Virus record (IMG/VR): IMGVR_UViG_3300048536_000071
Location: 1 to 35,556 of that record
Length of the DNA: 35,556 nucleotides
Origin: a virus
Direction: 5' to 3' (one strand)
The position numbers were made by a program, and so were the translations under genes. A model generated the notes under the pieces. That model was not told the DNA's origin. It worked only from the letters and a program-made list of their open reading frames with translations, and ran no database searches. Shown here one piece after another: positions 1 through 35,556 of the stretch. How positions within the stretch are numbered: the first letter of the stretch is position 1; every line of letters begins with the position of its first letter.

Positions 1-131
1 GTTAGCATTTAAGAAAGGTGAAAGAATAGAGGTTAGTGGTGTAGATGCTACTGAACTCGTATTAGTGAGTCCAAATGGAACAAAATATAAACTTAGTATC
101 GCAGACAACGGAACAATCTCCGCCACAGCAA
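1..131. repeat. Terminal direct repeat, left copy (circular or terminally redundant contig)
   Basis: Bases 1-131 match 35426-35556 at an offset of 35425, with one difference (g at 5, t at 35430). The usual cause is assembly of a circular or circularly permuted molecule with the overlap left in place. A true short terminal repeat of the virion DNA is less likely, because the repeat lies inside a coding gene and one end carries an error-like mismatch. Confidence 0.95.
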
Positions 132-139
132 CAGTCTAA
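1..139 (+). CDS. Junction-spanning small protein, 3' part
   Basis: This is the 3' end of the 75-aa gene that begins at 35337. The frame starts at base 2 and stops at TAA 137-139. The one mismatch between end copies falls in this gene: codon 5-7 reads GCA (Ala) where the right copy reads TCA (Ser). The last 65 bases overlap the next gene, whose ATG is at 75, in another frame. Confidence 0.8.
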   Translation, partial: LAFKKGERIEVSGVDATELVLVSPNGTKYKLSIADNGTISATATV

Positions 140-500
140 AGAAGACTGGGAGACACAGTTTGATAAATATAAAGACTTAATTGAAAAGGCTATTGACTAT
201 CAAGATTCCTATACAATTGATGATGTTAAGTATAAAATAGAAAATGGAATAGCCTCAATTTGGGGTGGAAAACAAACAGTTATAATTACAGAGTTCGTAG
301 TTTTCCCCAAGAAAAATGTCTTACATATTCTTTGTATAGCTGGAGATTATGAAGAAGTAGAAGAAATGTTTAAATCAATAGAGAAGTACGCCAGGTCAAT
401 CGGCATTAACAAGATAACTGGTAGTGGTCGTAAGGGTTGGTTAAGAAAAGTTAAGCACCTAGGATTTAAACAAGAATATTTAATTAGTAAGGACTTATAG
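75..500 (+). CDS. GNAT-like phage protein
   Basis: This 141-aa protein starts with a polar, Gln-rich tail (about residues 1-25) and then has an alpha/beta region. A beta-strand segment (LHILCIAGDYEEVEEMF) is followed by a helix and the C-terminal motif GSGRKGWLRKVKHLGF, which resembles the end of GNAT-type acetyltransferases common in podovirus structural clusters. The acetyl-CoA loop (Q/RxxGxG/A) is not clear, so enzymatic activity is uncertain. No alternative start is evident, and the ATG lies 65 bases inside the preceding gene. It sits just upstream of the ejection proteins, so a role in virion morphogenesis is possible. Confidence 0.6.
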   Translation: MEQNINLVSQTTEQSPPQQQSKEDWETQFDKYKDLIEKAIDYQDSYTIDDVKYKIENGIASIWGGKQTVIITEFVVFPKKNVLHILCIAGDYEEVEEMFKSIEKYARSIGINKITGSGRKGWLRKVKHLGFKQEYLISKDL

Positions 501-508
501 GATATATT

Positions 509-1354
509 ATGGCATCAGCATTACCATACATCACAGCAGGAGCTACCGCATACGGAGCTATCAAAGGCGGTGGTGATAAAACAACACAATCATCTACAGT
601 TGATCCAGCAACTCAGGCACGTTATGACGATTTATATAACAAAGCGCAAGGCGTAGCAGGTCAACCATTTACACCATACACAGGTGCTAGAGTAGCTGGA
701 TTTAATCCAGACCAACTAGCTGGTTTTGATGCAACAAGAAACATGTTTGGTAGATCATTATCTTTTGATCCTACAGGACAACTAAACAACTTAGCTCAAG
801 GCCCACTTAACATACAACAATTTCAGAATCCTTATAACGAACAAGTTATTAATAACACACTTAGCGATCTTAATGATGCAAGACAAATGCAAATACAAAG
901 CGATCAAGATGCAGCAATAGGCAGAGGTGCTTTTGGTGGTTCTCGTTCAGCATTGCTTGAATCAGAAACAAACAAAAAATTTGCAGATGTGGCAGGTAGA
1001 ACCTCTGGTAATTTAAGACAGTCTGGATTTAACAACGCAGCAAATCTAGCATTAAACGACAGAAACTTTAGAGCTGGTTTATTTGGTAATCAGTTAGCAG
1101 ATCAATACAGAGGATTGGGTTTAATGTCTGGTATTGGAAACCAGCAACAAGGACTAGGACAAGCTGGACTAGATGCAAACTACAACGAGTTTACAAGAGG
1201 ATTGAATTATGGCCCACAACAGATAGGCTTGTTATCTGGTGCTGTATTCGGTGGAACACCAGGCATGACAAATTCATCATCAACCAATCAAGGTTTACTT
1301 GGAAGAATAGGTGATGCGGCTGATATCTACGACACAATTTATGGTGATGATTAA
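509..1354 (+). CDS. Putative internal virion / DNA ejection protein (first of three)
   Basis: The 281-aa product begins with a short Ala/Gly-rich hydrophobic segment (ALPYITAGATAYGAIKGGG). Its centre is polar and Gln/Asn-rich, with the motif IGRGAFGGSRSALLE (about 135-149), often seen in podovirus internal virion proteins. Low cysteine, Gly/Asn/Gln richness and a membrane-prone N-terminus fit proteins that leave the capsid to form the transenvelope channel (compare T7 gp14 or P22 gp7 by position and style, not by proven homology). It starts 8 bases after the previous stop and ends 2 bases before the next ATG. The ejection role is inferred. Confidence 0.6.
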   Translation: MASALPYITAGATAYGAIKGGGDKTTQSSTVDPATQARYDDLYNKAQGVAGQPFTPYTGARVAGFNPDQLAGFDATRNMFGRSLSFDPTGQLNNLAQGPLNIQQFQNPYNEQVINNTLSDLNDARQMQIQSDQDAAIGRGAFGGSRSALLESETNKKFADVAGRTSGNLRQSGFNNAANLALNDRNFRAGLFGNQLADQYRGLGLMSGIGNQQQGLGQAGLDANYNEFTRGLNYGPQQIGLLSGAVFGGTPGMTNSSSTNQGLLGRIGDAADIYDTIYGDD

Positions 1355-1356
1355 TA

Positions 1357-2190
1357 ATGGCAATATTTGATTTCAATAAACCAGGTGGTCTTTTAAATAT
1401 AAACCCTAATGACACAGGTTCGTTGGGTATAAACATATCACCTATCAACGAACAAAAAAAACTAGAAGAGGAAGAGAGAGCAAGAGCCGAAAAATCAATG
1501 AAGTTAAAAAACTTTGCTGATACGCTTCGTATGGTTAATGCAAATCAATCTGGTAACTCGCAACAGTCTATGATGTTTGCTAACAGACTAGCACAAAGAA
1601 AAGCAGAGCAAGAAGCTAGGCAGAAAGAAGCACAAGCTCTAATGAAAAAAGAGCAGTTTGAAAGAGATCAAGAATTATTTATAAAACAAAATCCTGAATT
1701 AGCAGGTGCAATTAGAATGAACCAGCTATTTGGTATGGACATGCCAAAGCCTGCAAAAAGAGATTCTTATGTAGCTAAAGATGGATATAGATATTATGTA
1801 GATGATGGCACAAGGATGTTTCCTAACATAACAGTAAAAGAAGAACAGTCAGAAGCAGATAAATATAAAGAAAACGCTGCTAGGATTAAAAACATTGTGA
1901 TGAAGGAGAGTATTGATAGTCCTAAATTAACAGAACAAGAAAAAGATTTTTATAAAAATAATATAAACAAACAAGGAGTCTTGTCTCTTGACCAAACAAT
2001 CGCTAGTATGATGATGGGTGATGCTGGTAATCAAAATCAAGAAAACAACAAAACATATAGAATCACCAACAAGTCTTACTCAGGCTTAAGTGTTGATGAG
2101 CTTGTAAAACAATCACAGGATTTAAACCCAGGTTTAACAAGAGAACAAGTTATTAAAGATTTAATAAGCAATGGCATAATTGCAGAGTAA
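1357..2190 (+). CDS. Putative internal virion protein with coiled coil (second of three)
   Basis: This 277-aa protein is highly charged. Residues about 30-125 are rich in Lys, Glu, Arg and Gln and look like long helices (for example RLAQRKAEQEARQKEAQAL). A short beta-rich piece follows (YVAKDGYRYYVDDG). The last 40 residues contain a helical region ending in TREQVIKDLISNG. No enzymatic motif is visible. It is closely spaced with the genes on both sides, both probable ejection proteins, so I infer a virion role. The family is not recognised. Confidence 0.5.
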   Translation: MAIFDFNKPGGLLNINPNDTGSLGINISPINEQKKLEEEERARAEKSMKLKNFADTLRMVNANQSGNSQQSMMFANRLAQRKAEQEARQKEAQALMKKEQFERDQELFIKQNPELAGAIRMNQLFGMDMPKPAKRDSYVAKDGYRYYVDDGTRMFPNITVKEEQSEADKYKENAARIKNIVMKESIDSPKLTEQEKDFYKNNINKQGVLSLDQTIASMMMGDAGNQNQENNKTYRITNKSYSGLSVDELVKQSQDLNPGLTREQVIKDLISNGIIAE

Positions 2191-2194
2191 TACC

Positions 2195-5100
2195 ATGGTA
2201 GATTTTAAGATACCGCCTCCGCCACAAGAGGAAGTAAACGAATTTAAAATACCGCCTCCTCCAGAAGCTAATGATATTACACAACAAAATATTGCAGCTA
2301 ATGGTTTTGTTCTACCTCCTGTCCCAAAAAAAAATCAAAAACTATCTGAATCAGAATTAAAAGAAAATCCAGAATTCATTAGAGCTGCTAAAAGTATCTA
2401 TGAATGGAATGAGGGTAGAACTTTTGGTTTTAAAAAAGACAGCAAACCTAAGAAGCTAAACTCCGACAAACAGTATGCAGACTATGCCCTAAGATACATG
2501 GGTTGGTTTAATTACAATATACCCAAGATGACTAAAGAAGCATCTGATCTTAAGTTCAATGCAAACCAACAACAACGAGAAGACTTCGTTACCTTGATGG
2601 ATATGTATGATAACAAGGAAGCTAGTCTTGCTGGTACTGGAAGATTAATAAAAGGACTTGTTGCTGATCCATCTACTTATGTAGGCATAGGAACTTTAGG
2701 TGCTGGTTTACTTGCAAGAGAGGGAGCAAAGGCAACAGCAAAACAAGGTATAAAAGAACTTGTTAAACAAGGTGCAAAACAAGGAGCGAAGATAGGAGCT
2801 ATAGAGGGTGCTATTTATTCAACTGCTGATAACGCACTAAGACAATCAGCCAGGGTAATGTCTGGTCAGCAAGAAGGTTTTGAGTTAGGACAATCAGCAA
2901 AGGCTGCTGGACTTGGTGCTGGATTGGGTGGAATATTAGGTGGATCTATAGGCGGTGGTGCTTCATATTTTAAAAATAAAAATAAAGTACCAGTACAAGT
3001 AAACGAAATGGTTGGCCCAACAGATATGGTTGGCCCAAGAGTAGACGTACCTCAACCCAAAGTAGAAACACCAGTTACTCCAGAAGTTGTTACACCGAAA
3101 GTAGAAACTGCTAAACCTAAAAGCACAAAGATTCCAGAAATACTAAAGATACCTAAGAAGCCAAAAGTAAGAACTGCTAAAAGTTATATTGAAGGAGGAG
3201 CAATCAGCAGAGACTTCTCAAGAATGGGTGAGCTAAAACAAATCTTAGAAAGTGATAAAGGGATTATTACTTCTAAATATTTAGCACCAAAAAATTCAAA
3301 AGGTTTTACAGACTTTGACCAGATACAAGAAGCCATGCAAGAAGATGGATTTCTTCCAGAATTGCAAACATTTGATGGTGAAGTGCCAGATTTTACAAAC
3401 AGAATAATAGATGATTTGCAAACAGATAGGGTGCATCAAGACGATCAAATGCTATTAAGCAACTGGGAAAGACAGACAGAAGAAGCAAGAACAATCAGAC
3501 AAACTTTAGATGATTTTAATATAGACTATAGAGGAATGTCTGATGATGATGTGCGCCAAACCTATAGTGATGTTATCAATAACGAAATACCTCCAGTTAG
3601 AGATGAAGTGCCTTTAGGAGTTTATGCTGATGATATAGCAGCGGCAGAAGGCGGTAACATTAATAAAGTAAAAGCAGATGATGTTATTGATACTCCAGAT
3701 GGTAAAGACTTTCAAACTGATACTACTACTGGTTTAAACCAAAAGGTAATTGATGTTGGTCAAGAAATTATAAAAGAACTTAACATACCAGTAAGTAAGA
3801 ACGTAAGAATATCTGACCAATTAAAAGAAGCTGTGCTATTAGCAAACTCAAGTCCAAAATTCTTTAATCAGTTTGTAGATATTTTAAAAAGAAATGATCT
3901 TACTGTAGAAGAGTTGTCATCTGTATTTAAAGAAAGCATCTCTGATTCAGCCAGACGTATGCAACAGTTAAGCACAGCTAAACAATCCATGAAAAGAATG
4001 GGACAAGAGCTTGGTGAGATAGCACCAGACGAAGGCTGGTATGCAAACTTTGCAAAAGAATATACAGATATAGTAAGAGACTTAGACAACATAAGAAGAG
4101 GTTTATTAGTCAGCCAGATAGCAACAGCAATGCGTAATAACACAGCTCAAATAGGAAGAGTTGGTATGCACACGTTAATAGAATCTTTTGATGATGTTTT
4201 GAATAGAACATTTAATCCATTAAGAAAAGCATTTGGTGCCGAAACAAAAAGAGTTGATGGTGCTGAGTCATTCCGCTTGATGATGAACTTAACAAAAAAC
4301 AAAAAACAATCAGCAGAATTAACTGAGTTTTTGACAAAATATTTTGTTAATGAAAGTGATAGACTTTTTACTAAGTATGCTTCAGAGGTAGCTGATTCAT
4401 CAAAAGCTAAAGTATTTAAAAGCGCACAGAAGATGGTTGATGGCCTCAATACTTTAAATAGAATACAAGAGTTTTGGTATAGAAGAGGCATGTTTGCAAC
4501 ATCCATACAAGATGCTTTAGCGGCAAAAGGTATTGAAATTAAAGATGTTGGTATAAATGATGATCTTTTAAAATACCTTGACGCGTCTGATATAGAAAAA
4601 GCGGTTGATGATGCTTTATATTTTACTTATGCAAAGACACCAGACAACAAAGCATTAAAAGCATTTGTAGATTTAGCTAACTCCATACCTTTTATTACAA
4701 CAGGCGTATTTCCCTTTGCTAGATTTATGGCCAACGCTATTGATTTTCAATTCAGACATTCACCACTTGGCTTTTTAAAATTATTATCTCCAGCAGAACA
4801 TAAAAGAATAGCTGCTGGTGACACTAAAGCATTTAGCGAGGCTGTAATAGGATCAACTATTTTATTTGCAACTATTGAAGCTAAAAGAAAAGGATCAGAA
4901 GATCACAAATGGTATGAGGTGGAAACATCATCTGGAAAGACTATAGATATGCGACCATACTTTCCATTAACTCCTTACTTATTTATAGCAGATGTAGTTA
5001 CCAGATTGGAAAGCGGTAGAAGTTGGGGTGATCCAAAAGATATTTTACAAGCATTAACTGGCGCACAATTTAGAGCTGGTGCAAGTTTGCAGCTAGTGCA

Positions 5101-5830
5101 AAACCTTTTAGACGGAATGGTTGGATTAGATACAGAAGAAAAAATAAATAGGTTTATGTCTGACTATGTTTCCAATGTTCTTGGTGGATTCTTAACTCCA
5201 CTTAGAATGTTTAATGATTTTATAGACCAGGATCAGGAGTTTAGAGCGCCTGTGCCAACAGGTGAATTTTTAACTGATACAACTAATAGATTAAAAACAA
5301 GCATACCTATAGTAAGAAATCAATTTCCAGAATTAGAATCACCGACAAGAGAGGCTGCTCCCGGAAGACCAGATACAGTACAAATACCTTTTACAGATAT
5401 TAATGTTCCAGGGCCGCTTACAAGACAGCTTACTGGTGCTACTGTAAGAGAAGAAAAGAATCCAGCAGAAAGAGAGTTTGATAGATTAGGATTTAAAAGA
5501 AGAGATATATTACCTTACTCTGGTAATGCCGTTGTGGATCAAACAAGAGCAAAATATATGGGTAAGCCAGTAGAGATAATGGTAAGCACTTTAGTTCAAT
5601 CTGATTTTTATAAATCTAAAAGTAATGCAGAAAAAGAATTGTTAGTAAGAAAAACCTTACAAGAAATAAGAAAGTCTGCAAATGACTACATAAAAGAAAA
5701 TAAAATAAGTGAAGAGGCGTTCCAAAAAGCAGCGTTTAACAGACAGCCTAAATATATGAAAAAGTTATTATCTGAAAAAGGTATTACTTGGAAAACATTT
5801 AATGACACGAGCAACGGAGAGAATAGGTAG
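2195..5830 (+). CDS. Large internal virion / DNA ejection protein (third of three)
   Basis: This is the longest gene, about 1211 aa from ATG 2195; an in-frame TTG at 2180 would add five residues but overlaps the previous gene. The N-terminus carries FKIPPPP twice (near residues 3 and 16) and a related VLPPVPKK. A Gly/Ala-rich, membrane-prone stretch lies at about 145-260, followed by a Pro/Lys/Val-rich linker (about 270-325) and a long mainly helical C-terminal region. Size, position after two smaller virion genes and the glycine-rich segment fit the large podovirus ejection proteins (T7 gp16 or P22 gp16 in role). I do not see a clear lytic transglycosylase catalytic motif. Its 3' end overlaps the next gene by 29 bases. 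Confidence 0.65.
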   Translation: MVDFKIPPPPQEEVNEFKIPPPPEANDITQQNIAANGFVLPPVPKKNQKLSESELKENPEFIRAAKSIYEWNEGRTFGFKKDSKPKKLNSDKQYADYALRYMGWFNYNIPKMTKEASDLKFNANQQQREDFVTLMDMYDNKEASLAGTGRLIKGLVADPSTYVGIGTLGAGLLAREGAKATAKQGIKELVKQGAKQGAKIGAIEGAIYSTADNALRQSARVMSGQQEGFELGQSAKAAGLGAGLGGILGGSIGGGASYFKNKNKVPVQVNEMVGPTDMVGPRVDVPQPKVETPVTPEVVTPKVETAKPKSTKIPEILKIPKKPKVRTAKSYIEGGAISRDFSRMGELKQILESDKGIITSKYLAPKNSKGFTDFDQIQEAMQEDGFLPELQTFDGEVPDFTNRIIDDLQTDRVHQDDQMLLSNWERQTEEARTIRQTLDDFNIDYRGMSDDDVRQTYSDVINNEIPPVRDEVPLGVYADDIAAAEGGNINKVKADDVIDTPDGKDFQTDTTTGLNQKVIDVGQEIIKELNIPVSKNVRISDQLKEAVLLANSSPKFFNQFVDILKRNDLTVEELSSVFKESISDSARRMQQLSTAKQSMKRMGQELGEIAPDEGWYANFAKEYTDIVRDLDNIRRGLLVSQIATAMRNNTAQIGRVGMHTLIESFDDVLNRTFNPLRKAFGAETKRVDGAESFRLMMNLTKNKKQSAELTEFLTKYFVNESDRLFTKYASEVADSSKAKVFKSAQKMVDGLNTLNRIQEFWYRRGMFATSIQDALAAKGIEIKDVGINDDLLKYLDASDIEKAVDDALYFTYAKTPDNKALKAFVDLANSIPFITTGVFPFARFMANAIDFQFRHSPLGFLKLLSPAEHKRIAAGDTKAFSEAVIGSTILFATIEAKRKGSEDHKWYEVETSSGKTIDMRPYFPLTPYLFIADVVTRLESGRSWGDPKDILQALTGAQFRAGASLQLVQNLLDGMVGLDTEEKINRFMSDYVSNVLGGFLTPLRMFNDFIDQDQEFRAPVPTGEFLTDTTNRLKTSIPIVRNQFPELESPTREAAPGRPDTVQIPFTDINVPGPLTRQLTGATVREEKNPAEREFDRLGFKRRDILPYSGNAVVDQTRAKYMGKPVEIMVSTLVQSDFYKSKSNAEKELLVRKTLQEIRKSANDYIKENKISEEAFQKAAFNRQPKYMKKLLSEKGITWKTFNDTSNGENR

Positions 5831-6281
5831 GAGTGGCGAATACCTAACTTGCTCGGTGATAGCAAGAGAAACCGATACTGTAACAGTTATGCCTCATGGT
5901 GCTAACGCTGACATAATCTTTGAATGGGAAAACAAGATGTATCGCTGTCAAGTCAAGACAGTTACCCATATAGAAAAAGCTAGAAACAGTTGGCGGTTTG
6001 ATTTACGAAAAGGATCACACAGCAAGTCAAGAGAGTACAAAGAAAACACCATTGATATATTCGCCTTGGTTAATCTTAAGTACCAGAATGTTTACTTCCT
6101 ACCTTTTAACAATTGCAAATACCTACAATATTCTGTACATGACGAACCCATGAAAGCTGTTAATTCAATAGAGAGTTTTAGAGAGGCTATGGATGCAATA
6201 ATTTCGGCGAATGGGCGACAAATAGGCATATCAGTCCATGACATACCTCTTGAAAAACCCCAGAAATTAGCGGTTATTTAA
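5802..6281 (+). CDS. PD-(D/E)XK family nuclease beside attP
   Basis: This 159-aa protein has the order of a PD-(D/E)XK nuclease: an N-terminal helix with Glu13 (GRSGE), Asp37 (ADIIFEW) and Gln50-Val-Lys52 (CQVKT), as in the group-I-intron-endonuclease-like and Holliday-resolvase-like branch. The following basic stretch (WRFDLRKGSHSKSREYK) could touch DNA. It overlaps the end of the ejection gene by 29 bases. It is the last gene before the tRNA-derived site, so in a prophage it would sit at the edge of the element. Possible roles are DNA processing or interference with competing DNA; neither is shown. Confidence 0.7.
   Translation: MTRATERIGRSGEYLTCSVIARETDTVTVMPHGANADIIFEWENKMYRCQVKTVTHIEKARNSWRFDLRKGSHSKSREYKENTIDIFALVNLKYQNVYFLPFNNCKYLQYSVHDEPMKAVNSIESFREAMDAIISANGRQIGISVHDIPLEKPQKLAVI
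6250..6280 (+). promoter_or_regulatory. Possible promoter driving the rebuilt tRNA-Pro
   Basis: TTGAAA at 6250-6255 and TATTTA at 6275-6280 (19-bp spacer; TTATTT one base earlier gives 18) lie just upstream of the tRNA half at 6287, inside the 3' end of the nuclease gene. If the phage integrates in tRNA-Pro, this sequence ends up directly in front of the reconstituted tRNA gene. The match is moderate, and the role is inferred from position. Confidence 0.35.
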
Positions 6282-6286
6282 CTGTT

Positions 6287-6321
6287 CGGGGAGTAGCGCA
6301 GTCTGGTAGCGCACTATGTTT
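6287..6321 (+). other. attP: attP core candidate: 5' half of a tRNA-Pro gene
   Basis: From CGGGGAG at 6287 the sequence follows a proline tRNA: 7-base acceptor strand, TA, D-stem GCGC, D-loop with GGTA, D-stem GCGC, and the left arm of the anticodon stem (CTATG, 6314-6318) into TTT. It then diverges (ACAAG), so there is no anticodon, T-arm or 3' end and no functional tRNA here. Bacterial proM-type genes share this 5' half closely. The location immediately upstream of a tyrosine integrase makes it the likely attP identity block. The exact crossover point cannot be set without the host sequence. Confidence 0.75.
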
Positions 6322-6370
6322 ACAAGCCATCACACAATTTCACATCATTACTTTTTTTTACTAAAAACCC

Positions 6371-6400
6371 TTGTTTTCTTTACAAGATTCAATTTATAAT
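6371..6400 (+). promoter_or_regulatory. Probable integrase promoter
   Basis: TTGTTT at 6371-6376 and a perfect TATAAT at 6395-6400 are separated by 18 bases, placing transcription start near 6407, about 66 bases before the chosen integrase ATG. The -35 region overlaps a small inverted repeat (CTTGT 6370-6374, ACAAG 6382-6386). TTTACAAG occurs both at 6319-6326, next to the attP core, and at 6379-6386, and could be an Int or Xis binding element. Confidence 0.5.
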
Positions 6401-6472
6401 TTACTCGTTAATAGGTAAACAATCACATCAATACTGCTGATTTTGGCAAATGGATGGCAAATGGAGGAAAGC

Positions 6473-7564
6473 ATGGCGCAATACCAGACTGATACAAAAG
6501 TGAAAGGTCTTAGAATTTATCCAACAGGATATTATGTGTACTATCGGATAGATGGTAGACGAAGAGTTATGAAGTTAGCCAACACAGATATTCTTATTGG
6601 TGTTGCAAGAAACAAAGCACAAAAAATACTTGGTGAAGTAGCACAAGGCATTGATCCATTAGAAGCAAAGAAAGTAGAAGCTGATGCTTATACCTTAAAC
6701 CAGGCATTTGAGTTAAAGCTAGAAGACTTGTTTAACAATAATAAGAAGTGCGTTGAGATGAAGGATGGCAAGATAGATGGTGAGCCAAGACGTATGTGGG
6801 ATAGAGATGTTAAGAATACTTTAGGCAAGATGAAACTAGAGAGCGTTGAGACTGGTGATATAACTAAGCTACATATTACAGTAAGTAAGAGAGCTAAGTA
6901 TCAAGCTAATAGAGTGGTGCAATTGATTAGTTCTGTGTTTGAGAACAGCATTAGATTGTCTTTAGTTAAGTATAACCCTGCAAAGTACGTTAAAAAGAAC
7001 CCTGAGATGCAACGTGATAGGCCTTTAACAGATAAAGAGTTTGCTGAAATAAATAAGCAGATCAATATTATAGAGTCACAAACGCATGAGCGACACTTAA
7101 ATTCTATCAAGTATATAAGGCTATGTATCTTGACTGGTGGTAGATGTGTTAGCGAAATTGGTAGTGCTAAGTGGTCTGATCTTGATGGTAATAAATTAGT
7201 CTTAGAAGAACATAAGACAGACTACCAAGGTAAGCCAAGAGTAATACATCTTAACAATCAAGCTATGGCAATCATCAACTCTTGCGATAGAAACAGCGAA
7301 ACAATACTTGGTGTTAAATATCCTTTTCATACTTGGAACAAAATTAGAAAAGCTGCGGGATGTCCAGATGTGACGTTCCACGATCTAAGACATAACTTTG
7401 GTACTATGGCAGGTGAGCAAATGAAGATTGAAGATGTGAAGACTCTTATGGGACATAAAAGCATAAAGGCTACTGAGCGTTACCGTAAAACTAGAGAGCA
7501 TATAGCCACCGAAGAAATGCAGAATGTCGGTAACTATATGCAGAAGATAATGATGTCTAATTAA
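6473..7564 (+). CDS. int: Tyrosine-recombinase integrase
   Basis: The product (363 aa from ATG 6473) is a site-specific recombinase for integration at tRNA-Pro. The catalytic residues are all visible: Arg224 (TGGRCVSEI), His303-x-x-Arg306-His307 (HDLRH), His328 (LMGHKS) and Tyr337 (ERYRK). The N-terminus (KVKGLRIYPTGYYVYYRIDG) looks like the integrase DUF4102-type arm-binding region, followed by a SAM-like core-binding domain at about 70-180. ATG 6473 is preferred because GGAGG lies 5 bases upstream; in-frame TTG 6443 and ATG 6461 are alternatives. It starts about 150 bases after the attP block, and its last 4 bases overlap the convergent DUF3310 gene. Confidence 0.95.
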   Translation: MAQYQTDTKVKGLRIYPTGYYVYYRIDGRRRVMKLANTDILIGVARNKAQKILGEVAQGIDPLEAKKVEADAYTLNQAFELKLEDLFNNNKKCVEMKDGKIDGEPRRMWDRDVKNTLGKMKLESVETGDITKLHITVSKRAKYQANRVVQLISSVFENSIRLSLVKYNPAKYVKKNPEMQRDRPLTDKEFAEINKQINIIESQTHERHLNSIKYIRLCILTGGRCVSEIGSAKWSDLDGNKLVLEEHKTDYQGKPRVIHLNNQAMAIINSCDRNSETILGVKYPFHTWNKIRKAAGCPDVTFHDLRHNFGTMAGEQMKIEDVKTLMGHKSIKATERYRKTREHIATEEMQNVGNYMQKIMMSN

Positions 7565-7842
7565 AGTTCTTCGTAGTGTTTAATTAAAGCGTTTAAATAC
7601 CATTGTGCTTTCTCCAAGCATTCAATGTTGCTGTCTTTATTTTTATGTCTAAATAAATATTTCCAGATGTTACCTTCTAAGTAAGCTGGAAAGTTATTAG
7701 AACCAACTCTATCTTTTATCAGATCAATACATTCTATCTTGCCTTGGTAATGTGGTGGTTTGTTTACCATGTCTACCTTGTTGGATTTTTTTAATTCTTC
7801 CAATTTATCCCACTCCTCTCTTGTAACTTTATCTATACTCAT
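7561..7842 (-). CDS. DUF3310 family protein (SaV/T7 gp1.7-like)
   Basis: The 93-aa product carries the DUF3310 signature: VNKPPHYQGKIECIDLI (about 26-42) and the C-terminal YLEGNIWKYLFRHKNK and KAQWYLNALI. Members are common in phages and often labelled nucleotide kinase after T7 gp1.7, which affects dTMP/dGMP metabolism, but there is no P-loop here and enzymatic function is uncertain. It is read leftward from a good AGGAGG site and overlaps the integrase tail by 4 bases. It is alone in orientation in this part of the genome. Its promoter should lie in the 7843-8003 divergent gap. Confidence 0.8.
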   Translation of the reverse strand: MSIDKVTREEWDKLEELKKSNKVDMVNKPPHYQGKIECIDLIKDRVGSNNFPAYLEGNIWKYLFRHKNKDSNIECLEKAQWYLNALIKHYEEL

Positions 7843-7876
7843 TTTTACCTCCTTATTAATGCGTAAATGTTATTGA

Positions 7877-7913
7877 TAAATTTTCTGTAAATTTTTTCTG
7901 AAGATTTAATCTG
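7877..7913. repeat. Three imperfect direct repeats ending in TCTG, possible operator
   Basis: TAAATTTTCTG (7877-7887), TAAATTTTTTCTG (7888-7900) and AAGATTTAATCTG (7901-7913) lie head to tail in the 160-base gap between the leftward DUF3310 gene and the rightward early operon. Their position suits operators for a regulator of divergent transcription. The A/T richness makes chance similarity possible. Confidence 0.35.
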
Positions 7914-7944
7914 AATAATATTTCTATTATTTCTTGTCAGTCAC

Positions 7945-7974
7945 TTGCTTTATTAAATTTACTTAGAGTAGAAT
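7945..7974 (+). promoter_or_regulatory. Early rightward promoter
   Basis: TTGCTT (7945-7950) and TAGAAT (7969-7974) with an 18-base spacer would start transcription near 7981, 23 bases before the first early gene at 8004. It is the only convincing sigma70-like match on this strand in the gap. It would drive the long rightward early operon. Confidence 0.55.
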
Positions 7975-8003
7975 AACATAATCACGAAGTAATAGGTAAC
8001 AAC

Positions 8004-8189
8004 ATGGAAGAAAAAATATTTTTAGATCAGAATGAACTAGCAAAAAGATGGTTACGTTCTCCTAGAACATTAGAGAACTGGAGAACAAAAGGAACTGGCC
8101 CAACATATCAAAAGATTGGTGGCAAAGTTTTATATCGTCTTAGCGACATAGAAGAAATAGAAAATAAATCAGACGTATCTGGAGAGTAG
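8004..8189 (+). CDS. Small HTH protein, excisionase-like
   Basis: The 61-aa protein is a single MerR-type winged helix of the HTH_17/excisionase class: LDQNELAKRWLRSPRTLENW forms the helix-turn-helix and GPTYQKIGGKVLYRLSDIEE forms the wing and last helix. Such proteins act as recombination directionality factors or AlpA-like regulators. As the first gene of the early operon in an integrase-bearing phage, it is the best candidate for Xis. It could also regulate its own promoter. The start is supported by AATAGG upstream. The next gene begins 1 base after its stop. Confidence 0.75.
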   Translation: MEEKIFLDQNELAKRWLRSPRTLENWRTKGTGPTYQKIGGKVLYRLSDIEEIENKSDVSGE

Positions 8190-8190
8190 T

Positions 8191-8613
8191 TTGGTCAACG
8201 CACGAAACAAAGGGCGTAGAGGTGAGCGCGAAGTTATTGACGCAATTAAAGAACTTTTAGGCATAGAGCTAGAAGTTAATTATGCTCAAACTTTTGGTGG
8301 CGGTCACGACCTACTAGGAATGCCAGGTTATGCAATAGAAGTCAAAAGACGTAAAGCAATCACACAATCAGATATTAAAAACTGGTGGGATCAAACAGTC
8401 AGACAGGCAAAGAAAGTAGATTTATTACCATGTCTTTGGTTTAGACAAGACAGAGCAGATTGGAAGGTAGCGATACCATGTCCATATTCTAGCGACAAAG
8501 ATTTTTTTCCAGTTGAAGATGTAAACATTGCTTCAATTATCAGTCCAGAACTTTGGGCGGCAATAGCAAGAGAGGAGTACAACATTGGCACACGCGATAT
8601 TAGCACCGAGTAG
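8191..8613 (+). CDS. Hjc-like PD-(D/E)XK endonuclease
   Basis: The 140-aa product has the pattern of archaeal-type Holliday junction resolvase-like nucleases: NKGRRGEREV with the N-terminal Glu, then GGGHDLLGMPGYAIEVKRR supplying Asp and the ExK pair, then an amphipathic helix (IKNWWDQTVRQAKK) and LLPCLWFRQDR. It probably trims or resolves branched replication and recombination DNA. The start is TTG 8191, with GGAGAG 7 bases upstream and no nearby ATG. It overlaps the DUF2800 gene by 29 bases. It is the second PD-(D/E)XK gene in the genome. Confidence 0.75.
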   Translation: MVNARNKGRRGEREVIDAIKELLGIELEVNYAQTFGGGHDLLGMPGYAIEVKRRKAITQSDIKNWWDQTVRQAKKVDLLPCLWFRQDRADWKVAIPCPYSSDKDFFPVEDVNIASIISPELWAAIAREEYNIGTRDISTE

Positions 8614-9319
8614 TATAAACAGAATTATAAGATGTCCTGCTTCAGCTAAGATAAATGCTGTAGCGGAACGAAGAGGTAGTATAGCTGCGGCTAGAGGTAC
8701 TGCGGTTCACGAAATGTGTGAAGCTCTACTTAAGAATAGATTAGATGGCATTACATTAGCTGATTATTACCTTGGTAGAACTGTTGATGTAGATGGTTTT
8801 AGTTTTGACATTACTAAAGATGATATTGCTATAGCTGAAATCTATGTTGATTATATTAATCAGCGAACAGAAGAACTTAACGGTAAATTATTAATAGAAG
8901 AAAAAGTAAATGCTCCAGAGATTAGTGATGATCTATGGGGAACTGCTGATGCAGTCATCTTAGGTGAAAGCAATAGAATGGTAGTAGCAGATTTAAAGTC
9001 TGGTGCTTGGCCTGTAGATGTAGTGATGAATGAGCAGTTAATGACTTACTCATTAGCATGTCTGGCTAGATGGGGAAACGAAGATACTGTGATTGAAATG
9101 ACAATCATACAACCAAACAAAAGAGCCTTTCATAAAGACGGGCAAATAAGAACTTGGGATATTCAAGCTGTCGATCTTGCAGATTGGGGTTTGAATATTC
9201 TAAAACCAGCTTGTGATGAAGCAATGGGTGATGAGCCTAGCTTTAATGCTGGTAATTGGTGCAAATTCTGTTCACACAAAGAAGTTTGCGAAACATATAA
9301 CAATCCAAAGGAGGATTAA
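8585..9319 (+). CDS. DUF2800 (Cas4/RecB-like) nuclease
   Basis: The 244-aa protein opens with the family hallmark MAHAILAPSSINRIIRCPAS and has RGTAVHEMCE (His42), Asp122 (WGTADAV), Asp136-x-Lys138 (VADLKSG) and Gln151 (NEQLMTYS), the RecB-type nuclease motifs. Cys17 with Cys226, Cys229 and Cys235 (WCKFCSHKEVC) gives the four-cysteine set expected for an iron-sulphur cluster, as in Cas4 and AddB. It probably acts as a 5'-3' exonuclease supplying single strands to the neighbouring Sak4 ATPase and SSB. The start is TTG 8585 with GAGGAG upstream, inside the previous gene. Confidence 0.85.
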   Translation: MAHAILAPSSINRIIRCPASAKINAVAERRGSIAAARGTAVHEMCEALLKNRLDGITLADYYLGRTVDVDGFSFDITKDDIAIAEIYVDYINQRTEELNGKLLIEEKVNAPEISDDLWGTADAVILGESNRMVVADLKSGAWPVDVVMNEQLMTYSLACLARWGNEDTVIEMTIIQPNKRAFHKDGQIRTWDIQAVDLADWGLNILKPACDEAMGDEPSFNAGNWCKFCSHKEVCETYNNPKED

Positions 9320-9321
9320 TA

Positions 9322-9618
9322 ATGGTAGATAAAAAGAAAGAGCAACCTCTTCTAAGTTTTCAAGATAAAGATGGAAACCCAAGAGAGATATTTGAGAAAG
9401 ACTTAACTGATTTGAATAGACCTTTAATTCAGCAGATTAGTCAAGACCTGGGAGCGCAACAACAACTTGAAGAGGCATTTCAATTAGCAACTAAAACTGT
9501 TCATCACATGGAAAGTGTTAGAAGAAATATTGCTAATACAATTGAAAAGCTAGAAGATGTTTTGCCACCTTACAAGAAACCAGTTGTAATTGAAGGTGCT
9601 GACAAGGTAGGTAAATAA
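9322..9618 (+). CDS. Conserved-context hypothetical protein, helical
   Basis: The 98-aa product is polar and mainly helical; residues about 35-85 could form a coiled coil (QLEEAFQLATKTVHHMESVRRNIANTIEKLEDV). No catalytic or metal motif is visible and I do not recognise a family. It is locked between the DUF2800 nuclease (2-base gap) and the Sak4-type ATPase (TAATG overlap), so it is probably a small partner in the recombination module. Confidence 0.6.
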   Translation: MVDKKKEQPLLSFQDKDGNPREIFEKDLTDLNRPLIQQISQDLGAQQQLEEAFQLATKTVHHMESVRRNIANTIEKLEDVLPPYKKPVVIEGADKVGK

Positions 9619-10403
9619 TGTCGTTAGCAGCAATACAAAAGAAAAGTAAAGCTAAAGCATCAATAACAATTATCTATGGCCCTTCTGGTCTTGGTAAAAC
9701 AACACTTGCTGTTGGTAGCAAAAACCCAGTCGTAATTCAAACTGAAGAGGGACTGGGAATTCTTACTAACAATAGGGACATAGCTCATTTTCCATTAGCA
9801 AAAGATTACGATACTTTTATTGGTTATCTTAGATCACTTGTTGATGCAGATGAACTTGAATACAACACATTGGTTATTGATTCATTAGATTGGTTAGAGC
9901 CATTAATACATCAAAAGACTTGTGAAGCACATAAGCAACCTTCAATAGAAAGTTTTGGTTATGGTCGTGGTTACAATGAGGCACTTAAGTATTTTAGAGA
10001 AGTCCTTGATTTAGTTAATAGATTAAGAAACGAAAAGAAAATGCGAGTAGTGTTGATTGCTCATAACCAAATCAAAGCGTTTCACGATCCAAGCACAGAG
10101 TCTTACGACAGGCATGAACTAAAGCTACATAAAGCAGCTTCAGCCTTGGTGTTGGAAGCAAGTGATATGTGTTTGTTTTTAAACTACAAAAAGGGAACGG
10201 TAAAAGTACAAGGCAATAAAGGATTAACAAGCAAAACTGTTCAGTCTGGAAGAGTCTTAGTTACTACTGAGTCACCTGCATGTGTAGCTAAAAACAGATA
10301 CGGTTTACCAGAAGAGATACAAGTAATTGATGAAGGTGATGACTTCATTGTTAGAGCTGAGAAAACTTGGGCTGAGATTGGAAAGCTAATCGCTAAGAAA
10401 TGA
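9618..10403 (+). CDS. Sak4-type RecA-like ATPase (AAA_24), single-strand annealing
   Basis: The 261-aa protein has a Walker A motif GPSGLGKTT (21-29), a Walker B-like strand TLVIDSLDWLE (about 81-91) and a later strand MRVVLIAHNQ, matching compact RecA-fold ATPases of phage Sak4/AAA_24 type. These support annealing recombination with a phage SSB. The context fits: nuclease upstream, DUF669 SSB downstream. The ATG overlaps the preceding stop, and its own stop overlaps the next ATG (ATGA). Confidence 0.85.
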   Translation: MSLAAIQKKSKAKASITIIYGPSGLGKTTLAVGSKNPVVIQTEEGLGILTNNRDIAHFPLAKDYDTFIGYLRSLVDADELEYNTLVIDSLDWLEPLIHQKTCEAHKQPSIESFGYGRGYNEALKYFREVLDLVNRLRNEKKMRVVLIAHNQIKAFHDPSTESYDRHELKLHKAASALVLEASDMCLFLNYKKGTVKVQGNKGLTSKTVQSGRVLVTTESPACVAKNRYGLPEEIQVIDEGDDFIVRAEKTWAEIGKLIAKK

Positions 10404-10594
10404 TTACTGACCAAGAAAAAGCAATCTACTATTTAACTAAAGCTAAAATTTTAGTTGAAGAGGTGAGCGAAAGTAACGGTGATGATGATCATATTCTACC
10501 GTTAGGTGCAAACAGAGTCTTAGTTGATGTTGTTGATGCCCTTAAAGAAGAGATTGATAGAGCCAGTGATTACGAAGAGTATGATCCTGGTTAA
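10400..10594 (+). CDS. Small acidic hypothetical protein
   Basis: This 64-aa protein is rich in Asp and Glu (SNGDDDH; EEIDRASDYEEYDPG) and mainly helical. It starts on the stop of the Sak4-type gene (ATGA overlap), so it is co-translated. There is no recognised family. An acidic partner or DNA mimic is conceivable, but nothing in the sequence shows it. Confidence 0.6.
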   Translation: MITDQEKAIYYLTKAKILVEEVSESNGDDDHILPLGANRVLVDVVDALKEEIDRASDYEEYDPG

Positions 10595-10630
10595 ACATTA
10601 ATAGTTAAATTTTTTACGGAGGTAACGAAC

Positions 10631-11119
10631 ATGGATTTAACACAATTTGGTATGGATAAGTTTGAAGCTGGAGCAGAGAGTTCTGGTGGTGAACAAGCAA
10701 GAGTGAAACCTGGCAGATACAATTTAAAGTATTCTGGTTCAGACATGGTTGAGGGTAGGAACGGTTGGAAAGCATTAAAGATTTTATTTGATGTTGAAGG
10801 CGAAATCATATCAGTCAATCATGCTTTCACTATGGCACACAATAACGAAAAGCCTGTTGAGATAGGAAGACAATCATTGTCTCTTATGCTTAATGCAATG
10901 GGTGTCGGATCAATGAAAAATACTGATGAACTACTTGGTAAAAAAGTAGAAGCAGAACTCATTGTTGGTGAGAAAGGTTACTTAGAAATAAACGATAACT
11001 TTGGTAAGACTTGGATGCCAGTTGGAGCGAGTGCTAACAACTTAAATCCTAAAGAGGAATTACCAAAAGAAGAGATGTTTCCTAGTGGCGTAGATGACGA
11101 AGACGACCTTCCTTTTTAG
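10631..11119 (+). CDS. ssb: DUF669-type single-stranded DNA-binding protein
   Basis: The 162-aa product has a beta-rich core (KPGRYNLKYSGSDMVEGRNGWKALKI is the first part) and ends in the acidic tip DDEDDLPF, the hallmark C-terminus by which SSBs recruit partner proteins. The N-terminus MDLTQFGMDKFE matches the DUF669 style. It should coat ssDNA made by DUF2800 and work with the Sak4-type ATPase and primase-helicase. A strong site (GGAGGTAACGAAC) precedes the ATG. The 15 bases from 10634 recur at the start of the primase gene. Confidence 0.85.
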   Translation: MDLTQFGMDKFEAGAESSGGEQARVKPGRYNLKYSGSDMVEGRNGWKALKILFDVEGEIISVNHAFTMAHNNEKPVEIGRQSLSLMLNAMGVGSMKNTDELLGKKVEAELIVGEKGYLEINDNFGKTWMPVGASANNLNPKEELPKEEMFPSGVDDEDDLPF

Positions 11120-11465
11120 ACAAGATGATCTTATGTATCGGAGGCCGAGCTTATGTTCATACTGTCATGGCTTGGCTTCTCCTTTACTTCATATTCGTAA
11201 TGGCAAGATTAAAGGAGCTTGTAGTTACAAACATCTTAAACTTATCGGGGAAAACAAAAAAATGGAGCATATCAAAAACTTTGCACAGATCAACGAGGAG
11301 TTGTTATCTGTCGCATTATCGGAAAGCAAATCTAAATACATAGAGGCTTCCAAAAAAAATAAATCTTACGTTCTGCATGAGTGGAGTAAGGAAGACAGAA
11401 TAAATTTTGTCCGAAGGCTTGTGTCTAGCTATTTAAACAATTCTAAGGCACAGGCTGATGACTGA
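11094..11465 (+). CDS. Small zinc-ribbon-like protein
   Basis: A reading frame of up to 123 aa contains CSYCHG followed about 20 residues later by ACSYKH, a likely metal-binding ribbon, then a helical charged C-terminal half. The true start is uncertain: ATG 11094 lies inside the ssb gene without a good ribosome site, while ATG 11133 (MYRRPSLCSYC) starts 13 bases after the ssb stop and would give 110 aa. It overlaps the primase gene by 8 bases. A role beside the primase is suggested only by position. Confidence 0.65.
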   Translation: MTKTTFLFRQDDLMYRRPSLCSYCHGLASPLLHIRNGKIKGACSYKHLKLIGENKKMEHIKNFAQINEELLSVALSESKSKYIEASKKNKSYVLHEWSKEDRINFVRRLVSSYLNNSKAQADD

Positions 11466-13320
11466 TTTAACACAATTTTATGGTGAGCAGGGTTTAGTAA
11501 TAGACAAGAACTTTGCTTTTACAAGTACCAGTAAATCTAATGGCGATCTTATTAGCGAGATGCGTTCTAATGGTTTGCTTGTAGATTTTTTAGACACCAC
11601 AGGCAATCTAGTTAGAGTTAGCGTTAGTGCAACTGCAAATTCAAGACACGATAAGGCTAATGAACGATCTGGTTACTATGCGTACAATCAATTAGACAAT
11701 AATTTTATTTGTATTTACGGTAATTGGAGAACGTCCCAGGAGTGGAAGTTTACTTCTTATAATCCTAACGAGATGTCTGCTGAACAAAAACGATTAATGC
11801 AGACTAAGTTGGAGGAAAGTCAAAAAAGGCGAGAGGAAGCTAAGGCTAAGAAGCAAGAAGAGGTTTCCATATATGCCAAAGAAAAGTTTGCTAGTGCGAA
11901 TGAAGTGACGGATCATAATTATTTAAATGATAAAAAGGTTAAAAGCTATGGTTTAAAAACAATCAATGGAAACCTATTGATTCCCGTGCATTCTATCACC
12001 AAAAGTGATAACGGTATATTAGTAAACGATATAAAGTCCCTCCAATATATCTTTCCAGATGGCAGTAAAAAGTTTGTCGGTGGTGGCGAGATTAAAGGCA
12101 ATGTATTTTTAATTGGTTGTGAAGCAACTGAATTGCCCTATCTTGATACCTTAATTTTATGCGAGGGATACGCTACAGGAAGCTCTATATTTGAAGCTAC
12201 AGGATTACCTGTTGCGGTGGTCTTTTCTGCAAATTTCTGTTTAACAGCGAGTGTTAGGTTGCGTGAGGTAACGGGTGCTAAGTTTGTTATTGCACTTGAT
12301 AACGATACGTCTGGTATTGGTGAGAAAAATGCCAACGAGGTAGTTAATGCAGTTAGTAATTGTGTTTCCAGATTACCAAGTGTTACAGGTGATTTTAATG
12401 ATCTGCATTTAGCTAAAGGTTTAGATCAAGTTAAAACTGAATTAACTGAACATGCTTTCGGTTTAAGAAATTATGCAATTCGTAACTTGGTTGGAAGTCC
12501 GCCACCTATTGAATGGTTAGTTGATGATTTAATTCCTCTTGGTATTAATTCAGTATTGGCGGGTGTAGGTGGTATCGGTAAATCATTTCTCGGTATTGAT
12601 CTAGCTATGAAGGTAGCCAATGGTGGCAGTTGGTTGGGTAAAACAGTTCTTGGTAGAGGTGATGCACTTATTATTTCTGCGGAAGATAGTCACAGCGAAG
12701 TTTGGAGAAGGATATCTGAGATAGATAAAACGGGTAAGCGATTTGATTCTTTATATGATGTATTCATTTATACAGTTGCCGACAGTGGTAAACCATTAAT
12801 ATTATTAAAAGATGATGAACTTTCCCAACGTGCAAACGAATTGGTTGAAGAGTTAAAATCCTTAAAGAATTTAAAGTTAGTTATCTTTGATCCTATCCAG
12901 GCATTTATTGGATCATCAATGCCAATCAGTAGCTCTAATGAAGCAGGGCAATTGTGGTCAACATTTACTGCGGGTATATCTGCTCAACTTGGTGTTACCT
13001 GTATTTCCATGCACCACATGTCCAAACAAGCATTAAATGAAGGTGAAGACCAATCATTAACAAAAATGAGGCAAAATATCAGAGGCGCAAGCTCCATAAT
13101 AGATGGAAGTAGGATGGGACTCGTCCTTTTTAATGCGGGTAAAGATGAAGCTGAGAAGGTTTGTTTTGAGCAAGGTGAAGACTTTGATCCAATGAAAGTT
13201 GTAAAGGGTGCAGTTGTTAAGAGCAACTTTAAATGTGACACAAGTATTAAGACTCTTTTCAGGAAGGGTGCAGTTTTAGAAATTTTAGATGAAAATAAAA
13301 AGTCCTTTGAATGGGACTAA
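11458..13320 (+). CDS. TOPRIM primase fused to RepA-like helicase
   Basis: The 620-aa replication protein has an N-terminal region (about 1-150) with a charged helix, then a TOPRIM domain (LILCEGYATG around 233-242, Glu236; ALDNDTSG around 275-285), then a RepA/AAA_25 ATPase with Walker A GVGGIGKS (369-376) and Walker B LVIFDP (Asp478). The order resembles plasmid and phage primase-helicases. No N-terminal zinc finger is seen, but the preceding gene encodes a zinc ribbon and could supply one. It presumably unwinds and primes the phage replication fork. It overlaps the previous gene by 8 bases, and the methyltransferase starts 12 bases after its stop. Confidence 0.9.
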   Translation: MTDLTQFYGEQGLVIDKNFAFTSTSKSNGDLISEMRSNGLLVDFLDTTGNLVRVSVSATANSRHDKANERSGYYAYNQLDNNFICIYGNWRTSQEWKFTSYNPNEMSAEQKRLMQTKLEESQKRREEAKAKKQEEVSIYAKEKFASANEVTDHNYLNDKKVKSYGLKTINGNLLIPVHSITKSDNGILVNDIKSLQYIFPDGSKKFVGGGEIKGNVFLIGCEATELPYLDTLILCEGYATGSSIFEATGLPVAVVFSANFCLTASVRLREVTGAKFVIALDNDTSGIGEKNANEVVNAVSNCVSRLPSVTGDFNDLHLAKGLDQVKTELTEHAFGLRNYAIRNLVGSPPPIEWLVDDLIPLGINSVLAGVGGIGKSFLGIDLAMKVANGGSWLGKTVLGRGDALIISAEDSHSEVWRRISEIDKTGKRFDSLYDVFIYTVADSGKPLILLKDDELSQRANELVEELKSLKNLKLVIFDPIQAFIGSSMPISSSNEAGQLWSTFTAGISAQLGVTCISMHHMSKQALNEGEDQSLTKMRQNIRGASSIIDGSRMGLVLFNAGKDEAEKVCFEQGEDFDPMKVVKGAVVKSNFKCDTSIKTLFRKGAVLEILDENKKSFEWD

Positions 13321-13332
13321 GGAGAAAGGAAA

Positions 13333-14472
13333 TTGAATGTTTTAAGTTTGTTTGATGGTATGAGTTGTACGCGTATAGCTCTTGAAAGGCTAGGTATTGA
13401 TGTTAATCATTATTATGCAAGTGAAATTGATAAATACGCTATGAAAGTTAGCGAAGAAAATTATCCAGATATTATACAAATAGGTGATGTTACTGATTGG
13501 CAGTCCTGGGATATTGATTGGAGTTCTATTGATTTAGTTATTGGTGGTTTCCCGTGTCAATCTTGGTCACTAGCTGGTAGGCAGTTAGGCGATAAAGATG
13601 AAAGAGGTAAATTGTTCTGGGTAATGTTAGATGTAATGAAAAAGGTTATAGAAAATAACTCTAATGCTTATTACTTAATGGAGAACGTAAAGATGAAAAA
13701 AGAGTTTGAAGAATATATTACTTTTCATACTGAACAGGCTTTACCAAATGTAAATAAGTATTTAATTAATTCAGCGTTAGTATCAGCACAAAACAGGGTT
13801 AGATATTATTGGACAAATATTCCTGGAGTTGAACAGCCTGAACAAAGAGGCATGGTTTTAAGAGATATATTAGAAAACAAAGAGATAGATGGATTGTCTG
13901 AAAAAGCAATTGCATACATGAATAGAGGTAGTGAGAAATGGTCGGGTGGGAAAAGCAGAGCTGAACATTACATAAAACATGAAAGCAAAAAGTCTAATTG
14001 TTTAACAGCAAATATGCACAAAGGCGTTCCTTATGGTGTTATTGCGATTGATAAACCAATCCAGGTGGGTGAAGCTATAGATATAAATGGTCACGACATA
14101 TTAAAAAGAGTTTATTCAGAAGATGGTAAATCACCAACTCTTAATACTTGTACGGGTGGAAATAGAGAACCAAAAGTATTAGCTGGTGCGTGGCGAGGAA
14201 GATACAAAGCTGATGGCAGCACCGAGCAAAAGCTAGAAGTAAGAAGGGGAGGAAAAACCAACTCATTAACAACGGTGCAAAAAGATAATGTTGTTGTTAA
14301 AGATGAAGTTTATTGGCGAAAGCTCACCCCGATTGAGTCCGAAAGATTACAAACAGTTCCAGATAATTATACAAACCATGTATCAAATACTCAGCGTTAT
14401 AAAATGTTGGGTAATGGATTCACGGTTGAAGTAATTTGTCATATTTTAAATAACATGGAGAAAAAACAATGA
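13333..14472 (+). CDS. dcm: DNA (cytosine-5) methyltransferase
   Basis: The 379-aa enzyme shows C5-methyltransferase motifs in order: I (LSLFDGMSCTRIALE, residues 4-18), IV (GGFPCQSWSLAGRQ with catalytic Cys75), VI (Glu117-Asn-Val), VIII (Gln153-Asn-Arg) and X (LGNGFTVEV near the end). The target-recognition region (about 200-325) holds three similar segments (NCLTANMHKG, SPTLNTCTGG, NSLTTVQKDN). No partner restriction gene is visible, so self-protection or regulation is more likely than a restriction-modification pair. The start is TTG 13333 with GGAG 8 bases upstream. Confidence 0.93.
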   Translation: MNVLSLFDGMSCTRIALERLGIDVNHYYASEIDKYAMKVSEENYPDIIQIGDVTDWQSWDIDWSSIDLVIGGFPCQSWSLAGRQLGDKDERGKLFWVMLDVMKKVIENNSNAYYLMENVKMKKEFEEYITFHTEQALPNVNKYLINSALVSAQNRVRYYWTNIPGVEQPEQRGMVLRDILENKEIDGLSEKAIAYMNRGSEKWSGGKSRAEHYIKHESKKSNCLTANMHKGVPYGVIAIDKPIQVGEAIDINGHDILKRVYSEDGKSPTLNTCTGGNREPKVLAGAWRGRYKADGSTEQKLEVRRGGKTNSLTTVQKDNVVVKDEVYWRKLTPIESERLQTVPDNYTNHVSNTQRYKMLGNGFTVEVICHILNNMEKKQ

Positions 14473-14600
14473 ACGGGAAAGGATCGGATCAACGAAAAAG
14501 GCAAGTTGATAAAAAAGTATTTGAGGACAATTGGGATAGGATATTTGGTAAAAGAAAAGAGAAAAAAGAACCTAAAAAAGATAAACCAAAGCAAAAGTGA
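14469..14600 (+). CDS. 43-aa conserved phage peptide (GKGS...NWDRIFGK)
   Basis: ATG 14469 overlaps the methyltransferase stop (ATGA), and the frame runs 43 codons to TGA 14598-14600. The peptide begins MNGKGSDQRKRQVD, has NWDRIFGKRK and ends in a run of Lys, Glu and Pro. The GKGS ... NWDxIFGK pattern recurs in tiny proteins of many phages, with unknown function. The strong charge suggests nucleic-acid or ribosome contact. It is the last gene of the early operon, right before the iterons. Confidence 0.7.
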   Translation: MNGKGSDQRKRQVDKKVFEDNWDRIFGKRKEKKEPKKDKPKQK

Positions 14601-14602
14601 TT

Positions 14603-14662
14603 GTATATACGGGTATACGATTGTTGTATAGAGGGGTGTCCAATAATCGTATATAGGGGTGT
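14603..14662 (+). repeat. Three iterons with exact 23-bp period
   Basis: GTATATACGGGTAT (14603), GTATAGAGGGGTGT (14626) and GTATATAGGGGTGT (14649) start exactly 23 bases apart. The last two differ at one of 14 positions. Spacing of about two helical turns puts the sites on one DNA face, typical of initiator iterons or arrayed operators. The site lies in a 214-base gap between the early operon and two HTH-protein genes, which are the obvious candidate binders. Confidence 0.7.
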
Positions 14663-14687
14663 ACATATATCCTAGACTAAACTAATA

Positions 14688-14716
14688 GAGAGAGTGAGCC
14701 TTTAGGCTCATCTCTC
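14688..14716 (+). terminator. Strong hairpin after the early operon (possible terminator or RNA element)
   Basis: TGAGCC (14695-14700) pairs with GGCTCA (14705-14710) around a TTTA loop, extended by GAGAGA with TCTCTC across one bulged G. It makes about 12 base pairs. No U-tract follows on either strand, so a classical rho-independent terminator is not assured. It could protect or process the early mRNA. The gap also has a smaller hairpin, AGCTTT (14783-14788) with AAAGCT (14796-14801), directly before the next ribosome site. Confidence 0.5.
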
Positions 14717-14814
14717 CAGGGAAAAAGTATCAGTAATATTTACTCATAAAGTTGGGTTGTAATTGTTAGTTAATACATTAAGAGCTTTGCCAGAAAAAGC
14801 TAGGAGAAACATAC

Positions 14815-15180
14815 ATGAAGCAGTTAGAAGCAAGAATGACAGAAGCAAGAGATGAATTTCATAGGAATAGAAGGAAAAGAGGATTTATGTCGTTCTGGTG
14901 GTCTGATCCTTTACATTATGTTTTAGTTTTAGAGGTTGCTATTGCTAACGCGAGTAGCAAAAGCATTAACTTTGAAGCAATAGTGAAGCTATTGCCTGGA
15001 AGCATGGGGAGTAGGTCAACTATAGCAACAGTATTAGATGACTTTGTGGCAAGGGAATATATGTGCAAGGAGAGGGGGAAGGATAAAAGGAAACGAGTAT
15101 ATAGGATTTGCAAAGAGCCAATGTTGTTGGTTAATCAATATTATACAAATAGGGATTTTAGTCTTAAGGCGGTTAGTTAG
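14815..15180 (+). CDS. Winged-helix DNA-binding protein (MarR-like)
   Basis: The 121-aa basic protein has a typical winged-helix layout at about 30-105: LHYVLVLEVAIANA, NFEAIVKLLPGSMGSRSTIATVLDDFVAREY for the recognition helices, then ERGKDKRKRVYRIC as a basic wing. It should bind DNA, possibly the iterons 150-210 bases upstream. With no CI-type repressor in the genome, it is a candidate for the lysis-lysogeny or late-gene regulator. AGGAG precedes the ATG. The next gene starts directly at its stop. Confidence 0.7.
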   Translation: MKQLEARMTEARDEFHRNRRKRGFMSFWWSDPLHYVLVLEVAIANASSKSINFEAIVKLLPGSMGSRSTIATVLDDFVAREYMCKERGKDKRKRVYRICKEPMLLVNQYYTNRDFSLKAVS

Positions 15181-15615
15181 TTGAAAGAACAAAAATGGTG
15201 GTTGGTCATAGAAGCAATTGAGAAGCCCGAGAAGAGTGGGTTAATAAAGTTTGGGGTGGCAATGAAGTATAAAAGCTATTCAAAACTCAAAAAGGTTGTC
15301 TGGAAGTGGTATAAAAAGCAGTTGGGGAGAACTGATATTAAGAGTCGGGAGAAGTTGGTATTGTATGCTCTTTGTGAAAGGTATTCAGCACAAGACTATT
15401 CTAGCCATGATGCGGTTAGCTACTTGGCGTTAATGATTGGTATGCACAGACACACGGTTAGTAAAGGTATTCAGAATTTGATGGATTTAAATATTATTTG
15501 GTGTGCTATTGATGGGGAGAAGAAAGTATTGCGAAGCCTAAAAGCAGGAGTGCAACATAAGCATTTTTTGTTTGTTGGTTTGGGTGTGATGTTAGAGGAA
15601 AGCCAAGAAGGGTGA
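15181..15615 (+). CDS. HTH_36-like protein, possible replication initiator or regulator
   Basis: This reading frame of up to 144 aa has a helix-turn-helix region at about 60-105 (REKLVLYALCERYSAQ, then VSYLALMIGMHRHTVSKGI), as in phage replication-initiator and DnaD/HTH_36 proteins. The N-terminus is aromatic and basic. The start is uncertain: TTG 15181 abuts the previous TAG, while ATG 15262 (MKYKSYSK) would give 117 aa. Its closeness to the 23-bp iterons supports an initiator role. It ends inside a long inverted repeat. Confidence 0.6.
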   Translation: MKEQKWWLVIEAIEKPEKSGLIKFGVAMKYKSYSKLKKVVWKWYKKQLGRTDIKSREKLVLYALCERYSAQDYSSHDAVSYLALMIGMHRHTVSKGIQNLMDLNIIWCAIDGEKKVLRSLKAGVQHKHFLFVGLGVMLEESQEG

Positions 15616-15657
15616 TTACTTTAGGGGGAGTTGATAATATCACCCTCCAAGGCTTTC
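15598..15657. terminator. Long inverted repeat between convergent operons
   Basis: GAAAGCC (15598-15604) and AGGGTGAT (15609-15616) pair with ATCACCCT (15639-15646) and GGCTTTC (15651-15657): two perfect arms of 7 and 8 bp separated by a 4-base internal loop, with a 22-base apical loop. It sits where the rightward HTH genes meet the leftward small-gene operon, so a bidirectional terminator or transcript-end element is likely. T-tracts are lacking. Confidence 0.55.
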
Positions 15658-15664
15658 TGATCGG

Positions 15665-15826
15665 TTAAAGTTCTTGTTTAATTAATTTTACATAAAGCTC
15701 ATGATCTTTTCTAGTCATCATGATTTCAACTCTTCGCATATTATCTTTTTTATCATTGCTGAATTTAGCGGTGATTCTTGAAAGTTCTGGGTACTTTCGT
15801 TTTAAGTATTTCATGTCTTGCTTCAT
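15665..15826 (-). CDS. Small basic protein, 53 aa (last gene of leftward operon)
   Basis: ATG at 15826 (minus strand) opens 53 codons to TAA at 15665-15667. The product starts MKQDMKYLKRKYPELSRI and ends EIMMTRKDHELYVKLIKQEL; it is basic and helical. GGAAAG precedes the start, which overlaps the stop of the upstream 31-aa frame (ATGA). No family is recognised. Confidence 0.6.
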   Translation of the reverse strand: MKQDMKYLKRKYPELSRITAKFSNDKKDNMRRVEIMMTRKDHELYVKLIKQEL

Positions 15827-15918
15827 AGTCTTTCCGTAAATAGTAAAATTAATAATTGTATCTGGTCATTTCTTAGACCTCTCAAATGCTTTGGTATTGT
15901 TCGCCTATCTATTTTCAT
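15823..15918 (-). CDS. 31-aa micro-ORF
   Basis: ATG at 15918 opens 31 codons (MKIDRRTIPKHLRGLRNDQI...), ending with TGA that overlaps the next ATG. The start lies inside the end of the upstream gene and AGGTG stands 7 bases before it. The paired overlaps suggest real translation, at least as a coupling device. It is very short and its function is unknown. Confidence 0.45.
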   Translation of the reverse strand: MKIDRRTIPKHLRGLRNDQIQLLILLFTERL

Positions 15919-16156
15919 AAAATTCACCTGTTAATCTTGTTCTGATATGGTTTTTAGTCCATTTAAAGTCTTCTAGACAATAACCCTCTTCACATTCTCC
16001 AAAAGTGTCATATAGGTTATATTGGATAACTTCATTTGGGTTGTCATTAAAAAGTATAAATAGATATTTGCCGACTTTTTTGCATTTGATAATCTCTGAT
16101 ACATCCATCATTTGCCCTCTATTGCCTAGCCATTGTATTGCTTCGTTTTTACTCAT
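15905..16156 (-). CDS. Hypothetical protein, 83 aa (leftward operon)
   Basis: The preferred start is ATG 16156 (MSKNEAIQWLGNRGQMMDVS), which has GAGGA about 8 bases upstream and overlaps the upstream stop by 8 bases; a longer frame reaches 16198 without a better site. The centre is beta-rich (KVGKYLFILFNDN) and the C-terminus is basic. Two cysteines (GECEEGYC) may be structural. No family is recognised. Confidence 0.65.
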   Translation of the reverse strand: MSKNEAIQWLGNRGQMMDVSEIIKCKKVGKYLFILFNDNPNEVIQYNLYDTFGECEEGYCLEDFKWTKNHIRTRLTGEFYENR

Positions 16157-16319
16157 TGTCTTGATCCTCGTTAGTGTTAATAATTTGTATTTGGTCATCC
16201 ATTAAAGGCAAATTAAATTCCCTTTCCCAAAGTTTACTTATCTGATCTTTTGCTTGGTCTATAGTTTCTGCTGTTACCTCGTATGACTGTTCAACAGTCA
16301 CTAATAATTCTATTTTCAT
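16149..16319 (-). CDS. Hypothetical small acidic protein, 56 aa
   Basis: The frame runs from ATG 16319 to TAA 16149-16151. The product starts MKIELLVTVEQSYEVTAETI and ends in NTNEDQDNE. The shape (one beta strand, a helix with DQAKDQISKLWE, an acidic tail) is like small DUF proteins that fold as strand-helix units. It overlaps the micro-ORF upstream by one base (TAATG) and the next gene by eight. GAGG lies about 10 bases before the ATG. Confidence 0.6.
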   Translation of the reverse strand: MKIELLVTVEQSYEVTAETIDQAKDQISKLWEREFNLPLMDDQIQIINTNEDQDNE

Positions 16320-16414
16320 TATTCTTCATCCTCTTTGGTAATTATTAGATACGCGCCATGTAGGCAAAAAACCATAAATGAAAGCACGATTAAAACTTGT
16401 ATACAGTTAATCAT
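16319..16414 (-). CDS. 31-aa single-span membrane micropeptide
   Basis: ATG 16414 opens 31 codons to TAA 16319-16321. Residues 5-26 are almost wholly hydrophobic (IQVLIVLSFMVFCLHGAYLII), followed by a charged tail TKEDEE, so it should be a one-span inner-membrane peptide. A strong AAGGAG site lies 6 bases upstream. It overlaps the upstream gene by 8 bases and the next by 1. A role in host takeover, superinfection exclusion or lysis timing is possible but unproven. Confidence 0.6.
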   Translation of the reverse strand: MINCIQVLIVLSFMVFCLHGAYLIITKEDEE

Positions 16415-16706
16415 TGGTTTGCTCCTTGATTAGTTTTGCTTTTTTAAGGTAATCAATCGAAGTACCTCCATCCATTTCATTGGTTAGGTTAAACTGAACA
16501 GCATTACCCCATTCATCACAATTAAAATGCTTATTTGGTATATCTAACCTTATCCAAACATGAGTATTATTATCTTTTCTATCTATTGAAAAATTAACCA
16601 CAGTACCTTTTTGATTAGAAATATCTGTTTCATAACGGGTTACTAATGCAAAAGTTTCATTTGCAAATTTAACCCTATCGCCAATTTTAAGTTTATTAAC
16701 ATTCAT
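16407..16706 (-). CDS. Hypothetical SH3-like barrel protein, 99 aa
   Basis: The product opens KLKIGDRVKFANETFALV and continues with KGTVVNFSIDRKDNNTHVWIRLD, a strand pattern like small SH3/KOW-type barrels. The C-terminal third is helical. Start ATG 16706 overlaps the upstream TGA (ATGA), with AGAGG before it. Its binding partner is unknown. Confidence 0.6.
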   Translation of the reverse strand: MNVNKLKIGDRVKFANETFALVTRYETDISNQKGTVVNFSIDRKDNNTHVWIRLDIPNKHFNCDEWGNAVQFNLTNEMDGGTSIDYLKKAKLIKEQTND

Positions 16707-16897
16707 CTTTTAACCTCTCTTTGTTCTACTCGTTCCCATATATCGGAGAATCTGCTCAAAAATAAATATTGCTTTCTATTGTTGTAGTTTCCTACCGCTA
16801 ACGAATCAAGCACACACATCGGCTCTACATCGGGATTTTCTTTTAAAAAATTCTTATGAATGTCAATCATGTAATTAAGTAAATCAAATTTTTTCAT
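16703..16897 (-). CDS. Hypothetical protein, 64 aa (leftward operon)
   Basis: The product starts MKKFDLLNYMIDIHKNFL and is helical and charged, with one cysteine (VEPMCVLDSL). The start has GAGGAGG, formed by the last codons of the upstream gene 3 bases away, so the two are probably coupled. No family is recognised. Confidence 0.6.
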   Translation of the reverse strand: MKKFDLLNYMIDIHKNFLKENPDVEPMCVLDSLAVGNYNNRKQYLFLSRFSDIWERVEQREVKR

Positions 16898-16900
16898 TGT

Positions 16901-17068
16901 TTAACCCTCCTCGGCTTCTATACTTTCTCTTTCATTATCAACAACCCAATCAATAGAATTGTCATAATGCGCTTTATCTTCTGCATCTTCCCAATCTTTA
17001 GCCATTACATAAGATTCATATGATGTAGTTACTACCTTAGTTATTTTAAATTCTTTTATTGCTTCCAT
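16901..17068 (-). CDS. Small acidic protein, 55 aa
   Basis: ATG 17068 opens 55 codons (MEAIKEFKITKVVTTSYESY... ending ESIEAEEG). It is acidic, with an aromatic middle (DWEDAEDKAHYD). GGGGGT precedes the start. The leader around the start is copied almost exactly at 17397-17420 before another small gene, and both products begin MEAIK. Confidence 0.6.
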   Translation of the reverse strand: MEAIKEFKITKVVTTSYESYVMAKDWEDAEDKAHYDNSIDWVVDNERESIEAEEG

Positions 17069-17070
17069 AA

Positions 17071-17292
17071 TTACCCCCTAGTTAATGATTCTAAAATTGT
17101 ATTTTCTTTAAAATCATTATCTAGATGTTCTGCAAACATTTGCAGGCTATGAGTCATTCCATCTATATATTCTTTATTAAAAAAATGCTCTTGATTTTCT
17201 GTAACAAAATCTGACATTGTTTCTGTATAATTTACAAAATATTTGTGTAAGTCTGTATAACTTATATTTATTGTTTTGTTTGTGTTGCTCAT
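17071..17292 (-). CDS. Hypothetical protein, 73 aa (leftward operon)
   Basis: The preferred start is ATG 17292 (MSNTNKTINISYTDLHKYF), with AGGAG 9 bases upstream and an ATGA overlap with the 40-aa gene before it; a longer frame to 17346 lacks a site. The product is mostly helical and acidic (TENQEHFFNKEYIDGM, EHLDNDFKENTI). No family is recognised. Confidence 0.6.
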   Translation of the reverse strand: MSNTNKTINISYTDLHKYFVNYTETMSDFVTENQEHFFNKEYIDGMTHSLQMFAEHLDNDFKENTILESLTRG

Positions 17293-17411
17293 TGTGTTTG
17301 CTCCTGTAATTGTTTCTCTAATAGTTTTAAGATTTCCTCTTCCCAAATTTTACAATCCAGGCTTTTAACTCTTTTCTTGTAATGCTCTATAGCGTGTTTT
17401 ATTGCTTCCAT
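17289..17411 (-). CDS. Small helical protein, 40 aa
   Basis: ATG 17411 opens 40 codons (MEAIKHAIEHYKKRVKSLDC, then a leucine- and glutamate-rich helix ending QLQEQTQ). The whole chain could be one coiled-coil helix. It shares its start leader with the gene at 17068 and overlaps the next start (ATGA). Confidence 0.55.
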   Translation of the reverse strand: MEAIKHAIEHYKKRVKSLDCKIWEEEILKLLEKQLQEQTQ

Positions 17412-17419
17412 AATTACCC

Positions 17420-17518
17420 CTAGTTTTTTAGAAAATGATTAATTAAATAAGAGCCATGCCACGCTTTTCTGTTGCGTGGCTTCTCTATTAGTTTCTTTAT
17501 TAGTTGTTTAAATGTCAT
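17420..17518 (-). CDS. 32-aa basic micro-ORF over a hairpin
   Basis: ATG 17518 opens 32 codons (MTFKQLIKKLIEKPRNRKAW...), stopping at TAG 17420-17422. GAGGTG lies 7 bases upstream within the previous gene, which ends one base before the ATG. The frame includes an inverted repeat (GCCACGC 17458-17464, GCGTGGC 17474-17480) that could instead be an RNA element, so coding is only moderately supported. Confidence 0.45.
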   Translation of the reverse strand: MTFKQLIKKLIEKPRNRKAWHGSYLINHFLKN

Positions 17519-17519
17519 G

Positions 17520-17786
17520 CTATGCACCTCTCATGCTGTTGTTGAGCATTAGTTCTATGGCTTCATTGCTTAAGCCTTGCTCTTTGTTAAATTGGTTTAT
17601 CTCTTCTTGTGTCATCTCGTGATACTCAAAACCATTATTTGCTTTTAATGGGTAGTAGCCTTGCTCATAATCAACGATGACTATCGTTTGATTGTCTAGG
17701 TGTATTTCATTTCCATTGTATAAAGCAGTTCTTTTACCCTCTTCTTTTTTAAGTTCTATAGATGTCTTTAGGTTTCCTATTCTCAT
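17520..17786 (-). CDS. Hypothetical protein, 88 aa (leftward operon)
   Basis: The product starts MRIGNLKTSIELKKEEGKRT, has a beta-rich middle (NQTIVIVDYEQGYYPLKANNG) and a helical C-terminus (LSNEAIELMLNNSMRG). GAGGAG, supplied by the last codons of the upstream gene, stands before the ATG at a 2-base intergenic gap. No family is recognised. Confidence 0.6.
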   Translation of the reverse strand: MRIGNLKTSIELKKEEGKRTALYNGNEIHLDNQTIVIVDYEQGYYPLKANNGFEYHEMTQEEINQFNKEQGLSNEAIELMLNNSMRGA

Positions 17787-17788
17787 TT

Positions 17789-18001
17789 TTAATACTCCTC
17801 GTTGTCTCTCTCAACTGTAAATGTTGCAACTTTGTTGCCGTTAATATCGTTAGCCTTTCCGAAGTCGCTGATCTTAATCTTTGGTAATATGTTTTGTAAT
17901 ATTCTCTCAACTTCTACATGTTCAAATGTTGGGTTCTCTGAGTCTTCGCAGTGATTCCAAAAAGCTGAATTTCCTGTTTCTATATCAATAGTTATTTTCA
18001 T
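17789..18001 (-). CDS. Hypothetical protein, 70 aa (leftward operon)
   Basis: ATG 18001 (MKITIDIETGNSAFWNHCED) is preferred over the in-frame ATG at 18025 because GAGGTGG stands 6 bases upstream and the upstream gene stops one base before. The strand-helix-strand outline (MKITIDIETGNSAF ... FTVERDNEEY) resembles small phage DUF proteins, without a clear match. Confidence 0.6.
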   Translation of the reverse strand: MKITIDIETGNSAFWNHCEDSENPTFEHVEVERILQNILPKIKISDFGKANDINGNKVATFTVERDNEEY

Positions 18002-18002
18002 G

Positions 18003-18374
18003 TTACGCCACCTCTTTTGGTTCAAAGGATAAAATGATATTAGCCATAAAAGAAAAGTAGTTTTCTATAACTCTATCTTCCAAGGCTTCGCTTGGGTTCT
18101 CATCTATTGAACCCATGTCAATGGCTAGTTCTATAATGTCGGCGTATGTATAAGGGATATGAATTGCTAGACCGCCTAGCCAATCAGTCATTGCTGAATG
18201 TTTGCCTTGTCTCTCTACTAAAAAACCATACTCTGAATAAAACCTTTCAAATAGATAATTAATCTTTTCATCATCTGATAAATTCTTTCCAATTAGCTGA
18301 TCTTCATTTTCTATGCACTCAAGAATATAATTCTTATAATTCTTTTTGTATTTTGTGTGATGTAGTTTTGCCAT
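18003..18374 (-). CDS. Conserved phage hypothetical protein, first gene of leftward operon
   Basis: The 123-aa product contains SAMTDWLGGLAIHIPYTYAD followed by IIELAIDMGSIDENPSEALE, a pattern I associate with a phage family of unknown function (DUF6874-like; recognition by eye). The N-terminus is basic (KLHHTKYKKNYKNY). It has the best ribosome site of the region (AGGAGGTAACAAC) and lies directly behind the predicted leftward promoter, so it should be the most highly expressed gene of the operon. Confidence 0.7.
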   Translation of the reverse strand: MAKLHHTKYKKNYKNYILECIENEDQLIGKNLSDDEKINYLFERFYSEYGFLVERQGKHSAMTDWLGGLAIHIPYTYADIIELAIDMGSIDENPSEALEDRVIENYFSFMANIILSFEPKEVA

Positions 18375-18408
18375 GTTGTTACCTCCTAAAGTATTGTTTG
18401 ACTACCTA

Positions 18409-18436
18409 ATGATACACGAAAACCCTTATATCTCAA
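18409..18436 (-). promoter_or_regulatory. Promoter of the leftward small-gene operon
   Basis: On the minus strand TTGAGA (18436-18431) and TATCAT (18414-18409) are 16 bases apart, placing the start near 18402, about 27 bases before ATG 18374. It lies back to back with the late rightward promoter region. Confidence 0.5.
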
Positions 18437-18464
18437 GTAGTTAGCATAAAAAACTTAGGGTTTT
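18419..18464. repeat. Inverted repeat between divergent operons
   Basis: AAAACCCT (18419-18426) and AGGGTTTT (18457-18464) form 8-bp arms 30 bases apart in the divergent gap. They flank the -35 of the leftward promoter and overlap the presumed -35 of the rightward one, so a looped or two-site operator is plausible. Confidence 0.4.
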
Positions 18465-18492
18465 TGTGAAGAATGCTGTATTATAGGGGTTT
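18451..18492 (+). promoter_or_regulatory. Probable late promoter with an iteron-like box
   Basis: TATTAT (18479-18484) is a likely -10; TTAGGG 18 bases upstream (18455-18460) is a poor -35, as expected for an activated promoter. The box GTATTATAGGGGTTT (18478-18492) resembles the 23-bp iterons (GTATATAGGGGTGT) with one inserted T. Transcription from here would run through terminase and all late genes. Confidence 0.4.
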
Positions 18493-18516
18493 AAGGAGCA
18501 ATAAAAAAATTCAGTT

Positions 18517-19014
18517 ATGGAGCAAAAAACACCCAAAAAAGACAATAAACCTATAAAAAAAGTAGGTAGAAAAAGGATTGATATTGATCTAGAGCAAGTA
18601 GAGAACTTAGCATCAAGAGGACTAGGAACGACTCAAATTGCCCGTGCTTTGGGCGTTTCATGGTCAACTATAGACCGCAACAGAAAACGATCTGCGGAAT
18701 TTGAGGAGACTATAAAAAGGGGAAAGGCGAAGGGACTTGCCCAGGTGACAAATTCCCTGTTCACTTCCGCCACTGATGGCAACGTTACCGCCCAGATATT
18801 TTACTTAAAGAATCAAGATGCGAAGACATGGAAAGACCGAGTCGAAAATGTCCATGCAACTATCAACCTTAATGATGTTCTAAGCGGTGCAAAAGAAAGA
18901 CTTGGCAAATATACGGCGAATGAAAAGAAACTAACAGAAATAAATCCTTTACCTACAACATCTAAGGAGATGAGCAGTATGGTAATTAATCAGACTGACA
19001 AGAAAAAGAAGTAA
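18517..19014 (+). CDS. terS: Terminase small subunit
   Basis: The 165-aa protein has a basic N-terminus, then an HTH of small-terminase type (LASRGLGTTQIARALGVSWSTIDR, about 30-53), followed by RSAEFEETIKRGKAKGLA and TDGNVTAQIFYLKNQ. This last pattern of HTH plus a helix ending in W-K is typical of terminase small subunits that recognise the packaging site. The nearest Shine-Dalgarno (AGGAG) is about 17 bases from the ATG, unusually far, and no other in-frame start is available upstream. Confidence 0.85.
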   Translation: MEQKTPKKDNKPIKKVGRKRIDIDLEQVENLASRGLGTTQIARALGVSWSTIDRNRKRSAEFEETIKRGKAKGLAQVTNSLFTSATDGNVTAQIFYLKNQDAKTWKDRVENVHATINLNDVLSGAKERLGKYTANEKKLTEINPLPTTSKEMSSMVINQTDKKKK

Positions 19015-19016
19015 TA

Positions 19017-19073
19017 ATGGCGGTTGCTACTCCTCCTCATGGTGGCAACGTTCAAGGGATCGCCAATAAGTAG
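19017..19073 (+). CDS. 18-aa micro-ORF after terS
   Basis: ATG 19017, two bases after the terS stop, opens 18 codons (MAVATPPHGGNVQGIANK) to TAG 19071-19073. The composition (Pro, Gly, His) is unlike random AT-rich sequence, but it is too short to establish as coding. It could be the coding face of a packaging or regulatory site. Confidence 0.25.
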   Translation: MAVATPPHGGNVQGIANK

Positions 19074-19075
19074 AA

Positions 19076-19140
19076 ATTTGTAAGATGCTCCTACAAATAC
19101 GATGCTTATACCCCCCCTTGATTTTTTCGCACGGGGTATA
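19076..19140. other. Structured terS-terL gap: two inverted repeats
   Basis: ATTTGTA (19076-19082) pairs with TACAAAT (19092-19098), and TATACCCC (19107-19114) pairs with GGGGTATA (19133-19140). Three long T-tracts follow (19160-19191). Cos and pac sites are often placed next to terminase genes, so this is a candidate packaging site; a regulatory RNA leader for terL is the alternative. Confidence 0.4.
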
Positions 19141-19200
19141 TTACGTGTAACTGTTGCGATAATTTTTTTTAATTTTTTTGAATTTTTTTTGGAGCAAAAT

Positions 19201-19290
19201 ATGAAAGAGGCAATACAGGAAATCTTAGCAATACTTAGCATTGGTGCTGTAGGCAACATTGCAATATTTTTAATACTGGTACATATATGA
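19201..19290 (+). CDS. 29-aa membrane micropeptide before terL
   Basis: ATG 19201 has GGAGC 6 bases upstream and opens 29 codons (MKEAIQEILAILSIGAVGNI plus a hydrophobic tail) to TGA 19288-19290, overlapping the terL start (ATGA). Nearly the whole chain is hydrophobic after residue 7, so it should span the membrane once. The good site and coupling to terL support translation. The function is unknown. Confidence 0.6.
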   Translation: MKEAIQEILAILSIGAVGNIAIFLILVHI

Positions 19291-20819
19291 AATACGGAGC
19301 AGAACAAGAAAAGGAATTGATGACCGAGATATGGTCGCCCTACATAAAAGATGATCCATACAACTTTGTAAAGTTTATCTTTCCCTGGGGACAGAAGGAC
19401 ACCCCCCTTGAAGACTTTGAAGGCCCTAGGAAGTGGCAAGAAGAAATTTTAAAAAAAATGACAGTCCACATCCAACGTAACCAAGGACGTGTTGATCCTG
19501 AAATGTTTAGATTAGCTGTAGCATCAGGTCGTGGTATCGGAAAGTCTGCACTTGTCTCCTGGCTAATACTATGGATGCTATCCACACGACTAGGCTCAAC
19601 CATTATCGTTACCGCCAACACCGAACAACAGCTCAGATCAAGAACATGGGCAGAGCTAGGTAAGTGGTTAACCCTAGCAATAAACAATCACTGGTACTCT
19701 AAGACAGCCACCACGATTAAACCAGAAGGTTGGTTTGAAGAAGCACTAAAAAGAGATCTAAAAATAGACACTGGTTACTACTACGCCCAAGCACAATTAT
19801 GGAGCGAGGAAAACCCAGACGCGTTTGCAGGTATCCATTCATCATACGGCGTATGTTTGATTATGGATGAAGCATCTGGTATCCCAGCACCCATCTACTC
19901 AGTCTCCGAAGGTTTCTTCTCCGAGCCAACTGAAAACCGTTACTGGTTTACCTTCTCCAACCCCAGAAGAAACTCAGGCCCTTTCTACGACAGCTTTACA
20001 TCTAAACGCAAGTTCTGGAATCTAAAACAAATAGACTCACGAACTGTAGAGGGTACTGACCAAAAACTTTTCCAAACTATGCTAGAGCAGTACGGTGAAG
20101 ATTCTACCGTTGCAAGAGTAGAGGTACTCGGAGAGTTTCCAAACTCCGATGACGACTCAGTCATACCAATGGAACTTGCTAGAAACGCAATCAACAGAGA
20201 TGTATCACTAACTGCAAAAGCACCAATCATCTGGGGACTGGACGTAGCACGTTTTGGTGGAGACAACTCAGCACTTTGCGTCCGACAAGGAAACACAGTT
20301 TTTGAAATTAACACTTACAAATCTATGGATTTAATGCAATTATGCGGTGCAATTAAAAATAAGTTTGATGATTGCACAGTCATAGAAAGACCAGAAGAAA
20401 TACTTATTGATGTTATTGGTCTTGGTGCAGGAGTTGTAGATAGACTAGCGGAACAAAATTTACCAGTAAGAGGTATTAACGTAGCCGAGTCACCATCGTC
20501 AAAGAAAAACTATCTCAACCTACGAGCTGAGTTATGGTTTGCTATTAAGGATTGGTTGGCGCTGCGTAATTGCCGACTTCCTAATGATGATGAGCTTGTA
20601 TCAGAATTGGCAGCGCCTTCTTACAAATATACATCAACAGGAAAAATAAAAATAGAGTCCAAGGATGAAATGAAAAAAAGAGGAATCAAATCGCCCGACA
20701 AAGCAGATGCTCTTGCATTGACCATGGCATCCTCGGCTGCAAGTTTTAGTGGAGGAGAGAACTTTTTAGGGTATAATTTCAAGAAACCATTGACATCAAG
20801 AATAATACGAGTGGGATAA
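19287..20819 (+). CDS. terL: Terminase large subunit
   Basis: The 510-aa packaging motor has an ATPase domain with Walker A SGRGIGKS (80-87) and Walker B CLIMDEAS (Asp194-Glu195), a coupling motif FTFSNPRRNSG (about 221-231), and a C-terminal RNase H-like nuclease with Asp319 (GLDVARFGGD), Asp375 (ILIDVIGLG) and Asp471/Asp474 (SPDKADAL). It translocates DNA through the portal and cuts it at genome ends. The start overlaps the 29-aa micropeptide. The portal gene begins 6 bases after the stop. Confidence 0.97.
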   Translation: MKYGAEQEKELMTEIWSPYIKDDPYNFVKFIFPWGQKDTPLEDFEGPRKWQEEILKKMTVHIQRNQGRVDPEMFRLAVASGRGIGKSALVSWLILWMLSTRLGSTIIVTANTEQQLRSRTWAELGKWLTLAINNHWYSKTATTIKPEGWFEEALKRDLKIDTGYYYAQAQLWSEENPDAFAGIHSSYGVCLIMDEASGIPAPIYSVSEGFFSEPTENRYWFTFSNPRRNSGPFYDSFTSKRKFWNLKQIDSRTVEGTDQKLFQTMLEQYGEDSTVARVEVLGEFPNSDDDSVIPMELARNAINRDVSLTAKAPIIWGLDVARFGGDNSALCVRQGNTVFEINTYKSMDLMQLCGAIKNKFDDCTVIERPEEILIDVIGLGAGVVDRLAEQNLPVRGINVAESPSSKKNYLNLRAELWFAIKDWLALRNCRLPNDDELVSELAAPSYKYTSTGKIKIESKDEMKKRGIKSPDKADALALTMASSAASFSGGENFLGYNFKKPLTSRIIRVG

Positions 20820-20825
20820 AAATTT

Positions 20826-22970
20826 ATGGAATATGATAAAGACGATATAGTTGAACAACTAGACGAACAACAAGAGTCTTATGACGAAGAGAAATTACAA
20901 GGCTGTCTTAAATCCGAAATGGATGACGCTAAAGACTTCATTGACCAAATTGGTGAACAAAGAGCAGATGCTACCGAATACTATTTAGGCAGTCAGCCTG
21001 GATCAACATCTTCTCTTCAATCAGAGTTTATATCAACAGACGTTAGAGACAGCGTACTGTTTATGCTTCCTTCTATCATGCGTACCTTTTTTGGTACTAG
21101 CAAGATAGTTGAGTTCATACCTAAAGGCCCTGAAGACATACAACTTGCTACACAGCAAACCGATTACATTAACTACGTCATCCAGCAAAAGAATCCTGGA
21201 TTCAAAGTTTTATACGATGCTTTCAAAGACGCACTAATCAGAAAAACTGGTTTTGTAAAAGCCTACTGGGATGACAGTATTACTGCATCAACACACGAAT
21301 ACACAAACATTTCTCCAGAAGCCTACCAAGCACTCATACTTGATCCTAACGTAGAGGTAATAAAAGAGTCTGTAGAAATGCAAAGCATGACATTGCAAAA
21401 CCCTGAAACTGGTGAGCAGATTACACAAGAAACACCAGCCAGTTACGACATTAAAATTAGAAGAATTAAACCTAAAGACCAAGTGGTTATAGAAGCAGTA
21501 CCACCTGAAGAAGTTTTAATATCAAGAAATGCTAGAGACTTAGAATCATCACCTTACGTTGCACACCGCATGGTAAAAACTGTTAGCGACTTAGTTGCTA
21601 TGGGTTACAACAAAGAAGACATGGAACAATATGCTGGTTCTGGTGACTCTATAGATGCAGAAAGTTATGACGAAGAACAAGCAAGAAATCCTTACGCTGA
21701 TTTTTCTAGCGTAGATAGAACTGACCAAAAAAATGTTCTCTATGTAGAGCATTATATTTTTTATGATTTAGATGGCGATGGTATAGATGAAAGGATTAGG
21801 GTATGCACTGTAGGCAATGGGATAAACATTGTTAACGCAACACCTTGGGACGATCTACCTATTACACTCTTCTGTCCCGATCCTGAACCTCACACCTCCA
21901 TTGGTTCATGTCCTGCGGACTACCTAATGCCTATTCAAGCGGCTAAATCTCAGATAATGAGAGACACCCTTGATAGTCTAGGCCACGCCATCTTCCCGAG
22001 AATGGGAATTGTTGAAGGGCAAGTTAATATTGACGATGTCCTTAACACCGACATAGGACAACCTATTAGAATGAGAGCGCCAGGAATGGTACAGCCTTTC
22101 GCTGTGCCTTTCGTTGGTAAAGAAGCCTTCCCAGTATTGTCTTATCTTGACGAAGCCAAGGAGAACCGCACAGGCGTTTCTAAAGCCTCCGCTGGACTAA
22201 ACGCTGACGCGCTTCAATCTTCTACCGCCCAAGCAGTATCGGCAACTATGTCTGGTGCGCAAGGCAGAGTAGAACTTATTTGCAGACATTTTGCAGACGG
22301 AATGAAAGATTTATTTAAACTGGTTAACTCACTTGTTATCAAGCACCAAGAAGGTCAAGATATGATGAGACTGAACAACGAGTTTGTACCTATTGATCCT
22401 AGATACTGGGATGCTGACAAAGACTTAGTTATTAATGTTGGTATATCTAAATCATCTGACGAAGAGAAGTTCCAAGTCTTAACAGCCTTATCACAAAAAC
22501 AAGAACAAATCTTACAAACACTAGGCCCTGACAATCCTTTACTCAATCTACAGCAGTACGCTAACACATTGACAAAAATGATTGAAATGGCTGGTTTCAA
22601 AGATGCTAATTCATTTATAAACACAACCGTTCCACCAATGCCACCACAGCAACCGCAAGATCAGAAACCTTCTCCTGAAGAAATGTTAGCTCAAGCAGAA
22701 GCAATGAAGGCACAGAACTTAGCACAAAAAGCTATCATTGATGCAGAGACAGACAGAATGAAAATTATCATGGATGACGACAGAAACCGTGATGAGCATG
22801 AAGCTGATCTAAAAGTAAAAATAGCTGAACTAGAAGCTAAATATGGTACGCAAGTAAATGTAGCAGAGATCAACGCTATCATGGAAAGAGATAGAGAAGC
22901 TATTAGACAAGTAGCAAAGAATCAATCTCAAGGAATGTTTACAAATGGGAACAACCAACCAATCGGATAA
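20826..22970 (+). CDS. Portal protein (P22-type)
   Basis: The 714-aa length is close to P22 gp1 (about 725). The N-terminus is acidic; the central part includes the typical segment ASAGLNADALQSSTAQAVSA (about 455-474) followed by RVELICRHFADGMKDLFKLVN. The C-terminal 110 residues are Gln/Ala/Glu-rich and helical (LAQAEAMKAQNLAQKAIID), consistent with a barrel that reaches into the capsid. It forms the dodecameric ring for packaging and ejection. Its end overlaps the next small gene by 26 bases. Confidence 0.93.
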   Translation: MEYDKDDIVEQLDEQQESYDEEKLQGCLKSEMDDAKDFIDQIGEQRADATEYYLGSQPGSTSSLQSEFISTDVRDSVLFMLPSIMRTFFGTSKIVEFIPKGPEDIQLATQQTDYINYVIQQKNPGFKVLYDAFKDALIRKTGFVKAYWDDSITASTHEYTNISPEAYQALILDPNVEVIKESVEMQSMTLQNPETGEQITQETPASYDIKIRRIKPKDQVVIEAVPPEEVLISRNARDLESSPYVAHRMVKTVSDLVAMGYNKEDMEQYAGSGDSIDAESYDEEQARNPYADFSSVDRTDQKNVLYVEHYIFYDLDGDGIDERIRVCTVGNGINIVNATPWDDLPITLFCPDPEPHTSIGSCPADYLMPIQAAKSQIMRDTLDSLGHAIFPRMGIVEGQVNIDDVLNTDIGQPIRMRAPGMVQPFAVPFVGKEAFPVLSYLDEAKENRTGVSKASAGLNADALQSSTAQAVSATMSGAQGRVELICRHFADGMKDLFKLVNSLVIKHQEGQDMMRLNNEFVPIDPRYWDADKDLVINVGISKSSDEEKFQVLTALSQKQEQILQTLGPDNPLLNLQQYANTLTKMIEMAGFKDANSFINTTVPPMPPQQPQDQKPSPEEMLAQAEAMKAQNLAQKAIIDAETDRMKIIMDDDRNRDEHEADLKVKIAELEAKYGTQVNVAEINAIMERDREAIRQVAKNQSQGMFTNGNNQPIG

Positions 22971-23127
22971 GATATACGATTTAGAATTTCTTGATGGAGA
23001 TTTTATTTATGTTGGTTCGGACATTAAGGCTAAAAATTTAGAAGAAGCTAAAAGAGTCGCAAGAGTGTTTCTACAAATACCACCAGACTCAGAACTAATA
23101 TCTTGTACGGAGACATTGATACACTAA
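22945..23127 (+). CDS. Small hypothetical protein after portal, 60 aa
   Basis: The product (MGTTNQSDKIYDLEFLDGDF ... CTETLIH) has a strand-helix-strand outline with KNLEEAKRVARVFL as the helix, like small phage DUF domains. Its start lies inside the portal gene. Its stop overlaps the next ATG (TAATG). No family is recognised. Confidence 0.6.
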   Translation: MGTTNQSDKIYDLEFLDGDFIYVGSDIKAKNLEEAKRVARVFLQIPPDSELISCTETLIH

Positions 23128-23225
23128 TGAAAAAATATTTAATTAAAACTTGGCAATGGTTAGACAGCTTGATGAAGCCTAAACCAATTATCAAAAAAAG
23201 AGGACGACCAAGGAAAAAGAAATAA
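23127..23225 (+). CDS. 32-aa basic peptide with an AT-hook-like end
   Basis: ATG 23127 opens 32 codons to TAA 23223-23225, overlapping genes on both sides by one base (TAATG). The peptide begins MKKYLIKTWQWLDSLMKP and ends KKRGRPRKKK; RGRPRK is an AT-hook core that binds the minor groove of AT-rich DNA. A packaged or nucleoid-type DNA-binding role is plausible. Confidence 0.65.
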   Translation: MKKYLIKTWQWLDSLMKPKPIIKKRGRPRKKK

Positions 23226-23497
23226 TGGCAATAACCTATAGAGGCGAAAAGTTCGCTGGTTACAACAAACCTAAACGTACCCCTAACCACAAAACAAAGT
23301 CACACGCTGTCTTAGCAAAAGTCGGTGACGTAATAAAATTAATTCGCTTTGGTCAACAGGGCGTAAGTGGTGCTGGTAAAAAACCAATGACTGCTAAAGG
23401 CAAAGCAAGAAGAAAATCATTCAAGGCAAGACACGCCAAGAATATCGCAAGGGGTAAGTTGTCCGCAGCTTACTGGGCGAACAAAGTAAAATGGTAA
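23225..23497 (+). CDS. DUF6321-type basic phage protein
   Basis: The 90-aa, strongly basic protein has the signature of a family common in marine phages: KRTPNHKTKSHAVLAKVGD, IKLIRFGQQGVSGA, and a C-terminal FKARHAKNIARGKLSAAYWA. Its function is unknown; charge and conservation suggest contact with DNA or RNA, possibly within the virion. The family number is recalled from pattern recognition, not a search. Confidence 0.8.
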   Translation: MAITYRGEKFAGYNKPKRTPNHKTKSHAVLAKVGDVIKLIRFGQQGVSGAGKKPMTAKGKARRKSFKARHAKNIARGKLSAAYWANKVKW

Positions 23498-23506
23498 GGA
23501 GATACT

Positions 23507-23638
23507 ATGTCACTATATGAAAATATAAATAAAAGAAAGAAAGCTAAAACAAGCAGACCAAAAAAGAAATCTACAATTTCTAAAAAAGTCTACGATGCCA
23601 TGAAAGCTGGTTTCCCTAAAAAGAAAAAGAAGAAGTAA
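23507..23638 (+). CDS. 43-aa lysine-rich conserved phage peptide
   Basis: ATG 23507, with AAGGAG 6 bases upstream, opens 43 codons to TAA 23636-23638. The peptide starts MSLYENINKRKKAKTSRPKK, has STISKKVYDAMKAGF and ends in six lysines. This MSLYxNIxxRKKAG...STIS pattern is widespread in small phage proteins of unknown function. With the two preceding genes it makes a block of three very basic proteins. Confidence 0.7.
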   Translation: MSLYENINKRKKAKTSRPKKKSTISKKVYDAMKAGFPKKKKKK

Positions 23639-23758
23639 TTGTTTGGTTGGTTTGATAAGTTTTTAGAGTGGTCGTTCCAACGACACGCAAATAACCTACA
23701 TAAAAAATATACACATGATAGACAAACTAATAAAACCCGTAAGCGAACTACTAGATAA
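23639..23758 (+). CDS. Possible 39-aa peptide with a TTG start
   Basis: TTG 23639, directly after the preceding stop, opens 39 codons (FGWFDKFLEWSFQRHANNLH ... KRTTR) to TAA 23756-23758. An aromatic amphipathic helix is followed by a basic tail. It overlaps the holin gene by 44 bases and lacks a good ribosome site apart from purine-rich coding sequence, so it is tentative. Confidence 0.3.
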   Translation: MFGWFDKFLEWSFQRHANNLHKKYTHDRQTNKTRKRTTR

Positions 23759-24086
23759 GTTTATTCCAGACGCGGATACAAAACAAAAGATTGCACATGA
23801 AATCGCAACCATGTCGCAAAAGCACATCCATGAAATTGCTAAAGCACAAATAGAAGTTAACAAAGAAGAAGCCAAAGGTAACTGGTTTCAATCATCTTGG
23901 CGACCAGCTACAGCATGGATATGTGTTGCAGGATTTGCAGTCAACTTTTTAATCAGTCCTCTCGCCGCACCTTTTGGTATTGTTGTACCTCAAGCAGATA
24001 CATCAACGATGCTACCTGTCCTTATGGGTATGCTCGGCCTCGGCGGTATGCGATCTTATGAAAGGGTAAAAGGCGTTGGAAAATAA
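23715..24086 (+). CDS. Holin (3TM family)
   Basis: The 123-aa protein has an amphipathic N-terminal half, then NWFQSSWRPATAWICVAGFA leading into hydrophobic spans at about 68-85 and 100-112, and ends MLGLGGMRSYERVKGVGK. The WRP motif and GLGGxRSxEK-type ending identify the 3TM holin family found in gene transfer agents and many phages. It would permeabilise the inner membrane for the M15 endolysin. The next gene overlaps its stop. Confidence 0.8.
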   Translation: MIDKLIKPVSELLDKFIPDADTKQKIAHEIATMSQKHIHEIAKAQIEVNKEEAKGNWFQSSWRPATAWICVAGFAVNFLISPLAAPFGIVVPQADTSTMLPVLMGMLGLGGMRSYERVKGVGK

Positions 24087-24370
24087 TGAACCAAATAGCC
24101 AAAGTAGATGATAAATCTTCTTTAAGCATATCGCTTCCTTACCTTGCACAAATAGTAGTTGCTATATCTTTAGGAGTTTGGGGTTATGCCAACATTACCG
24201 AAAAGATAGATACAAACGCACAAGAAACTAGAAACCTCAGAGGAAATCAAAACAACTATATCTTCCCAGATATTAGAACACTTGAGCAACAAGTAGTAGA
24301 ATTAGAAAAGGAAGTATTAATTTTAAAAACAGAAATAGAATTTTATAAAAAAGAGTTAGAAAAAAAATGA
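24086..24370 (+). CDS. Inner-membrane coiled-coil protein, spanin-like
   Basis: The 94-aa product has one membrane span near the N-terminus (ISLPYLAQIVVAISLGVWGY, 15-34) followed by a periplasmic coiled coil (DIRTLEQQVVELEKEVLILK and on). This is the shape of an i-spanin, which links to an outer-membrane partner to complete lysis. No lipobox-bearing o-spanin is obvious in the window. It sits between holin and endolysin. Confidence 0.6.
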   Translation: MNQIAKVDDKSSLSISLPYLAQIVVAISLGVWGYANITEKIDTNAQETRNLRGNQNNYIFPDIRTLEQQVVELEKEVLILKTEIEFYKKELEKK

Positions 24371-24398
24371 TTAAATTAATAGTAAAAGGTTATATAAG

Positions 24399-24770
24399 AT
24401 GACTTGGGAAAACTTCAAAGAAGAAGAGTTTTCTTGCAAACATTGTGGTAAAAATGGTATTTCACACGAACTAATAAATAAGTTACAATCACTTAGAACT
24501 GAGCTGGGTTTTCCTTTTATTATTACATCTGGTTACAGATGCGAAGAACATCCAATAGAAGCGAGAAAGAAAACACCAGGTACTCATGCAGAAGGATTGG
24601 CTGCTGATGTATATGTAAGAGGAAGCAAAGCACTCAACATAGTATCAAAAGCTAAAGATTATGGATTTACTGGCGTTGGTGTGAATCAAAAAGGAGATGC
24701 TCGTTTTATACACTTAGACATCTCGGAAGAAAAAGAAAACAGACCAAGGCCACACATTTGGAGTTATTGA
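24399..24770 (+). CDS. M15 peptidase endolysin
   Basis: The 123-aa enzyme is a compact zinc D,D/L,D-peptidase of the M15A type: TSGYRC (43-48) precedes the zinc ligands His63 (GTHAEGLAAD), Asp70 and His105 (FIHLD). It cleaves peptide cross-links in peptidoglycan. There is no signal peptide, so it depends on the holin. Its stop overlaps the next ATG. Confidence 0.88.
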   Translation: MTWENFKEEEFSCKHCGKNGISHELINKLQSLRTELGFPFIITSGYRCEEHPIEARKKTPGTHAEGLAADVYVRGSKALNIVSKAKDYGFTGVGVNQKGDARFIHLDISEEKENRPRPHIWSY

Positions 24771-25006
24771 TGGACAACCCTATTTTATTTTGGAACGCGA
24801 TTATCACTCTCGTTTATGTTCCTATTATATACAGCATCCGTACTAACGCTGCTGATGTCAAAAGGGTTGAAATATTGGTTAATAAAACAAGAGAAGAAAT
24901 ACCTACACGCTACGCAACCAAACAAGATTTGCATTTAGACATGCAAAGAATTTTTGACAGACTAGACAAATTAGACGAAAAAATTGATAAACTAATAGCT
25001 AACTAG
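24770..25006 (+). CDS. Membrane-anchored coiled-coil protein, 78 aa
   Basis: From ATG 24770 (overlapping the endolysin TGA) the product has an N-terminal span (ILFWNAIITLVYVPIIYSI) and a helical C-terminus (DMQRIFDRLDKLDEKIDKLI). A TTG at 24758 would add four residues. It could be a second spanin-type or holin-partner protein. The lysis role is inferred from position. Confidence 0.6.
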   Translation: MDNPILFWNAIITLVYVPIIYSIRTNAADVKRVEILVNKTREEIPTRYATKQDLHLDMQRIFDRLDKLDEKIDKLIAN

Positions 25007-25015
25007 GAATTAATT

Positions 25016-25588
25016 ATGCCAGGATACGATCACTTAAATAACAATCTAAACTACATACCATCTTATGCAATCACTCCTGCTGTAGATGCACCACAAATAC
25101 AAAACGTACCAACACTACCAGCAGTAACGAACCAAATGTCCAGCAATAGACAGCCTGGTTTTAGTATTACTAACGACTTTATAGAAGAAGACTTTAATCC
25201 TGGACAAACTATTGGGCCAGTAGGAATGAACTTTGAAAACATACCAAAAGGTTTATTTGCAAACACAGAGCCAGAGCCTATTGAAATGTCCAAGTATGAC
25301 GACAGAGATAGAAGTCCAATAAGGGATTTTGATTTTTATGATTACTTTGGAACAAACATTGATGGACTAAATAGATTTAATTCTATGATTCCAGATAACA
25401 CTTATTCATCTGGTTTGGATTATGCTAGATCAATCGCAGATGGTTCTAACGTAGACAATATGATTAGCCAAGGTCAAAGCTATTCATCACAAATGCCTCA
25501 AGGCTACACACAACAAGAAGTTGGTAAAAGTGGCTATCAAGGTTTTGATTATTCTGGACTACAAAGACTAATAGACAACATAGGTTAG
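25016..25588 (+). CDS. Low-complexity hypothetical protein, 190 aa
   Basis: The product is rich in Asn, Pro, Ser, Tyr and Gly and appears largely disordered (HLNNNLNYIPSYAITPAVDA; SYSSQMPQGYTQQEV). DFDFYDYFGTNIDGLNRF is an acidic aromatic patch. It has no recognised domain. It lies between lysis and head genes, so it may be an accessory head or assembly protein. Confidence 0.55.
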   Translation: MPGYDHLNNNLNYIPSYAITPAVDAPQIQNVPTLPAVTNQMSSNRQPGFSITNDFIEEDFNPGQTIGPVGMNFENIPKGLFANTEPEPIEMSKYDDRDRSPIRDFDFYDYFGTNIDGLNRFNSMIPDNTYSSGLDYARSIADGSNVDNMISQGQSYSSQMPQGYTQQEVGKSGYQGFDYSGLQRLIDNIG

Positions 25589-25589
25589 T

Positions 25590-25850
25590 ATGCCCTCACA
25601 AGAAGATATCTTAAACTCAAACGAAGCAGAGTTAATTCTAAACTCAGAAACATTCAAACACGCTGTAAACAATCTTAAAGATGACTACATAAATTTATGG
25701 TTATTGTCCAAAGACAGTGATATAAATAAAAGAGAAAATTTACACAAAGCAATCAAACTTTTACCCGAAATAGAAAAACATTTAAGAATAATAGTAGAGA
25801 AGGGTAAGATCACAAAGTCACAATTAGGAAGATTGAATAAAGTTGTGTAA
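25590..25850 (+). CDS. Small helical head-region protein, 86 aa
   Basis: The product is entirely helical and charged (SNEAELILNSETFKHAVNNL, DDYINLWLLSKDSD, LLPEIEKHLRIIVEKGK). Small proteins of this style often sit upstream of scaffold genes in marine podoviruses, with unknown function. It begins one base after the previous stop. Confidence 0.6.
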   Translation: MPSQEDILNSNEAELILNSETFKHAVNNLKDDYINLWLLSKDSDINKRENLHKAIKLLPEIEKHLRIIVEKGKITKSQLGRLNKVV

Positions 25851-25859
25851 AATTTAATT

Positions 25860-25878
25860 TAGTATTGTTAAAATACTA
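25860..25878. promoter_or_regulatory. Small inverted repeat before scaffold
   Basis: TAGTATT (25860-25866) and AATACTA (25872-25878) form a 7-bp stem with a 5-base loop in the only gap before the capsid block, 24 bases upstream of the scaffold start. It could stabilise the scaffold-capsid message or mark a processing point. Confidence 0.35.
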
Positions 25879-25901
25879 CTTTACATTTTTAAGGAATGAA
25901 T

Positions 25902-26903
25902 ATGACCAACAACGCAAAGCCGATTGGTTTACAAACAAATTTAGAACAGACAGAACAATCTTTCGAAAGTTTTTTGACTCCATCGGAACAACCAGAAAAC
26001 GAACTAGAACAACCATCAGAAGAATTAGTCAACGAAGACGAAGTCATTGAAGATGATGAAATCATTGAAGAAGACGAAGACCTAGAAGACGACTTTGAAG
26101 AAGATGAAGACGAACCTCAAGAAGATCAAGTTGAAGTAGAGGAGTCCGAGCAACCACAGCTATATACTATTAAAGTAGATGGTGAAGATACCCAGGTCAC
26201 GCTTGAAGAACTCCAAAGTGGATACAGTCGCCAAAGAGATTATACGAGAAAAACTCAAGAGTTAGCTGAACAGCGTAAAGCTATTGAAGCTCAACAAAAA
26301 GAGGTTTCTCAAAAAGATGCAATTTATTCGCAGTTGTTACCAAAACTGGAAGCGACTTTGAAAGGCGAGTTAGGAAACGAGCCAGATTGGAATGCACTTT
26401 ATGATACTGATCCTATTGCCTATGTCCGTGAAAAAGACTTATGGAATGAGAAGAAGCAAAGGTTACAAGCCGCGGAAGCTGAAGCAACTAGACTCCAACA
26501 GGAACAAGCTGCAAAGCAACAAGAGGAACTTGAAAAGTTCGTCAAGTACGGTAATGAACAATTGCTAACACAAATTCCAGAATGGCAAGACAACGAAATA
26601 GCAGTTAAAGAAAAAAACTCTATTCGGGATTATGGTGTTAATGTTTTAGGCTATTCATCTCAAGAGATGGACAGCGTTTACGACTACCGAGTTTTACTTG
26701 GTTTAAGAAACGCATGGTTACAACATAAGACACAACAAGCTACTAAAGTAAAGCCAACTGAAAAGAAAGCGGCAGCTCGAACCGCCCGACCTGGCACTTC
26801 AAATGTACCTAAAAGTTCAACACCAGCGAAAAGAGCGCATCAAAAATTAGCTAAAACTGGCAAAGTCCAGGATGCGGCTAAATTATTTGAACAAATTATA
26901 TAA
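25902..26903 (+). CDS. Scaffolding protein
   Basis: The preferred start is ATG 25902, since AAGGA lies 6 bases upstream; ATG 25896 would put the site directly against the codon. The product (333 aa) has a very acidic N-terminal stretch at about 43-85 (EDEDLEDDFEEDEDEP), a long Gln/Glu/Lys coiled coil at about 110-210, and a basic C-terminus (PTEKKAAARTARPG, PAKRAHQKLAKTGK). Acidic tail, coiled coil and basic helix-turn-helix end immediately before the capsid gene are the usual scaffold layout. Confidence 0.85.
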   Translation: MTNNAKPIGLQTNLEQTEQSFESFLTPSEQPENELEQPSEELVNEDEVIEDDEIIEEDEDLEDDFEEDEDEPQEDQVEVEESEQPQLYTIKVDGEDTQVTLEELQSGYSRQRDYTRKTQELAEQRKAIEAQQKEVSQKDAIYSQLLPKLEATLKGELGNEPDWNALYDTDPIAYVREKDLWNEKKQRLQAAEAEATRLQQEQAAKQQEELEKFVKYGNEQLLTQIPEWQDNEIAVKEKNSIRDYGVNVLGYSSQEMDSVYDYRVLLGLRNAWLQHKTQQATKVKPTEKKAAARTARPGTSNVPKSSTPAKRAHQKLAKTGKVQDAAKLFEQII

Positions 26904-26926
26904 ACTTTTAAACATAGGAAAATATC

Positions 26927-27862
26927 ATGGCTAAAGTAACAAACGCATTTGATACTTACTCGGCGTCTTCAGATAGAGAACAGCTAAGTAATGTTATCTA
27001 TAACATCAGTCCTCAAACAACTCCGTTCTTGAGTGCTATAGGAAAAAACTCAATCAGGAACGTAGTTTTTGATTGGCAAACAGAAAACTTACCAACTCCA
27101 AGTGGTGCTGGGCAATTAGAGGGTTTTGAACTTGCAAGATCAGCTGCTACAGCTACAGCAAGAGTTAGTAACGTGGCTCAAATCTCAAAAAGAGATGCAA
27201 CTGTATCTGGTTCTCAACAAGCATCTGATCCAGCTGGTAAGAAGTCAGAAATGGCTCACCAACTAGCAATCATGTCTAAAGCTCTTAAGAGAGATATGGA
27301 AACAGCACTTTGTCAAAAAGGCGCTAAAACAACTGGTAATGCTACAACAGCAAGAGTAACTGGTGGTTTCGAATCTTGGATTACATCTAACGTATCAAGA
27401 GGAACTGGCGGCGGCGGTGCTGGTGGCGGAGCTGCTCCAACTGACGGAACACAAAGAGCTTTAACAGAAACATTATTAAAATCTGTATTGCAAGACTGTT
27501 TCGCTAATGGCGGAGAGCCTTCAATGGCAATCTGTGGCCCAGTTAATAAGCAAAAAATATCTGGTTTCACAGGTAGAGCTTCAGCAAGACAAATGGTTGA
27601 TGCAAACACAGTAGAGGCTTCTGTTTCTATTTACGCATCAGACTTTGGTGAGTTGAAAATAGTACCATCTAACTTCAGTAGAGAAAGATCACTTTTATTA
27701 GTTGATCCAGACTTCGCTAAAGTATCTTACTTAAGAGACTTTAAAACAGTTGATATCTCTACAATAGGTGATGCAGTAACTAAGATGATTTTATGTGAGT
27801 ATGGATTAGAAATGAGCAACGAAGCTGCTCACGGTATAGTCGCAGACTTAACAACTTCATAA
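26927..27862 (+). CDS. Major capsid protein (SU10/DUF5309 type)
   Basis: The 311-aa product opens AFDTYSASSDREQLSNVIYN and NISPQTTPFLSAIGK, typical of SU10-type HK97-fold coat proteins (DUF5309), and ends with a conserved beta region (FSRERSLLLVDPDFAKVSYL). A glycine-rich loop (TGGGGAGGGAAP, about 159-170) is an unusual insertion-like surface feature. It follows the scaffold and precedes a strong terminator. Confidence 0.92.
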   Translation: MAKVTNAFDTYSASSDREQLSNVIYNISPQTTPFLSAIGKNSIRNVVFDWQTENLPTPSGAGQLEGFELARSAATATARVSNVAQISKRDATVSGSQQASDPAGKKSEMAHQLAIMSKALKRDMETALCQKGAKTTGNATTARVTGGFESWITSNVSRGTGGGGAGGGAAPTDGTQRALTETLLKSVLQDCFANGGEPSMAICGPVNKQKISGFTGRASARQMVDANTVEASVSIYASDFGELKIVPSNFSRERSLLLVDPDFAKVSYLRDFKTVDISTIGDAVTKMILCEYGLEMSNEAAHGIVADLTTS

Positions 27863-27876
27863 GTTAGTTAAACTTA

Positions 27877-27896
27877 GGGAAGGCTTCGGCCTTCCC
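27877..27896 (+). terminator. Strong stem-loop after major capsid gene
   Basis: GGGAAGGC (27877-27884), TTCG loop (27885-27888) and GCCTTCCC (27889-27896) form a perfect 8-bp hairpin with the extra-stable UUCG tetraloop, followed by ACCCTTTATT. It lies 15 bases after the capsid stop and probably acts as a partial terminator that keeps capsid mRNA more abundant than downstream tail mRNA. Confidence 0.85.
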
Positions 27897-27910
27897 ACCC
27901 TTTATTAAAT

Positions 27911-28210
27911 ATGGCAACAAAACGTACAATCACCGATCACAAAACTGGTTACAAATCAGAGTTCATTACAGAGGATGACAAGTTTGTCTATCACACAACT
28001 CAAGATGTTGCTCCTGTCATTGACCACGTTAAGAAACTAAGAGACAATACACTTAAGCCTGGAAAAGATATGCGACACATAGCTGAAGTACCCATGGTAA
28101 TTTGGCAAAAAGCATTACGAGAAGGTTGGTCAAAAGATCCTGCAAAGTGGAAACAATGGCTAAACAATCCAGACAATAACGTCTTTAGAACTTGGCAAGG
28201 TAAAGTATGA
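27911..28210 (+). CDS. Conserved head-associated hypothetical protein, 99 aa
   Basis: The product has HVKKLRDNTLKPGKDMRHIA, EVPMVIWQKALREGW and KWKQWLNNPDNNVFRTW, a pattern recurring in marine phages directly after the capsid gene. Function is unknown; position suggests a connector or head-completion role. It overlaps the adaptor gene (ATGA). Confidence 0.7.
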   Translation: MATKRTITDHKTGYKSEFITEDDKFVYHTTQDVAPVIDHVKKLRDNTLKPGKDMRHIAEVPMVIWQKALREGWSKDPAKWKQWLNNPDNNVFRTWQGKV

Positions 28211-28854
28211 CATATGCAGAATTAAAAACAGCCATAGCTGGTTATCTAAACAGATCAGATTTAACATCTACCATAGATACATTTATTGATAATGTAGAAG
28301 CTGAACTTAACAGAAAGTTAAGAACAAAAGACATGATTGTAAGAGCTACTGCAACAGCAGATGCTCAATACTTAGCAGTACCAAATGATTGGTTAGAAGC
28401 CATCAATGTAGAAATAACATCAAATGATTTCAGTCCGTTATTTCAACAATCTATAGAATCTTTAGATGTTTATAGAAAATCAAATAACAACTCAACAGGT
28501 CAACCAGTATATTATGCAATGGTTGATGGTACTATAGAATTAGCACCAACTCCTGACACTCCTTACACCCTACAGCTAACTTATTATGGTAAAATAAATG
28601 CACTGAGTGATACCAATGCAACTAACTTTGTATCAGTATCAAACCCAGATGTTTACTTATATGGTGCATTGAAACACGCTTCTATCTACTTGATGGAAGA
28701 CGACAGAATAGCAATGTTCACACAACAGTTTGAGAAAGCATTAGAAGAAATGAGACTTGCTCAAGAGAAAGCTGCATTTGGTAAGGGTTCTCTAATGATG
28801 AGAAGAAAGACTTACGGAACAAAACAAAAAAGAAATTACTACTACGGTAATTAA
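28207..28854 (+). CDS. Head-tail adaptor protein (P22 gp4/SU10 adaptor-like)
   Basis: The 215-aa product starts MTYAELKTAIAGYLNRSDLT, followed by a helical N-terminal domain (FIDNVEAELNRKLRTKDM), a beta-rich centre (PVYYAMVDGTIELAPTPDTP, LTYYGKINAL) and a long C-terminal helix ending in a basic tail. This is the layout of adaptors that ring the portal and receive the tail nozzle. It starts on the stop of the previous gene. Confidence 0.8.
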   Translation: MTYAELKTAIAGYLNRSDLTSTIDTFIDNVEAELNRKLRTKDMIVRATATADAQYLAVPNDWLEAINVEITSNDFSPLFQQSIESLDVYRKSNNNSTGQPVYYAMVDGTIELAPTPDTPYTLQLTYYGKINALSDTNATNFVSVSNPDVYLYGALKHASIYLMEDDRIAMFTQQFEKALEEMRLAQEKAAFGKGSLMMRRKTYGTKQKRNYYYGN

Positions 28855-28865
28855 AGGAGAATACG

Positions 28866-29258
28866 ATGGCAGGATTTAGTGATTATTTAGAGGACAAGGT
28901 CTTAGAGCATGTCTTTGGTGGCAATGCTTATTCAGCACCGTCAACATTATATGTTGCTTTATATACAGTAGCACCAACTGATACAGGCGGTGGAACTGAA
29001 GTATCTGGTGGCGGTTATGTAAGAAAGACATCAGCATTTACTGTGTCTGGAACTAACCCAACAACAGCAAGTAACACAGGTGCAGTTGAATATCCAACAG
29101 CTACAGCAAACTACGGAACAGTCGTTGCAGTTGGTATCTTTGATGCACTATCATCAGGAAACTTGTTAGCATACGCAAACTTAACTACATCAAAAGTTGT
29201 AAGTACAGGAGATGTATTCAGATTCAACACTGGTGATTTAGACGTAACACTGGCTTAA
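28866..29258 (+). CDS. Small structural protein, phage tail-fibre/decoration-like (gp80 type)
   Basis: The 130-aa beta protein contains SDYLEDKVLEHVFGGNAYSA, LYVALYTVAPTDTGGGTEVS and DVFRFNTGDLDVTLA, a widespread pattern annotated as tail-fibre-like or capsid decoration. It is Thr/Gly/Ser-rich with no cysteine. The exact site in the virion is uncertain. GGAG precedes the start. Confidence 0.7.
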   Translation: MAGFSDYLEDKVLEHVFGGNAYSAPSTLYVALYTVAPTDTGGGTEVSGGGYVRKTSAFTVSGTNPTTASNTGAVEYPTATANYGTVVAVGIFDALSSGNLLAYANLTTSKVVSTGDVFRFNTGDLDVTLA

Positions 29259-29262
29259 GATC

Positions 29263-29805
29263 ATGGCCAGTATAGGCTATAACAAAGGCTACTACTCAAG
29301 ATCAAAGTATAACGATCTTGCGTTTCAAGCCGAAGCAACCATTCAAGTCGTTTCAGGAGTTACCGCTACTGGAACACAAATAGATGTACCTACAGCAGTC
29401 ATACAGGCTGTTTCAGGCTTTACTGCAACTGGCACACAGATTGATAGAGCAGTTGCAAACATTGTAGCTGTATCAGATGTCAATGCAGTAGGCAGAAAAA
29501 CACATGGTGCTAATGCAACGATTGCAGCAGTATCAGACTTTGACTCACAGGCATTTATAACCGTAGCTGGTTTCTCAACCATTGCACAAACATCAGGCTT
29601 TGATGCAACAGGTAGAGCAACATTCGCAGCCGCATCAACGATCAACCAAACCAGTAGCCTTGTCGCTGTTGGTGGTCTAAAATGGGAAGATATAATTGTT
29701 CCAGACGATACATGGACAGATCAGATAGTTGCAAGTGCAACATGGACAGATCAAAGTAACCCATCAACAAATTGGACTGAATTAGACAAACAAGAGGCAG
29801 CTTAA
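29263..29805 (+). CDS. Repeat-built structural protein, 180 aa
   Basis: From about residue 25 to 138 the product consists of about six units of about 20 residues of the form AxIxxVSGFxATGxxID (VVSGVTATGTQID, AVSGFTATGTQID, AVSDVNAVGRKTH, AVSDFDSQAF, QTSGFDATGRATF, QTSSLVAVGG). The C-terminus holds a second repeat (DTWTDQ, ATWTDQ, TNWTEL). Beta-stack repeats fit a fibre shaft or decoration spike. It precedes the first S74 fibre gene by a single junction with no gap. Confidence 0.65.
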   Translation: MASIGYNKGYYSRSKYNDLAFQAEATIQVVSGVTATGTQIDVPTAVIQAVSGFTATGTQIDRAVANIVAVSDVNAVGRKTHGANATIAAVSDFDSQAFITVAGFSTIAQTSGFDATGRATFAAASTINQTSSLVAVGGLKWEDIIVPDDTWTDQIVASATWTDQSNPSTNWTELDKQEAA

Positions 29806-32115
29806 ATGGCAGATACATATACAACTAATCTAAACTTAACAAAACCAGAACCAGGTGCAGCAGAAGATACCTGGGGTATTTCGCTTAACGCTGACTTAGA
29901 CTCTCTTGATGCAATCTTTAGTACCTCTGGTACACAGATTAATTTAAACCCAAACCAAATTAATTTTGCAGACAACAAGAAAGCCATATTTGGTACAGGC
30001 TCAGATTTACAAATCTACCATGATGGTAGTCATAGCATTATTAAAGATGCTGGTGCTGGTAATTTAGAACTACACGCTACTAATTTAATATTTAAAAATT
30101 CTACTGGTGATTCACAATATGCATCATTTTTTAATGGCGGTGCAGTAACTTTAAGATATGCAGGTTCGCCTAAAGTATCTACAACCTCAACAGGCATAGA
30201 CGTAACAGGAACAGTTACAAGTGATGCACTTACAGTTCAAACTGCACAAGGCGATATATCTATAGATAATTCATCATCTACATTAAACTTTGCAAGGGCT
30301 GGTGCAAGTTATATTAGAGCAACTAATTCATTAGGTCACTTTAATTTTATAACTGGTGCTAATAATTTTACAAATAAAAGATTACAAATAGCATCTAACG
30401 GAGACATATCCTTCTATGACGATACAGGCACAACTCAAGGTTTATTTTGGGATGCATCAAAAGAATCTCTTGCTATAGGTACAACATCTTTAACACCTAC
30501 TGATGGTGCAAATATAGAACTTAGCTCATCAACAAGTTCAAGAGTTATTCTTGATTCTACAGGCACAGGTGGTCGTAAGTGGACTATGGCTACAGGTCTT
30601 AGTGGAAGATTGGATTTCTATGACTATGATGCTTCAGCTTATAGAATGTCGATTAATGCATCAGGAAACGTTGGTATCGGCACAACTTCTCCGGGTGCAG
30701 CTTTACACATATCAGGTACAAGTGCAGACCAAATAAGATTAGAAAGAACCAACCATGATACATTTAGAATAGGACTACAAAGTGCAGTTGGTTTAGGATT
30801 TCATAACGTAACAGACAATCGCACAGACATTATGATAAAAGGCGATGGCAAGGTTGGAATTGGCACAACTTCTCCAACTGAAACTTTGCATGTTATGTCA
30901 GGAGTAAGCAATGACACAGTTGCAATTATTTCAGGTTCACAATCAGATAGAGGTTTAACTATTTCAACGTATGCTTCAGATGGACGTACTGATGGTGGTG
31001 TTGACCTTGATGCTTATAAGAGTTTTAAATTTACAACCGATGGAACAGAAAGAGCTAGTATAGACTCATCAGGTAATCTTGCCATAGGTAATACAAGTGC
31101 TGCTGCTAAATTAGATATTAGACAAGATTCAGGCTCAGCTATTAGATGTGAAGATGGTAGTGGTGCATATTTTGTAGTTAAACAGGGCGGTCTTGTTGGT
31201 ATAGGAACGCCTTCACCAGATGCACCTTTAACAGTACACAACAGTTCTGACCCTGAAATAAGATTTGGGTACAGTTCAACACAAGACCACAAAATTGCAT
31301 GGGATAGTTCTAAAGTATTTATTCATGCTGACCCTGAAAATGCTAATGGTAGTTCAGCTATAGGATTTGCAGTTGATGGAACTGAAAGAGCTAGGATAGA
31401 CTCATCAGGTAATTTATTAGTTGGAACTACAAATACTTTCCCACCAAGCGACACAGGTAACGAAGGTGTTGCTGTTAAGCCTGACAATATTGCTATAAGC
31501 AGAAACGCAAGTACGCCTTTATTCCTAGATAGAATGACAAGTGATGGTGTTCTAATAGACTTAAGAAAAGATAATAATACAGGCGGTATTATAGGAATAC
31601 AAGAACCACAAGATAATGCAGAAGAACTTTATATAGCTAATGGTACTGGGACTAGTTCTGTAGGTTTAGCATTTTGGGATTACATAAATACTTCAAGGAT
31701 TGCACCTTGTAATGGAACTGGAGCATATCAAGACAATTCTATAGACCTTGGTTACTCAGGTGCAAGGTTTGATGATATCTACGCTACCAACGGTACTATA
31801 CAAACTTCAGACAGAAACGAAAAACAAGACATACAAGCATTAACAGATGCAGAGCAAAGAGTAGCTACAGCATGTAAAGGTTTGATTAGAAGATTCAGAT
31901 GGCAAGATGCAGTAGAAGAAAAAGGCGATGATGCTAGATTACACTTCGGAGTTATAGCTCAAGACTTACAAGATGCATTTACAGCAGAAGGCCTTGATGC
32001 AGGTGATTATGGTATGTTTATATCTAGCACCTGGGAAGATGATGACGGGGTAGAGCAAACTAGGCTCGGAGTAAGGTATAATGAACTCCTAGCTTTCATA
32101 ATAACAACTTTATAG
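29806..32115 (+). CDS. Tail fibre/spike 1 with S74 self-cleaving chaperone
   Basis: The 769-aa product starts with a virion-anchor-like domain ([20 protein letters not shown], to about 45) shared with the gene at 32488. The shaft is repetitive beta: DGSHSIIKDAGAGN, then recurrent GNVGIGTTSP/GKVGIGTTSP/IGTPSP units and TERASIDSSGNL/TERARIDSSGNL units. The C-terminal about 105 residues are a peptidase S74 intramolecular chaperone with TSDRNEKQD (Ser668/Lys673 as the likely cleavage dyad), HFGVIAQDLQDAF and LGVRYNELLAFI. After trimer folding the chaperone cuts itself off. It determines host binding. Confidence 0.88.
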   Translation: MADTYTTNLNLTKPEPGAAEDTWGISLNADLDSLDAIFSTSGTQINLNPNQINFADNKKAIFGTGSDLQIYHDGSHSIIKDAGAGNLELHATNLIFKNSTGDSQYASFFNGGAVTLRYAGSPKVSTTSTGIDVTGTVTSDALTVQTAQGDISIDNSSSTLNFARAGASYIRATNSLGHFNFITGANNFTNKRLQIASNGDISFYDDTGTTQGLFWDASKESLAIGTTSLTPTDGANIELSSSTSSRVILDSTGTGGRKWTMATGLSGRLDFYDYDASAYRMSINASGNVGIGTTSPGAALHISGTSADQIRLERTNHDTFRIGLQSAVGLGFHNVTDNRTDIMIKGDGKVGIGTTSPTETLHVMSGVSNDTVAIISGSQSDRGLTISTYASDGRTDGGVDLDAYKSFKFTTDGTERASIDSSGNLAIGNTSAAAKLDIRQDSGSAIRCEDGSGAYFVVKQGGLVGIGTPSPDAPLTVHNSSDPEIRFGYSSTQDHKIAWDSSKVFIHADPENANGSSAIGFAVDGTERARIDSSGNLLVGTTNTFPPSDTGNEGVAVKPDNIAISRNASTPLFLDRMTSDGVLIDLRKDNNTGGIIGIQEPQDNAEELYIANGTGTSSVGLAFWDYINTSRIAPCNGTGAYQDNSIDLGYSGARFDDIYATNGTIQTSDRNEKQDIQALTDAEQRVATACKGLIRRFRWQDAVEEKGDDARLHFGVIAQDLQDAFTAEGLDAGDYGMFISSTWEDDDGVEQTRLGVRYNELLAFIITTL

Positions 32116-32124
32116 GAGAACAAG

Positions 32125-32481
32125 ATGGCAAATACATACGAATGGGACTGTAAAACAGTAGACGTGTACCCAGAATACGAGGATCACACAGATACAGTTT
32201 ATAACGTCCATTGGAGACTTAATGCAACAAGTAGTGAAACACACGAAGTAGATGGTCAAGAAGTACCATACACCGCTAGTGTTTATGGCACTCAATCATT
32301 ATCATTAGAAGATGTCGGTACAGACTTTAAACCTTTTGACGAATTAACTAACACAATAGTTACTGGTTGGGTTGAAGGTAATATGGGTGAAGAGGAAGTA
32401 GCTAATTTAAAGTCTGCTTTAGACTCAAAAATATCTGAAGAGATAACACCTACGACTGAAACAAAAACTATAGGCGAGTAA
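32125..32481 (+). CDS. DUF7936-like small protein between the fibres
   Basis: The 118-aa product opens MANTYEWDCKTVDVYPEYED and has VYNVHWRLNA, ASVYGTQSL, FKPFDELTNTIVTGWVEGNM, matching small phage proteins usually placed next to tail fibre genes (DUF7936-type; recognised by eye). It may be a fibre adaptor or assembly factor. Good GGAG site. It lies between two fibre genes with gaps of under 10 bases. Confidence 0.7.
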   Translation: MANTYEWDCKTVDVYPEYEDHTDTVYNVHWRLNATSSETHEVDGQEVPYTASVYGTQSLSLEDVGTDFKPFDELTNTIVTGWVEGNMGEEEVANLKSALDSKISEEITPTTETKTIGE

Positions 32482-32487
32482 AATATT

Positions 32488-33837
32488 ATGGCTGATACTT
32501 ATACAACTAACTTACAACTCAGAAAACCAGAGGTAGGAAGTTCTACTAATACCTGGGGAGACAAACTTAATGCAGACCTAGATCAAGTAGATGCAGTCTT
32601 CTCGGCAAATGGAGCAGGAACAAGTGTTGGCCTACATGTGGGAACTGGTAAAAATTTAAAAGTAAATGGTACATTAACAGCAAGTGCCGATGTATTTTTA
32701 AATGGAAATGGCTTACAAAACGCATTAAAGTTTGTTGATGCAAGTGGTTACTCAATTGGACTAAAAGCACCAGCAGATTTAAACGATACAAACATAACAT
32801 TGGTTTTACCCGACACTACAAACACATCTGGTAGTAGTGGCCCAGCTTTAATTGCTACAAACATAACTAACAATGTTGCAACTTTACAATTTGGCACACC
32901 AACAGTTGCGGTAGATAATTACTTTGCATCATCTGGACTATCAAACAAAGACTTAGGAGTTGGCTTACATATTAAAACTGGTGATAGCGGAGCTTCATCT
33001 GTTTTAACTAGTGCTGACGAATTAGTTATAGAAGGTAGTGCTGATTCAGGAATGACAATATTATCTGGTGCATCTAATGTTGGACAGTTTAGATTTGGTG
33101 ACTCAGGTAACTCTAACATTGGTGGTATTACTTATAGTCATGCTGATAATAAAATGGGCTTCATTACTGGTGGTACTGGTAGGATGACTATTTTTGGTGA
33201 TGGTGATACATCCATCGGCACAACTTCTAATGAAGCAAAACTTCATGTTGAAAATAGTTCAGCTGTTATTGATGCTGGATTGTATAATGTTACTAGCACA
33301 TCTTTTAGCCAAAATGTTTTAAAATTACAATGTTCCAGAGATACTAATAATGGAAGTTTTGGGATAATTCATGCAAGAAATGGCGGAGGTCATGTATTTA
33401 ATGTTGCTGATAGTGGTAATGTAGTAAATACTAATAATTCTTATGGTGCTTTATCTGATGAAAGGATTAAACAAGACATTTCCGATGCAAGTTCTCAATG
33501 GGAAGATATTAAAGCATTAAAAATTAGAAAATATAAACTAAAAAAATTAGTTAATAGAGATGGTGCAGAAAATACTCAATATCATCTTGGAGTTATAGCA
33601 CAGGAATTAGAAGCATCTGAAATGAATGGTTTAATTGATGAATCAAAGCCAGAAAAGGAAGATGTAGCTTTACACTTTGATTTTGGAAGTGTTGATGATG
33701 ATGGTAATTTTACAGTAGGACAAAATGTTAAATCTGTAAAATACTCGGTCTTATATATGAAATCAATTAAAGCATTACAAGAAGCTATAGAACGCATAGA
33801 ACAATTAGAAGCTAAAGTAGAAGCATTGGAGAATTAA
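32488..33837 (+). CDS. Tail fibre/spike 2 with S74 chaperone
   Basis: The 449-aa product repeats the anchor of fibre 1 ([20 protein letters not shown]) but has a shorter, different shaft ([35 protein letters not shown]). The C-terminal S74 chaperone begins [11 protein letters not shown] (Ser323/Lys328 dyad), continues [13 protein letters not shown] and ends in a leucine-rich coiled coil ([20 protein letters not shown]), which fibre 1 lacks. Two fibres on a common anchor suggest dual receptor use or a mixed assembly. Confidence 0.87.
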
Positions 33838-35337
33838 ATGCCATTAATACAAGTGACTCCTCCACCTGGCATTGTCACTAACGGTACTGATTATGCCAAC
33901 AAAGGAAGATGGACAGACGGTGACTTAGTACGTTTTGAAAACGGATATCTAAGACCAATCGGTGGATGGACAAAACTCAACACATCAGCTCTTACTGGTA
34001 CTCCTACTGGTATGTTCTCCTACATAACCAATGGCGATAAAAAAGTATTAGTAGTTGGAACAAGAGAAAGAATTTATGTCTTAATAAACGATACTTGGTA
34101 TGACATCACACCATCAGGTTTTGTTACAGACGCATCTTTTGATCCTTTAGGATATGGTGCATATCACTATGACGTTGAAGACTATGGTGATGCACGTTCA
34201 CAATCTGGTTTATTATTTAACACCAACTCTTTTTCTTTTGACAACTTTGGCGAGATATTACTTTTCTGTTGTCCATCAGACGGAAGAATATTTCAATGGA
34301 ATCCAAACACACCTAGCACAATAGCAGCACCCGTTTCAGGTGCGCCAACTAACTGTGCTGGTGTATTAGTTACTAACGAAAGACACGTTGTAGCTTTGGG
34401 CGCAGGTGGCGATCCAAGAAAGATACAATGGTCATCAAGAGAAACACTAACAACATGGACTGCGGCATCAACCAATACTGCTGGTGATTTACAAATACCT
34501 ACAGGTGGTAGAGTACTAAGTGCAGTTAAATGGCAAACAGACGTTATTATCTTTACTGATACTGGTGTAGCTAGATTGTATTACACAGGTTCTCCTTTTA
34601 TCTATGGCATACAAGACGCTGGTACTAACTGTAAAGCAATCAGTCCAAGAACAGTTGTAGCTGCTGATTCATTCTTATGTTGGATGGGTGAAAACTCATT
34701 CTTTGTATTTGATGGATCAGTCAAAGAAATAAAATGCGAAGTACATGATTTTGTTTATGACAATATAAATAGTCCATATAGAAAAACATCATGTGGTGGT
34801 CACAACTCTAACTTTAATGAGATGTGGTTTTTCTTCCCTGTTGGCACAGATCAGTTAACACCAAACAAATATGTTATCTGGAACTATATAGAGAACGTAT
34901 GGAGTATTGGATCAATGGATAGGGGATGTTGGTTAGACCAAGGCGTATTGGATTTTCCAACAGCATGTAACAGTTCTGGTTTTGTTTACCAACACGACAG
35001 CACAACACTAATTGAATCCGAGGACATAGGTTCAGCAGTACCCTACGCAACGTCAGGGCCTATTGAGATAGGCGTTGGTGATAACTATGTACAATGTAAT
35101 CAGATTATTCCAGACGAAGAAGCAAACACCTTACCTGGAGTCGAATTAAGTTTTACAGGAAGATTTACACCACTTGGTGCAGAGACAGATTTTGGGCCTT
35201 TTACTTTTGAAACTGATGGTTACACAGACGCAAGATTTACAGCAAGACAAGTTAAGATGAAAATAACAGGCGACACAGACCAGTTATTTAAAGTTGGTAA
35301 TATACGACTAGATGTTAAAAAAAGAGGTCGTAGGTAA
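33838..35337 (+). CDS. Tail nozzle / hub protein (T7 gp12 or P22 gp10-like)
   Basis: The 499-aa product starts PLIQVTPPPGIVTNGTDYAN followed by GRWTDGDLVRFENGYLRPIG, a hallmark of podovirus tail nozzle and P22 gp10-type stabilisation proteins, then a beta-propeller-like body (DPRKIQWSSRETLTTW, VKWQTDVIIFTDTGVARLYY, GENSFFVFDGSVKEIKCEVH). It would cap the adaptor ring and form the distal tail tube that the ejection proteins pass. Stop overlaps the junction gene start. Confidence 0.88.
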   Translation: MPLIQVTPPPGIVTNGTDYANKGRWTDGDLVRFENGYLRPIGGWTKLNTSALTGTPTGMFSYITNGDKKVLVVGTRERIYVLINDTWYDITPSGFVTDASFDPLGYGAYHYDVEDYGDARSQSGLLFNTNSFSFDNFGEILLFCCPSDGRIFQWNPNTPSTIAAPVSGAPTNCAGVLVTNERHVVALGAGGDPRKIQWSSRETLTTWTAASTNTAGDLQIPTGGRVLSAVKWQTDVIIFTDTGVARLYYTGSPFIYGIQDAGTNCKAISPRTVVAADSFLCWMGENSFFVFDGSVKEIKCEVHDFVYDNINSPYRKTSCGGHNSNFNEMWFFFPVGTDQLTPNKYVIWNYIENVWSIGSMDRGCWLDQGVLDFPTACNSSGFVYQHDSTTLIESEDIGSAVPYATSGPIEIGVGDNYVQCNQIIPDEEANTLPGVELSFTGRFTPLGAETDFGPFTFETDGYTDARFTARQVKMKITGDTDQLFKVGNIRLDVKKRGRR

Positions 35338-35556
35338 TGGCACGAAAGGCATTAAGAAGACCAGGGCCAATAGTAGATACAGATTATCAAAACTATCTGA
35401 TTTCTGAAATAGAGTACAGAGATGGGTTATCATTTAAGAAAGGTGAAAGAATAGAGGTTAGTGGTGTAGATGCTACTGAACTCGTATTAGTGAGTCCAAA
35501 TGGAACAAAATATAAACTTAGTATCGCAGACAACGGAACAATCTCCGCCACAGCAA
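35337..35556 (+). CDS. Junction-spanning small protein, 5' part (continues at 1-139)
   Basis: ATG at 35337 overlaps the TAA of the tail-nozzle gene (TAATG), so the two are probably translationally coupled. The frame stays open to the window end and, after closing the circle, continues to TAA at 137-139. The product has 75 residues with a basic start (MARKALRRPG) and a C-terminal half rich in short beta-prone segments (VSGVDATELVLVSPNGTKYK). I do not recognise a family. Its place between the nozzle and the ejection proteins suggests a small virion or assembly protein, which is inference from context only. Confidence 0.8.
   Translation, partial: MARKALRRPGPIVDTDYQNYLISEIEYRDGLSFKKGERIEVSGVDATELVLVSPNGTKYKLSIADNGTISATA
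35426..35556. repeat. Terminal direct repeat, right copy
   Basis: This is the second copy of the 131-base end overlap. Removing one copy gives a circle of about 35,425 bp. The copy here keeps the open frame of the junction gene that starts at 35337. Confidence 0.95.

Follow-up and report, generated by a model that had tools for sequence, protein, structure and literature searches.

P2/P4-type hotspots are small loci, about 1-5 kb long, that lie between two conserved phage genes and turn over rapidly in content (Rousset et al. 2022, PMC9122126). The early region of T7 opens with gene 0.3, which encodes Ocr, a protein best understood as an anti-restriction and anti-BREX factor that also inhibits host RNA polymerase (the latter as cited in PMC7261183). 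T4-type phages carry mobile regulatory cassettes known as PeSLs (Arbiol 2010 and Comeau 2014, as cited in PMC4503421), and the leading regions of plasmids carry anti-defence islands (PMC11541004).

The window analysed here, the whole virus record of 35,556 nucleotides, belongs to a marine phage that encodes an integrase and an epsilon15-like terminase, and holds an island of 14 minus-strand genes (g1 to g14) over 2.7 kb (15665-18374), with one promoter upstream and a convergent stem-loop downstream. Like the P2/P4-type hotspots, the island is a small, high-turnover locus between two conserved genes, in keeping with a phage-host arms race; those hotspots, however, carry defence systems against other phages, whereas the island packs up to 15 tiny genes, constant anchors among them, into an operon with a single counter-defence-type slot, and its carriers are an uncultivated marine group. 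It resembles the T7 early region in that an Ocr homolog occupies the first slot (slot A) in at least 19 related loci, where no other large gene comes between it and the promoter, but in the window the slot holds g1, which is unrelated to Ocr, the phage is of another type and the block runs leftward beside the terminase genes. As with PeSLs, conserved strings between genes mark exchange points and are reused between unrelated genes, and some relatives have a terminator-like stem-loop and leader between the first two cassettes; unlike PeSLs, a promoter and stem-loop do not accompany each exchanged junction. The plasmid islands also cluster small accessory genes at a fixed place, with anti-restriction genes in some members, whereas the present island is phage-borne and has a single promoter, a coupled operon and one recognisable anti-defence family. 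Pelagibacter phage HTVC010P (KC465898) likewise has a leftward block that starts with a homolog of g1 (59%) and continues with tiny genes in that orientation, and its terminase genes lie at the opposite end of the linear record; its g1, however, is without the GAGGTGGC junction, and a DNA relation to the window is otherwise undetectable.

Anatomy of the island

The island is real, and its frames go beyond chance because 13 of the 14 genes show purifying selection among relatives (pN/pS 0.02-0.54), as do all tested families from outside the window. As the original prediction had it, small frames of 31-123 codons tile 15665-18374 on the minus strand:

18003..18374, minus: g1, slot A gene, 123 aa, phrog_11100, pN/pS 0.35, five-helix fold; its 3' end holds the slot junction GAGGTGGCGTAA
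17789..18001, minus: g2, 70 aa, variable, phrog_9027, pN/pS 0.25
17520..17786, minus: g3, 88 aa, variable, pN/pS 0.04 (single pair)
17420..17518, minus: g4, 32 aa, basic, constant anchor (18/18 close relatives), pN/pS 0.37; contains a hairpin, GCCACGC..GCGTGGC, z -3.9
17289..17411, minus: g5, 40 aa, without a relative among the fetched loci
17071..17292, minus: g6, 73 aa, variable, pN/pS 0.28
16901..17068, minus: g7, 55 aa, acidic, variable, pN/pS 0.02
16703..16897, minus: g8, 64 aa, variable, pN/pS 0.35
16407..16706, minus: g9, 99 aa, variable, phrog_38216, pN/pS 0.14
16319..16414, minus: g10, 31 aa, hydrophobic, anchor (family in 41/58 islands, 15/18 close relatives), pN/pS 0.38; its sequence looks like one membrane span
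16149..16319, minus: g11, 56 aa, acidic, variable, pN/pS 0.54
15905..16156, minus: g12, 83 aa, variable, pN/pS 0.37
15823..15918, minus: g13, 31 aa, basic, anchor (16/18 close relatives), pN/pS 0.30
15665..15826, minus: g14, 53 aa, basic, anchor (45 copies in 58 islands, 18/18 close relatives), pN/pS 0.22

To describe these genes as almost all overlapping was a slight overstatement, as seven of the 13 neighbouring pairs overlap and the remaining six are separated by 1-8 nt (spacings from g1 to g14: 1, 2, 1, 8, -4, 2, 3, -4, -8, -1, -8, -14, -4 nt); over 515 neighbouring pairs in islands the median spacing is -4 nt. A ribosome site had been claimed for each gene, and 13 starts do have a clear G-rich one, g14 having GGAAAG only. 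The claim that the first gene alone resembles a known phage family is inexact, for g2 (phrog_9027, 1e-7) and g9 (phrog_38216, 2e-5) match too, and the PHROG families matched by g1, g2 and g9 are all of unknown function. Scans of 10 of the 14 window genes (Pfam and PHROG) and of 123 other island proteins (Pfam, PHROG and partly NCBIfam) yielded almost no function, and no known defence system was found among island proteins in these libraries; weak single Pfam matches such as UL20, SWIRM and nSTAND3 are likely due to chance. No recognisable anti-defence gene is among the window genes scanned, the Ocr-like gene being present in relatives.

Four elements bound the operon:

18409..18436, minus: predicted island promoter, -35 TTGAGA from 18436, -10 TATCAT to 18409, 16-nt spacer (consensus scan)
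18382..18393, minus: leader motif TACTTTAGGAGG with ribosome site ahead of slot A, conserved in relatives
15598..15657, no strand assigned: closing stem-loop between convergent genes, z -5.7, -26.9 kcal/mol
15617..15628, plus: end motif TACTTTAGGGGG, situated in the loop of this structure; on the island transcript it is antisense to the leader motif

The island had been credited with its own promoter. The consensus scan score is no better than that of shuffled DNA, but relatives conserve both the promoter region and the leader, and the leader motif has 65 copies in the islands of 58 relatives and none in 395 kb of flanks. The long inverted repeat foreseen at the island's end is there and overlaps the 3' end of the rightward gene at 15181-15615; it is kept in relatives despite changed stem pairs and has no U-tract, and is therefore not a canonical intrinsic terminator. 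Its end motif occurs in 45 copies at the left end of the island in relatives and nowhere else; one motif matches both island ends. We considered inversion between these inverted motifs, and none of the 58 contigs has an inverted island.

Turnover and exchange points

Our comparison set comprised 58 contigs, all metagenomic assemblies, that carry both flanks. In all of them the island lies at the same place, after the replication genes and before the terminase, and always leftward, in a locus of 0.5-3.4 kb between rep2 and terS. A comparison across related phages for variable content had been proposed, and what we find is extreme turnover between near-identical phages: at 99% TerL identity or more, the median gene-content overlap (Jaccard) is 0.32. 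Relatives share a gene in 39% of comparisons within the island, versus 85% and 95% for the flanks. Across the islands of 18 close relatives there are 58 gene families, and only the tiny anchors g4, g10, g13 and g14 are near-constant. A TerL search of bacterial genomes for the host had a best match of 41% and did not identify it.

Breakpoints fall at start codons, within short ribosome-site linkers that are reused by unrelated genes; such linkers are common to unrelated gene pairs far above controls, and in islands only. Most exchange points are ribosome-site/stop/start linkers of 12-24 nt within one operon. The window itself has a perfect direct repeat of 24 bp:

17397..17420, minus: first copy of the repeat, in the linker and at the start of g5
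17054..17077, minus: second copy, in the linker and at the start of g7

These copies flank g5-g6, the nearest relative differs by whole genes, and at L039/L004 g4 is joined straight to g7. The junction with a terminator-like stem-loop and leader between the first two cassettes is confined to about 14 relatives and absent from the window. The (K/E)VA tails that proteins share might act as a signal in the protein, for instance a degron; we reject this as their main cause, since in slot A genes with an earlier stop a ribosome-site linker is still present outside the frame.

We infer that a conserved promoter and leader would drive a leftward operon of tightly coupled small genes, in which the four anchors stay and the genes in between are swapped. 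Exchange would break at start and stop junctions because the short ribosome-site linkers, being common to unrelated genes, supply the homology for recombination, probably with help from the Sak4 family protein that the phage encodes (9618-10403), acting as an annealing protein.

Slot A and the function of the island

Behind one leader, slot A holds at least 14 mutually unrelated protein families in relatives, and HHalign ruled out that these are diverged alleles of one family. Many occupants are acidic; F7 and F44 are not, and DNA mimicry therefore cannot apply to every occupant. Just one of the 14 families, the Ocr-like one, is recognisable. Its member at L105 is related to T7 Ocr by sequence and predicted fold: it matches the Ocr family (PHROG E=3.6e-7; blastp 24% over 91 aa) and T7 Ocr itself (HHalign 76%, E 2e-5), and its top eight PDB structure matches are all T7 Ocr (prob 0.47-0.99, with weak Foldseek E values of 0.2-1.5). 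The slot is equivalent between phages, g1 and the Ocr-like gene taking each other's place with the start codon as the exact boundary (L005/L190 and L009/L194). The g1 protein has a confident AF2 model of five helices that matches no solved structure; in the viral library its structure matches uncharacterised proteins of phages, no relative has a known function, and Ocr is absent from its structure matches (HHalign probability against the Ocr-like family 2.7%).

The original prediction of host-takeover or anti-defence proteins stands in part, as regards an accessory island of variable content, and the turnover and the Ocr-type homolog in the first slot of relatives make counter-defence the likely function. 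We favour, as the probable reading, a hypervariable modular island of counter-defence cassettes in a marine phage, with slot A as the counter-defence slot. Because an Ocr relative fills the first position in many relatives, the island is probably a swap-in rack against bacterial defences. In many relatives slot A holds an Ocr-like, DNA-mimicking anti-restriction protein; g1 is probably an uncharacterised anti-defence protein that most likely blocks some host defence via another fold. Other island genes may likewise have an anti-defence function, and expression may be early. Other roles, in the arms race or in adaptation to hosts, would also agree with the hypervariability.

One such role would be host takeover or metabolic rewiring, in which small proteins inhibit or redirect host RNA polymerase, replication or division, turnover follows host species and Ocr is one among many. 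Blocks of small, mostly unknown proteins under one promoter are typical of host-takeover regions and the island fits this pattern, and structures of Ocr with RNA polymerase, which T7 Ocr also inhibits (PMC7261183, as above), are among the PDB matches of the Ocr-like protein. We nevertheless regard host takeover as unlikely, in that the only recognisable occupant family is best understood as anti-restriction and anti-BREX, and content differs even at 99-100% TerL identity, where the phages probably have hosts in common.

As part of the counter-defence reading, it is conceivable, if doubtful, that the rack is governed by RNA, the C-rich loop CCCCCUAAAGUA of the 3' stem-loop pairing with the slot A leader ribosome site UACUUUAGGAGG, in cis or through a small RNA derived from the 3' end. 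The first genes would then be silenced after a burst, regardless of the slot A protein. End-to-end pairing is missing both from the TerL ~85% group, whose leader is a different one, and from the short-island group, and we therefore keep it as a special reading, not a general rule.

Another reading is immunity or lysogeny control of a temperate phage, by a leftward operon at divergent promoters with repressor-type and exclusion genes, which are hypervariable between phages too. In its favour, the phage encodes an integrase and carries an HTH_17 gene, the promoters are divergent, relatives show an imperfect palindrome about the -35 box, and the 31-aa hydrophobic g10 could act in exclusion. We think this quite improbable, as no helix-turn-helix family appears among the scanned island proteins of the window or the scanned slot A occupants, and the structure matches of the g1 model include no DNA-binding one. 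Neutral accumulation of orphan genes at an insertion-tolerant spot, without shared function, would agree with most families matching nothing and with g5 lacking a relative, but it is contradicted by the purifying selection, the fixed slots and the conserved leader, anchors and stem-loop, and is very hard to credit.

For this phage group, candidate anti-defence proteins can be located by address and not by homology, between the leader TACTTTAGGAGGTAA (or TACTTTGGAGAAGTAA) and the junction GAGGTGGCNTAA. The slot A families, nearly all of unknown function, are directly testable in laboratory strains; were the RNA-governed rack true, at least a dozen of them would be new classes of defence inhibitor. 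The island further offers a clear example from nature of an operon evolving via exchange at ribosome-site junctions among near-identical phages, which is relevant to the way phages keep up with the immunity of their hosts.

A fixed place with changing content

The window, a complete IMG/VR virus record of 35,556 bases, encodes a small HTH_17 gene, a tyrosine integrase, a Toprim/AAA protein, an epsilon15-like TerL, two PD-(D/E)XK-type nucleases, of which one is DUF2800, a Sak4-type annealing protein (AAA_24, PF13479, a family that PMC8093625 equates with Sak4) and a methylase that may be the phage's self-protection against restriction:

13333-14472, C5-cytosine DNA methylase, adjoining the replication genes

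Between the rightward replication and terminase blocks lie 14 minus-strand genes (15665-18374; g1 first, g14 last). The original prediction of such an island of small genes stands: spacing between the genes is -14 to +8 nt, and pN/pS is 0.02-0.54 for the 13 of 14 with relatives, which indicates that these proteins are under purifying selection and excludes chance frames for these 13; g5 is the only one of the 14 for which no relatives were found.

TerL and replication-gene searches yielded 58 distinct contigs that include both flanks, and each of them carries a leftward small-gene island (0.5-3.4 kb) at the same place. Between pairs of 17 close relatives, the share of gene comparisons that yielded a homolog was 85% in the left flank and 95% in the right, against 39% in the island with its anchors counted in. 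Median Jaccard of island families was 0.32 for pairs whose TerL identity is 99% or more, and 18 islands held 58 families without saturation. These counts rest on a simple custom gene caller, so a gene absent from one island may have gone uncalled; sequence resembling g10 and g13 lies in some gaps between called genes. The anchors are mostly constant tiny genes: g4 and g14 (each 18/18 islands), g13 (16/18) and g10 (15/18). g10 (16319-16414) encodes a hydrophobic peptide of 28-33 aa, retained in most islands group-wide, which may be a very small membrane protein. Anchor gene g4 (32 aa; 17420-17518) contains a hairpin, GCCACGC..GCGTGGC (z -3.9), at whose position L063 has a different hairpin-like sequence.

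The first slot and its occupants

Slot A is the first-gene position directly behind the promoter and leader. The leader TACTTTAGGAGGTAA precedes the first large gene in most of the group, and the slot A gene usually terminates in GAGGTGGC(A/G)TAA, which doubles as its last codons and the next gene's ribosome site; unrelated slot A proteins end in (K/E)VA because they share this exit junction. At least 14 families occupy the slot, many acidic and some not, with no detectable relation among them (across 91 pairs the HHalign probability peaked at 10%; the positive controls scored 100% and 76%).

One family resembles T7 Ocr. The slot A protein of locus L105 matches PHROG 2568 'ocr-like anti-restriction' (3.6e-7), its family profile matches T7 Ocr (HHalign E 2e-5), and the first eight PDB matches of its model (pLDDT 85) are all T7 Ocr, although the E-values (0.2-1.5) are modest. 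The family turned up in 23 loci when searched for; at least 19 of these have the gene at the head of the same island, separated by 0-2 small genes from a homolog of the gene at 18517-19014, and mostly with the exit junction seen at slot A elsewhere. In this family of marine phage proteins (L181-L202) VPIYNYDLL aligns with VPHYYADIF of T7 Ocr, so that F54 of T7 Ocr is not conserved; PARIS escape mutants change Ocr F54 (PMC9122126).

In the window the occupant is g1 (123 aa; 18003-18374, minus strand). L005 (g1) and L190 (Ocr-like) share 93% identity across the 87 nt upstream of the start codon and diverge after it; for L009 (g1) and L194 (Ocr-like) the alignment spans 689 nt at 90% identity and ends no more than 2 nt short of the start. 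With identity this close to the start in both pairs, g1 and an anti-restriction protein are alternative occupants of one slot, and it is mainly from this shared slot that we infer g1 would be a counter-defence protein. The anti-defence role originally proposed is thus supported for the slot, and extends to g1 by that inference. The g1 model has five helices (pLDDT 92.5) and no match to any solved structure. Homologs of g1 occur in phages with other terminases (L006-L038, KC465898), often adjoining similar tiny-gene blocks, so that g1 itself moves between phage groups.

Matching motifs at the island ends

18382-18393, minus strand, leader motif TACTTTAGGAGG, in front of slot A
15617-15628, plus strand, end motif TACTTTAGGGGG, on the loop of the stem-loop that closes the island; antisense to the first ribosome site

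Apart from these two, TACTTTAGGRGG has no exact match in the window. In relatives all 65 copies of TACTTTAGGAGG and all 45 of ACTTTAGGGGG lie at the island, with zero copies in 395 kb of the relatives' flanks. Since the left copy lies in the stem-loop's loop, the transcript end would expose sequence able to base-pair with the first ribosome site of the same RNA. The leader/end-motif duplex has a median of -22.8 kcal/mol, versus -14.6 for stretches taken at random from islands, although 1% of these controls get to -23.8, and in L103 both copies are altered in step (TAC to ATC). The pairing is absent from two side groups, and most relatives retain an A-C mismatch in it. The matching motifs may be a means of RNA control, an inverted repeat at the DNA level, or a relic.

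Some relatives carry a 55-98 aa cassette ahead of slot A (L047, L048, L049, L080, L122, L129, L131, L138, L139, L141-L144, L153). A conserved element of about 80 nt, comprising a terminator-like hairpin (GCCCGC-TTAT-GTGGGC TTTTT) and a second leader copy, separates these first two island genes; it is absent from the window. An imperfect palindrome at the -35 box (18415-18440; TACTTGATATATAAGTA in relatives) is a possible operator for some regulator.

Gene exchange and its possible benefit

In the nearest variant, L004/L039, both sides are 94-95% identical to the window, but g2-g3 are replaced, g5-g6 are absent and a 202-aa gene stands instead of g8-g9. Two perfect 24-bp repeats bracket g5-g6 in the window, taking in the starts of g5 and g7. 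Exact 14-mers are common to 0.62% of junction pairs with all four genes different, versus 0.02% in positional Markov controls and 0/7,260 gene-body pairs. Recurrent junction strings (for example GGAGCAAACCAATG, AGGTGGCGTAATG and TAGGGGGAATTATG) are found in islands only, and their reuse between unrelated genes makes recombination in short junction linkers the likely route of exchange. Single-strand annealing proteins (SSAPs) promote recombination of diverged sequences (PMC5499656) and Sak4 annealed oligonucleotides diverged by up to 20% (PMC5928155); given this tolerance, it is plausible that the phage's own Sak4-type protein would carry out the exchange.

The island is a phage diversity hotspot, a kind already known, with a finer slot-and-anchor structure and with a counter-defence occupant in many relatives. 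PARIS senses T7 Ocr (PMC9122126). Because host defences vary between cells, some being triggered by Ocr itself, it can be argued that a phage facing differing defences could gain by switching occupants.
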